Shown here in pieces: positions 1 through 64,000 of a stretch of DNA of 64,000 bases (the stretch's first letter is position 1; each line of letters opens with the position of its first letter). A model generated the notes under the pieces. It saw nothing but the letters and a program-made list of their open reading frames with translations, did not search any database and was not told the origin of the DNA. The stretch is from Polytrichum commune (lineage: Eukaryota; Streptophyta; Polytrichopsida; Polytrichales; Polytrichaceae), in contig OX485803.1 in the NCBI GenBank assembly GCA_950295325.1, positions 5,456,001 to 5,520,000 on the forward strand, written 5' to 3'. A program made the translations under genes and the position numbers.

Positions 1-891
1 GGAGAGGCCGCACCGAACTGAAGGGAAGCGAGTCCGCATTGCTCACGGTCCTGAGGGAAAGAGTTGCGGCAGCGGGATGGATCTGAGGTAAGGGATGCCG
101 GAAACAAGGGCTAGATCAGGGGTTGAGCAAGCTCAGGAGGCAAGGCCTCAGTCTTGCAGGTAGGTGGGGGAACGAGTTTTACAATGTGACCACGAGGATT
201 TAAAGCTTGGGTGTACATTGAGCTCAAAATTTCAGAGGCAGAGGCGAATTCAAAGGCAGAGGGGCAGAATGGTGTGATAAGGCTGCTGGCTGGTTGGCAT
301 TCCGCAACCACGGCAGCAGGGCTGGCTCTCCTTGGGGGAGTGGAGATCTGGGAATGGGTAGAAAGAGATGGAAATGCCGCGTGGCATTCTCAGGCTGCCG
401 AGGCAACCCCTAAGCAGTGAGGAGTAACCGAACTCGGGACCTCTCGGCAGTTAGGCCACAGTGTAGGGAGATAGGGGAGATGCTGGTTTGAGTTCGGGAC
501 AGGGTAAGGCCCTGGAAGGGAACCGAAAGGGGCAGGGTTGCTCCCTTAAGTAGGAGGTTGGTGATTAGAGTTAATGCTTTGTTAGGGAGATGGGGAGTAG
601 TAGTAGCATTAAGCCAGTTGTTGACTTGGCATTAAATTAGTTAAATCTTAGTTAGCCAAGGGAGGGGGTCATGACTTGACATGGGTGTATCCGGATTGAA
701 GGACACATGGTAGCAAGTATTTATCAATGCTTGGACCTTGGGCCACTGGAATAAATATTGTGTGTTTTAAGATTTACTTGAGACAACTTGGATGCCACGC
801 GTGATGCCTAAGTAAGGTAAAACTAAGTTCATGTGAGCCTGAGACTCCCACCCGGACTACGACGCATAAGGGTGGGGGTTTAGGGCTGACA
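1..891 (+). mobile_element. Solo LTR, family A, 5' part outside the window
   Basis: The last ~55 bases (from about 837) match the end of the complete copy at 6740-8334: a short segment containing CGGACTACGACGC, a run of GGGTGGGGG and the terminus GGGCTGACA. The inside is GC-richer than its surroundings, as in the other copies. No primer-binding site follows the terminus and no internal retroelement sequence follows, so this is a solo LTR rather than the left end of a full element. The start and the left target duplication lie outside the window. Assignment rests on comparison inside this window only. Confidence 0.7.
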
Positions 892-1520
892 GAGGCATTC
901 AAAGGTGGTTGATGATTCTTGCTCACAAAGTTTCCCGCAATTAAACCACTTGGGGGGATATTGCCTCACCCAATTCTAGGGATGGGAATATGTTATCCAA
1001 CAACTGCTTGAGGTTTAAAATATCATTAATTGCTCACCCACAAGTCAAGTCTTACTCAATCTCTCTCCTCACTAAATTTTGGGCCATACAACTCATAAAT
1101 TTCCATGTGACATGCTTCTTATCATTTTGCATGTACCATTATATGATGGCTTTGTTTACCTTTTGCATGATCACATCCAAATACTTGACCTATGACCTTG
1201 CACTCCTACTGAATAAGCCCAAGGCCTCAAAAATTTCACATGCCCAACCCACAGAAGCAACAACAATTTGACGAACGTTCTTGGATCTGCATATGGAATG
1301 AAAAGTGGCCTCCGTCGAGGATGAAGATGCAAACCCCTCCCTGCATATCTCTCACACATGCAAGGATTTCAAGGCTTTTGGCATGAAATTTCATTTGTGT
1401 TTGATATTTACATGAGTGAGTGGACGGCTTCCGTGAATCTTCATTTGCATTGCAGATGTTAAAGTGCAAATACAAATGTAGATGCAAAGGGAGTGGGCTT
1501 GCTCTTAGCCCCCAACTCAA
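892..1520. other. No gene recognised; possible LINE 5' region
   Basis: Mixed-composition DNA between the solo LTR terminus and the first LINE-like coding signal. Open frames here are short and show no family motif. It may hold the 5' untranslated part of the LINE that follows, but nothing in the sequence proves that. Confidence 0.4.
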
Positions 1521-2225
1521 CAAAATCCACCACAGATGATGGATTCACGTTGGTTGCTTGCAAAGGTAAAGGGTAAGTCTAAGGTGGATGGGTCAAATCC
1601 GAAGGAAGCAGGTACCACAAAATTCCAAGAAGTCTACACAAGGTACAAATCTAGAGCTTCTAAGTTTGGCTCAATTTCTCCTCAAGGTACGAGTTCAACT
1701 AACTTAGAGGGATTTCCTAGAATTAACTTGGAGGTCGACAATGAAATGACAGAGGAGAGCCAGTAGCTACGAAATCCCATGCCTTAGAGAGTATGGTTGA
1801 AAAAGGAAAAGAATTTAGTCACTCCTTAAAGAGTTAATAGAGGTGAGCACCACAACGGCAGGGCCCACGACCATGAAATGGTCACCAAGAAAATTCTCGG
1901 GCACCAAAAGGAGAGCCTGTGAGGAGGAAGAAGGCTCTGATTGTGATATTCCCAAGAGCCCATCCTCTCTAGCCTTTGTGCCTTTTGCAGGTATTCTAAA
2001 CTCCCCAACTATCCCACTATACCTAAAGCAAATAGATAATCAGGAGGATGAATTCATTGAAGTTAGTGTCCCAAAAGCTCAAAACATGGACCAATCACTT
2101 AGCCAATTTCCGGATATAATTACATCACTTAGTCCATTCCCGGATATAATTACCATGGTCGCTAACATGTCCAGAGGGAATATGATTTTTCCCCTCCACC
2201 CCATTTTCCTGGCCCCTAGCTAGTG
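1521..2225 (+). pseudogene. LINE ORF1-like remnant
   Basis: The peptide DDGFTLVACKGKG is read from 1535 and continues, after one frame change, as GKSKVDGSNPKEAGTTKFQE and further charged residues. A start of the form DGFTLV followed by a lysine/glycine-rich stretch is common in the nucleic-acid-binding first protein of plant LINEs. I see no intact RRM or CCHC zinc knuckle. The frame breaks several times before about 2225. The assignment depends mainly on its position just upstream of the endonuclease. Confidence 0.5.
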
Positions 2226-2735
2226 TAGGATGCTCCTCTCACGCACATGTGAGTCAGTTAGCAGCCATTCTCAAGCACATCAGGATAATGGAAGATGAGG
2301 ATCTCGAGGTGTTTGTTGACACCCTAGATAATCTATCTACACCATGGCCAAGGACGTCCTACGAACAGACACTCTATTCACTTTGGCCCCCCTCACAGGG
2401 GTTGGAGTTCTTCTTCTTCTTATCTACACCTATCTCACCATTTCCTGCAAGTTTTCCGAATGCTAGAGCGTTGACATTACTTTCACCAAATGTGTTGCAA
2501 TCTCCTTGTCGAAGAAATGAAGCATGGAGGCAATTCTTCTAGAATCTAGAAGGTGAAGCTCGTTGAGAAGTTACCAAGGTGATGAGTGTTCGTGGCATGA
2601 AATCCTTAGCCCACAGGACGACCCAACAACACAATGAGATGGCTCCAAGTTTCAACTTGTGAAGGAGCTACAATAGGTTCTCGTATGAAGATATGAGTAA
2701 GCAAGGCTCGCATCCTTCACATCCTCTCGGTGATG

Positions 2736-3250
2736 TTAGGGATCATTCTGTCTCATTCTGTTAGGGGAGTCAACCAAGATCGTAAACTTGGGGTCATTAG
2801 GGACTATCTTACCGGTCTTACGTCTAAGGTTGATGTCATGTGTTTGCAAGAACATAAAATAGGGGGTGGAAAAGTAGATAGAAATATTAGGATGCTATAG
2901 AAAAGAGATAATTTCTGGTTTATGAAAGCTAATCTTAGTAATGATGTAGAGGATGGGAGACAAAGTGTTGGGAGAGGTGGAATTGCTACGTGCTTCCACC
3001 CTAGACTTCGACCACTATTTTGGATTAAGTCTATTTTGTCATAAATTAAGTTCAATTAATTAGATTTAAAGGATTAGAAGGGTAACACCTAGGGATTCTC
3101 AACCTTTATGCTTCAAATATGGTAGATGAAAGGTTTGCCACGTGCCACAAATTCTTTCACTCTCTTCCAACAAATTGTAGGTGGATTATGGCTGGTAATT
3201 TCAACATGGTGGAGAGGGTCCATGTCATCTTGTAGCCGAATAGTGGGATT
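2736..3250 (+). pseudogene. LINE ORF2 remnant: AP-endonuclease domain
   Basis: From 2766 the plus strand encodes GVNQDRKLGVIRDYL, then VDVMCLQEHKI, the classic start of the plant LINE endonuclease in which the Q-E pair includes the metal-binding glutamate. Further on are GRGGIATCFHPRL (about 2970), LNLYASNMVDERF (about 3100) and GNFNMVE (about 3194-3214), the last matching the family's GDFN(M/I)VE with D changed to N. In-frame stops and frame changes separate these blocks, so no active endonuclease could be made. In the intact family this domain nicks target DNA to prime reverse transcription. Confidence 0.8.
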
Positions 3251-4769
3251 AAATAAAGAACTTGCTTGGGAGGATGTTTAAAACAAATAGAACATAGATG
3301 ATTATTTCCGTGGAGATGGATGTCCCATCTTCTCTTGGGATAATTTACATGATGATGGAACTAGAGTACTTGGATGGCTTGATGGATTCTACTTATTCTT
3401 TAGCTCACTCCAACACCCTTCTTCTCATGTTCTTCATTATAAAATGGCAAGTATCACTATATTCGTTAATTGGAGACTTTTTCATGATTTGGAGACTAAT
3501 CAAGGACTTCAAGTCCGATATCGTGTTTAGTGCATGTTTTGATTATGATATAGATACTTATTATATTTAGAAATATATATACTCCTCATGCATGAATATG
3601 TAGAAAGTTCATTATTAATGTTCCCCACGTTCACAATATTGCATCCCAAACTATGAGGTAAGTTTATTTTGAGACTTTCCAAAGTCTCCAATTAGCGAAT
3701 ATAATGATTGACTCCTTTTTCTCTAATCACCACCCGGTTTCCCTCCTTATAACCTCAATAATAGCCCTCATGGCGGATCATCTTGGAAGGCTAATGCTAG
3801 GTTTCTCCAAGAAGCCAACGATCCTCTTAAACCAATGTGGAAACGCTTCCTCTCCAAATGCCTCTTTACTAAACTTAGGAACACAGCTAGGTACTATAAT
3901 TTTTTGTAATGGTAAAGAAATTAAATATAGACTAGAAAAAAATAGACTTAAAAAGTCCCTTGCATTTTGGCAAGTCCAACTTCATTCAGATCCACATGAT
4001 GAAGTGAATAAAGCGTCCACTAAGGATTGTTGGGCTCAACTACAAGCTCTTGTAGATAGGAAAGAAGATGGACATAGGATTCGGTCTAGAACTAAATCGA
4101 TGGAATTTATGATAGGCTTAACAAGTATATTTCTCTTTAGTTAAAGAGCGTCCGGCACGTGGTCTCATTATTGAGTTGTATGATGAGGATAAGAGAGTGG
4201 TCTCCTCGAGAGTAGACCTTGCTAGAGTTTGCAATTAGTTCTAATCCAAACCTCACTCCACCTAGAGATGGATGGGTAACACGAGGATTGTTGCATGGAG
4301 CTACTAAGGTAGAAATACCATAACCCGTGAAAATAAGGTGATTCACATTGAAGATCTGGTCTGACAATCATGAGATAATTTTCCAGGATAGACGAGAAGG
4401 ATTCATGAAGAATGCAAGTTGTTTCATATTTTTCTGCCCTATACAAAAAAATGCTACAATTTTTCAAAGTGGAAAGTTGTCTAAACCCCTACTCGTTCAC
4501 TAGATACTCCCTACACCGAACACTGTAATCTGCATTTCCATACACAACATCGCTTAAATCGGTTACCTCATGAGTATATTAACACTTGACTCCCATTGGC
4601 TACACTAAGTGTGCACGCATTGAAGTTGCCGCCGAGCCATGACCAGTTTTAGAAATGGCACTTCACCATTATGACGACGGTCTAGAGCACGGCTAGAGGG
4701 TGGTTAACGGGTTATGGTATTTCTACCTTAATTTGAATCCCAGTTAAATTTTTAAAGCCTCTTAGAAGG

Positions 4770-5670
4770 TGTTGGAGGTTCCTATCACCAAAGAGGAACT
4801 CCAAGTACTTGCAAAGGGGAAAAGTCTAGGCCCAGATGGTCTCACGGCCAATTTCTTCAAGGCATACTAAGACTTCATGTGCAGTGACTTTACGACTATG
4901 GTGAATGAATTATTAGCAAGGGCACGGTTCCCAAATGGTGTTACACGTGACGTCATCATGCTTTTGTTCGAGGAAGGGAATAGGTTGAAATTGACAAATT
5001 GGCGACCAAATACTATACTCAACACTACTTATAAAATCTTTGCCAAAGCATTGCAAAGGTGACTTCAACCAATTATGGTGGAGGTAATCGATGGCAACCA
5101 TACTATTTTCATTCCCTTTAAATATATTCTTGATAATATTCCTGTAACAAATGAATTAATCCACTAGGCAAAGGAGTCAAGACAAGATTCAATTTTCCTT
5201 AAACGTGATTTTAGCAAAGCATTTATTTCAACTTAGTGTGAAATAATAGATGCATGATTCCTTTATCCACATGGTTAGAATCTTATCAAGAATATTGTGG
5301 TATCTGTCAATATCAATAATTAATCGACATAACCCTTTGAACTGCATAGAGGTGTCCGTCAAAGGTTTCCATTGGCCCCTACCTAAATGTGGTGGTCAAA
5401 GGTGATGTGAGGGGAGGCCATATTCAATGTATCTCTCTTTCTCATAGCAACATCCAACATATTATTAGTCAGCATGCCAATGATACTTCCTTCATAGTGA
5501 AAGCGGGCAAATCTAGTGTTGATAATCTTGTTGGGATCCTACACAAGTTTGAAATTGCTTTTGGGTTGGAGATCAATTGGACTAAGAGCGCATGGCATAC
5601 TGATGCAGCTACGACACTCCACCATGTGGATGAGGAAGCACCCATGGAAGTAGGGCCTTTCCAATGACTC
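4770..5670 (+). pseudogene. LINE ORF2 remnant: reverse transcriptase domain
   Basis: Blocks in order are: ITKEELQVLAKGKSLGPDGL (about 4790) followed by a stop where the family has W before DFM; FEEGNRLKLTNWRPNTILN (about 4970) leading into NTTYKIFAKALQR; a stretch reading ILDNIPVTNELIH; LKRDFSKAF (about 5200-5222); LHRGVRQRFPLAP (about 5345); and ISQHANDTSF (about 5467-5496). The last block is the catalytic YADD/FADD region, which here reads H-A-N-D at 5473-5484, so one catalytic aspartate and the aromatic residue are lost. GLEINWTKSA (about 5565) follows as expected. Stops and frame changes confirm that it is a pseudogene. The match to L1-type plant reverse transcriptases is clear by eye. 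Confidence 0.85.
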
Positions 5671-6739
5671 CTCTAAATTCTTTGGTACTCCGTTTGGCCT
5701 ACAACTTGACTTGAAGAATATTGACCAATTCTTGATAGGTTATGTCAAGAATAAGCTTAAATACTGGAATTTCCTTTGGTTTGGTTATGAAAACATAGCA
5801 CGTGCTCGGGTTAGCCAGGATGACTGCACTATGGCCAAAATGGTTGGAGACCTCAGTCTTACCTCTCTAGTGATATTATGAAAGCACTTATAAGCAAGTG
5901 GATTATTCAAGCACTTCTCCCAAACCACTCAAACATGCAAGTACTATTAAGATATTGCATTAACCAACTGCAACCTTTCAGTCATGATAGATGGGGTTCA
6001 TCTTCTCTTTGGTTGTTCTCCCCAACTTTCTCCATCAAATGCAAGTCCAAAATTTGGCGGCACATTGCTCAAGCATGGATGGTGATGGCACACACAACTA
6101 CTTTCCTTTCTCCGTCTTGCCGTAAAGACATTTTGCAACTTAGCTTTTGGTGGAGGATGGAGTACGACTAGTCAAAATTCGGCATTACCATGAATAGGAG
6201 TTTTGTCTTGTATAAGAAAAGCATGAGACATTTCCAAGGTATTTGGGACCCGGCCCGGGATGGCTTACTCGAGTGGGAGATTGCGCGGAAAGATTCTCCC
6301 TCCCAAAGGTCTACTATGACTTCTAGCTCAAGTTGTTTAAAAACACTATGGGAATCTTAGAAAGAAGTTTCTTAGCAAACATAATGTTTTTCCTACATCA
6401 CAAAAATGTGTTAACTTTGTACATGACTCAGGAGGATCTACTCCCTAAATGGGTGGTAAATTTGGCTATTTTAAGGAATTTAGATTTGGGTTGGTACAAT
6501 TTAGTGTTAGATTCATGGGAACCTTTCCTAAATCCAAAGTCAGGTCATAATTTTTACCTTTGAAGAGGTGTTACCCAATGCAAGGACTATGGAACCAGCT
6601 ACCGTTTTCTCAGGTTGCATGATGAGGGTGAGAGTTGATATGTTGACTAGAGGTTGTGCTTAAATTAAAATTACTCCATTTTTTAGGAAGTTGTATCAAT
6701 TCATCTTTGACCCCGCAAAATAATAGTGGTTGGAGGTGA

Positions 6740-8334
6740 TGTGAGCCCAAAATTTAGGCCACATATGTCCTTAAGCCTTTAGAAGTTATTAAGGTGTGGG
6801 CTTGAATTCTTTGTCGAGCTATTAACCATAAAAATAGTGTGAGCTTTGAAATTGGAATTGTGTTAAGTTATGGGTAGGATGTGGGTTTAGGGGTAGTAAG
6901 ACTAAGAGTGACACATAAAGCTAGGGGGTAGAAGGCTTAATTGTCGTTGACTTACACAAAAGCATAAAAAGAGTGAGGTAGGAGATGTGTTAGAATTATG
7001 CGGGAAGAAGAACATTAGTTCTTGTGGCAGTAGGAATACAAGCAAAGTAGGGGAATTGTTAGGATTTAATTAGGAAGGACTAGGAAGTTGGGACCAAGGT
7101 CTCGAAGGGTCATGGATCAATTAACCAGCGAAGGAGGGGGGCCTGTTCGAATTAGGCTGGACTCGCGGCACCCTAGGAAAATTCGGATCCCTGGCATCGG
7201 ACTGGGCGGTTGAGGCTCTGGGTGCCACAGTTGTGCTCTCACATCTCAGGAGAACAGGGGTAGCACCGAGGAGCGGGAGGCTGCCGAATTGAGAACAGGG
7301 GCAACACCGAGGAGCGGGAGGCTGCCGAATTGAGAACAGGGGCAACACTGAGGAGCGGGAGGCTACCGAATTGAGAACAGGATGGTTGTTACTGGGCACG
7401 GACAATCTAGCCGCGCAGGAGGACGGGATCTGGTTGTGGTTGAGGCAATGTAGCTCAATAAAGAGGATTCTGAGGGAGGCTCAGTGAAGGCCTTCGAAAA
7501 CTCCAGTGTGGATCTGAAAAATTCTGAGTCAAGCGTTCTGTTCAATCTTCCTGAGGGATTGGCATTCTCAACTGGAAGAAAAGAATGGTAAGGAAATCAC
7601 TCAGGCATAATGCTTGCACGGCATTAAGGATGGACTCGTGAGCATGAGCAGCCGAGAGCTGAACATGGAACTTGTAGGATGGCAGCTATGCAGGCTGGGC
7701 CTTTCTCTACCAGATTATCCCGAGGTGCAAGGCCACATTGTGGCGAGTGATTGGTTCGGAGGGAAAGGGAGCATGCTCATGGGAAGGAGGGGACTGAGGC
7801 AGTGGTGAAAATGGCAGTCTGGGCGCACATCAAACTACCCTAGGTGTCGAGAAGGGGATCAGCTGCCTCAGCTATGGGGCAGTTCAGTAGCGAGGTTGTG
7901 GCCTAAAGGTGTTGGTTAGTTGACCAAGGCACTTACCGAAGACTGGCGGTTAGAGGCAGCCTGGAGCTGGACATGGGACTTCCAGGGATCTGAATGCATT
8001 CTGGGGGATGATGGGGGACTAAAAGGGTTGGGCATAGTCATTATTCGGAGACGGGACTACTCAAGGCCGAGTTATTAGTGTAAGGGTACAAGGTTCTTTG
8101 GGTTTAGTGAGTAGTTAGGGCTTGGGTGAATGTGTTTTGAAAAGAGTGCAAGGAACAACAATATTTCTAAATACTTGGAGTTCCGTGTACATGAAATAAA
8201 GTTTGGAATGTTAGAACACATCCATTGTGGATGCATTGGGGCAATTATAAGAATGGTAGTATTAATCCTAGACATGTCAACCTGAAACTCCTACTCGGAC
8301 TATGACGCCTAAGGGTGGGAGTTTTGGGCTGACA
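6740..8334 (+). mobile_element. Solo LTR, family A, complete (1595 bp)
   Basis: It begins TGTGAGCCC and ends GGGCTGACA, against the family terminus GGGCTCACA seen in the reverse copies. The terminal ~55 bases match the copy ending at 891. The flanking pentamers are GGTGA and TATGA (3 of 5 identical), a poorly preserved target duplication. There is no internal retroelement domain and no second LTR. It lies inside the LINE, so it inserted after the LINE. Length is close to that of the reverse copy at 14374-15976 (1603 bp). Confidence 0.8.
7252..7374. repeat. 41-bp minisatellite, three copies, inside the LTR
   Basis: Three consecutive 41-bp units start with GAACAGGGG at 7252, 7293 and 7334; a fourth start is seen at 7375. 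Each unit contains GAGGAGCGGGAGGCT and CCGAATTGA. The units differ at only a few positions, so the expansion looks recent relative to the LTR. Confidence 0.9.
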
Positions 8335-8989
8335 TATGACTCCTTTTTGGTGTGCTCTGCTAAGCTTGGATGTTCCTAGATCACTACACAAGCCACCCTT
8401 AAGAAATCAATTCTTGACAAGTGGAAGAATAAGATCACTCCAACTTCCCCAAGTTGAAACTTGATTTGGCACAACCACAAGGTGCAAAAAGAAGCTACCT
8501 TCCCTTGGTTGGCACTTCAAAAGGTAGTGGTCATGAATGAATTGCGGGGAAGGATCTCAACCATGATCTATAAATATTGTGGTCCTCACCAAATAGAATA
8601 TGTGAAGGTTCTTCAACTGCATGCTTGCTCACCATGTTTGGCCCTATAATGCTAACATCATTTAGCAAAAAAACATTAAGGTAACTTTGGTTCCCATGAG
8701 TCATTTTCTGTGAGACATTTGGTAAGCATCTCAATAAGGACTCTTTGAAACCTTTTAATAAAATATGGTTTTTCTTAAGGAGTGGCCTTCTGTGGATTAT
8801 TTGGTGCCAACAGAATAACCTGATTTTCAACAACACTTCCTAACTTGGGAAAAGACGATTTATAACGAAAGTGAAAATTGTCTTATATTGTGATGAGTTG
8901 TGGGTGTGCACATTTTGAATCATTTTAATATCTCGGGGAGGTGACTATCAAAATTTAAGAAAAGCACGTGAGATAAAAAAAAAGGGTCA

Positions 8990-10619
8990 ATTTAATTCGT
9001 TTACGGTCAAATTTATAATTTTGTTAGATCTACCATATCATTGTAAATATAAACCCTACATGATTATATGTAAAATAGGGTGGTGGATAATTCTGTCATT
9101 TTAGTAATCAGTAGAGAAAAATTAGGTCATAGACATAGGATCCCCCTAAAAGTGCTAGGTAGGATCACTAAAATAATCATGGGTTTGAGTACTTGGATGA
9201 AGAAGTGTGTAATTTCTATCCAAATTTGAATCAAGCGTGTTAGTATGGAGGGAAATGTCGTGGGATTTTTTTGAGGAAGACAAGGTGGAGTGGTTGGAGA
9301 TTTTGAAGGTTACCCCCCTCATGCCATGACCTAGATTTAGAGATTTGTCATCATTGGTGCTAAACCTCTCATAATTTATTAGTCTTATCATGACATTGTA
9401 GAGGATGTTTAACATGTATCTTAATAGTATTGGAGTGTGCATAGTTGTATCCTAACCCTTCATATTATAAATATTTGTTAGTAGGTTTGAATGGGACTAT
9501 AGTTGAATGTGTATGTGAACACAACTAAAATAGATGTTTTAATTTTTTTTGTATTTAGCTTTCTTATACTTGAATGCAACCTTAATTTTTTGGAGTAGGT
9601 AGTTGAGCAAAATTTCATGTATTGTCATAATTTCATGTATTTCTAGTTTTGTTCTATCCATGTTATAATCACGATTTGTTTTATTTGTGTTTACAACTTG
9701 TCTATTTCAACTTGTATATTTTGTCATCACCATGTTTATTTGTAACCCTTCAACTAGTATCCAAAATGGTACTTTAAATGATTTAGGATTGGTCTTACTA
9801 ATTGAAACCAAATGAATGACAATTTGAATGGTATGCAATGTTTGTTGCTCAGATAGTCGGTTTCGCACTACTATAGTATTCCATCCACTATTTGGTACTT
9901 GTATGATTTATTAAAAAAAAATGCCAAAAAGTATCCTTTCTAAATAATTACAAATAAATACAGGGAGTTTAAAAATACATCAAAGTAGTTCTTTCTACAA
10001 ATAGGGAGCGATAATTTATTCACAAGTGCATAAGTATTTCCTCATTAAATACCCCATTATCGCATGTGGTTATGAAACGTAAGGGGGTGTGATCGCCCTG
10101 AGTTTGGTAGTTTGTGGGAAGATCAATTGTTTGAAGTCTTGGAGAATAAGGATAATATCTTTCTCATAAAAAGAAGTATGAATAATCACAACTTTAATTT
10201 GTTGATTGCAGAGATGCGTTCTAATAATCATGTGTCAAAAGCACACATGTATTTTCTCATTGTTGGCGTATCCCTATGTCTTTAGTAAGGTCCATTTTGG
10301 AACTAAGTTTGTTACTTGTGGTCGGGAGGGTAATTCTTCTATATCTCTTTCTTTGACAACAATGGGAAAATGGTCAGTGTATCTATGTACATGATTGGAC
10401 TTAGGAATGGTTTTTAATAAAATGTTATGCATTTGGAATTGAATTCATAGGGCAAGTGTGGGGGCATAGACATGTGAATTGGAATAATCTGGCTAGTCTG
10501 GTTACTATAGTGCCCATCCCGAGAGGGGTTAGTAGTCCTACACCACTGGTATTATGTCATGAGGGTATAACACCAAGGGTGGGTCGAACGGGCATTCCAA
10601 TCACGTTGATCGCATGATC
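8990..10619. other. AT-rich stretch, no gene seen
   Basis: AT-rich DNA with A and T runs (about 9544, 9912). Open frames are under 100 codons and show no motif. A weak pair GTGAATTGGAAT (about 10474) and ATTCCAATCAC (about 10594) brackets ~130 bp but is too short to call an element. Confidence 0.5.
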
Positions 10620-10621
10620 AG

Positions 10622-10643
10622 CTCTCTCTCTCTCTCTCTCTCT
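10622..10643. repeat. (CT)n microsatellite
   Basis: An uninterrupted run of about eleven CT dinucleotides. Confidence 0.95.
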
Positions 10644-10649
10644 TGGAAT

Positions 10650-12650
10650 TGTCTCCATAGTGCAATTTTTTTTATGACATGACTCAATTGATTGTGTGAT
10701 TATCTCGACCCCATAGTGAAGATGGGTACAATCTACCCTTTATATCTATTAGCAATGGGGACTAGAAATTCTCCTAACACATATAGAATGTTAACACCTT
10801 AACACATACAAAGTTTAACAAAAAAAAAGATAACACTTATATATGTAGTGCAAGTAAAATTTTATTGTAACATTAAATGAAGTTTCGAAATACAAGTGAG
10901 GAGTTCACTCCTCTATATCCATTCTTCTAGGATGGAAGAAGGCATCTATCCACAAAAATTAGACCAACATCCTCACATTTCAAAGACAAAACATACGGTT
11001 GCAGCATGAGAGTTGGAAGGCAAAATTTGGACAAGCATAACTCACTCATTGGATGCCGGAACTCAACAAAATTTACTACCATTGAAAAAATTTGTTCAAT
11101 AGCTTTCTAATGATATGTGATTTGAGCTTCAAAAATCTGAAAGTTAAAAATAACATCCTCAAGGTCACGAGCATTAATACATTGTTGTTCAAGCAACTAG
11201 GGCAAAATAAGATTAATGAAACTTGAGAGGGACTTGCAATCAATATCCTGGACTTCATCATATGGAATTTTAACACTTATAGAGGTAACAAATATAGAGG
11301 GCAGACAATATCTTGGTCAAAGTCAAAAGCTAATCAATATGTCAACCTTCAATCATTTGTACTTATTTTCTTCGCTAAGGTATAAATTCATTTGTTAGTG
11401 CAGTATTTTCTTGGACTCATATCTGATATAAAAGTAATGCTATTGTTTGGATCATCAAACATTTTGTTGTGAATGGAAAGCTAGAGTTCATCCAACTCCA
11501 ACACAAGATGTTGCGATCATGATTGATACACAAACTCCTATTATTTTATGTGTGTTATTGGGTATAATTGAATGTCCTTCATATTCCCTTTATTCCTCCT
11601 CTATCATCTTCTCATTCACAAAAGAAAAAGAAAAAATAACGCCGGTATTATATACCGGCATGAATGCGAGCCCGTTAGCCCTGTATTGATCACGGTGCTC
11701 TCATTCACATATAATTTTGGATTTACCCGAAGGTCTACTAGTTCCAGCCATTTCATGTCCTCTAAATATTCTTCTTTCTAGGAACACACATAATCGAAAG
11801 GACATTAAGACGACACACTTTGTTTTGAGTTCGCAGATAGGTACAATACCGATGATGCTCCATTGCAAAACTCCTTCTTCCGGAGTTTAAGGTGATTATG
11901 GATGCTGAGAGGGGGCTATACATGAGCACTTCATAAATAAACTTGCCCATCTAAAAAACCCAAAAACCATCATCAAAATCTTCATGAAAAACATACATCA
12001 AAATGTCATTAAGTACCTCACATACTTTGTTCTAAACAAAAGGTAACCTGACAATAAACAAGCACCCATTCCTCCCCCCAAATAAAAAAGGATTACTAGT
12101 ACATTTTTAGAGCCCACTTCCTACATGAGGCATAAAACCTCATACTGCATCATAACCAGTGATCAACATTAGGTTGACGGGCTCACATTCATGCTAGTAC
12201 CTAGATACATGCGTTACTTTTTATTTTATTTATTTTATGGATGCTAAGAGGACATTCAATTATGCCCAATAACAGGCGGGGCGTCAATGATTTGTCAATG
12301 TGTTTTCTAGTGAACACGTTGCTTACGGTATTTCGGTATTTCGAACCTCTATGTGCCCATTTTTAGGTTCTAAATGAGTTTGTAAATTGTGAAGCAAGCT
12401 AATATGCATGAACTAAATCAACTTCATTATTGGTAGACTAGGTGTTTTTGTGTCATGATGTTCCTCCATTAACGAAGCAACAATGGATATGTTCTTCAAT
12501 CGCATTTTGTAGAATTGCAGCTCATGAAAGGAAATGTGTCATGGTGAGGTGGATGAGAAACATATCTAGATTCATGTAGAGACTTTCTTTAAACCATGAG
12601 AACTTATACCTGATGCTTATGCATCAAGTTTTAACACATTTCATCTTGAC
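10650..12650. other. No gene seen; one short perfect palindrome
   Basis: No recognisable coding or element signal. A perfect hairpin lies at 11641-11659: GCCGGTAT, loop TAT, ATACCGGC. The G+C-rich stem stands out from the AT-rich surroundings. It is followed by a C/G-richer patch to about 11700. Confidence 0.4.
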
Positions 12651-12660
12651 TTCTTTATTG

Positions 12661-12675
12661 TTATTATTATTATTT
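12661..12675. repeat. (TTA)n microsatellite
   Basis: Five TTA triplets in an AT-rich context. Confidence 0.8.
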
Positions 12676-12900
12676 ATAATGAAATACCACGACTATAAGA
12701 TACCTGTAGATGTAATTCCAAGTATTTATTATGCCTCACTGCTCACAAGATACTGTTCAACGCTCATGTGATGTGTTTATTTTTTAAATGTTTGGCATTT
12801 TTTAATTTTAATTTGGGAATGTTTCACATGAACGGTGAGGAATGAAGGGGAGCAACAAAAGCTATAAGATGAGAATCACTATTACCACATCTTCCATTAT

Positions 12901-12934
12901 AGATATAGATAAAAATATAGATATAGATATAGAT
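12901..12934. repeat. (GATATA)n microsatellite
   Basis: Imperfect hexamer repeat built from AGATAT and ATAGAT, with one A-rich interruption. Confidence 0.85.
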
Positions 12935-12957
12935 TGAAAACTGCTTTTTGGTCCCAT

Positions 12958-13652
12958 GAGTGAATTCTTCATGCCATGCACGAACTAACACGAGTGTCAG
13001 AAGGGGCATTATATGAGGCTTTAGCTTACATAACATACATAAGGGAGGGATATTATTTTTCTCTACTTTGCACATCTAAAAGGGCTAATAATTTCTTTGA
13101 ATTGATGGTAGATGTGCACAAGGGGTCCCTAAGGTTTAGAGAAGAAATTGACTATAGATGTGTTAATTTCATCCAGTTTACATTTTCATTCGTTGTTGTC
13201 ATATGGTCTTTATCCTTAATGACTACCATGCATGTTCTTGTTAGGGTTTGCATTTGGGTTCTAGGCATTTAGAAACTAGAGACTCTTGGAGCGCTCACGA
13301 GCATCCTTGAGTTTTGCTATCCAAATTGTGGCTAAGTTATAATGGTCTTGTCTTTGTTTGTTTGATGAAATCATTGAGTTATATGTGACAGATGGAAGAA
13401 AACATTCGATGACATTCTCATTGGAAAGTGAAAGTGAAAATTATGTGTAATAAAGGCCTATTTAATTCATGTAGTGAAGGTATTTATCATATAAAATTGA
13501 AAAACTTCGTATAAATACATGAGCCCATTATCCAGCATGTCGTTAGTACGTATACATAAGTTTTTCTCTCTAAAAACCTCTTGTATATAGGAGGGGTTTA
13601 ATTTCATGATGATCCTCGCACGTCATTTAGGTTTCCAATAAAGGCTCCACCC
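12958..13652 (+). mobile_element. TIR element, family T, copy 1 (~695 bp, non-autonomous)
   Basis: This segment aligns along its length with 36087-36784 and, inverted, with 37261-37929. Shared blocks include CGAACTAACACGAGTG near the start, ATTATTTTTCTC, GGTCCCTAAGGTTTAGAGAA, TATAAATACATGAGCCCATT and CATTTAGGTTTCCAAT near the end. The ends here (GTGAATTCTTCAT and the reverse complement of ATAAAGGCTCCACCC) are more diverged than in the other copies. No transposase reading is present, so it is a non-autonomous TIR element. I could not find a clean target duplication, so the superfamily is open. Confidence 0.7.
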
Positions 13653-14368
13653 CCACCCCCACCCCGGATTTTGGCCTCTTGGTCCCTTTGTTCAAGAAGG
13701 TAACTCATCTCTTTGAGCCAACAATCATTTGTTGTCTTTTGAAGGTATGAACCTTTAGTCTTTGAGTAGAAGTGAACTGTCCCACACAATCTTAAAGTGT
13801 TGATTGAAGGATAGGGTCATGAGTATATCCCATTCTACTTTCCACAATGTAGGATGGCAAAAACTAAAGCCACACTCATGGATATCCCAAAGTCATATAA
13901 ATCCTACATGGATAGAAGTGGATAGGTAGTACCCATGTGGGCTTAAAGTAGGCATACCCATCACCAACACTACCCAAACATTTTCAAATGTCCCCCCCCC
14001 CCCCCCATTTGTATGATTGTGGTTGTTTGGATGGACGATTCTCCCTTCAAAGATCTTCACTACCTCGGGTTTTCTTTCCAAATTTTTGTTTAATACCTAG
14101 CACAAATCATCCTAAACAAAAGAAACAAGTGTCAATATCATTAGAATAACCACTAAACATAATATGTATCTAGCACTTAATATGTAATATTGCCTACAAT
14201 CCACCTATTGAAAAACAAACATTAAGCTACCCCCCACCCCTATGTCCATATGGACATGGATGGGAGTATGCAAGAGCAAGACATTCTTGCAAGACCAATG
14301 ATAGTTAACATGGGTAAATCAACATTGGGCATAGCTTGAAGGAGAAGAACACCTCTCAATCTAGGGAA
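13653..14368. other. No gene seen; 15-base poly(C) tract
   Basis: No coding signal. A run of 15 C lies at 13992-14006 and a shorter C-rich patch at about 14231. See the finding on G/C homopolymers. Confidence 0.5.
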
Positions 14369-14373
14369 ACTAG

Positions 14374-15976
14374 TGTGAGCCCTAAACTCCCACCTTTAAG
14401 CGTCGTAGTCCAGGTGAGAGCTCACAACTCACATGTGATAGTATGGCCTCCCTTGGCCCTTGCAATCAAGTTTCCCAGTTCCCCATACAGTGGAAGTAAA
14501 ACACACAACTTTTATTTCAAGAACCCAAGGCGATTAGGTATTTAAAAATACCATGTGCACTTGTAATTCTCTTTTAAAACACATTTACTTATCACATACA
14601 ACACATCTATTTAGCTTCTAATTCATCACCTAAGCCACCCCACACTAATATCCAACCCAGCTATTACAACTCACCAATCCCTAATCCCCTTACTAATTGC
14701 TGGTCCCCTCCCAAGCAGAGTACACCTTCCGCAACCCCCTGTAGGATTCAAAACTCCGCAGTCCCTCTTCGGAGGTTGAAACAGCTTCTGCCTGCCTCGT
14801 ACCAACATTCCTGGAATTGCCCCTGTCCCTTACTATTCGAGGTCGCCTTGGCTGCCACTCTCGCATCTGATGGCCACTTTGGGATTCTCAGCTTACCCAG
14901 ACCTTGGGAGCCCCTCGACCCCCTGTTTCCCCAATTCTAGCTCCAACCGGCTACTGCCTAACCAATTCAGCTTTCAGCTGTCTGCATTGTGCGGCAGGAG
15001 ATTTTTGAGTGCATCCCAGGCCTCAGCCTCCTGTCGGTCGTAAGTGGCCCTTATGAATTCGGCAGCCACCCTCTGTCGGGGCACCTGATGCGTTCCAGGA
15101 GCCTTGGGTGAGGATTCCAACAGCTGGCTAACGCTAGGATGAAGTATTCGATCTAGCTCACGACCCCTACCTTGCCCTTGTCCAGCATTCGATGAGCTGA
15201 CTTTAGCTCTTCTTGGGTGTATGCTTTATACCTGGAAACTTCAATTCCCGATTTCCTTCGCTCTGGTCGGTTGTCTCCTCCTCTCCGAGCATACTCTGCC
15301 CTTCTATTGCGCCACCACAGGGGCGCTTCGAATTGTCACAATGCGACCTCAGAACCCATCCTTCCTAGCCCAGTTAAATAACCCAGCTGCCGTGGCCGTA
15401 GCTTCAGTCTCTTCCTGCCATTCCATGCTGGGATCCCTTCTCACCAATGCTTTCACGCCCTCATTTGGTTGCTCCCCTGCTCTGCTCCCGGCACAGGCTT
15501 CCGTGGGAAAGTTCGGCAGGGCTACGCCCAGCCGCCATCAAAAACCTCATGTTCGAAGTTGAAAGAGAGAGAGCCAGAGAGAGATGGCCACCGAACTCAA
15601 CAGGGTCTTTCCCCTGATCCAGAAGACCCGCACCCTCATCCGTTGGTAACGGTTTCTCCCTTAATAACACCACTTAAAGCCTAAAATGAACACCCTCCTT
15701 GCTTAAGTAAGTCAATAACCTCCCCGTACCCAAAGCCTAAGGTCTTTAAGCCTTTAATCGTTGCTCTAACTACTCACACACCCCTACTCTACATTCTTTG
15801 AACAACTCTTTATCACTCTTCACATTAACACCATTACCTACAATTAACTTAACCCCAATCAAAACTAGAACTTACACTCTCTTCATGTTTTTGTAGAATC
15901 AATTTAAAATTCAGGTCCTACGTTTTAATGACCCCTAGTCCTAATACACATGTGGGCACACCAATTTGGGCTCACA
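14374..15976 (-). mobile_element. Solo LTR, family A, reverse orientation (1603 bp)
   Basis: On the plus strand it runs from TGTGAGCCC to GGGCTCACA, a perfect 9-bp terminal inverted pair with TG..CA ends. The flanking pentamers are ACTAG (14369-14373) and CCTAG (15977-15981), identical at 4 of 5 positions. The segment near the left end (CTCCCACCTTTAAGCGTCGT) is the reverse complement of the tail of the forward copies. No internal domain is present. The GC-rich interior produces several overlapping open frames of up to 113 codons that I regard as chance. Confidence 0.85.
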
Positions 15977-15981
15977 CCTAG

Positions 15982-17051
15982 GGATGAGGAAAAGAGGACC
16001 TTGGTCAGGTGTAGTTCAAATTGGAAGATGAAGGCTATGAATCCTGCTAGATTAGGCTCAGATCTCCTTAGGCAATAGGACAACATGTTGATTTTGACCG
16101 GGAAATGGTTATGTCTCGAAAACCGGGTCATCTATTGGAAAACCAAGACCACAATTTAGGAGAAAAACATGACTAGGAGGTTGGGGGCAAAAATAATGTT
16201 AATAATCACTGTGTAGGTTTTGATATACGCAATTTAAGCCACAAAACTGCAACAAGGGTTAAGGCATTATAAATACCTTCCTCCCATAATATAATCTCTT
16301 GCCATCCAATGCGACTTCTTGGTTGCAATCACATTATTTATTTTTAACTCATTGTGCATGAGGCGTTTGATTGTGTGGATGCAAGGTTACTTTGGTTACA
16401 TGCCTTTGTAGTTATCACTTTCTCCGGTATCTATATACAAACTTAGCTTGTGGTGATGGTGGGAGTCTATGAAAGATGGCTACGTGTCCAACTAGCTTTT
16501 TGAAATAAAAAATCCACATGCCAGAAGTTCTTGCCCAAAAGAAACATGTGACAAAAGAAATAGGAAATAAATGTGGAAAGGTAGGGGATTACAAGTGCAA
16601 AATGTGGGCATGGTGGGGGAAACTAAGGGGAGTTGGTGGGCATGGAGTTGAGGTGGTGACATGGCGTGAGCAATAAAATAAAGTAGGACAATTTAATTAA
16701 AATTTAAATATATTTATTTTCTTTCTTAAAGTGTTGCATGGGGATTGATGGCGTGTCATGGGGGGCTTATGAGCACGAGCATGGGCAGACACGAATATGG
16801 CAAGTACGCATAGGCATGGGCATATAGTTGCATCAATGCATGGGTGTATGGGGTTGGGTTCACCTACATATGCGTGGGTGCAACAGGTTGGGACAACATG
16901 GGTCCAAGCTAGTGTGTCTTCAACCCAATAACCTTTGAGGACAACTTCTTCCTTGATGTCATGGTGCATGCATTACTAGCACATGAGCCCCATAAAAATC
17001 TACCATTTCGATAGATTTGCAAGTTTTCTAGTAACATAGGACAAATTCTTA
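15982..17051. other. No gene seen
   Basis: Non-coding DNA between two solo LTRs. It contains C/G-richer text with many GCAT and GGGCAT words at 16740-16970 but no recognisable motif. Confidence 0.5.
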
Positions 17052-17056
17052 GTGAC

Positions 17057-18986
17057 TGTGAGCCGAATTTTTGGCCAAATAGTTTAACTATGGGTGGATA
17101 ATAAGAGTTGGATGAAGTTCATCCGAATAGATGAAAACAATTGAATTATAGGCTAGGAAGGTAGTTACAACTTTTAGCATGGGCTTAGGCGCTCATAGTT
17201 GGTTATAAAATCTATTGTCTTCCCGGCCGAGCTAAGAGGGTTGGCGGGAGAGAGATAGGCAAATATTCATTGACTATTGTTCAGCGCATAGTTAAACCAT
17301 AGGCTTGTCTCCCTCGACACAGATTGTGCGAGGATAATAATTAAATTATTTTATTTGTATCTTGAGTAATCACCGTAGTGATCGTGGGGATATTGAAGTT
17401 TGTTAAGTACATTGTTATTTCGAATGATGTCTACTTTGAATGGTTGGAGTTCGGTTGAACCATTTGTTTGTTTGGATTGAATGAATACAAGATCGGAAAA
17501 CCATTGTCTATTGTTGTAACTGCTATTGACGAAGGCTGGAGTTGTGAGAGAAATCAAGTGAATTAGAATTGTGAGAGTGAGCGGTTGGGAAGTGATTGAA
17601 TGTAAAGAAAAACGGACATAAGATTGATCAACCTAAGAAATTGCCGCAAGAAATTGAACATTGTGTAACCATTTTCAAAGCGAGAACTCCTGGATATAGT
17701 TGAGAAAACTGGAAGGATGAACCAGAAGTGTGAAGATTCTAGATAGTATGAGAAAACGATTGTGTGAGTGAAATTTCTCTTTAGACCGAGAGATAGAAAT
17801 TGAAGGATAGGAATATGGAAGATGAGAGATTGAGTCGAACTATGGACAGAGAGACCATTTGAGTCAAGAGCTTGTGTAAAATCTTTGGTTGAAGAAGGTG
17901 ATGGAAAATGAAGGAATGTGAGGAAGTAGGTACCTCAGAGGGAAGTGAGTTGAACTATCAGCAAGAGTTGCCGAAGCGTCAGGCCGAGAAAGAAACTATT
18001 GTCTATTGTTGAGCCTGAGAGAGGCAGTGAGGACGGAGTAAATTGTTCAGCCGTATACATCAAGAGCTATATCATAAAAGAAACACTATAGTCTTATGAT
18101 AATAAAATCTGTCAACTCAGTTAAATTACGGGACCCTATCAACTAGATGTGATGAGAAAGTAATTATGATTAGTTGATTTGTGGGGGAGTTGAGAGAATA
18201 AGTTTGATTAAGTGAACTTAAGTTAGGATAAACTTTGGATTATCAATGAGATTTAGGCATAAGTTGTCCTAGACTCCATTATGAGTTTTATATTGATATA
18301 TAGTCTAGAGACGAGATCTTTGAGTATGAAAGTGCAAGCTAGCCATATCAATTATTGTCTTGTGTGTTACTATGGTTGTTGTTGTTGCAGGTTGTGCAGG
18401 GCAATCAAGACTATAGCTTAAACCTGATAATTGTTGTTAGTTGCATAAGTTGTGAATAATGATTAAATCTTGGAATTAAGGAATAAACAATTTGTCTTGC
18501 ATTGGAATTAACATTGACCAATTAATGAAGGAATTGTTTTGATTTGAAGATGCATTGGCCAATGATTACCAATGTCACGGTATGCAGCGTCGATGGCCGC
18601 ACCTTATCCGTTGGGTTTCATCCATCTAGATTTGGATGGATGAATCTTAGTTGTGAAGAGGAAGGCTCCTAAGTGAGGAGCCTCCTCCTTGGCTTGGCAT
18701 TCTTGCCAAGTCAAGTCGTGTGAGTGAGTGTGTGAAGAGAGCTTGTGTGAGGTGAAGATTGCATGTTTTTGCAATAAATATTGAGTTCTTCTCCCCCTAC
18801 TTACACTCTTGGATTCTCCCGTGGTGGAGTCAGAGATAGCTTGACTCATTATGTGCATTTGAAGAGAGATTTAGAGCTCTTATGAGTGTTTGACTCTCTT
18901 CCTTCTCATGTCGAGGTGTGTTGTTTATGTGTGACTTTGCTATGTTTTAGTATTGTTTGTTAGTGTCGATTGGTACTTGAGCTGCA
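17057..18986 (+). mobile_element. Solo LTR of a second family (1930 bp) with a perfect target duplication
   Basis: It starts TGTGAGCCGAATTTT and ends TTGAGCTGCA. Identical pentamers GTGAC flank it at 17052-17056 and 18987-18991. TG..CA ends with a 5-bp duplication are the signature of LTR retrotransposon integration. The start resembles family A (TGTGAGCC..), but the end and the interior differ. The interior is purine-rich (17700-18010) with a run of hairpins near its 3' end and an AATAAA at about 18773. No second LTR or internal domain is adjacent. Confidence 0.75.
18612..18735. repeat. Cluster of three short hairpins inside the LTR
   Basis: Three inverted repeats follow each other: CATCCA with TGGATG (about 18618-18640); AGGCTCCT, loop AAGTG, AGGAGCCT (about 18661-18682); and CTTGGC with GCCAAG (about 18687-18712). 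The second has a perfect 8-bp stem. The spacing is too regular to ignore, but each stem is short. Confidence 0.6.
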
Positions 18987-18991
18987 GTGAC

Positions 18992-19840
18992 ACACGATCG
19001 CTATTTATACAACACCAAAGACAATTGTGATACTCAAAGACTATTGTTCTCAAAATACTATTGTTCTACAATCTCATGATGAGATGGAAACTTATAGTTA
19101 CCGACATACATACCCTACTGAATGAGAACAATGAGAGGGAACCTTGAGAGAAAGGAGAGCAAAAGATGATTGAGTGGTGTTTTAGAGTGAAGATAACAAC
19201 CCTATTGGTTGATTAATGAATTATAATGTGACAAATGCTTGTAGTAAACACTAGTAAAGCCTTCCTTGAGAGTCAATACCCTAGGTTTTGGTTCATTTTA
19301 GTTATAACGAAAACCTAACTACAGTGATACATGAGAATTGTCTATGATTCAAGGGTCATGTACACTAAGGGTGGTTGTGATTGTGGTTTAATTTGTTTAG
19401 TCCTATTATCATGGAAAGGCATAATAAATGTTAACCTCCCCTTTGAACACCCCTTCCCCCATTAACCCCCCAATTGCGCGTGGTTGACCACCCTTGGGGT
19501 GGTTCTTTGCACTCATGTGGCATCACCAAAGAGTTTCAAGGTGAGGGTCCAAGGAGAAAGTTGAAGAGGCAACCACTTTAACACTGCAATCCAACGCCAA
19601 TAATGATAATGATCATCTTAACTTCCTCTCATGCCCAAGATAGATTGTGATGCGAACACATGATAGATTGCAATCTAAAAGACCAACCCTACCATCAACT
19701 ACAACCACAAAGGATTCACACAAAACAAGTGTAAATGAATTTCTTTTTGGTAGTTGTTGTTGTTGATTGGGGTGGTTAACCATGACCACAACCATGTTAT
19801 TGTTTACAAAGTAAATGATCCTTCATATGCTCATTGTATT
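18992..19840. other. No gene seen
   Basis: AT-rich sequence with a C-rich patch at about 19435-19475. A small hairpin, CCACCC TTG GGGTGG, lies at about 19487-19502. No coding or transposon signal was identified. Confidence 0.45.
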
Positions 19841-19841
19841 G

Positions 19842-20515
19842 GTTTTTTTTTTGACACAAATTAAAAATTCAATCGCAAGAAAAATCATAAAACACAACCA
19901 ACCCAGGTGAGCCAACGCGACTTGTGTGGAAATTTAGAAATGATTCTCATTTGTAGCCTACCCATCCAAGTGACAACTAAGTTACTATGGGTCATAATCA
20001 GGATTTTGTTTCCCCAGGTCGAATCAAATTCGTTCAGGACATCCTGATAGGCCACATCCAAGGCCTTTTCCAAACCCTTGATAGTCCATTTCCACTCAAT
20101 CCTGCCATAATATTGCAAGGCGTCCCAAATGGCCTAACGTGTTTTCTTAATGGGCCACTGCAAATTGTTAAAAAACCAGATCATTTCGTTGACACCAGAT
20201 AATCCACGGAAGACCACTCCTCAAAAAGAACCAGATGCGACTAAACCGTTTAAGTGTTTTGCACAATGGTTAATCAAAGAGACATTGCATCATAGAAAAG
20301 GACTTCTGCAGGCCGAGATTCTTTTTTTTGGCAAAGAGTTGCCAAATGATGTTGGCCGCATATCACCACCCTTGTTGAGCCTACGGCAAGATGTAGAACC
20401 TATGTTCCACTGATTCCACCAACATAGGGCCACCATGGGGGCAACTTTTGTCAGTCTCCAACGAGATTTTACCACGCCATTCATTAACCACAACTGCCTT
20501 GTGATTGACCGACCA
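19842..20515 (-). pseudogene. LINE 3' fragment (zf-RVT and C-terminus), 5'-truncated
   Basis: Read on the minus strand from about 20510 it gives NHKAVVVNEWRGKIS, KSCPHGGPMLVESVEHRF, YAANIIWQLFAKKKNLG, FSRIWFFLRSGLPWIIW, CQRNDLVF, and then TIKGLEKALDVAYQDVLNEF and WMGRLQMRI. Several frame changes and stops are needed. The first blocks match the C-terminal region of the LINE at 8461-8820, so both come from one family. A T-run on the plus strand at about 19842-19852 would be the poly(A) tail. Truncation at the 5' side near 20515 is normal for LINE insertions. Confidence 0.8.
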
Positions 20516-21140
20516 GAGGAATGCTCAATATATTGTTGGTTGTCATCGTGTTTCTCAATGCAATGAGCACTCTTTTATTCTCAACAGGTATATATAGATA
20601 TGTCTTTCCACACACACACATGTACGCACGTATGCGTATAAACAAATTCAATACTATCAAAAAATCTCTGGTCACTTAAAGAAATGAATGCAAACAATCA
20701 TAATTTATAGGCTGATTGGAAAATCTCTCATATTAATAGGCACAAGATTCATAAATCCAATATTGTCCTAAAGTCGAGCTCATAATTGGATGCCTAACCT
20801 CCCGCAATGATTGAGGCGGCCGAAAGTCGTGCATGGGATTGGTCCAAGAACATTTATCTTATTGGCCACAACTTTTGGTGCGAGTAGTTGGGTCTCCATT
20901 TCAAGGGCATTCCCTTTCCAAGGCCTTTTCCATGCTTGGAGCCAAGTATTTGATGACAAACAACAGCAGCTAGCTGGGGACCAAACACAAGTATAAGTTA
21001 GTGCAATGGCATTGCGTTGGGACCAATATGAATAAAGTAGCCTGTAGGCCCAATGGGAACTGACTTGGCCTTTATTTAAAAGGCCATCCTCCTACTTGGT
21101 TCCACATATACCTACTCTACCACCGAGATCTTATGTATGT
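20516..21140. other. No gene seen
   Basis: Contains a short CA-rich patch (about 20608-20622) and a 61-codon open frame at 20811-20996 without recognisable motifs. I do not call it a gene. Confidence 0.5.
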
Positions 21141-21559
21141 ATTAGAGTTATCTGTAAAGTCTCTTACAAGAGGGATGAAACCATGGCTTTGTTTTTTTCT
21201 TTGAAAAAAACTTTCTTCATTTAAGAGCTTGTTAGTTCATCGTACATCGGAGCCTGTTTTGAAAGGTTTGGGACTTCTTTTGTCCATCTCTCAAAGTTTG
21301 AGAGAATTTCAGGATCTAAACGGAGGATGTGCATGGGACCTGCCATCCTAGTTTCCGGATTGACCTATGCAAGGCTAGCTTGGCCTATCCATCCTAGTAG
21401 GACAAGCGAGAAAGCAAGTTTTTAATAGCCTGACACCAATTTGTGTATATTACTTTAAGCATTAGGAAAATTTGGGTGAATTTGTGTTAATTTCCATAAA
21501 CTTAAGGTTTGGGACTAAACCCATGGTTTGGTCTCCTATACTTTACAAATAACTCTATT
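21141..21559. mobile_element. Foldback/MITE-like element, ~419 bp
   Basis: The left arm begins ATTAGAGTTATCTGTAAAGT and the right arm ends CTTTACAAATAACTCTATT, its near reverse complement. Pairing continues inward through a shared ACCATGG block (about 21180-21188 and 21509-21516), giving arms of roughly 45-50 bp. Flanks are TATGT and GTATT, which is not a clear duplication. There is no coding capacity. Confidence 0.55.
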
Positions 21560-21607
21560 GTATTGCCAAGATTGTAAAGAGTTTTGGTACATAAGGGACC
21601 CCCTTTT

Positions 21608-22380
21608 GCAATGGACAAGGAGGGGATCCACAACACAACTATAAGGAGGCGGGGTCAATTTTACATGAGCATTTTACAAGAGTCATGTTCTTGTTAAAAA
21701 AAAAACTACCACATGAAATGATATACACTCTAACTTGCAATATCATGCTTGCGGCAACCAAAGCGCACGTGATATTAAGGAGTTATGAAGTGTTACCATG
21801 ATGTGTGATAAAAGGAAATTAGTGTAGCATGTGACATTATGGAATAACACCAAGTCAACATTGCAGTATTTGACAATAATTACAATGATGACCACGTTAT
21901 GTGTGCAAACATGTGGTTTGAATTCTTTGGCGTTTTTTCAATGTTAAAAACTTGTAATATATGAGAGGGAATCATGACGACAAGGAGTAAGATTTGAATT
22001 GAGAACATCCTTTCCCTAGGGTATTGGGATATAAGAGAAGGAGTGACATAAAGAGGTTGATGATACAATGTTTGAAGTGTATAATTACACAAATTGATAT
22101 TTTGTGTGTTTGCATACATTGCTTAAGATAGACCCTTTCACGGTGGAAAAAGGAGGGAGGCAACACAACTACAAGAAGGCTGGGTCAATTTTACACTAGG
22201 ATTCTACACAAATCATGTTCGTGTAAAAGATTACCACATTGAATGTTATTTCATGAGATTGTGTGAATTATCTAGATAGATTTTTTCACAATCGAGAAAG
22301 GAGGAAGGCCACATGCAACTACAAGGGGCCATGTCAAGCTTACACAAAGGTATATTTGTGTAAATGAGGGCCGTTTCACA
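21608..22380. repeat. Three dispersed direct repeats (~85-120 bp)
   Basis: Related blocks occur at about 21608-21725, 22135-22260 and 22285-22380. Each carries a sequence like CACAACTACAAGAAGGC followed by GTCAATTTTACA and, 25-30 bases on, a CATGTTCTTGT-like word. The first two copies also share ACCACAT. Their spacing (~525 and ~150 bp) shows that they are not a simple tandem array. Confidence 0.6.
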
Positions 22381-22906
22381 CACAACGCCATGTAATGGTG
22401 AGGACCCTTGATTCTCATCCAAAGGTTGTACCATGGGACTTGGGATAGCCATTTTGTGTAGTCACGAGCCCTCCAGCATAGTGTGAGGTGAGAATGGACC
22501 ATTATGAGGAACCATTGTGTATTTTATCAATGAAAAAAAAGGGTAGCCCCACCCCACTTGTTATATATCTTCATTTTGTCCTTTTTCATTGTTCTTTGAG
22601 TTTTCCATTGGTGGGGAAGGAAAGAAGATTATGATGGATCACTTTTGAGAGGAGAGGGAGGATTCTTGTTGCATTGGCTTTATATTGGTGTTTGCACATG
22701 ATTATGCAACATGTGTTTGATATGCAAGCATTGGCACTCAATGGAGAAAAAGAAGAATGCCATGATTTTTAGCTTATGCTTTGAGAGTATGAACATGAGC
22801 GATTGTAGTATGTGGGCATTTGCGAGAAATGTCGGGTTCACCAATATTATAAAATTGGATTCTTTTACCAAAAAAAATGTTCAAGCAAAGAACTTGTGTA
22901 TCTCAT

Positions 22907-25151
22907 TGTTTGCCCTAAACCCCCACCTTTATGCGTCGTAGTCCAGGTGAGGGCTCAGAACTAACACGAGCCTAACTAACCCCCGGATGGCCTTCCCTCA
23001 TGTCCCTTCCAAATTAGTACCACATGCATTTCAAACCCACTGCTTTATTTCAATCAACCCAAGGAATAGTATTCAAGAATACTTTTGCTTAACAAGTAAC
23101 CATCCACTTAAATCCCTAATTTTTACTCTAGCCTATGTTCTTAAAGGACGGCTTAGGGCATCCCCCACCGTTCCCAACTATCTCCCTTCCTAATCTAAAT
23201 CCTAATCCCAATCTATTCCCAATCACCCAACCATTAATTCCAGCTGATCATGTGTGTTTTTGTTAAGACTGTCTCCCCTGATCAAAATGCTGGCCCTTAC
23301 TAGCCCCTGACTCTGCTGGACCGAGGTTACCAATGTTGTCCAGGTTGAATTCGGGTACCTCCTGGAGTCACCCCTAACCCGGCGCTACAAAAACGACTCT
23401 ATCCCCATACATCGATCGATCTACATTCCCCGACTCCATCCGGAGCCGCTTCCACCTTCTGAGTCCTCACTCCTCTTGCGACATTCAGGGCAGGCCCACA
23501 TTGTGTATCGTGAAGGTGAATCAACAAATTCAGCTCCCATTGTAGCCGTCTCCCCTGTTCTCTGCTCGTTCTTCAACCCTTCCGCTTCAGGCTACCCAAG
23601 ATTTGTTCCTCACCACCTACGTACATTGCAGTTCAGTATCATGTATATCACCGTTCACAAATGCAGTGATTCACCTGTGCTCTCACACTCCGGGGATTGC
23701 ACAGCCTTGCACCCGAACTCGCATTTCCTCCTTCACCGATTCACTAATCCCTTCTTCCACAGCCACCCAACCTGGCCATTCGCTTAAGTGCAGCCTTGCG
23801 ACTGCCGCATCACCCAGCTTGATCGACCAACATCCTACTTCAATCCGCTGCTCCCAGTTGAGCCGCTCCTGCGGCGGCTTCCTTCTCCTTCTCCTCCCCC
23901 GTTCCCTCACACACACACCGCTGGGCTCTCCTGGTTCCTGGACCCCCTGCCTCCCTAACTAGAATTCCGCGGCTTATCCTCGGATCAGAAACTACCTAGC
24001 CTTTTACAAACACTAACATATCTGTAACAAACCTCTCACCGGTTTATCACCAACTTCCACACTAACACGTATCAACCCAAAACAATCATAGACCAAGTAG
24101 GTCTTGGTTAAAGCTCAACCACCCGACCATAGGAGAGAGACAAAAGGTGCTCTCTCCTCCCCCGAGCTTCTTCTTATGCCGAAGCACTACTTTTACTTTC
24201 TATCTTTACATATAGTAAAAGTATCATATTCGTAGCTCTATCTTTTAGTCCTACTATGAATCTTCTATCTTTGGTTCTTCTAGAACCTTCTTCCATCTCT
24301 TATCTCAATCTCATTCTTCCAATTGGAATTGTCTAATTCCAATTGGATTCATCCATCCTTCTTTCTAGTTGGAACTCTCTAATTCCAACTAAATTCATCC
24401 ATTCATTCTTCTAGTTGGAATTGTCTAATTCCAACTAGATCCATCTATTCATTAAGAGTTGTCTAACTCCAATGAATAACATTCATCTTTCCAATTCTGG
24501 AGCGGTCCAACTCCAATGCACCTCATCGAAAGTTGTCTAACTCATGTGCACATGTTCTCAATATGGAATGGTCTAATTCCAATGCACTATATGCGGAGCT
24601 GTCTAACTCCAGTGCACATGTTGTCAATCTGGAGTTGTCTAACTCCAATCCATCCATCTTCAACTAGGAGTTGTCTAGCTCTCATCATCCTCCGCTTACA
24701 CACTGGCACATGTGGTTAGAATATTCAATTATCCATCAATATTGGTAGTTACCTTACAATGACACTACCGTCGATGACTAGGTGTCCATACACCCAACCT
24801 CGTCATCATGGTATACATTAAATGTCACATTGTCAATTAGCCTTGTCGTTGAGGACGCCTCGTCATCGTAGGATGGTAACTAGGTGTAGTTACATTACAA
24901 TATCCTAATCCGGTTAAGGAGATTTGGCTTGCGAGCTCAACATTAAAACCAATTTATCCTACCAACCAGTTTTTAAGGTATTACCCGTACTTACCAATCT
25001 AAAACTAGCACCCCAACTATAAGTCAACATAATTCCAAATTCCAAGTTCACACTCTTTTTATGTTTTTTGATAACTTGATAAAAATCCAACCCCACACCC
25101 TAATGATTTTTAAAGATTAAAAACATATGTGGCCTAAATATTGGGCTCACA
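22907..25151 (-). mobile_element. Solo LTR, family A, reverse, with a perfect 5-bp target duplication (2245 bp)
   Basis: On the plus strand it starts TGTTTGCCCTAAAC and ends TTGGGCTCACA. CTCAT is present on both sides (22902-22906 and 25152-25156), which fixes the boundaries. The left part (ACCTTTATGCGTCGTAGTCC) matches the left part of the reverse copy at 14374. It is about 640 bp longer than that copy, and the extra length falls in the hairpin-rich segment around 24128-24780. No internal retroelement domains occur. It abuts, and probably interrupts, the Harbinger pseudogene on its right. Confidence 0.9.
24128..24690. repeat. Array of about ten short hairpins with a GTCT loop, plus flanking hairpins
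   Basis: Between 24319 and 24682 a hairpin recurs with the core GGAATT-GTCT-AATTCC or GGAGTT-GTCT-AACTCC. Two units have perfect 12-bp stems with 4-base loops: 24319-24346 (CCAATTGGAATT) and 24411-24438 (CTAGTTGGAATT). Others are at 24366-24391, 24447-24477, 24499-24514, 24531-24542, 24565-24580, 24595-24610, 24631-24646 and about 24668-24682. Between units both sides of the stem change together (AATT/AATT against AGTT/AACT). Upstream are further stems: GGAGAGA/TCTCTCC (about 24131-24147), ACTTTTACT/AGTAAAAGT (about 24189-24221) and GGTTCT-TCT-AGAACC (about 24275-24289). Confidence 0.8.
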
Positions 25152-25156
25152 CTCAT

Positions 25157-26000
25157 AATACATTCAAGTTTATTTGTGAGAGTTTAGGTCATTATTTGAA
25201 GATAAATGTATGAGAGAGGCAATTTCAATCGAGAGTAAAGTTGCATTTTTATTAAACAATCTTGAAATTGGAAAGACATGGTTTACCACATGATAGGTAT
25301 ATGGGGTTGCCAAAAGTATAATTTCTAAAATTATGAGAAATTCATGTAGATTGGTAAAAGTTCATTTGCAACACACTTTTGTACAATTTCCAAGTCTAGC
25401 TTGATTTAGGATTTTAGCACAAGAATTTGAAGCACTTCATGAATTCCTCATATTATTAGAGCAATTGATGAATCTTACATTCCAATTCTTGCACCTATAA
25501 TTTGAGGATAAAATTATTATTGTTGAAAGTCATTTCACTTGGATATACTACAAGATAATATTGACACAAAATAAGTATTTTGAGATTTCAAATTCAGATG
25601 GACAAGTACCATGCACGACCTGATATTAATTCAACTAACAAATGTTGAAAAATTTTATAAAAATGGTAAACTCTTACCGTATAGGTTGATAAGAGATTGT
25701 GCATATCTAGTGTGGCCATGGATTTACAGCCCATTTAGAGGTTCTGTAGAAGATTTAGAAGATTATAAAGGTATTTGGAATTTTTTTCAAAATTATACTT
25801 GGATGTACATAAAACGTGCTAAACGGAAGGTGGAGAATTATTATGAGAAAGGTTGATGTACCTTTATGACATATGACTAATATTATTGCTACATGTAATG
25901 TGCTATATAATATTTATACAATTAGCAAGGACAAGTTTGATAAAGAATGGACAGAATAAGCAAAAAGACAATTGCAAAACAAATTAGAGAATCTGTTAGT
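25157..26000 (+). pseudogene. PIF/Harbinger transposase (HARBI1-like nuclease) pseudogene
   Basis: Plus-strand blocks, in changing frames, are: TFKFICESLGHYLK (about 25160-25201); DKCMREAISIESKVAFLL (about 25203); VRVHLQHTFVQFPSLA, degraded (about 25360-25405); FEALHEFPHIIRAIDESYIP (about 25428-25487); LLPYRLIRDCAYLVWPWIYS (about 25670); SPFRGSVEDLEDYKGIWNFF; and a tail with NVLYNIYTISKDKFDKEW (to about 25950). This is the layout of plant HARBI1-like nucleases. The first two acidic catalytic positions survive (D in AID at 25467-25469; D in IRDCAY). The third, usually E in a VERAFG-like block, reads I-K-R-A with K at 25812-25814. Stops and frameshifts occur throughout. The protein would have cut and joined Harbinger element ends. 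Its 5' part is missing or lies beyond the adjacent LTR. Confidence 0.75.
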
Positions 26001-28337
26001 ATGAGAAAAACCAAAAATGAAGGCTAAAATGAAAATTATCTATGAAATAAAAGATATTATTACTAACAAAAAATAGTCTAGAGAGATGTGAAGAAGTTGA
26101 CAAAGAGACTGAAATCTTATAGATAAAAGAAATAAAAGAAATAATTTGTTTTTGATAATTTTTTAAGAAATGTATAAAATTTTGGAAAGAATGAAACATT
26201 AAATTTCAAGATATGATTATTGAATCTAACATGAGTGAATGATTAGATACTATTTATGTATTGATGTTGCAATATGAGCATCCGTATTGTTCAATAAATT
26301 TGTTGTATCTTGAAAAAAATGCTATCAAAGTAGATTTTTTTTATATACTATTTGTTCCAAAAATCCTTGTCTTGAAATTCCTTCTTTTTGACTTTAAAGT
26401 ACTTGCAGGTGGATTCTCCTCATCTGAATTTGTGTAGTATGTCTTGATTGCCTTATTGCTAGTTATCCTTTAAACCCTTGTTGGTATTTGACTAACTACA
26501 CTTGTATGATGTCTATTTCACATAGACATCTGCTCATTGCAATGCTATTCACATCTATCTTGTCCTAAAATTATATTTGTACGTTTATTATTTTTGTATT
26601 CAATCCAAATACCTTATATGTTTTCTTGCAAGCTAGTATTTCTCAAATTAAATGTTTTTGAAAACATACAAGCATAAAACTTAATCCAAACATTCATTGC
26701 TACCCACACATAACACTAGAAATTAGAATAGACTAACATTGGATTAAATACAATGTGTCCAAAACTCTATCAACTTGATGGAAAAGACTCAATGGTCTAA
26801 GCCATTATAAAGTCCTTGTCCTAGAGCTATGAGGTCACAAATTTGATTTCTCACTCGTGCACTATGTGCTAACAACAATGGGGAAAAATGGGGCCCAAGC
26901 CAAGAAGCAAAGGTGAAGATCTTTTAAAATGTCCAAGTATCCCTATATGAATTTGACTTTTTGGATTTTTCAAATTTTCATTTCAAACAAACTATTGTGT
27001 ACTTTGTTTTCTTATTGATTTTGTAATTTTTTTCTTCCATCTCACTACAGATTGAAATGAGGGTTCAATTTAATATTCTTGCCATTTAATAGGGACTTTC
27101 GCCTTCTAAATCGTCTAATTTACTTGCATCATTTGTGCCTTCTTCATAGGTGTTCTTTTCAATTTTGAAATTGATTTCCTACCTTCTCCCTTCGTAATAT
27201 GTTATTCATTCATGGTCGCATCTCCTGAATCTTTGATATTAAGTGACATTTGTGATCCAATTATTCTAATTTTACATCATGAAATAACAAAAAAATTGCT
27301 CAAATTCTACATACCAATCATGCAATCAAAATTGTGATTGATTTAATGTCATCTAAGAAGAATTTTGGCTTCATTGTTGGGTTTCGGAACCACTACCATT
27401 GTGTGAGAAACCTGCTATTGAGGACAAACAATTATAAAAATTTATAAATCAATAAAAAAAATATCTACTACAAAAACACATACTAGCAAGCTCTAGAAAG
27501 TTGAAGTTGTGGACAGTTGGGAGAAACAACTGTCTATCATGTCTTTAACTATCTATCCTAGAAAAATTATTGTTGGACAAAAATATCAAAATAACCCTGT
27601 CAACCAATGACAATTGTTTGATTGTCATGTTTAGTTGGAATTTGTATCAAGCCTACCTCTTCAAGGTGGGCTTGCCACAAGTTTTGGCAGACCATAAAAC
27701 CTTATCCATAGTTTGTCATGTAGGACTCCACATGGACTTTCATCCATGAAATTTTCTTTGGGCCTATAGGCCTTAATATCTAGTATGATTTGAACTTGGA
27801 TGTTCTCCACCTTTTTGACCAATGAGAGCTCTTAGATTGCAATGGTCATGAGCCTCCAACCTTGCGCATGAAGTGGCCCTGAGTACATTAACTGGCAGTT
27901 TGTGTTTTCATTTAGATTGTTTAGAATAAGGCCGACACACATGAATAGGACTAACTATACAAAGATGAGACCAACATTGCATCGCATAGGATACTCCCAA
28001 GTCTCAAACCAAATTTAACATGGCATACATTGTTCATTGATTTAACATAGCGTTTATAGTTTAAGTCAAATAACACAAATAGCTACATAGTGAGACCCAA
28101 CTTAAATGAAAGTACAACATACTTGGGAGGGGCATGATTTAACTTCCTCCCCCCCTCATGGTCGATGTTGTGAATGGAGGTTCATTTATGACATCTACAA
28201 TCACATACTACCTAGAATTACAAAATGCATAAATTTTATTTTCACAAATGAAGTCTCAAATAGGTTTGAGCAATTTTGCTTGATAGAAATCTACATGTTG
28301 AGTGGAAAACATTTTAGCATGGCATAAATCCCAATAG
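26001..28337. other. AT-rich stretch without a gene; possible SINE at 26745-26900
   Basis: Very AT-rich with no coding motif. At about 26780-26865 the words TGGTCTAAGCC and, ~50 bases on, GAGGTCACAAATTTGATTTC resemble the A and B boxes of a tRNA-derived SINE, but the B box is degenerate and no tail is evident, so this is only a suggestion. A block at 27795-27885 is repeated at 50 kb. Confidence 0.35.
27795..27885. repeat. Dispersed repeat shared with 50535-50625
   Basis: Both places carry CACCTTTTTGACCAATGAGAG-like text, then a TTG(C/T)..GGTCA(T/C)G(A/G)GC block, then GAAG(T/C)GGCCCTGAG. At 50 kb the block forms one arm of a larger inverted repeat. Here only one arm is seen. Confidence 0.6.
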
Positions 28338-28605
28338 CAAGGGCGAAGCCAACATTTTGACATAGGGAGGGCTGACCTTAGAATATGGAAATATCCAATG
28401 TATATTTTAATTTCAATTTCAATAGGTGATCAAATTTGAGATTTGGACTCGTCGAGCTGACATACGCATAATTTGTTTGATAATGTCAGTAAAATCCAAA
28501 CCTTTGGCAACAAAGGGAAGCCTGCAAGGGGGGGGGGGGGGTTGAGAATTTCCTTCAATGTCAAGGGGGGTTGAGCCCCCCTAGCCCCCCCTGGCTTCGC
28601 CCTTG
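28338..28605. mobile_element. hAT-like MITE, 268 bp
   Basis: The ends are perfect inverted repeats: CAAGGGCGAAGCCA at the left, TGGCTTCGCCCTTG at the right, extending outward to TAG/CTA for 17 bp. TIRs of the type CA(A/G)GGGCG(A/G)AGCC are typical of plant hAT MITEs. The flanking octamers are CCCAATAG and CTAAGTAG (5 of 8 identical), compatible with an aged 8-bp duplication. The interior has a 14-base G tract (28528-28541). No transposase is encoded. Confidence 0.75.
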
Positions 28606-29472
28606 CTAAGTAGTGAAGTCTTGTTTGTTCACCGACTGTTTAAACTCCACAAATGTGTCCTATTAAGCCTCGTCTAGCATTGGAAGTTACATGGTGCTTT
28701 AATTATTTGCATAGTATAAAATCCTTCACTTAAATAGGATAATATGCACATCAAAGAACAATATACGTCACTTACTTGGTAAACAATGCATTTCTCAAGC
28801 AAAGTTAGGATGGGGTTATAACACTACATAACATTTAATGGTCACCGACATCAATACGAAAATTTGTTGCACTTATTGTGGATGATTGTATGAAGTTGAA
28901 ATCCAGAGTAAGATGTTACATTCTTGCACAAATACAAGTAACAAGTTCCACTTGCTAGCATAAACAAAGTACATGTTTTTCCATATGGCCTCATCGTATG
29001 GCAAAGGACGTTGTTTATGTGGAATAGAAATTTGGACATGTAAAATTAGTGAGTGCATGACACTCAAGATAGCAAAGCCCACAAAAATGTCATAAAATGA
29101 GGGCAATTGAATGCATGGCCTTGAAAAAGGGAAAGAAAAGTAAACCTATGCCAACAAATATTGTCTTTGGGAAATGGATAAATATATAGCATGATGTATT
29201 CTTTCACACTTGATAATTTTAGGGAATTTATATTACCTTCTTCTAATTATGAGTTGATTTTTAGATGAGAAATGTTTAATTTTTATTATAATACTTTTGG
29301 TTCTATATGCGTAATTTAAACTCACTAAGAAGATTAAACGGCAAGAATCATCAAACTTGATATGATTTAAATATATGCTGTAAACTTCTAGTGTAAATCT
29401 TTACCATACAATAATTACAAAAAAAAACCATGGGTATTTCAACTTATACGATATAGTGATGTATGACGTGTC
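28606..29472. other. No gene seen
   Basis: AT-rich non-coding DNA. Two overlapping short reverse open frames around 28851-29106 have no recognisable motif. Confidence 0.5.
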
Positions 29473-30268
29473 GTGTCGTGACGGACCCCTCCGTCACGAC
29501 ACAATAGGGTCCACGTAGGGTCAACCTAGGGGGAAGCTAGTAGGGTGGGTAAAATACTTACCTTCTTGCCAAGGTGGCGTCCTATGTGGCAGAAAAGGCC
29601 GACGTGGACGTGGATATGCCTAGCGCTAGGTAAACCATTTTGCCATTATGTTTATCATTCTGTTAAAATCAAAGTAGTAAAATATGACTAAGGAGGGTGT
29701 GGGGCGGACGGGTCGGGAACAATTCCCCCCCCCCCCCCTCCGGACGGGGGTTGGGAATGGGGGCGGGAACGGGAACGGGGCGGACGGGGGAGGGATTTTT
29801 TATTTTTATTTTTATTTTTTTTGCGGGCGGGGGTTGGGAACGGGGGCGGACGGGGGGGGGGGGGGGGGGGGGAACGGAGCGGACGGGGGTGGATGGGGTC
29901 GGGAACATGGTTTTTTTTTTTTTTTTTTTTTTTGGTTTGCGGACGGGGGTTGGGAACGGGGGCGGACGGCGGGGAGCGGAGCGGACGGGGTCGGGAACGG
30001 GGGCGGACGGGGGGGGGGGAACGGGGCGGATGGGGGGGGGGCGGACGGGTGCTAGTAATTTTTTCCCCACTTTACCTCTACTTTGCTGACATGTCATCAC
30101 ACGTGGACATCTTACATCCTACGTGTCCGAAATGGGGTAATGTAATTACACACAGAATTCGGTAAAATTCAAGTCCGTCAGGATAAAGACAACATCCGGC
30201 ATAATGTCGTGACGGATACGTGTCGTGACGGCAGGACATTATGTCGAGATTAGCCTCCGTCACGACAC
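29473..30268. mobile_element. Palindrome-bounded element with a G-rich core (~796 bp)
   Basis: At the left, GTGTCGTGACGG (29473-29484) pairs with CCGTCACGACAC (29491-29502): a perfect 12-bp stem with a 6-base loop. At the right, the same two 12-mers recur at 30220-30231 and 30257-30268 with a 25-base loop, and a further partial copy (TGTCGTGACGGAT) lies at about 30205. Both outer palindromes are followed by AATAG, giving a 20-bp direct repeat. Between them lies a G-rich minisatellite. The architecture suggests a foldback-type or other palindrome-ended mobile element. No family is recognised. Confidence 0.55.
29697..30053. repeat. G-rich minisatellite with long homopolymers
   Basis: Irregular repeats of GCGGACGGGGGTTGGGAACG and GGGGGCGGACGGGG, interrupted by C14 (29725-29738), G21 (29852-29872) and T-runs (about 29808-29820 and 29911-29933). 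The strand asymmetry (G on plus) and many GGG runs give dense G-quadruplex potential. The long glycine/proline open frames here are artefacts of composition. Confidence 0.9.
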
Positions 30269-32739
30269 AATAGACAACCCTGCGTTCACATTGCTTCCTG
30301 TGAGCAAGAATTCTTCCCATCCCTTGATTGCGTACTAGTCCGGGTGGGGAATCCTCATTCACACATACTAGGTTACCACTTACACATGCATCTTCATTCC
30401 ATTTGAGTGTGAATGGAGTGGTGTGCATAACACTTTTTTTTTCCTTTTTATTAAGAACATGCAAGCATTTACAAATACTTGGGGTTTACACAGTGTATGT
30501 GCAACACTTACAAAGTCGCTGAAACACTACTCCTTAATATCCTAGGGTTCAGCTGCCTAATATGACAATAAATCATTTCTACTTGAGCAGTCAACAATGT
30601 TCATAGTCCCACCCATTGTCTTAACGTTCCTTGCACTAGTTGCCCCTGCCCGCATTCGAGCAAAGTTGAATGTCTCTTGTAGTGCCGGTCAGGGCTACCC
30701 CCCTGAACTGCAACAACATGCACCCTGCTACCACTAAGCCACTCCCTTCCCTTGCGGAAGTGCCTAGGGAAGGCCAAGAACCATAGTTTGGAAACAACAA
30801 CAGCTTGCCTAGTCGATGGCAGCAACCTGCCACATCCCACAACCGACTTGCCCCTGACTCCCTCTCGCCACTGCACCCACAATTGAATTTTCCACACACA
30901 CCCCAAGCACTCAACAGGAACTTAGTGTCATCAACATCTCCTATAACATGACAAGCTTGAGTGTAGCCTACTCCAGCAAGGGCCTCTGAGCGGTGCCCAA
31001 CTTCGTGATGATCCAACCTCGTTCACCCTCCATGACAACTAAGGGAACCAAAATCTCACCACGGACTTCCCTAACTACTGCACCTAATGAGAGCAAGTGC
31101 GCGGATGGACACAAACTAATGAAGATCCCCTATTCCAACATGTATCTAAACAACACGACATGAATACAAACAATGAATAAAGAAAACACCAACACAATGA
31201 GGGTGTGCCATGTACTATTCCTTAATGATCAACCTCGTTACACCATATCTAAGAGCTACCAGTAGGGCTGGAGAAAAGGACACAAAATAGGAGAGCACAC
31301 GGTGCAGCCCAATGAACACAAACTAGGATGCATCTAATTGGTGCGGAAACGAGAGAGTGCGGTGATAATTTCCCATTCCATAGTTCAAATGAAGAGGAGC
31401 TTGCCTTCTGATTAGCTGCTACCGACCCACATTGAGCAAGCCACCGGGAGCAAAATGGAAAGCTCAGAATGCCATGTTCAACGTTACACACTACTTTACC
31501 TCCTGGAGACCAACCATCACACGTCACTACACGGGAGGTGATGTGTTGAACCTACTCACTAGTGCAGTGAAGTTGAGGCCCCTACGATGCCCCTTGACAA
31601 TCCGCACAGGCATGTGCAGCCCCTGCGGCAATCTCCTAAGGGTTCGTTCACTCTTCATTTACCCTTACAGTTGGTATAATAATATAGAAGAGCAACAAAG
31701 CGATTTGCTTCTCCCGGCACCCAAGGGATGCATTCGCACATCTCTCCAATTCATGCACCCTACATGCTCAATCTCACTCCCCCTCGAGCCAACTGACTCA
31801 ATTAAAGGAAAACGAGGCAAGCTAATTGAAGAAAGTGGTGGCCGCCATCAACTAGACCCTATATTCATTAATTCCTTTTCCATCTACCAGTCAACTCACT
31901 TTAACAAATTCCAAGATTTTACTGCTATTGCAATGGCAGCCACATCAACCCACACAAAACCAATGCAAAAAACAAAACATGTGCAACTAGGTTCCTGGAG
32001 GTAGAATACAGTCTTATTTCCCGAGGAATGCGAACACCGAACTCCAACGATGACAAACCCCTGGTTGTTTAGGGCATCACTGTAGTCCCCCGAAAAGAAT
32101 CGTCGTTGCTGAGATTGCTCATATCACTCTCCTCCTTCACTTCATTGCTCATTCAACTGCCCGTTCATCCGCTATCCACGCCTTAGCCCAACGCCAAGGC
32201 TCTTTTGGCAGCAGTTTCCATCTCCTAGCGTTTCCAGATCTGACTACAATTGCATGTTGCTTCCTCTCACGAAGGTTCAACATGAGGTCGCCCCTGTGTG
32301 GACGCTAGGGCTCTGGTTCTAATCCCTGCACCTCAAGCGTTAGCTTCCACAAGAGGCTAGGATCCTTCCAAGGTAAGGTGCCCTGGTCCTAATTTTTACC
32401 AAAGCACTAAAGCCAGAGCATCTTGGGATGGTTTCCTTCTCCTTCTTGCGGTGACTTCCAAGTCCCAACTAAGATCTCTCTCCTTAACACCTATCCCAAC
32501 CCCACCACACTCTCGGAGCTTCACCGCACCACCGCACAGGAGCCTCCTACTCACTCTCGCTTGGGAACGCTAGAATTCATATGATTTTGGTAGGGCTTCT
32601 GCCTCCTCACCATTCTTCTCTACCTTGTTGCTCCTCCATCTTGATGCCAAGACCATAATTTTTTGCATTGTGGACAAATCAAAGTTGGTTCTACAACTTC
32701 AATTTTCATTTTAAATTTCTTTGAAGTGATGCTCACAGT
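30269..32739. other. GC-richer stretch, probable mobile-element DNA, no confirmed gene
   Basis: Composition resembles the interior of the solo LTRs, and CTAGTCCGGGTGGGGA at about 30338 recalls the family A tail. I could not find LTR termini or a target duplication. The longest open frame of the window lies here (31432-32004). Confidence 0.35.
31432..32004 (+). other. Open frame of 190 codons, unrecognised
   Basis: This is the longest uninterrupted frame in the window. It opens with a TTG-type codon; the first ATG comes about 14 codons in. The composition is rich in S, T, P, H and R, without a signal peptide, repeats or any motif that I recognise. It lies in DNA that looks LTR-like, where GC content lengthens random frames. 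I judge it more likely chance or element-derived than a host gene. Confidence 0.15.
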
Positions 32740-33840
32740 GCATTCTAGGGACTTCCCATGGCTTTAATAAAATGCCCCAATGTTCAAAAATTGTTGTCTT
32801 GGTGCCAAGACTATAAATTCCATGGACCTCGCAATGCCATGTATGGGCCTTTTGGAAGGGGACATGGATTATTGACTAACCCATCCATCCTAAATAAATT
32901 GATATTTCGAAGGGCTCTTGAAGGCCTTGAATGTGGGGAAAAAAATCAAAAAAACAATTCATTTCTTAAAATTGTCGTCACAACACGGTGACAACAATTT
33001 CCATGATTTTGAATGAGTTTTTTTTGTTTCTTTCTTCCCCCATTCAAGCCTTTTTAAGTTTCTTTAAAAACTTCAATGTGCCTCCAAATGTCAAGTATGA
33101 GCCTCTTGTTGTGTGGAGGGGGGCCATGGGTTGATGATAAACTCCTCCATCCACAACATCCAAATTTTGGAAAGGCCTTTGAAGGGGCTGGATTGTGGAG
33201 AAATAACCAAAAATAAATAATCCAATATTTTAGAAATTGTTATCTCGGTGCCGATATGACAATTTATTCTAGAGTTTTGGAATTTTTTTGTTCTTTTCCC
33301 CATTCAAGCCCTTTCAATGGCCGTTAAAAAAATCAATGGACCACGGAATGCAAACTATGAACCTCTTGTTGTGCCCCTCCAATTATAAAATTAATTGATT
33401 TTGAAGGGCCATAGTGTAGGATAAATAACCTTCAAACATTCACCTAAAATTTTGGAAATTATTGTCTTAGCATTGATATGACAATTTCCAAATTTATAAA
33501 CCTTCTTCTTTGATATTATTTTCCAAATTTTGGCCTCTTCAAGTGCCCTTGGGGTTTGGTTTTGTTGGCTCAAGTGCATGAGGGGGTTAGCTTATGTGAC
33601 TTTCTCTCATCATTGTAGTCCTCCCTTATCTATATGAGCACCCTAACATCCCATAAGGGGCTCCCTCGAGATGGTTAAATAAGTGTCCTTAAGAGCCATT
33701 AATGGACCCCATATGCCAAGTATGAGCATCTTGTTGTGTGGAGGAGTTGCCCAGATTGATAACCAACCACTCCATCCAAAAGTAATGGACTTTTAAAGGG
33801 CCTTTGAAGGAGCCAAAATGTGTTAAACAAAAAAAAAATT
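32740..33840. repeat. Degenerate tandem repeat, period ~255 bp, about four units
   Basis: Homologous marks recur: ATGTATGGGCCTTTTGG (about 32839), AAGTATGAGCCTCTTGTTG (about 33091), AACTATGAACCTCTTGTTG (about 33351) and AAGTATGAGCATCTTGTTG (about 33717). Spacings are 252, 260 and 366. Each unit has an imperfect palindrome such as AAATTGT..TCGGTGCCGA..ACAATTT (about 33234-33265). No coding frame is conserved across units. Confidence 0.75.
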
Positions 33841-35499
33841 AGATCATGGAAAGTGTATTTTTGGGGGGGTCAACCCTTTGTCCATTTTTGGGCATGTTAT
33901 TTTCATTACATTTGCTTTGCTTTGGGGGATTTTGGAGGGGGGGGGGGTGGTTTGGCACGGGAGTAAGAATCTAAATCCATGAAACTCTTTGTCAAGGCAT
34001 TGATTACACCCAGTGTTATAGTTTCTTGATGCATATGCATCCCTAAGTAACAACAACCATGGCTTGCCAATCAAAATGATTTTATTGCACGTGTTTGCAT
34101 TTGATCTATTTTGCTAATTGTTTTTCTCATTATGGTTTCGAGGGGCTTCTATTCATGCTTGTAGACAAAGCGGTCGACACTTGGTGGCATTGGAGGGAAA
34201 CTTTACTATATTTGATGCAATATTAGCACCTCTAGTGAAGCTAATCCTTTTGTGACATGTGGAAGTGGGCTTCACACTACATCCCTCTCTAATGAGGACG
34301 CATATGTTCGGAAGGTGGCAAAACGATGACACATTAGTAGGTAAATCTAGATGTTTATTCAAAAATGAGTTTGTCTTGGATGTGATTATGGGTTTGCATC
34401 TCATATTGGTTCCAACATCTAATTGTTCAATTTAGTGTAAACAAAAGCATAATAGGAAAAGCAACATCACCTACCAACTTCATGATGCTCTTTACATATG
34501 CAATGTATGGCAATCACCTTGACACCGGTACTTCGTAGGTGCCGACAGTTGGTTCGCAATCCATATGTAGGTGACAAGGCACAAGAAGGAAATGGAGATG
34601 ATAGATGTTGATTGGATGTTGATTTGCTTTTGTTTCTGATTGTCTTTTCTTATTTAATAAACCATGTTCATTGGACATGTTTTTTTGTGCACAATTTCAA
34701 CGTAATTTGTTGCGTCTTTTAATTCAATTATTAATGTTTGCCCAACTCACACCATGTAGATTTAAACTTTTGATGCTAAGTAGTTTATAGACACTTCATT
34801 TTACTCCCATAAATTATGTTTTGGAAATTGTATGTATCTATTAGTACTTGGGTCACATAAATAAGGGGGGGGGGAGGGGAAAAAAATGGTTTGGACCACA
34901 TAGAATCCAGTTCCAAATTGCATGGCAAATAGACCAAGTATTCAAAATATGAAAATAATAACCTTATGAAATACCCATTCTCATGTGAACACATACACAT
35001 TCTATGCAAAAATACCACAGTTATAGGATAAAAATGTGTGTATTATCATTAGAATGTTTTCGTTTGTTGCTCATATGTTACCACTCATTGCTCACCACTC
35101 GCATGGTAGCACTATCCGTTGTATATCTCCACCAAGGAGGAAGAGTGTTTGGAGGTTTGCAATTTAGTGTTGTGGTGTAATTTTTGGGTGTTTGTGATGC
35201 ATGATTTTATGTTGTAGAAGGTTTTGCGAGTGAGGTCAAGTTAACTCGGAGTGTGTAGGTGGGTTCTTGGAGTTGTCATTATATTTGTATTTGTAGTGAA
35301 GCGTTGGGAGGGGGGAGGTGTTCTTGTGTTGGAGAGTGGGGTTGGATTTGTAATTGTGGTTGTATGTATGGCTCATGAGTAATCAAAGTCGGGGGATTTT
35401 GTGGGGTTGTAAGGTTGTGTGTTCGGGGGAGCGAGGGTGCATTGAGGTATTGGATAGTGGGGAGGAGGCTTAGTATTAGATGTATGGTAATTATTGATC
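33841..35499. other. No gene seen; G tracts
   Basis: Non-coding, with G11 at 33937-33947 and G10 at 34865-34874. From about 35120 the plus strand becomes GT-rich. This may be the far end of the reverse coding remnant that follows. Confidence 0.45.
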
Positions 35500-36086
35500 T
35501 TAGAGTTGTGTAGGTATGATGCTTGACTTGATAGTGTGTCTTTGAGGGTTGGTTTTAGTGCACGGCTTTGTGGAGTGACTTTGTGGTGTAGTTAAGTTCT
35601 TGAGGAGAGGTGGGTTTGTGGTATATTGTGTGGATACATTTAGGGAGAATAATAAAAATCCAAGGAAATAGCTTGCACTCCTTATTATAGATAGTGTAGA
35701 GTATACAATATACAAAACAAAGGGGCAATTGAAAGCTTGTTATAAGGTTTCTATCCCTTAAATGTGTTGTATCCTTGGTGGTGCATTGATGAGTTACTGT
35801 TGAAGCCCAATAGTGGCTGGAATGGGCTCCGAGAGGAGCGGTCATCAATGAGGTGTTGTAACCTTGAGGGACGGGTGGATCAAGCCTTTGGATGAGTTCT
35901 AGAGCGCCAATGGACAAGCCACTGACTATACCTTGCATGCAAAGGTTTGATTGTTGAATTTATTGTGCTAATGTGCTAAAGAGTCCTTGGAGGTTGGCAG
36001 CGTGGTAGGTGATGGTTGTTGTGGTCACTTTGAGTCTCTGGTTCATATGGTTGTTAATGTTGGTAGTGAGCATGCCCTTGAAGGAT

Positions 36087-36784
36087 GGACTCTTCATACT
36101 ACATGCGAACTAACGTGAGTGTAAGAAGGAATATTGTTTGAGGCATTAGCGTACATAATGTACATAAGGGAGAGGTATTATTTTTCTCGAGTGTGTTCAT
36201 CCAAAAAGGCTATTTTAAAATTTGAAGTAAAGGTAGATGTACAAAAGGGGTCTCTAAGGTTTAGAGAAAAAACTTGGCAATAGATGTGTCGGTTTCATCT
36301 AATTCATGTTTTCATTCACTATTGTCATATGGTAATAGTCCTCAATGAATGCCTTGTTCATTCTTGTTAAAGTTTGCATTTTGGGTTCTAGGTGTTTATA
36401 AACTGGAGGCTTTTGGAATGCTCATGAGCTCCCTTCAATTTTTCTCTTCATATTGTGGCTACGTTTGAGCTTTTGTCTTTGTTTCTCTAATGCAATCGTT
36501 GGGTTACATGCCATTGATGAAAAATTGTTCAATGATTTTCTATTTGGAAAGTGAAGGTGGATTTCATATGTAATAAAAGCAAATTTTTGTTCATGATTCA
36601 TATCTTGTATATGTAATGGTGGCATTTATCACATTAACTTGAAAAGATTAGTATAAATACATGAGTCCATTTTCTATCCTACAATTAATACGTAGACATT
36701 GTTTTCCTCCATAAACTTCTCGTATAGAGGGGTTTAAATTTATAGCAACCCACACATGTCATTTAGGTTTCCAATGAAGAGTCC
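36087..36784 (+). mobile_element. TIR element, family T, copy 2 (698 bp)
   Basis: The ends are perfect 11-bp inverted repeats: GGACTCTTCAT at the left, ATGAAGAGTCC at the right, extending to TGGACT..AGTCCA. The interior aligns with 12958-13652 in the same orientation. Flanks (CCTTGAAGGA and ACCCATGGGA) show no duplication, so the superfamily is undetermined. It interrupts the reverse-strand coding remnant. Confidence 0.8.
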
Positions 36785-37260
36785 AACCCATGGGAGGTTA
36801 CGAATATCTTGTCCAACTTTTCTTCAAGCTCCTTGATGGTTTGGACAAGGTGTTTCGTTGTGATGAGTAGGTTGGTGTCGGTAGCTTTGCTTATGGCTTG
36901 TACTTTGTTTGCGAGAGCTTCTCTTTTGGGTGCACGAGGAAGGTGGATTGCCCCCTTGTTGGGGTGCTTGGTGTGGGATGAAGTCTATGTTGTGGTAAAG
37001 TAAGTAAGATTTGTAAAGCCACTATGTGTAGACTGTAGCATTAACATATTGTATGTGGCACCACCCCAAATGCTTATTGGTGTTTTGATGTCAAGTGTTG
37101 CCAAATTCACTCCAACAATGTTGTCCATGCCGAAGGCTTGCTTGATGACCCGTGTGATGGAAGATTGTGTTTCTCTGAAAGAGGTAGTCGGCGAAAAACG
37201 TCATGCGAATTTGGATCTCAGCTGGATTGCCAGTGTCAGAGTCTCAAGTGCCCGAAGGGT

Positions 37261-37929
37261 GGACTTTTCATTGGAAACTAAGATGACATTCGTGGGTCAT
37301 TATGGAAACAAACCCCCTATATACAAGTTTATAGAGAAAAACAAGTGTATACATAGTAACAGCACACTGGAAAATGGGCTCATGTATTTATACTAAGTTT
37401 TTCAATTTAGTGTGATAAATGCCTCCATTATATATACTAAATCTATATCATGATTTAAGTAAGTTTTCTATCACACATGACCTTCACTTTCACTTTCCTC
37501 TAAAAAACATTTATTCATCCATAGCATGAAACTCAACAAATGGATCAAACAAATACTAAAGCAGAAGACTTAGCCACAAACCCGGAGAGCATAACTCAAG
37601 GAAGCCCATGACCGCTTCCAAAGCCTCTAGTTTGTAAAAATCTATAACCCAAATGCAAACCCTAACGAGAACATACATGGTAGTGGTTAAGGACTTTGAC
37701 CATATGACAACAATGGATGAAAACGTGAATTGGATGAAGCTATTGTTAAATTGTTTTCTCTATATCTTAGGGCCCCCTATTGAACATCTACCTTTATTTC
37801 AAAAAGATTAATAACCTTTTAGATGTACACACTAGAGAAAAATAACACATCTCCCTTATGTATATCATGTATGTTATGCCTCAAAAATAAGATCTCTTCA
37901 CATTAGTTCGTACGTGGTATGAATAGTCC
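37261..37929 (-). mobile_element. TIR element, family T, copy 3, inverted (669 bp)
   Basis: Ends GGACTTTTCAT and ATGAATAGTCC, extending outward to GGGTGGACT / AGTCCACCC. The reverse complement aligns with copies 1 and 2. Together with copy 2 it forms a large inverted repeat around 36785-37260, but each copy has its own terminal repeats, so these are two insertions and not the arms of one element. Confidence 0.75.
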
Positions 37930-39720
37930 ACCCACCGAGCTCAAGTGATGCTAACCCGAAGCTTCTTGTGGTGGTATGCTAGTCTTTCCTTGAGAACAAC
38001 ATCACTAGCTTCCTCTGTGGTAAGGGTAAAGAATATGAAGTCTTTGTCCACCTCCAACTTGGTGAGGCCCATGAATTTGTGTTGCCTCCCATTGTAGTAG
38101 TTGTCACGTACTAATGCGTTGAAGATGTTGAATGCATACTCATGGCGAAGTGTCTCTCCCTTGATATCTAGACAAAGCTCATAATTCATTTCAATCTTAC
38201 CAATTATCCATTCACTATCCTCCATTTCCATGACGAATGCACAATCACCTCGGAGAGTGCAAATCCATTGCATTGTGGGTTTTGTAGGTATATCTTGATG
38301 AACCCGCCCAATTTTCCGTCATCGAGTTCAAGCCGATATTGAGTGGATTTGAATATATTGTGCCGATGTCCATTTGTCAGAGTCGCTTCAAGCATGTTCC
38401 TTGTGTTTCATGTTTACTGGTAATTTTGAATCCAGATTCAAAGTGAACAATAATATGGAACCTTCAAAGAGTATAATTAATTGATATGCTTTCTCTGACC
38501 ATGGGAGTTGAGTGAAGTGGAGATGGTTGTTGGGTACCACATCCGGCCTCTCATTCATGTAATGTTTTTGCATCACATGTAGGTAAACTTTCTAGAGCGT
38601 TTTAAATGCAATGATCTATCTTGAAAGGGTCCCAAGTTTTTCCAGTTCTTCATTCCTCTAGTTGTCTCTTACCATGTCTTTGCTTCTTTGTGTTGATATG
38701 GCTTCATGGATTGGGAAGCCTGGCCACATTTGTGAGACTATGTCAATGTTTGGAATTGCCCCCTTGTTTCACGTGTCTTGTTGCTTGTTTGTGTTGGAGG
38801 TTGCCATCTTTCCATCCACTTTGTTCTTCTCCTTTTGGCGCTATGGGTGTTGGTCATGTTCTCATTCTTTGAGCTCTTGTACGGGATTGTGGGAGAATTG
38901 CTCCCCGCCAAGATAATAGTGTCTAGTCTTGAGGTTGTTGTGGTGGCGGCTTGAGTGTGATTGGCGATGACAACATCAGTTGATGTTGAGAGTTGGAGGG
39001 AACTCCCCCCATGCTTGGGAGAGATGTTCTCAAATTGCATGTCAAGATCTTCAGCATGGTGAAGGAGGTGGGCTTCTCCATGATATTGTCCGCTCAACTC
39101 ATAGTCACAACCCCTTCCCGCATGTTGTTGTCCTTGTTGCGTTCCTCAAACACCTTGGTGTCTTCGGCTAATGCTCTTTCTATCTTGCTTGTGACTGTGG
39201 GAGGAGTATACCTTGGTGGAGGACATGGTAGAGGGGTAGTTGAGTTTGGTGTTGGAGATGTCGGGATTTGGTGTAGTGTTGCAGATAATTACGTTTGATG
39301 TGGTTGTTATGAAAACCTTTGAGGTGTGTGGTTGTGTTGCATGTGGGCTTCCGGTTGATTTGAGGGTGAGTCATCTCCACTAAGCTTGTTAATTGACACT
39401 TTTATACCTAAGTCATTGGAATGCTTTGTCCAAGTTGTGTCAAGGATCATCCCGTCTTTGTGTAAGTTGGTTGTGTTTGACCAACTGTCGATTGGCATCT
39501 ACTCCGACACAATACATGAGCGCCCTTGTTGTTGTGGCTGCGAGTAATCGTTGTAGCAGACCCTCTACAATAATACAATACACAAGTAATCTTACATCCA
39601 CACTACTAAAATGTAAATTGCATGACAACATACAACAAAATGAATTTTTTTGAACATCTTTCAAACCCGAGAGAGAATTGCTACACATAAACATACCTCT
39701 CATCCATCCATGTTAAACAC

Positions 39721-40426
39721 TAAACTCCCTCTCAATTTGTGGTTGGATGTGTCTTGAGTATTTGACTTAGATCACTGCAGGCTCTTTAAAACTAATTCCG
39801 GTGCCAAATCGTGCATAAAAAGGAAACCTCCATACTCCAACACACACATTTCAGGGCTTCTGAGTTGAATGAATGAGACGTACGCTTTCGCATGCAATAA
39901 TTCCCTGTTTCCCTTTCAAGGCCGCCCTAGGTTTAATTTCTCTTCACTTTTTACATATGATGCCACGACGTTCCTCGTGGCAACTACTTGATGGAGCTAT
40001 TGGACAGTTAAAAATCACATCCCACCTGAATCTCATTGAATTGAATCTCATTGGCACCATCCAAGCTTTTTAAAAGCATTTGCCCGGGCTCGATAGATTA
40101 CAGGTGAAGTAAAGTTGGACTTTTGAGAAGCCGAAAAAATCGTCCATGGCGACATTCTAAATCATATCAAAAGTCTTTGTGCATCGTAGTTCTTTCTTAC
40201 TATGGATGTGGAGTCGGTCGTGCCCATTCATAGTCATGGAATGGTACTTATAAAATCTACACTGACATGTGTTCAGTGAGGATTTAACACTATGTTTTAA
40301 CAACTTGAATATCCTCTCTTTTTTATAGGCCAATGTATGAAAAAATGACTTAGTTGGTCACACACTGTCAACATGGCAAAAAGGGTCATAGTCTACTAGT
40401 TGACATCGGATATGTCCTTAGTGCAA
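39721..40426. other. No gene seen
   Basis: Contains one open frame of 66 codons at 39873-40073 without a motif, and AT-rich DNA leading into the MITE cluster. Confidence 0.5.
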
Positions 40427-40650
40427 CTACACTGAATATGATGTTTAGTGTCACTTACTATTTGGAACAACCCAATGCTTTATCTATTTATTGTATATCT
40501 TATGTTTCACCAACAAAGGTTTAGCATTGTAGTTTGGACATTATAGAATATTAACAACTTCACTTGGTAAAAAACTACATCAATAGTGAAAAGATATAGC
40601 ACTGTGTAAACTCAAATAGTAAGTGACACAAAATATCATATGTAGTGTAG
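40427..40650. mobile_element. Foldback MITE, family M, copy 1 (224 bp)
   Basis: The left arm starts CTACACTGAATATGATGTTT and continues AGTGTCACTTACTATTTGG; the right arm is its reverse complement with few changes and ends in TATGTAGTGTAG. Arms are about 60 bp or more, so the copy can fold on itself over much of its length. No coding capacity, and no clear target duplication. Confidence 0.7.
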
Positions 40651-40663
40651 ATGTGAAGAAATC

Positions 40664-40888
40664 CCATTGCACAATTATAGTATTTAGTGTCACTTACTAT
40701 TTGGAGTCACACATTGCTATAACATTTTTTTTAATTTTTTTTTACCAAATATAGATGTGAATGTTATGTAGTGTCCAAGAAACCAAATTGACCTCTGTTA
40801 ATAAAATACACAAGATCCATATTAAGAAGTTATAGCACAACGTAACTCCAAATCGTAGATGATACTAAATACCATAAACAATGTAGTT
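40664..40888. mobile_element. Foldback MITE, family M, copy 2 (~225 bp)
   Basis: Has the same arm block (ATTTAGTGTCACTTACTATT followed by TGGAGTCACACATTGCTATA) and an inverted partner TATAGCACAACGTAACTCCA with ATGATACTAAATACCAT. It lies 13 bp from copy 1, in nearly the same length class. The outer ends are more diverged than in copy 1, so the boundaries are approximate. Confidence 0.65.
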
Positions 40889-41095
40889 GGTTCAAATTGT
40901 TGTATTAATAAGCCACCGACTTTGTAGTCATAATTATTTGGTCTTAGTAACTTAGTCAGTAAATGACGTGTAGGTCCAAAGCTATTAAAATGATGTTTTA
41001 AGTCTTTCATTATTGGACTTTTTTTCTTCTAAATGTAGTGTGCCAATTGACAATGAATTGGACATGGGGGGGGGGGGGGAAACACGTCAAAACAT

Positions 41096-41574
41096 CTACA
41101 CCATTTATGGTATTTAGTGTCACGTACACTATATGCGAAGGGCCTAAACTAGATAATTAGAGGTTTTAAAGTGTCACATCTGCTAGTTGCCAATATGATA
41201 CAATTTCTCAACCTAAGTAATATTTAAAGTGTAGAATTATTTGCACTATGACATTAACGTAGCACATTGGAATACTTGAGATGATAATTTGATTTTAGTA
41301 TGCAAGGGGAGGACATTGTTGAGCACAGTTCTAATGCCAAGTGTCATTTGTGTACACTTTTAGTCAACTTATAGACCATTGTTTAACATACGCATACACC
41401 TCATAACATTGTTGAACATAATCATATCCAAATACTAGTAAGCACACTTGAACGCCAAGTCATGAGGTGACATAATGGTGAAGTTGTTGATCATTAGTGT
41501 AACCTATCATATGCTTCAAAATATGATAAGTGACATTATTACGCATGTGCCACTAAATACCTTATACGGTGTAG
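41096..41574. mobile_element. Foldback MITE, family M, diverged longer copy 3 (~479 bp)
   Basis: The left end is CTACACCATTTATGGTATTT followed by AGTGTCAC, and the right end (GTGCCACTAAATACC then TTATACGGTGTAG) is its near reverse complement. The middle is longer than in the other copies and not recognised. A 14-base G tract lies just outside the left end (41066-41079). Confidence 0.55.
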
Positions 41575-42029
41575 TTACAATGTTTTGTCAAGGTGCCAAC
41601 CTACCAAGTTGACCTACCTAATAGGTGTTCTTTTAAAGTATGTAAGGATGGGGGAAGGGCCTTTTGGTTCCCTTGGTTCACATGTGTGAGGATAATTTAG
41701 AAGGTGTGTGCGTGTGCTTACGATTTCTTGTATTTGGACGTGTCACATCTTGGAAACATGTGGCACTGGAGGACGGATGTCACTCCTTGAAAACAATCAG
41801 TAAAGTGTTGGAAAAGGGATTTAAACTATAGGCTCATGTGTTGGTATTCATTTATTGTTGCTCTTCTTCTAAGCTAACACATTCCTTAGGGTTGACAAGG
41901 CTAAGGTGTTGAATGTGTGAGTGAAAGTGCACATTGGACAACTCATGATGTACTACCAAAAGATGTTACCTAGAGAGATGTTACATATAGTGTGTGTTTG
42001 CGCAAACATCGCTCTCATGGTAAGATGCC
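41575..42029. other. No gene seen
   Basis: Non-coding spacer between a MITE and a short tandem array; no motif found. Confidence 0.5.
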
Positions 42030-42375
42030 CATCGCAAGTGGTCGGAACAACCTAAAAAAATTATGATAGGTTGGTAAGAGGATAGGCCAAATCCAGACTC
42101 AATTGACAAAATCCACCTCTAGTTGGCTGATCTGACCCAAACGTTAGTTGGTCGGCAATATGCAAGTGGTGAGAATGACTTGATAACTCCATCATGAGTT
42201 TGTGGAGGGTTAAAGAGGGAAATCAAAGCATATTGACAAAAACCCACCTTTGGAAGCTGGCCAATCTAACCAATAACGTCAATTGGTTGGTCAAATATTT
42301 TAGTGGTCAAAACAACCCAGAGCTTGAAAAACCTACCATAGGTTGGTAGAAGGTTAGAGTCACCAAATACATGCT
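42030..42375. repeat. Tandem repeat, period ~131 bp, about 2.6 units
   Basis: AAGTGGTCGGAACAACCT (about 42038), AAGTGGTGAGAATGACTT (about 42169) and TAGTGGTCAAAACAACCC (about 42301) are spaced 131 and 132 bp. A second mark, TTGACAAAATCCACC (42102) and TTGACAAAAACCCACC (42233), is spaced 131 bp. Each unit also carries GGTTGGTA or a variant. Confidence 0.8.
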
Positions 42376-43835
42376 TGGTTTGTGCAAAGTTGCACAATTG
42401 GGCCAAAAAATTGATATGATAGGCAACGTGCAAAGCATGTTTTTGGGCCTTAAATGGATTTTTTTGGGTTGTATACACCACATGAACATTTTGGGGATGA
42501 AGGACTAGATTGGAAGGCGTTTTGGCTAGGCTTGGATGTGACTAGTAGTGGATACATTATTTTTCCAAGTCTCAAAATCAGGGAGGGCTAGAATTTTACC
42601 AAGTGATTCTAAATTCATGAACACATGCTCATCTACTATACATTTCAAGAAAACTAGTTTGTGCTCTAAAGTGCTTGTAGAGCGATACAAAAATTATCTG
42701 CAAACACATGTTGATCAACGAATAATGCTAAGATGAATGGTGTCGGCCCTTTCAATAAATAGTATTTTTGATGAAGAGTGTTAGGATGAACAAAGCTTCC
42801 TAGATCTTTTGGTGGCAGTATTTTCATAATGTAAAGAAATTTAGTGTAACTTTTTATAATTTCCCATATGCACTATTAGCCCTCCCTCACTAATTGGGAT
42901 ATTTAGTGTAATAAATGAAGCAAAGGAGTGCAAAAATCCATTAACGGTCTGTGCAATTAAGTTGTCCCACACTAATTTATCAACATTCAAAACTATTTGA
43001 CTATTTATTACCTTAATAACAACAACAAAAATGTTGTTGCTATATGGATACATGAAGAAAGTATATTTTGACTTAAGATGATTTGCACATGTAAAGTGGC
43101 AACCTATTCGCAAAGGTGACCTAATTACACATATTAGTGTTGTTGTCCTAGTAATAATTCTATCCACCATATCCATGGATTCAACAATGCAAAATAAGTT
43201 TCTATACACATGTCTTTACCTATTGGTTCAAGAAAAGAAGATAAAGGAATTCTTTTTGGTCAACTATTAGCATTTGTGGCTTTGTATCCAAAACATCGAT
43301 GTATTGATTTCCATGTGTACGATTGAGTCTTAAATAAGATTGTCCAACTGACCTTTAATATGACATTACGAAATTTTTTGTTACGACACTTATTGGGAAC
43401 GGATTGGCAATTGGTGTGACCTAAAAAGGTAACCAGGTCTTAAACGGACACTTCTCACTCTGCAACCACTTCTCTTATGATGCAATACACACAATTAGTG
43501 TGAAATCCTTAGCAAATCCAAACTATGCTCATAGCCCCATGTCTTCATGAATTTTAGAGGGCATTGGAACAACAACTTATCTATTGTCAAAGTAAACAAC
43601 AAGAAAAAAAAGCTCTTTGTTTAGTAATAGATCAAATATTTCCCTCCCCCTCCCTCAATCTAATGGCTATGTAATGTTTGATATTGGCCCAATATAGATG
43701 GTCGATATTGAGCCTAAAATGGTTAAAATGTTTTGTGCACATTGTCCAATCTCTTCTTGGTGTCCATTCTTACGACCACACATGACGACACATTGTCATG
43801 TCCAGGGAGGGTTTTGGGCACAATCAATCAAGATA
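42376..43835. other. AT-rich stretch; one unrecognised reverse open frame of 122 codons
   Basis: The reverse frame at 42841-43209 begins with ATG and encodes isoleucine/valine-rich text (IFVVVIKVINSQIVLNVDKL) without a known motif. In AT-rich DNA a frame of 122 codons is longer than usual by chance but not decisive. Nothing else was identified in this stretch. Confidence 0.3.
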
Positions 43836-44072
43836 CTACACTAAATATTGCATTTAGTGTCACTAGCTGGTTGGAGTTACACAACGCTATGTCTTCTTAC
43901 TATTGATTGTAAGTTTTTACCAAGTAAAGATAGTAATGTTTCTATGATGTCCAAACAACCAATTTGACCTTTGTTGGCAAAAGAAAAAGAAAAGGGATTT
44001 AAACATTATCTAGTTATAGCATCACATAATTCCAGATAGCAAATGACACTAAACACAATATCTATTGTAGTG
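43836..44072. mobile_element. Foldback MITE, family M, copy 4 (237 bp)
   Basis: The left end CTACACTAAATATTGCATTT runs into AGTGTCACTAGCTGG and GGAGTTACACAACGCTAT. The right side carries the inverted partners ATAGCATCACATAATTCC, AAATGACACTAAACACAATA and terminal TTGTAGTG. Length and layout match copies 1 and 2. Confidence 0.7.
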
Positions 44073-44899
44073 CGTTTAGGTAGGTACATTCTACCAATTC
44101 CTCTAAAAGGAATGGTCATCTCCCCAAACTCTGGCACTTCAACCGGTCGAATCTCAAATCCATTGGTTCATCTGTAACTAGCAGTCGGTTCTCCCCCTTC
44201 CGAAACACATTATTAAGCAGCGTGCCTTCATTCACATGGGCCCGGAGAATACAACCATGAGATGCCCCAACCACGGGACGAAGTTCGCATCATCTACACT
44301 AGGTGGGGACATCCCATGATTATGTTCTCAGAGGCCCACAGGAACAAACGCACACTGCTAAATAATGTTATGTTCATGGACACATCGCTTGAAAGGGGGT
44401 GTCCGATTAAGAGTAGGGACCGAATTAAGGCCGCTCGCCTTACATAGGCATGGTACTGTGCAGTGGTAATTAAGCAACACTATTGGGCCCGGGATACAGT
44501 AGCACCACTACTAACCTCCAATAAACAACCATGGATTTGTATATTTGGGAGACACGGGCGGAGGGAGATAAGGCCGCGGCAATGGTGGGGTGGAAAGGGG
44601 GAATTATGGAATAATGCATGAGGAGTGGGCCTATGGTGACCCTTCCTTAATTGTGTCGCCTGTTGTGCAGACCCCCCACGCCAGCATGTTTCTGTGTGTC
44701 TGTGTGATACACAATGTGCACGAATATTCGCGATCCATTCCTTCACTCATTCCATGGGTTATCCAGGAAATCATATCTCCACATTACCGATATATTCTTC
44801 TCATATTCTTAAAAGGAAGAAAAAAAACATGTCTGTAAAGAACACATATCTTTCAACGGCCAATCAAGTCACGTCCTAACCCCGAGTTTATGAGGTAAG
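44073..44899. other. No gene confirmed
   Basis: Moderately GC-rich with short overlapping open frames (61-88 codons) in several frames. I see no domain, tRNA or 5S rRNA sequence here. Confidence 0.45.
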
Positions 44900-46100
44900 G
44901 TTGACCCAGCTGAAATATCTCCCGGAACATGAAGAAAAACCCTCTCCCCTCCCCTCCCTCTCCCCACCACCACACCAACTACTACTATTTACATCATCAC
45001 TTGGTTCTAGGTGTCAGGAAGGCCACCAGTGCAGGCCCTGCCCGGGCCCGGCCTAAACCCTCGACCACCAGCCGGGCCTGCTCCCGGTCGTGTGAAGGCA
45101 AAGGCAAAGGCAAATCGATCATCGGTTTCGATCGACTTATTACAAAAGTTGGGTGGGATTCGTTTGGCCTCCTGTCTATGATTATATGATATTATTATTA
45201 TTATTTAAAAAATAAAAAATAAAAAGTTGGGGTGGGGATTGGAAGAGCATGAATGAGGTGTTTGGGAGGCGATTCCATGTGTTGCCGAGACCGACCTCAT
45301 GCAGCTGCTGCGGCTTCCATCCGTTGTCTGATCAACCATCATGTAAAAGTGGGTCCGAGTGCACTCTATCTCTGACTCATGACTCGCCTGGAATTAGGAA
45401 AGCTTCCTGACTGCAGGGACGATGGAGCAGCAGCAGCAGCAGCAGCTAGGGCCGGCCCTGCCCCTGGCCTAGATTGATTTTTATTTTTATTGTTTTTGGC
45501 CCCTTTCCTCCTTCCACAAAGGAGGATAAACAAGCGTCAGGGAACCTTTCGGAGAGAAGATAACAATAGCATGATGACAGAGTAGATCCCCATTCCAAGC
45601 AGAGCAACAGTGGCATGATTCTCTCTTTCGGGCGCCTTTTGTACTTGCGCTCGGGAATAAAAACCACACAGGCCGCTTATTACCTTCGATCTTCAGTCAT
45701 TTGCTCGCCTTCCTTTCCTTCCTTCCTTCCTTCATCCCATGGCACGGTTCCGATCTCCATTCCCACAGTAAACCTTAACTTAAGAGCACCTCCGTACCAT
45801 GAATGCCTGGATTCGCTTGACTTTGGGGGCGTTTGCCCACGGCCGGCAGGCTTCGGTTTTACTCCACCATTATTTTTTTATCGCCCGCCCGTCCTCAACC
45901 GCCACCTGGGCGGGTAAACAATTCCCAGACCGCCCAAACCGCCCAGCCCAACAAATTCTGCGGGAGGCCCAAACCCCAGGTGATGAGACTACAGTACTTA
46001 TAAGGCATGGTGGGGGCCTCCCTCATCTTTGTAGGACAGAGCCATTGCATCAACTTCCTATGTGTCAAGAGTGAATCTCCTAACCACTTTTTGCATTCAC
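44900..46100. promoter_or_regulatory. GC-rich island with C-rich, CAG and CCTT tracts; gene not identified
   Basis: This stretch contrasts with the AT-rich flanks. It has pyrimidine-rich runs (44938-44965), GGGCCCGGCC-type text (45038-45075), a 16-codon ATG frame with six CAG codons (45422-45472), a CCTT tract (45709-45733) and paired-GC words such as CCGCCCAAACCGCCCAG (about 45930). ACTTATAAGGC at about 45997 is a possible TATA box. Such patches often mark 5' ends of plant genes or GC-rich LTRs. I could not find an exon with a recognisable product. Confidence 0.3.
45709..45733. repeat. (CCTT)n microsatellite
   Basis: About six CCTT units with one interruption. Confidence 0.9.
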
Positions 46101-47081
46101 ACTTGAACATTACTTGCTCCTGTTACTTTTGGTCCAGTTTATTTAACGTGGATGGTGAAAGCTTGCATACCTTGGACAACTAACCAACTAATTCAACTAT
46201 TAATGAATCAGTTGCCTTTCGTAACTATAGTTGTTCGCGATTTGACCTGCCAAAAATCTAGTTAACTATAGTTATATACATCTAGTTCAATGTAGTTGTT
46301 CCCTAAAATGTATTGAAAAAGTTTGATTGATTATAGTTGGTTATAGGTATAGTAAGTAGCCGTGAACTGGCAGGAGCAAAGTATACAGCTACAATTGTAG
46401 TATTTCATAAGAAAGGACATAGCCTCATGGTTCTACTGTTTTCTTGTTTGAAACAAGGTTGCCTCTTTTCTTTACCCTTCCCATGCAAAGCGCCTAGCGT
46501 CCAAATTAGATTACAAAAACGTAAAGATCGGTTACATTGATGGATGGGAGCCGTCGATCAATCGTCTTGCTTGGTCGTTCCGACCGTGTTGTGAGGGAGA
46601 TGTTGGTTCTCGCCATTATGGTGTGTTCATGGTGCTTGAGAACTTGGTTTTTTATTAAGTGTGAGTAGTATTAGTGGTGATAACATTACGTTGTGTACAC
46701 TGAGTTGGTCGGTCATTGGTCTTTCCCGTGCTGCCCAGTCAAGCTTGCCATGGGGTCAATGAGTGGTCATGTGAGGTTTATTTCACTCCCATCAAAGGAA
46801 AATCACCGCCAATAGATTCATGCTAAGGTTTGCAACTTTTTCTTACTCATTTCCAATAGGAACACGATACCAAATTAATCCCGGCATCTTGATACCGTGG
46901 TAGCAAATATTCAAAACGGTGTGGAACGTGGGACGACCTAATTGCATGCATTAGTGTCAATATGAATGAACACCAAGAAGAAGTGTGAAGAAGACATTGG
47001 AACTATGTGCTCAAAAGTTTGAGATCGTTTTAAACTCAACACTTAACACAATTATGGTGTGAGGGTCTATGTGAGCACTTC
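46101..47081. other. No gene seen; repeated ACTATAGTT words
   Basis: Between 46185 and 46345 the palindromic word AACTATAGTT occurs twice intact (about 46221 and 46264), with variants (ATTATAGTTGG and GGTTATAG). Clusters of short repeats like this can mark subterminal binding sites of DNA transposons, but no terminal repeats were found. Confidence 0.35.
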
Positions 47082-47113
47082 AAAAGAAAGAAAGAAAGAA
47101 AGAAAGAAAGAAA
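47082..47113. repeat. (GAAA)n microsatellite
   Basis: Seven to eight GAAA units. Confidence 0.95.
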
Positions 47114-47651
47114 CGACGTCGATTTTCACCTCACTGTCTCATAACTTTTCCATGTCAACTTCGATGCCGGAACTTGAAATGGCGCATATTCATTTCGTGA
47201 TTTGCAATCGCGCTAATAAGCGGAGGAGGCGACTCCCGATTGCATCCGACGGCCACGATCGTGCGGGGAGTTGGGAGTGCCACGCCACACTAATAAATAA
47301 ATAAAAGAAGAAGAAGAAGAGGGAGGTGCCATATTATTGGCCACTCGCTAGCGTTGCGACGGTAATGATCTTATCCAGGGCATAATAGATGCGGTGGGGA
47401 TGCCACCATAATGGCTCCTAAAATTCCTCGCCTTTTGAAGCAGATTATGTTCTTACGAGATTCTCCCTTTTCTTTTTTAGGAGCAGTGGGCAGGCGTTTC
47501 AGATTGGAGCTCATGAATTTCCTGCCAAAAAGAATAATGTCCGCCGGGTGCTCATCATCATCCTCCTTGTCACGGGCAGCCTGGCCATCCATGGCATCCC
47601 ACACTCGTGGTCGCTCTTGCATATGCTCGTGTTTACGTGTGGGGATGCCCT

Positions 47652-47687
<36 letters not shown>

Positions 47688-49271
47688 TCATGTGACCTTT
47701 TCTTTTGTGAGTTTTGACAAAAAGAAAAATCTTTGTTTGGTTAAGAGCTTCATTTTTATTGATGTGTATATGCACTGGCTGCATTTTGGCTAGAACGGCC
47801 ACGATCGATATGTAACGTGTTTTCGACTAGGATCTTACTTGTCATCCAAGTTGGTCAAGTTTATTAGTTCTGACACATATATGATGTCTTGCTCCTTTTC
47901 ATGAAAAACAAAATTTGACAGGTCATGTGACCGGGCGGCACGTCTTTGTGGTTGTTTTAACAAACTACTTGGTTGATTGCACATTTTCCGTATTATAAGA
48001 CTTTCACTATTCTATCTTTGAGGTACACTGAATTCACAACAAAAAGTCAAGAGCCAAATTGGTTGACATTCACTTATTCATGTGGTTTCATGGAAAAAGT
48101 GAGCACATGACCAAAAGTTGTTGGTTAAAAACACGTGTGTACAAGTGTGTGATGATAGTAGAATATTGAGAGTGGATAAATAGTTTGAATCTTAGAAACA
48201 TGCATGTATATCATATCACCATATCTTTCGAGAGGGTTGATTGGTCAGTCCTTCATATTTCTCCAAATCAATATGAAATAAAATAAAAATCATCAAATTT
48301 GGTTACCATTTTTTACTATGTAATAGATACCATGTATATCTACTCATGAAAAAAAAATTGATAAAAAGTTGACCCATTTTGGTGATGCTTTATGTAAACA
48401 ATAGATTTTTTTTTATCGCACGTGGTGTTCAACTCGACAATGGAGTGCATCCCCTGGGCTATTGCGTCTAGAATAAGTGAATGAAATTTGAAGATGCTGG
48501 TAATATCTATTCAACACATGTGTTTTTTATGTCCATGGATTCGCACCCAACCATACACCACTTAAGTATAAGGGATGAATGAGTTTTTTTTCAATTTTTT
48601 TCTTTTCTAAGTCATGTGTCTATATTTGATTGATTTGTGGATCAATGAGGATCAAAGAACAAACACCCAAAAACACATGTGTAAGAGAGATTGGACTATG
48701 TCTTCAAAACTAAGTAACCACTTCACACTACTCTATATTAAACACCGTTGAGAGGACTCGTGGAGTTAGTCAGTCAAGGAACTATCAAACATACACTTCT
48801 AACTAAATCAAGGGAAGGTCCAGTTCTTAATTCAATATTTATTGATGCTTCATAGTGGATTTGCCAATGTAACATATTAAGTCTTGTTGTGCAACTCTAA
48901 TCGGTGGAAGTCAAGGAGACTTGAATGATGAATAAAATAGAATCCACATACCTTAGGTACATGTTTAAGATCACACACCAAATTGAGCACACCCACCTTA
49001 TAATCGTTCTTCATATGCTTAGTGGGCAAAATTATTGAGAGAAACTTGATAGTGATACATTGCGGATTATCGCCTCAAACCGAAAAACATAAAGAAATAA
49101 ACAATATACATGGACGGGCAATGGGATGATTTGATTTTTGATATTTTTTTGGGTAGTATGGGACATAAACAATTTTGAATTTTTAGGCTGTGAGAATTTA
49201 TTCAATATTTTTTGGTGTTAATTGAATGTTTGGGATGCAGGATTAAATAGGGGCTCTACTAAGAGTGGAGA
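47114..49271. other. No gene confirmed; simple repeats
   Basis: A GC-richer patch (47190-47640) holds a GAA tract (about 47304-47320) and conflicting open frames of 94 codons forward (47411-47695) and 143 codons reverse (47802-47371). Both run through the CA repeat and neither shows a domain, so I call neither. From 47800 the DNA is AT-rich without signals. Confidence 0.4.
47654..47686. repeat. (AC)n microsatellite
   Basis: Sixteen AC dinucleotides without interruption. Confidence 0.95.
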
Positions 49272-49286
49272 GTGTGTGTGTGTGTG
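49272..49286. repeat. (GT)n microsatellite
   Basis: Seven GT dinucleotides. Confidence 0.85.
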
Positions 49287-50108
49287 GGAGGGAATACTGA
49301 ATAAGGATAATTTTAAATCAAATTGTTGTTGTTTCATTTGACCATATGAACCATGAAGGGGAAGCACCACTTGTGAATGAACTTGAAGCAATATGTCGTC
49401 ATCATCATATTTGTCATGGGCAACATGGCCATAGGATGCCATAAGATAATGTTAGGGCAACAATGCCTTAGTGTATAGTTGCCCATAGCAAGCAGGTGGA
49501 TAATTAAAAAAAACTACCTATGTAGGTTAGTGATTTCATTGCTTAGATTCCTGTGAATTTGAAGCAACTGTAATATATAGATGCTTGAGAAATGGAAGTG
49601 TTGGAGAGAGAGAGAGAGTTCACCTTGATGATAACCGCAAGCTCATATGTGACCATGAAATGAGGGTATGGAGCAAGGCCATAGGACAAGTTTGGGTGTA
49701 CACATATGAGAGACCAACCTTCTCCAAGAGGATTTGTACCTTGTGCAGTCACAAGTTTGCACTTGAATGATGTGGCTAAAAATACATCATATTAGTCACG
49801 ATGTGGATCACAATTATGTATTCATTTCTCCTTTTGCTAGATATGTTTGGGATGGATGAGGGGTGTTAGTGCTAATAAATCAAGTTTTTGCAGTTGTGTG
49901 TTAGGATGTTGTTGGAGCAAGCAGAGAAGGGAAGGAAAGAACTTGGGGCTAATTTGGGGTGAATGAATATGGGTCCATATAAGTGCCTAAGAAGGTTGGT
50001 CACTTCATTTTTGGAACGATTTTTGAGTTAAAACTTGAAGTTGAACTTGGAGAACTTTGAAGGTTGATGTCCACAAGCTCTAATGGAACAAAAACTCTCT
50101 CATTTTAG
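49287..50108. other. No gene seen
   Basis: AT-rich non-coding DNA with a short GA tract at about 49604-49618. Confidence 0.5.
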
Positions 50109-51237
50109 GTACATGTGAGGGTCCAACTTCTTTTGTCTTGGTCCACCAAACTTGGAGCCTTGAGCCCGAGCTTGAGGGCCACTTCACACACAAGCCAAGA
50201 GCCGTGACCATGAAATTGTGAGAGCCCAAAAGAAAGTGTCCGAAGGCCGTTCCAAGACACCTCCAAAATCACGTAGTGTGATGACAAACCCTCAAGTGTA
50301 GTGGGAAGTCATAAGTGACTGGGCCCTCAACCAAATGCTATTTCAATGAATTTTTATTCATGCGGGTCCTCACGCATGGTAAATAAGAATAAATTAATGG
50401 CTACGAGCATTCAGAATGCCATGGTCTCCCGGTTTTGTGTTAGATTTGGAGATGGTTTTTGAAATGGCATTGAATGGATCATGGTTTTTGAGATGATTGA
50501 GTCAGTCCCTCAAGCGTAGTTCGAAGCAAACTTGGACCGGCTCCGCCTTTTCCACCAATGAGAGTGCTTGACGTGTATTGGTCACGGGCTCTCAGTCTCG
50601 TGTGTGAAGCGGCCCTGAGCTCAAGTTGTGTGTGGTTGGACCTTTCTCATTTTTGGGAGAAGAGTTGAAGTAAATTTACAAAACCAAAATGGGAAGTCGC
50701 CCTTAAGTCAAATTCTTGGGAGAGGAGGCTTTCATGAAGGGTAAAAAGGAGGAGGAGGATAAGGTGAGAGAAGTTACCACTAAAATGAGAGAAGCGCATG
50801 TGAGGGATAAGGTGAGAGATGTTACCCTAAAATGTAGTATGTGTATGCCACACCAAATACTAACAAATTCGACTTCAAGGACTGCCTAGTTTCCCGCACT
50901 CCTAACCTTTGATGAACTTCACAATATGACTCTTGGTGTCACTCCAAGCCCCTTGGTTGGCTTTTTGGAGTTCAATATAGATGGAAGGTAGAGGGAGGTT
51001 GGAAGGCCATCTCCGGCCTTATCACGTGTCATGCATCATGTCAAAATAACTTTGAACCTCAATGACTCAATATAGAATATGCTTTGTTTAAACCTCCACG
51101 CCATCTTCAAACATGCACCAAAAGAATTTTGAGCATGGAAATTACATATTGCAAGCAAAACAACCAACTCCAAACTAAAAGTCCACTTAAGTCAAAAGAC
51201 AACCCTACTACATACAAAGTTGGACCCTCACATGTAC
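50109..51237. mobile_element. TIR element, ~1.13 kb, with an internal inverted repeat
   Basis: The left end GTACATGTGAGGGTCCAAC (50109-50127) is the exact reverse complement of 51219-51237, and the pairing extends two more bases inward. Inside, a second inverted repeat joins about 50150-50230 with 50525-50650 through blocks like GGGCC(A/G)CTTCACACAC and GAGCC(C)GTGACCA. The right internal arm is also repeated at 27795-27885. Flanks TCATTTTAG and TTATTAAAG do not show a convincing duplication. No transposase reading was found. Confidence 0.6.
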
Positions 51238-53214
51238 TTATTAAAGTGTCTAAACTTAACATTTGTACCAATTTTAGGTTGAAATTTAGAACCACCCACC
51301 AATTTCCAGGTCCTTATGATAAGGAACAAATATAACCTTGTGTACTTATTTCATATTGCAAAATTCTTCCAACCAATCAAAACCATTGTATACAAAGATG
51401 TACATAGTTGATCATGTAATAAAGTATGACAAAACCATCTCTAAAGAATATGGGTTAAGATAAACTTGCAAGATTATGTGGAAGTATTTTTCATAAATTT
51501 TGCAAACTTCAATTGCACATAGAATGTCAACTTATTCTGAACACTCCAATTAAGAAATCTATACGTATAATCAATTGAGCAATCTTTAACAACCAATTTT
51601 TTTTTTGATACTTGAAGTTTTTCAACATGAAATAGGAGCAAATGTTAGCATGTTTTTCCACCATCAAAAAAAAAATTAACTACATATTCAAATAATTTAA
51701 ATTAGCTGAAAACAACCACTTGGTTTAGAAACGACTTCATATGTATCTTGATCACACTAGTGAGGCATACATTTTGTACTATGTTCGGTATAGACCCATT
51801 GGAGGGCTCCATGGTCTCGAATTGACATTTTCTATAGAGTTGAGCGTACTCGGCTTACTCTACATGAAAAACCTATCACATTTGAAGGGCAAACCACTTT
51901 TCTTGTCCATTTGTCCGTGCTTAAGCGAACATCATCAACGCAAAGGAGAATGACAACCATTGTCTTGAATAATCATTGAGAATTCCTATTGATCTCGTCC
52001 AAATGTGTATTAGATTCATCAACATACATGCCGAAGAATGTGGAGAGACCTTGGGCATCCATGGTTAACACTGATGCCAGACATGACTTCATCATATGTG
52101 TCATCATTTATTTGTATTCTTTGCACAAACTATGGTCTACATGTGTTTCACAACTTGTTTGTGGATGAATACCTAAATAATGGAAGCACTCCCAAAGTTT
52201 GTCAAAATTGTCAACATCCGGAGGTTGATGTTTGGAACAAAATATTCATTAATTCTGCCATGAAGTCGTCCTTTCATGAGCATTTACCCAAAATAAGTTT
52301 GGGTGTTCTTCTAACAAGAGTTGGCATCTTTTGTTTCCACTCCAAGTAAGAGTGTTTTTAAACATGATCATTGTGTAATGCATTTTGAAAGTTGCTCTTG
52401 AAGTAATGACAAATTGAATGACTGTAATCTAACACATTATGATAGTTTCGATGCACATGTCAACGTTTGCCATTGAGCCACATGTTGGTGGTTTTCCTTC
52501 TTTGTTGGGCACCTAGATGTCTAATGAAGATTGGTTGAGTTGCATATAGTATCAATTGTAACCATGCTTGGGCATGCTCATCTAATGAGGTGTAAGCATG
52601 AACTACATGCAGGACAATGGTGGTGGCAGGAACGGAGGAGATCAGGGGAGAGGGTTACATCGGTCAAATACGACGGTCGAGAAAGCACAGGCAACGTGGC
52701 CTCACCAAAAGCCAGAAGCTGCTTTCATCGCCCATAGATTTCTTCTCGACAAATTCATGTTTGACATTACATCATATTGATTTGCCTCCAGAGGATTGGG
52801 ATGAAGAACATGGCATTGACCATAAGAAGATGGAAGCATGGACCCTACATTCTCACATATTTTGAAATGCCAATCAAAAGGATAACTGTGGGTATTTACT
52901 TTTAAATCTGTACTTCTAGACCTACTCTCAAAAATCTCCTCATTAGATGTATATATATGGATGTTTGTTATATCCATACTAGAGCATTTCTACCTGTTCA
53001 CCTTTCTTTGGTCCAATGATCATGCAATACATTTATTATGAGAATCAATGTTAATTAAGAATGTGAACCACATTAGAGGAAATCAATAGTGCATTCATTA
53101 CCATATGGCTCCAACTAATTTTACAATCCTCCCAATCTATAGAGAGAGGTTCTATCACCCCATGGACCAATCCCATCTTCATTTTTTCACCCTTCAACAT
53201 CTTTATATCTAATA
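51238..53214. other. No gene recognised
   Basis: AT-rich. An open frame of 103 codons at 52038-52349 and overlapping frames at 52531-52865 carry no motif. A quick comparison of the reverse strand at 51740-52350 with copia-type proteins gave no convincing block. Confidence 0.4.
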
Positions 53215-53370
53215 ACCCACCCACACTTACTAATGCGGACCACCAATGAACGGTTCCTTCTAGCAAGGGCCACTTTTGGAGTTGATTTAGCTAGTGAGAG
53301 CCACTAGATGTAACTAGTGTTGGTACTCATCATTCATTGGTGGCCCGCACCAGTAAATGCAGGTGGACTA
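53215..53370. repeat. Hairpin-forming inverted repeat, ~155 bp
   Basis: GCGGACCACCAATGAA (53235-53250) pairs with TTCATTGGTGGCCCGC (53333-53348) with one mismatch. Weaker pairing continues outward (CACTTACTAAT with ACCAGTAAATG). The loop is about 82 nt. It may be a tiny foldback element or a small-RNA precursor. Confidence 0.55.
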
Positions 53371-53705
53371 TAATAAACCAAAACTTGTCTGTGAGTGTTT
53401 TTCAAAGATGTATTTTCTCATAGAATTTTTTTTTTCTCTTCTAAGTTTGTTTTCTTGCACTTTGAACTAATAAAATTCTACACCTCCAGACGAAAGCAAT
53501 CGGAAACATCTATTAATGATTCTAGGATATGGACCTTCACATGGTTGAAACCCTAATTCTTTTTCTTTGTTACAAAATTTACTATTTGATAAATGTGGCA
53601 AGGTCAACGATATGAGTAATTTTGACTTTTTTTTTTTCTTCCTATCAGGTTATAAAAGTTATACTCATATCAAACTTGATCAATATATGTTTTTACACAT
53701 CACAA
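53371..53705. other. No gene seen
   Basis: AT-rich spacer with T-runs (53423-53432 and 53628-53640). Confidence 0.5.
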
Positions 53706-53954
53706 CCTTATCAACTAAAATGAGCCAATTGCACCATTATGAGACAATCCTTTCGTCACAATTGATGAGATCTTCCATATTTCAATTGATTATTTGCATT
53801 GTGTTATAAACATATGTGGGTGTATTGGAATGGTTGAGTTGTATTTAAGAACCCTCAACGGGTATTCTCTCGTACCAACTAGCAATCATTACGTTCCCAT
53901 CACGTTCCCTACATTAAATTGAGCGGACCAATTGGCTCATTTTAGTTGATAAGG
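53706..53954. repeat. 249-bp segment with a perfect 26-bp terminal inverted repeat
   Basis: The 26 bases at 53706-53731 (starting CCTTATCAACTAAAATGAGC) are the exact reverse complement of 53929-53954. Pairing stops sharply on both sides. The 197-bp interior is unrelated and non-coding. Neither a dinucleotide nor an 8-9 bp flanking duplication is visible. Its perfection suggests a young MITE-like element or a hairpin-transcript locus. Confidence 0.7.
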
Positions 53955-54950
53955 CTATTGATCTTGGAATTTTACTTGTTTTTTTAAAGGAAAATGAAGT
54001 AAATTTATTTTGTGGAGATCAAAATTACTGCTTCCTTCTGCAACAACATCTAAATGTGGTCTAAAATTGTTCTCTACAACTTCCTTGTGTGCCAACACCC
54101 AAAACAATTCTATATTCATATACGACAATGCATCTTTGATTCAAGCCCAAACCCCATGCTTTTAGGATATATATATATATATATATATAAGGTTCTTTCA
54201 TTTGCATCACAAAACAACTCAAGAAAACAAAACAAAGTTTGGACTTATCTTAGGGTGCGTGTGTGACCGGATCCCTTATTTCATGGAAACTTTTTTTTCC
54301 CACTGCTTTTGGTCCGAAGGTTGAGGAGATGACCATTGAGTTAGTAGGATTATATGTGGATAGGTGCAAAAGGTCTTACATTGTGCCGTATGCTTTACAT
54401 CATCAACCTCTCTTCCACCTCACATGGCACATTGCCTTAAATAGACGTACCTTATTGGCAAGTCATTACAATCGGTCAACTAACTCTCCCATTGACATTG
54501 CAATCATATGTGGATGCAAACATATTGCATCCATTGTAAGCATTCACACGTGGAAAATCTAAAGTTATACATTACTTAATTTTCCCACAACCATTCTAGA
54601 TGAATCTAGAAAGCATGCATTCAAACGCTTTGCTATGGCTTTGATTGGGCTCTAGTTATGATGTATGACCAACCTTCTAACCGGTCAATGCGTTTGAGAT
54701 GTCTAAGTAAATGCATTCATTAAGAAGGTGAATACTCAATGAACTACACACTTGATGTATGAAATCCAAATTATTATAGTAGAGTCTAATTGTTGGTTCT
54801 CAAACTATAACATCATGTCCACACTAGGACCGTTGATTGACCCACTAACAATGGGAGAATATCCATATTGGTAGGAGTATCTTGTCTTGTATGCACTGGC
54901 AGAACTTCAATTTGTTACGTCCAGTGAGGTTATTGTGAGTAGGACAAAAT
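53955..54950. other. No gene recognised
   Basis: Holds an (AT)n tract and a 99-codon forward open frame at 54263-54562 that begins with ATG but has no motif I recognise. Confidence 0.4.
54167..54189. repeat. (AT)n microsatellite
   Basis: Eleven AT dinucleotides. Confidence 0.95.
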
Positions 54951-57447
54951 AATCCTTAGAGGAAACAATAATATCGGAAAGAGATGCACTTTCCCCTATT
55001 GAAAGGGACTCCCACTGCCCAGGATCAACAATTGGCCCTAGTGCGGGCACGGTATAAGAGACTTGTTTTTCCTAGCACCTTTCATCCACGATGGACGAGT
55101 GTACATGAACACCATGAATCCCAAGCCCCTTCCAGCCACACAACTAGGTGACAAAAAGATGCTCGCCAAAGTGCTCGGCACTTAAAACGTGTTAGTTCCC
55201 TCTATTTATTGCCATGCATCCATTGGCATGGCAATGCAGGTTAATCCTCAGTGAAAACAATAATTTCGGAAAGAGATGCACTTTCCCCTATCGAGAGGGA
55301 CTCCCACTACTCAGGACCAATGGTTGGCCCTGGTGCGGGCACGGTATAAGAGACTTGTGTTTATTAGCACCCTTCATCCACGATGGACGAGTGCATATGA
55401 ACACCATGACCCCAAGCCCCTTCCAACCACACAACTAGGTGACAAAAAGATGCTGGCCCAAGTGCTCGGCACTAAGAACGTGTTAGTTCCCTCGATTTGT
55501 TGCCATGGACCCATTGGCATGGCAATGCAGGGTTAATCCCTAGTGGAAACAATAATTTTGGAAAGAGGTGCACTTTCCCCTATCGTGAGGGACGCCCATT
55601 GCCCAAGACCAACGATTGGCCCTAGTGTGGGCACAATATAAGAAACTTGTTTTTACTAGCACCCTTCATCCACGATGGATGAGTGTGTCCATGAACACCA
55701 TGAACCCCATGAACAGTGGTGATTTTTCACAAGGTCCCTAACATGTCCAGGGACATGTTCATAAAAAAAAAAAAACATTTCCAGTGGACGGGTTCTTAAA
55801 AAATGAACCGGTTTTTGGACGTGTCAAATTCACTTTGGATGGGTTCTAAAAATAACAATTTTTTTGATAAATTTTTCCAAAAAATATAAATGATACAAAT
55901 ATCAGTTACATTATGTCATATATGACATGTGAATATAAGCATAATGCAATCAAACCACTAATACCCAATCAAAATATCAATCTTGAAGTCCTTGATTCAC
56001 CTGCATACATTAGTTCATCAACCACAAAATTTAGAATGGGGTGTTTCCTGGAAAGATGAGAATCAACAACAAAAGACAGATAATTGACGAACATTGAAGG
56101 CATAATTTGTCAAAATCTTGTGGTTTCCAAGTGCAACCAGTCACATGTCGCCATCCGTTTTTTTTTTATAGATTTTATAGATTTTTTTTTACCAACATTG
56201 TAAGAGACTTATTCATACCTCTTGCGGGACGGGTCTTTTCATTTTCAAACCAGTTTTGGGACGGGTTGTTTTTTCTTTAACCTTTCCATGGACGGGTTGG
56301 TTTAGAAATTACCGGTTTAGGGACGGGTTGTAATTTTTTTTGCCTTGCAATTCAAGGTTTTTGGACATGGACGGGCCCAAACTTTGTGAAAAATCAGCCC
56401 TGCCCATGAACCCCAAGCCCCTTCCAGCCACACAACTAAGTGACAAAAAGATGGTGGCCACAGTGCTCGGCACTAGGAACGTGTGAGTTCCCTCTCTTTG
56501 TTGCCATGCACCCATCGGCATAGTAATGCAGGGTTAATCCCTAGTGGAAACAGTAATTTCGGAAAGAGCTGCACTTTCCCCTATCATGAGGGACTCCTAG
56601 TGCCCAAGACCAACGATTGGCCCTAGTGTGGGCACAATATAAGAGACTTGTTTTTACTAGCACCCTTCATCCATGATGGATGAGTGTGTCCATGAACCCC
56701 ATGAACCCCATGAACCCCAAGCCCCTTCCAACCACACAACTAAGTGACAGAAAGATGGTGGCCAAAGTGCTCGGCACTAGGAACGTGTGAGTTCCCTCTC
56801 TTTGTTGCCATGCACCCATCGGCATGGCAATGCAGGGTTAATCCCTAGTGGAAACAGTAATTTCGGAAAGAGGTGCACTTTCCCCTATCGTGAGGGACTC
56901 CCACTGCCCAAGACCAACGATTGGCCCTAGTGTGGGCACAATATAAGAGACTTGTTTTTACTAGCACCCTTCATCCACAATGGATGAGTGTGTCTATGAA
57001 CCCCATGAACCCCATGAACCCCATGAAGCCCAAGCCCCTTCCAGCCACACAACTAAGTGACAAAAAGATGGTGGCCAAAGTGCTCGGCACTAGGAACGTG
57101 TGAGTTCCCTCTCTTTGTTGCCATGCACCCATCGGCATGGCAATGCAGGGTTAATCCCTAGTGGAACAGTAATTTCGGAAAGAGGTGCACTTTCCCCTAT
57201 CGTGAGGGACTCCCACTACCCAAGACCAACGATTGGCCCTAGTGTGGGCACTGTATAAGAGACTTGTTTTTACTAGCACCCTTCATCCACAATGGATGAG
57301 TGTGTCCATGAACCCCATGAAGCCCAAGCCCCTTCCAGCCACACAACTAAGTGACAAAATGATGGTGGCCAAAGTGCTCGGCACTAGGAACGTGTGAGTT
57401 CCCTCTCTTTGTTGCCATGCACCCATTGGTATGGCTAGGCAATGCAG
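54951..57447 (+). repeat. Six-unit tandem array of a ~292-313 bp coding-like segment
   Basis: Units begin at the word AATCC at 54951, 55243, 55535, 56536, 56840 and 57153; the long third interval contains a 689-bp hAT insertion. In unit 2 the frame 55276-55536 is open for 86 codons (HFPLSRGTPTTQDQWLALVR, ARYKRLVFISTLHPRWTSAY, TQLGDKKMLAQVLGTKNVLV, CCHGPIGMAMQ), and the other units give the same peptide with frameshifts. A 9-bp subrepeat, CCCATGAAC, varies from one to four copies between units and breaks the frame. I do not recognise the protein. Amplification of an exon or of an element's coding segment is the likeliest origin. Units 4-6 are closer to each other than to units 1-2, so growth was on the right side. 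Confidence 0.8.
55714..56402. mobile_element. Non-autonomous hAT element (689 bp) inserted in array unit 3
   Basis: The left end CAGTGGTGATTTTTCACAA and right end TTGTGAAAAATCAGCCCTG are inverted repeats with three mismatches; CAG..CTG termini are typical of hAT. An exact 8-bp target duplication, CCCATGAA, lies at 55706-55713 and 56403-56410. The subterminal word GGACGGGTT recurs on the right (about 56226, 56261, 56290 and 56322) and TGGACGGGTTC on the left (about 55785), as expected for transposase-binding repeats. No transposase is encoded. The target is the 9-bp CCCATGAAC subrepeat of the array. Confidence 0.92.
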
Positions 57448-57672
57448 GTTGACTAGCAATCATTCTCTTTGGCAATGGTGTGTGTTTCGGCATTGGACAA
57501 CAGCCTAAAAGAGTCGAATAATTTGCAGGCCGCCTTCATGAATGTCACTGGACTACTTACAGGAGAGGCATCTACTACAAGCAGGCAAACGGGCAGCAGG
57601 GATGGAGGAACCACATACTATTTTGTCATGCATGTGCTGGGTGGTTATTCAGTCAAAGTTGTGTCACACTAG
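57448..57672 (+). pseudogene. Coding-like segment following the array, product unknown
   Basis: Directly after the last unit the frame reads VD, a stop, QSFSLAMVCVSALDNSLKES, NNLQAAFMNVTGLLTGEAST and, at the end, TTYYFVMHVLGGYSVKVVSH. The unit peptide ends ..IGMAMQ just before it, so the two may once have been one exon. A small insertion (GCTAG near 57434) and the stop at 57454 break that link. The text looks like real protein, but I cannot name a family. Confidence 0.35.
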
Positions 57673-58099
57673 CAAAACCTATGGTGATATATCCACCCAA
57701 ACGACACAATCGTATTGAAAAGCGGACTTCTTTTGGTTTAGTTATGGTTATCATCAGGAGTGCACGATTGTTGATTCCTTAATGAAATTCACATATATAG
57801 TGTGTCTTTCCAACTGTGTGTGGAGTAATTAACGAAGTCTGAAGACGCAGTTGAATGTTTTGTTTTCCCAAACCCTTGTCTTTGGAGTGTTTGTTATTAC
57901 CAAAGGAAAGTAACCAAATAACACCCATGTACATTGATGTTTGGTGGTGGGTGGGTGGACGAAGAGTGATTTTCATTACAGGCAAGGAATATATGGTAAA
58001 GTCACTGGTTATTCGAAAGTTCAACAATTTGCACTGGAGATTTTAACTGGGGTATGAGAACCGGTATGAGCATCAAACACAATGTGTTTGTGTAAGTTA
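57673..58099. other. No gene seen
   Basis: Non-coding spacer between the array and a hairpin locus. Confidence 0.5.
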
Positions 58100-58302
58100 T
58101 ACCCTCCCCACACCTACTTGTGGCCACAACCAACGGACGGCTCCCACTAATATGGGAGGACTTTTGCGTTGCTTTTAGCCAGCGACTGGATGCAAAGTAC
58201 GCGAGTTCCAAAGTTCCTTAGGTGAAAATGAACGGAAAAATCTCTCGTACTAGTGGAAGCCGTCCGCTGGTTGTGCCCACACCAGTAGATGTGGGGAAGG
58301 TA
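58100..58302. repeat. Long hairpin (two ~82-nt arms, 40-nt loop)
   Basis: 58100-58180 and the reverse complement of 58221-58302 align over their full length at roughly 80% identity. The best block is ACAACCA(A/G)CGGACGGCT; the arm begins TACCCTCCCCACACCTACT. The whole can fold into one stem with a short loop. This shape fits a MITE, a young MIRNA-type locus or an inverted duplication. No target duplication was found. Confidence 0.65.
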
Positions 58303-59330
58303 TTAGTGACAATGAAACGTCCTTGTTGTTGGGAAAACAACGTGGTCTGAAGAGAGAACGAATTATCGTATACGGGCATGCAAATCATCCATCCAACATA
58401 AAACTTGACCCCCCCCCCCCTATAGTTTTGTGGCCAATTCATCTCAATTAACTTGGTTTAGAGTAGTGTGTGGGGTCTTTTAACTTTTAAATGCATGGGC
58501 GATCACAAAGTGGTTGATTTATGGTCAAAGAACCAAATCATCAATTTCCAAACTTTTGTTGGAGGTACTCCTTTCACAAGATGTTTAAGTTAGGTTACGA
58601 TGCAACTCTTAATCATTGGGATTGAGCAAAAATACCTAATTCATAGATTCTACATCGTTGAGAAAATTCAAATTTGTGTGCCCCAAAATGCAAACCGAAT
58701 TCCAGGGACGCTTCGACCATGTGCCTTTTGTAACTTTTTCCTTTGAATTGTCTTAGCTACTCATGAATACATACTACCTTCACCACAAATGAGAATACGA
58801 GTGAAGTTTTATGCTTAGAATATAGTTTATTTTCCATTCTACCATTTTTACATGCAAACATTCACCACTAATTCAAATTTGATCCAATCAAGTTGAAATT
58901 TTGGTTATAGGCTCAATATACATTGTCCTAGGCATGCATGCTTTTACTTTAGAATTTTCACTCCTTCAAATAAAGAAAATTCACTCATATGCAGTGCTTT
59001 GGCTTTTTAGAAATAGGCCATGCATTTAGGGTGAAGTTAATTCCTATGTCAAATCAATTAAATAGTATTATCCGGGCCGCATGCTAATTCAAGGATTTTA
59101 TGTTGGATGAATGAGAGGTACGTTCATTTTTGATAATTCCCTCCTTATCCTGGTCCACACCTTGGGAAAGCCTACACCACATGAGTGGACAAATGCACAT
59201 TTTTAAGTTAGATGCTATTATGGAGCATTCCCATTGAGAACTGGGAATGAAACATTGATGTCTCTTTCGTGCCAACAATATTATACTTTGATGGGTTTCA
59301 CATTTGAACCTTTTGTATTTTCACTATGTA
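58303..59330. other. No gene seen; 12-base C tract
   Basis: AT-rich apart from C12 at 58409-58420. No motif found. Confidence 0.5.
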
Positions 59331-60290
59331 AGGCCCATATTACAACATAACATTATTCAAATTCATAACAACGTTCTATGGGACTGAATATTCCACAAAA
59401 TATTTCCAGATATTTCCCACATTCTGATTGAAGAAAAGGTTGTAACACACATTGTTGATGACATTTGCAGACATGTTTCGAGTCTTCAATGGAAATGTGC
59501 CCTTACACCTCCCCCCCCCCCCCCCAAATACAACAATGGTAGTGAATGAATGCATCCATATATTTACGATGGGGGTGTAGATGATCTTAGGAGTGGCATA
59601 CTAATCAAGCACCTTCTCGTCCATGTCCCTTTGTGATATGTAAAACTTGTATGACAAGGTGAAAGGGGTGGGAATTTCATATAGAATTGTTATTATGGAG
59701 AAACTAAATTGCGCAATATACTCTTGATAACATCATCCGCTTGATATTTTGCTTTTAAACAAACATGCACCCACATACCGCCCACATACACCCCAAAAAC
59801 CAAAAATAAAATAAAATGACAACAATAATTGTTGAATGCCTCATTGTCTATGCGGTGCAAGATGGAGATGCTCTTGGGTGGGGCACATTAGTCATGCATC
59901 CCCTTGTCCATGTCAAACTGTGATTTGTAAAACCCACATTGCAAGGTGAAAGGCGGTGGAAATTCTATCTAGAATTGTTGTTCATGGAAGAAAAATAATG
60001 TATCATATGTAGATTCTTGATGTCATCAACTGTCCATTCTTATTTCTTAATGAACTTGCACCCTCCTAGACTCCCACACACACACACACACACACACACA
60101 AACAAACAAACAACAACAACAACAACGGTTGAATGCATCCTTGTATTTGTGATGCAAGATTGTTGTGCATCTTTTCATTTACATTCAGACTGAATATGGG
60201 AAATATCCGAGAATATTATGTGGAATACTGTCGGTCTCACGAAACACTATTATGGATGTGAGTGATGTTATGCACATTACAACGTGGGAA
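59331..60290. mobile_element. Element with ~85-bp inverted terminal arms and internal ~290-bp repeats
   Basis: The left arm (59346-59430, containing ATATTCCACAAAATATTTCC and GATATTTCCCACATTCTGAT) matches the reverse complement of 60184-60272. Between the arms is a tandem repeat: GAATGCATCC / GAATGCCTCA / GAATGCATCC at about 59547, 59836 and 60129, and TGTAAAAC..GCAAGGTGAAAGG at about 59640 and 59926. At the same point in each unit sits a different simple sequence: C15 (59511-59525), an AAAT-rich run (about 59793-59818), and CA/CAAA/CAA (60074-60126). Long inverted arms without a coding frame resemble non-autonomous Mutator-like elements, but I found no 9-bp duplication. Confidence 0.6.
60074..60126. 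repeat. Compound microsatellite (CA)n-(CAAA)n-(CAA)n
   Basis: About thirteen CA, then three CAAA, then five CAA units. Confidence 0.95.
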
Positions 60291-61657
60291 GGCTTGGGAA
60301 ATGTATGTGAATATTGATGGTAATGGCGTTGGGAATATGCATGTTGTGTGGAATATGTGTACTACAATTATTCTTCTTCTTCTTCTTCTTCTTCCTGGAG
60401 ACACTACTGTATCAGCGGCCTGTTTCCGCTTCCGCAGTGGCGTCCCTGCATTAGCGCGGAGGGGTGGAGATGCTGTGCTGGTGGGGAGACTGGGGGGGGG
60501 GTGGGGGTGTTGGGGGGGGGGGGGGGGGCTGGCGTGGCCTTTTGTCCGCGCCAATCACGCAAACATTTGCGGTGTACGGCCTCCACGTATGAGAGCGGGC
60601 GCGTGGACCCTACCGGGGCTACTAGGCCGGGGGGGGGGGAGTGGGGGTTATTGGACTGGTCGTTCGTTCGCAGCTAGCTAGTGACTAGTGGGCTGGATCT
60701 GGAATAAATGGCGCTGGGCCTACAGCTCCTGGTTTCTTCCGCGTCGGCCATATTCCACTGCTTTTCGAGCAGGTTGTCGACATGGTTGTGAACAGTGGCG
60801 CTCGCCGGGTCTGGTCGGCTGTGGAGGTGGCAGCGGGCTAGGGGTGACGTCCGCAGCGGGAAGGACAGGCGGGGAACTTGGGGAGTTCCAAGGGAAGAAG
60901 AAAGGGACGGAGCTTGGAGGGATTGGAGGGGAGGGAAGGAAAGGAAAGGAAGGAAGGAAGGATAGGAAGGGAAGGGAAGGGAGGATGGAGAGAGGAGAGG
61001 TAATAAGGTGGGGGAAGACAAAGAACTTGCTCGCGGGGCGGGCAGCAGAGTCACGAGGAAATTGATCTCAAGTCAAAGTGAGAGATGGGCAGCAAGCAAA
61101 GGAAAGAAAGGCCCGACCTCTTCCTGTCGCTCATTGCGGTCCTTTTGCCTGCTTTCGCCGCTGCTGCTGCTGCTTGCTGCGGCGTATACGTAGTCCATTC
61201 GTCGTGTGTGTCTTGCTTCACACGCTGTCTCCTATCACCAGCGTCGCACTTGCGCCCCAGCCATATCCTTCGGGAGGGGGGCGCTTGGTGACCGTTACGT
61301 GCACTTACCGTTCGCCTGATGATAAGCTTTCTGAGTCGGGTACCGCCCGCGCCTGCCGTATGTGACATGTGCTTGGATTGATGCTGCTGCAACTCGATTT
61401 TCAGTGGGGCTGATGGCAGATGATGGTTGTGTGTGACCGTTCAGCGTGATCATGTTACCTTCACCAGGCGTTCCGCTAAATGCAAACACTTGTCTGGATG
61501 TATGACTTCAATCGCCGCAGCTCACCTTTCACCCTACTCATCTACAGTGAACTGGTTTATGTACGTCGCAAACTGATAATATTCGGTGGAATGTGTTAGG
61601 GGAATTCTCACAACTGCTTAGCCACTACTGCCATTCTTCACGGCCAAAAGCGATTCG
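60291..61657. promoter_or_regulatory. GC-rich region upstream of the GARP gene
   Basis: Holds a CTT tract (about 60370-60395), G tracts (60492-60501 and 60512-60528), GGAAG-rich DNA (60900-60990) and CpG-containing text to about 61340. There are overlapping open frames up to 139 codons on both strands, none with a domain, and their composition (runs of G, S or E/K/R) points to low complexity. The position, 1-2 kb before the first recognised exon, fits a promoter and 5' leader; no TATA box can be chosen with confidence. Confidence 0.35.
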
Positions 61658-61660
61658 CTC

Positions 61661-61691
<31 letters not shown>
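61658..61691. repeat. (CT)n tract, probable 5'-leader element of the GARP gene
   Basis: Sixteen to seventeen CT units with one C insertion. CT tracts just downstream of transcription starts are frequent in plant genes. Position and strand (CT on the sense strand) fit that role, but the transcription start is not shown. Confidence 0.7.
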
Positions 61692-61692
<1 letters not shown>

Positions 61693-62334
61693 GTGGTCTC
61701 TCTGGTGGTAGCCTTCGCCATAACCTCCCTCTTACTCTTCGTCTTTTGGGGTTCCTATCTTGTCGGAAGTGCAGATTGCTTCTATGGAAAATCCTTACGT
61801 TGCGCATGATCCTCGAGCTACTGGAATTGAGGAATAGGAGTTCTTTATGGAACGCCATTTGATTTCTCCGCTGCCAACCGTAGTATACTTACTTGCCGCA
61901 CTACTAAGTTTACAACCCCCAACACAAAGTAGGGGCTGCAACCGCTAGTAGGATATCTTGTTCAATTTGAAACTTGAGAAACCAGATTCAGTATACTTCA
62001 CGGTAACCCGTTTGATGAGAACCAGCTATGAACCGATAATGGTGTGCATGGTCGGTTGACCAGCAAGCATCCACAGCTTTTTGTGCTCTCTCTCTTCAAA
62101 CATGTTCTTGTGTGGTACGAGAGCTTCTTGGGAGTTTATGACTGGCTCCAGCAGAAGAGGATACGAACATTACAGGAATAGGATCTCATCAACATCCAGC
62201 GTCCGGACACTTCAAGAGGCAAATCACCAACGTCACCTAAATTGCCAATGTCTTTACCTAAGACGTTCCTTGTAAGGGTCTTGCAGGTACAATCTATGCT
62301 TCTTCCGCTTCTTCTTCGTCACCCTCCTTTACAG
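61692..62334. other. Leader or leader intron of the GARP gene
   Basis: No long coding frame. The run CTTCTTCTTCGTCACCCTCC followed by TTTACAG ends at 62334 and is a good plant splice acceptor, so a leader intron probably ends there and an exon begins at 62335. Confidence 0.4.
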
Positions 62335-62385
62335 GAATCGAGTTTCTTCTTTTCATCTGGACACTACAACTTTCAGTCAAAGGGA

Positions 62386-62475
62386 TGGTCACCTTGTCAA
62401 TGGGGATCAACTTATTGCGTAAAGATTGGTGGATGAGGAGTTGTTCAATGCGCACAGACTGTGTGCTGATGTGAG
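62386..62475 (+). other. Upstream open reading frame in the GARP leader
   Basis: ATG at 62386 opens a 29-codon frame ending with TGA at 62473-62475, in a different frame from the main protein and 28 bases before its first ATG. If the exon starts at 62335, this is the first ATG of that exon and would reduce initiation at the main start. This is inferred from position only. Confidence 0.4.
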
Positions 62476-62503
62476 TCCCTGCAAATCTCGGGCCAGGTTA
62501 TTG

Positions 62504-63859
62504 ATGGAACACAGGGACTCGAGGACAATAACGAATACCGCACCTGTGCAAGGATTCGGGATGCAGGGTGAAGGGGATCACAGTAGTGGCAGCGATGGGG
62601 GGACACGTGGGAAGTGGGGGGAGTATTCATCGCGAAAGAGGAACTCATCGTCTAGTGAAGAGTATACTCCAGAACGTTCTTCAGAAAGTCATAACACGGC
62701 CACAGGCGGGGGGAGTCCCGGAAGCGGCAATGGTTCTCAAGGAGGTCCCAGTGGAGGAGGAGGAGGTGGTGGTAGGGCTGGAGGAACCGTGCGGCAATAT
62801 GTGCGTTCGAAAATGCCTCGGTTGCGTTGGACTCCTGACCTGCACCACTGCTTTGTGGTTGCAGTTGACCGGCTCGGTGGCCAAGACAGTGAGCTCCTAC
62901 GCTTCTGAGTCAGACCTTTTCTCAAAGTCGTCGTGGCAAACGAGCTCATTCGCAGCAGTCCTGCAGCTTTTTTGAACGCCCCTTTGACATGAGCGGACTG
63001 AAGCTTCCTTGGTCTTACACTTCTAATTTGATAAATCCTGCTCTGACAGTACCTTTAAAGCAGTCAGGTGGCAACATGGATCCAGCCTACTCGTGTCTGA
63101 AACTGTGGTCAGATAGTTAACTATGAATTTCCTGTCAGAGGCGTCCTTTGGCTTGTCAATCGACAAGGCAAGGTATGACGATCATATGAGCCTCGCCAAA
63201 ATCTGAGGATATGAAACATCGTAGTCCTGTGAAGATGATCAACGCTAGAAGACTCTTACTCTCGCTCACCAAACTGACGGGGATATATGTTGCATGATGG
63301 TTCTGGAGGTCCTCAACGTCACATATCTATGACAAAAGCGGCCTAATACAAACTTCTTAGTGTTACGTGTCACAGTCGATGTAAAGATTGTCCGGTAAAA
63401 AAATTGGCCTAATAAGAACTTAGAGTTACGTGTCTCAATCGATGTCAAGATCGTCAAGTGATTCTTTCTTGAAAGGATACGCATCACACCTCACTTGTAG
63501 GGCAGAAGGTTGGCGGTTGAGAATGTGTGTAACGTCTAGCGATAGGGAATGTGCCGATTAATGTTTCGGAGAAGGTTGTCTACTTCGAAAGATAGATCTG
63601 GTTGGCCGTTTCTTATCTCCAAGTTCTGCAATAACTATCCTGGTCTATTTGAATACGTCGCATGTGTCCGTGCAAACATCATTTCAGTGGCATGTAGGAT
63701 GATGATGGAAAATGATTGGTCTATGATGTCAGGTATGACAATGTTGTGAGCAGCTGACTGAGAGGGCAATCACTGAGTGCAGGAGCAACTCCGAAAATGG
63801 TTCTTCAGCTGATGGATGTCAAGGGCCTCACGATTGCTCATGTCAAAAGCCATCTGCAG
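62504..63859 (+). CDS. G2-like/GARP family transcription factor, 5' part (exons 62504-62888 and 63783-63859)
   Basis: Nuclear DNA-binding protein of the plant G2-like (GARP) class with a single MYB-like domain. Numbered from the ATG at 62504, residues 1-95 are disordered (S/G/E-rich, with a GGGGGGG run), followed by VRQYVRSKMPRLRWTPDLHH (about 96-115) and CFVVAVDRLGGQD (to 128). Exon 1 ends in phase 1 at 62888 (A|GTGAGC). The acceptor at 63781-63782 restores R129, and the 77-nt second exon encodes ATPKMVLQLMDVKGLTIAHV, then KSHLQ, before GTAGGA at 63860. PRLRWTPDLH, ATPK and GLTIAHVKSHLQ are the family signature and carry the recognition helix. The MYR-type continuation and C-terminus lie outside the window. 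The upstream frame is open to 62426 but has no ATG, and an in-frame stop lies at 62420, so 62504 is the preferred start unless an earlier exon splices in. Confidence in the family is very high, in the start moderate. Confidence 0.93.
62889..63782 (+). other. Intron within the GARP domain (894 bp)
   Basis: Begins GTGAGC and ends TGCAG, in phase 1. If it is retained, the protein continues SELLRF and stops at 62908, losing the second half of the DNA-binding domain. The junction lies between LGGQD and ATPK. The intron contains two related ~45-base blocks (about 63330-63400 and 63405-63465, sharing TTAGTGTTACGTGTC-like text and CCTAATA.AACTT), a small internal duplication. Confidence 0.85.
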
Positions 63860-64000
63860 GTAGGACTTTGTTTTGAGTACAAAACTATCGCTTCCTCAAG
63901 CTCGCACATGCATTCATTTCAGTTGCCTTCTTCAGAGATTCTGGAAATGCAAGCCATTCCCGCCGTGAGGATTGACAAACGACTAGATAGTCCTTCTGTC
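63860..64000 (+). other. Second GARP intron, continuing past the window
   Basis: Starts GTAGGA. No in-frame continuation with a MYR-like block is visible before the window ends, so the next exon lies outside. Confidence 0.7.

Follow-up and report, generated by a model that had tools for sequence, protein, structure and literature searches.

The U3 of the plant elements Tnt1 and Tto1 carries repeated, dyad-symmetric activator boxes, and in 2016 Bousios et al. reportedly linked clusters of structured palindromes, located in the LTRs of maize Sireviruses, to small RNAs. The junction of a Sirevirus element comprises CA/ATTGG and the primer site TATCAGAGC, with multiple polypurine tracts and gag-pol. 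The closest described system is formed by the repeated motifs in the LTRs of the Sireviruses OPIE-2, PREM-2, Osr8 and Tnd-1 (Bousios et al. 2010, PMC2829016). According to the portion of that paper used here, the motif is palindromic; a 3' LTR holds 3-14 copies of it and a whole element no fewer than 8. Most arrays begin 200-400 bp from the LTR start, span 300-500 bp and lie upstream of the TATA box. A CGG-CCG core is present in 12 of the 13 published motifs, Tnd-1 being without it, and box I of Tnt1 is mentioned in the same portion (PMC2829016). In maize, the palindrome clusters of Sirevirus LTRs have strong predicted structure and are small-RNA hotspots, and cis-regulatory regions of transposons are often repeat arrays, sometimes palindromic (excerpts of PMC10760457 and PMC5311732). 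The human retroviral LTR ERV9/LTR12 has tandem-repeat enhancers in its U3 (excerpt of PMC11853044).

We compare with these systems an array in a 64-kb window, that is, the whole stretch of DNA analysed. A palindromic 16-nt core with the consensus GGARTTGTCTAAYTCC recurs ten times at 24325-24682. The cores start at 24325, 24371, 24417, 24455, 24499, 24529, 24565, 24595, 24631 and 24667, with start-to-start distances of 46, 46, 38, 44, 30, 36, 30, 36 and 36 bp. Ten hairpins with a near-constant loop had been noticed earlier from the sequence, and this description holds: all ten units match GGARTTGTCTAAYTCC with at most three mismatches, as does one further site in the 64 kb, and the loop is GTCT in eight of them (CTCT in unit 2, GTCC in unit 5). 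Units 1-3 lie within tandem repeats of 46 bp. A 66-bp duplication with 73% identity accounts for units 5-6 and 7-8. The carrier and the units are as follows.

22907-25151, minus strand (likely transcribed): solo LTR L1, 2245 bp, with TG..CA ends and homology to L2 and L3
22902-22906: target-site duplication CTCAT on one side of L1
25152-25156: target-site duplication CTCAT on the other side of L1
24318-24347: unit 1, stem of 13 bp without mismatch, GTCT loop
24364-24393: unit 2, with a CTCT loop and, counting G-U, 13 minus-strand pairs
24410-24439: unit 3, perfect 13-bp stem, two paired arm changes relative to unit 1
24446-24478: unit 4, distinct outer arm TATTCATT/AATGAATA, bulged
24499-24682: units 5-10, cores 30-36 bp apart, stems partly decayed

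Units 1 and 3 are the two perfect-stem units with different outer sequence that the earlier note had picked out, each with 13 bp. CCAAT boxes also occur in the array (24319-24649): the plus strand has seven and the minus strand two, and several of them immediately follow a right arm.

On balance, we lean towards reading this locus as a tandem array of palindromic boxes in the U3 of a plant LTR retrotransposon, left as a solo LTR and similar to the Sirevirus motifs. As far as the excerpt of PMC2829016 describes the Sirevirus arrays, the likeness lies in ten palindromic copies, few central bases, a position in the upstream half of the LTR and diverged flanks; the L1 array starts at LTR position 470, slightly later than the 200-400 bp given there. 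The supposition that no plant LTR feature of this form had been described is wrong, as the published Sirevirus arrays show.

There are also differences from the Sireviruses, as these are described in the excerpts used. The L1 consensus GGARTTGTCTAAYTCC has no CGG-CCG core, and the motif cluster is not a CpG island (3 CpG per 364 bp in the array; CpG observed/expected 0.25-0.33 at LTR positions 401-800). The LTR ends are TGTGAGCCC..GGGCTNACA, and there is a conserved AATAAA. By eye, the C-rich integrase signal was not seen about 21 bp from the 3' end of the L1 LTR, where the minus strand is rich in G and the plus strand is not rich in C. The Sirevirus 5' end TGTTRRN..TAA (PMC3601003, in the part consulted) was not found, L1 reading TGTGAGCCCAATATTT instead. 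With the core, CpG island, integrase signal and LTR ends all different, membership of L1 in the Sireviruses is, as judged from sequence features, unsupported. Conserved AATAAA is described for retroviruses and the Metaviridae of animals, but not for the Pseudoviridae of plants, and plant Metaviridae were not modelled in the part of PMC3601003 used; the conservation of AATAAA here hints, by analogy, at a Gypsy-type element.

The other systems are further away. With the maize Sirevirus clusters, as excerpted, the locus shares palindrome clusters predicted as hairpins in LTR regulatory regions, but the maize clusters are backed by small RNAs, whereas the present array is known from the sequence of one solo LTR. 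With ERV9/LTR12 it shares a putative U3 tandem array of units of about 40 bp and recurring CCAAT motifs; ERV9/LTR12 is human retroviral, and palindromic hairpins are absent from its description in the excerpt of PMC11853044. The array also resembles Tnt1 and Tto1, plant elements whose LTRs have short repeated activator sites that can be palindromic, but these are fewer in number and of unrelated sequence.

That an LTR element carries the array, as had been proposed, is borne out by the duplication CTCAT around L1 and by ends common to related LTRs. In a self-comparison of the window, a 60-bp block occurs in four places and a 150-bp block in two, corresponding to the two ends of an LTR group that includes L2 (14374-15976), L3 (8334-6740, minus strand) and L4, which is cut by the window start. 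Both ends of L1 align to L2 and L3 with matching boundaries, L4 aligns at its in-window end, and the LTR ends align at 61-82%. The inverted TG..CA ends are TGTTTGCCC..GGGCTCACA in L1 (7/9) and TGTGAGCCC..GGGCTCACA in L2, and the flanking duplications are ACTAG/CCTAG for L2 (4/5) and TCATA/TCACC for L3 (3/5). We rejected LTR edges taken from a scan for inverted ends and duplications alone, because chance pairs score similarly; the edges of L1 are accordingly based on its homology to L2 and L3. We take L1-L3 as solo LTRs because, by eye, neither a primer site nor an internal region lies next to them. At E 0.01 the middle of L1 has no alignment to its relatives, whereas one weak stretch in the middle is common to L2 and L3. 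L1 is about 640 bp longer than either. L3 has an unrelated 41-bp tandem array of its own in mid-LTR (7250-7381, 3.2 copies).

The orientation of L1 follows from features near one end of the LTR:

23044-23049, minus strand: AATAAA, 143 nt from the LTR end
23068-23083, minus strand: short 6-bp hairpin directly upstream of AATAAA
22907-22966, minus strand: terminal 60-nt LTR hairpin of L1, with a conserved 16-nt loop
14374-14433, minus strand: its counterpart in L2
8275-8334, plus strand: its counterpart in L3
832-891, plus strand: its counterpart in L4

In all four LTRs, 140-143 nt separate AATAAA from the LTR end, with a second AATAAA further in within L3. On the evidence of the scan, AATAAA occurs on this strand and it is absent from the opposite strand of L1-L3, the LTRs covered by the scan. 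The hairpin upstream of it is present in all four LTRs, with 23 of 24 cells paired and one pair changed on both sides. The terminal hairpin has about 20-24 pairs, and 14 of its 16 loop positions are invariant in the four LTRs. The terminal 60 nt reach z of -5.0, -5.7, -5.9 and -5.4 on the AATAAA strand, compared with -0.7, -2.3, -5.3 and -2.7 on the opposite strand. The position of AATAAA and the strand bias of the terminal hairpin together suggest that L1 was transcribed on the minus strand. The array would therefore occupy LTR positions 470-833 of 2245, most likely within U3. We infer this orientation, as neither a primer site nor an internal region was seen. A TATA-like site, CTATATGTA, with one mismatch, is found at LTR position 938, 105 nt past the array, as one of five one-mismatch TATA-like sites on that strand of L1.

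If the array does belong to U3, its dyad-symmetric sites, upstream of the promoter, could bind host transcription factors and so drive the element; this promoter and factor-binding role is putative. The array motif is not known to correspond to a named hormone-response or other factor site, and we rejected that reading. The copy number would have risen by tandem duplication of the 46-bp and 66-bp blocks visible in the repeat pattern, and the arms may have been matched, or re-matched, mainly by template switching during DNA or reverse-transcriptase synthesis. In template switching, one arm is copied onto the other, which gives perfect stems in one step and several paired changes together, though its role in maintaining short stems is less clear according to the authors, in the part of their paper used here (PMC8794818). 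The occurrence of perfect beside decayed stems, the new outer arm of unit 4 and neighbouring hairpins of unrelated sequence all fit such a process. A transcript across the array is predicted to fold into hairpins, and, by analogy with the excerpted accounts of maize Sireviruses, such hairpin transcripts might accompany small-RNA hotspots. Against a regulatory role in U3, the array is missing from L2 and L3 and is thus not conserved across the wider LTR group: the motif has no match in L2 and a single four-mismatch match in L3. The earlier note had named the lack of the array in other copies as evidence against its proposal. L2 and L3 do lack it, which counts in part against the proposal, although their divergence from L1 is too great for members of one subfamily. 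If the array is a cis-regulatory cluster outside the Sireviruses, this architecture would have arisen in more than one group of plant retrotransposons, and the AT-rich motif would separate palindromy from the CpG-island explanation.

Alternatively, the array could be a neutral palindromic minisatellite, in which a chance palindrome was amplified by slippage and held in partial symmetry by template switching, with no function. We consider this possible but unlikely. Of the three LTRs of the group that are full-length, one has the array, several of the array's units have decayed, and the unrelated tandem array of L3 indicates that the middles of these LTRs gain tandem repeats. However, the 16-nt core and loop have been kept while the flanks have diverged and the spacing varies (30 to 46 bp), and both position and copy number resemble the Sirevirus arrays, as the excerpt of PMC2829016 gives them.

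Another alternative, which we regard as distinctly unlikely, is that the hairpins are selected in the sense (minus-strand) RNA, where they would bind Gag or an RNA-binding protein or would steer reverse transcription. This is close to the proposal of the earlier note, which had pointed to stems that differ in pairs between units (GGAATT/AATTCC and GGAGTT/AACTCC). The difference concerns one position, core pair 3, which forms a standard pair in all ten units (4 A-T, 6 G-C) and whose column covaries perfectly, but it is the sole core pair of six with changes on both sides. The wider statement, that both sides of the stems are kept matched beyond neutral decay, is right in that there is an excess over independent decay; it goes too far in that 8 of the 60 core cells are non-standard on the plus strand, spread over six of the ten units (52/60 paired). 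Even on the minus strand with wobble, where 55/60 core cells are paired, five are broken in four of the units.

We find the paired changes to be real but modest. Permuting the right arms among units gives P 0.019 for the core and 0.009 for the outer arm. Under a tree-simulated null with independent columns, for which the unit tree is rough, being built from 40 columns, paired-cell, covariation and double-change measures exceed expectation across 13 pairs (P 0.0035-0.022), and the six core pairs give P 0.005-0.12, the excess of paired cells in the core being weak (P 0.10-0.12). With 13 pairs, the paired percentage and the covariation score are each reached by 0/500 shuffles, the count of double-changed pairs by 18/500 and the pair types by 335/500; for the core the corresponding figures are 11/500, 5/500, 479/500 and 500/500. 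Double-changed core pairs are in fact below the shuffle mean (1 against 1.4). When the partners of the 13 pairs are slid by one column, covariation is almost equal (0.173 vs 0.179), which also speaks against selection of the RNA, and the paired percentage goes from 63 to 41. Single changes in the core lean towards wobble on the minus strand (5 vs 2), not significantly. The excess of arm matching is carried by units 1-4. The arms of units 1 and 3 are identical except for two paired changes, and units 2 and 3 differ by two one-sided changes, both G-U on the minus strand. Thus, units 1-3 keep 39/39 minus-strand pairs despite six arm changes (about 0.004 under a random-placement model, for a trio picked after inspection of the data).

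The segment folds better than shuffled controls, a comparison that the earlier note had proposed. The 380-nt array region reaches z -8.1 (plus strand) and -8.9 (minus strand). Among 426 non-overlapping 150-nt windows (30 shuffles each, DNA parameters), the lowest z, -12.5, belongs to the one at 24301. With perfect stems counted at 8 bp or more and loops of 3-20 nt, the 600-nt window at 24101 has eight, the maximum of the 64 kb, where the mean is 0.46. As minus-strand RNA, units 1-4 fold strongly (z -4.7 to -7.2) and units 8 and 9 weakly (-2.4), whereas units 5, 6, 7 and 10 show no clear gain over shuffles (-0.4, +1.2, -1.4 and -0.7). Only some of the ten hairpins form in minimum-energy folds of the whole region, in which units 2 and 3 pair with each other. 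Further hairpins lie beside the array:

24084-24109: predicted hairpin, AGACC/GGTCT with an outer extension, from the fold alone, without a shuffle control of its own
24131-24158: hairpin with a 9-bp stem of unrelated sequence, z -2.5 on the minus strand
24188-24223: hairpin with a 10-bp stem and a 16-nt loop containing a TATA-like site, z -3.5 on the minus strand
24273-24287: hairpin GGTTCT-TCT-AGAACC, z -2.1 on the minus strand

Since the last three have stems of unrelated sequence, the hairpin-rich zone is wider than the array. In 120-nt windows of the presumed sense strand, which cut through the terminal LTR hairpin, L1 reaches z -2.1 to -5.3 at positions 481-1020 and has none below -1.5 elsewhere. 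L2 has one window at -3.4, L3 has none below -1.8 and the available part of L4 none below -1.7. In the 150-nt scan, the second lowest z (-8.1) belongs to the window with three successive hairpins of unrelated sequence at 18617-18715, with arms of 10, 15 and 12 nt. They lie about 60 nt upstream of AATAAATATTG and are perhaps the regulatory region of another element.

Template switching can, by analogy, yield the same pattern as selection of the fold. Of the suggestion that the fold is selected, some arm matching remains (P 0.0035-0.12), but it can be explained alike by template switching, and four units fold about as well as shuffles. A role in packaging or dimerisation is unsupported: the array is probably in U3, and AGAC and GTCT are not self-complementary, so that we rejected kissing-loop dimerisation through the loop. 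If many copies were to covary, the array would become a rare case in which upkeep of a palindrome at the DNA level can be separated from selection at the RNA level in a retrotransposon.

The terminal hairpin, which also has paired changes and to that extent lends some weight to RNA selection in this LTR family, looks better supported than the array as a selected RNA structure, as far as folding models indicate. RNAalifold predicts 28 pairs in two helices, the terminal hairpin and the one adjacent to AATAAA, with 106/112 cells paired. Five pairs (seven cells) have changes on both sides, counts reached by 17/500 and 0/500 shuffles, while further pair types show no excess (115/500). On the AATAAA strand, there are 18 G-U and 2 A-C cells, a comparison biased towards this strand, on which the structure was predicted, and drawn from four sequences, which are few. 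A broader version of RNA selection can be built on this, with two sense-strand modules, a U3 hairpin array (near-constant tetraloop AGAC) and a terminal U5 hairpin (conserved 16-nt loop), both selected as RNA. They would serve, for example, as repeated sites to which Gag of the element or a protein of the host binds. We judge this combination to be quite improbable; the limited literature covered gave no description of such modules in a plant LTR.

It is very improbable indeed that another mobile element, or a foldback, has inserted into the LTR. In favour of this, the hairpin-rich zone (24084-24690) is similar in size to the roughly 640 bp extra in L1. Against it, a search that reached arms up to 60 nt apart showed no inverted repeat pair framing the zone, and the middle of L1, without alignment to its relatives, offers no comparable insertion edge.

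Rfam gave 0 matches at gathering thresholds, which means no described RNA family at threshold, such as the hammerhead found in retrozymes, and a tRNA search gave none. A blastn search of plasmids with the array found nothing at E 0.1. The motif of the LTR end had 0 matches in viral contigs, and the single-unit motif had ten loci there, none of them (0/10) with a second GTCTAAYT on the same strand within 300 bp. The two-unit pattern had 29 viral loci, none with both unit arms by eye; we take these as chance or coding repeats, several being plain short repeats (e.g. L035 and L036). A two-unit pattern had seven loci in prokaryote genomes. In a text search of the literature with four 12-mers, taken from the array and the end of the LTR, the matches listed look unrelated by title.

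Elsewhere in the window, Pfam searches of six ORFs gave two weak hits that miss the cut-off: Myb-like, E 0.034, at 62423-62905, and FYRC, E 0.054, at 3662-4141. The assignment to a plant is accordingly based on the overall appearance of the DNA and on the Myb-like gene rather than on a match in a database. Beside the LTR, 25584-26000 resembles by eye what we take to be a decayed PIF/Harbinger-type transposase; a 90-aa piece of it (25584-25853) had no Pfam match. A repeat of about 700 bp is present in three copies with 71-74% identity (12957-13652, 36083-36788 and 37257-37933), the latter two mutually inverted and about 470 bp apart. G-rich tandem arrays at 29690-30050 have GGACGGGGG-type units with T-runs, and at 54950-57450 there are two blocks of 292-304 bp tandem repeats that are about 85-96% alike.
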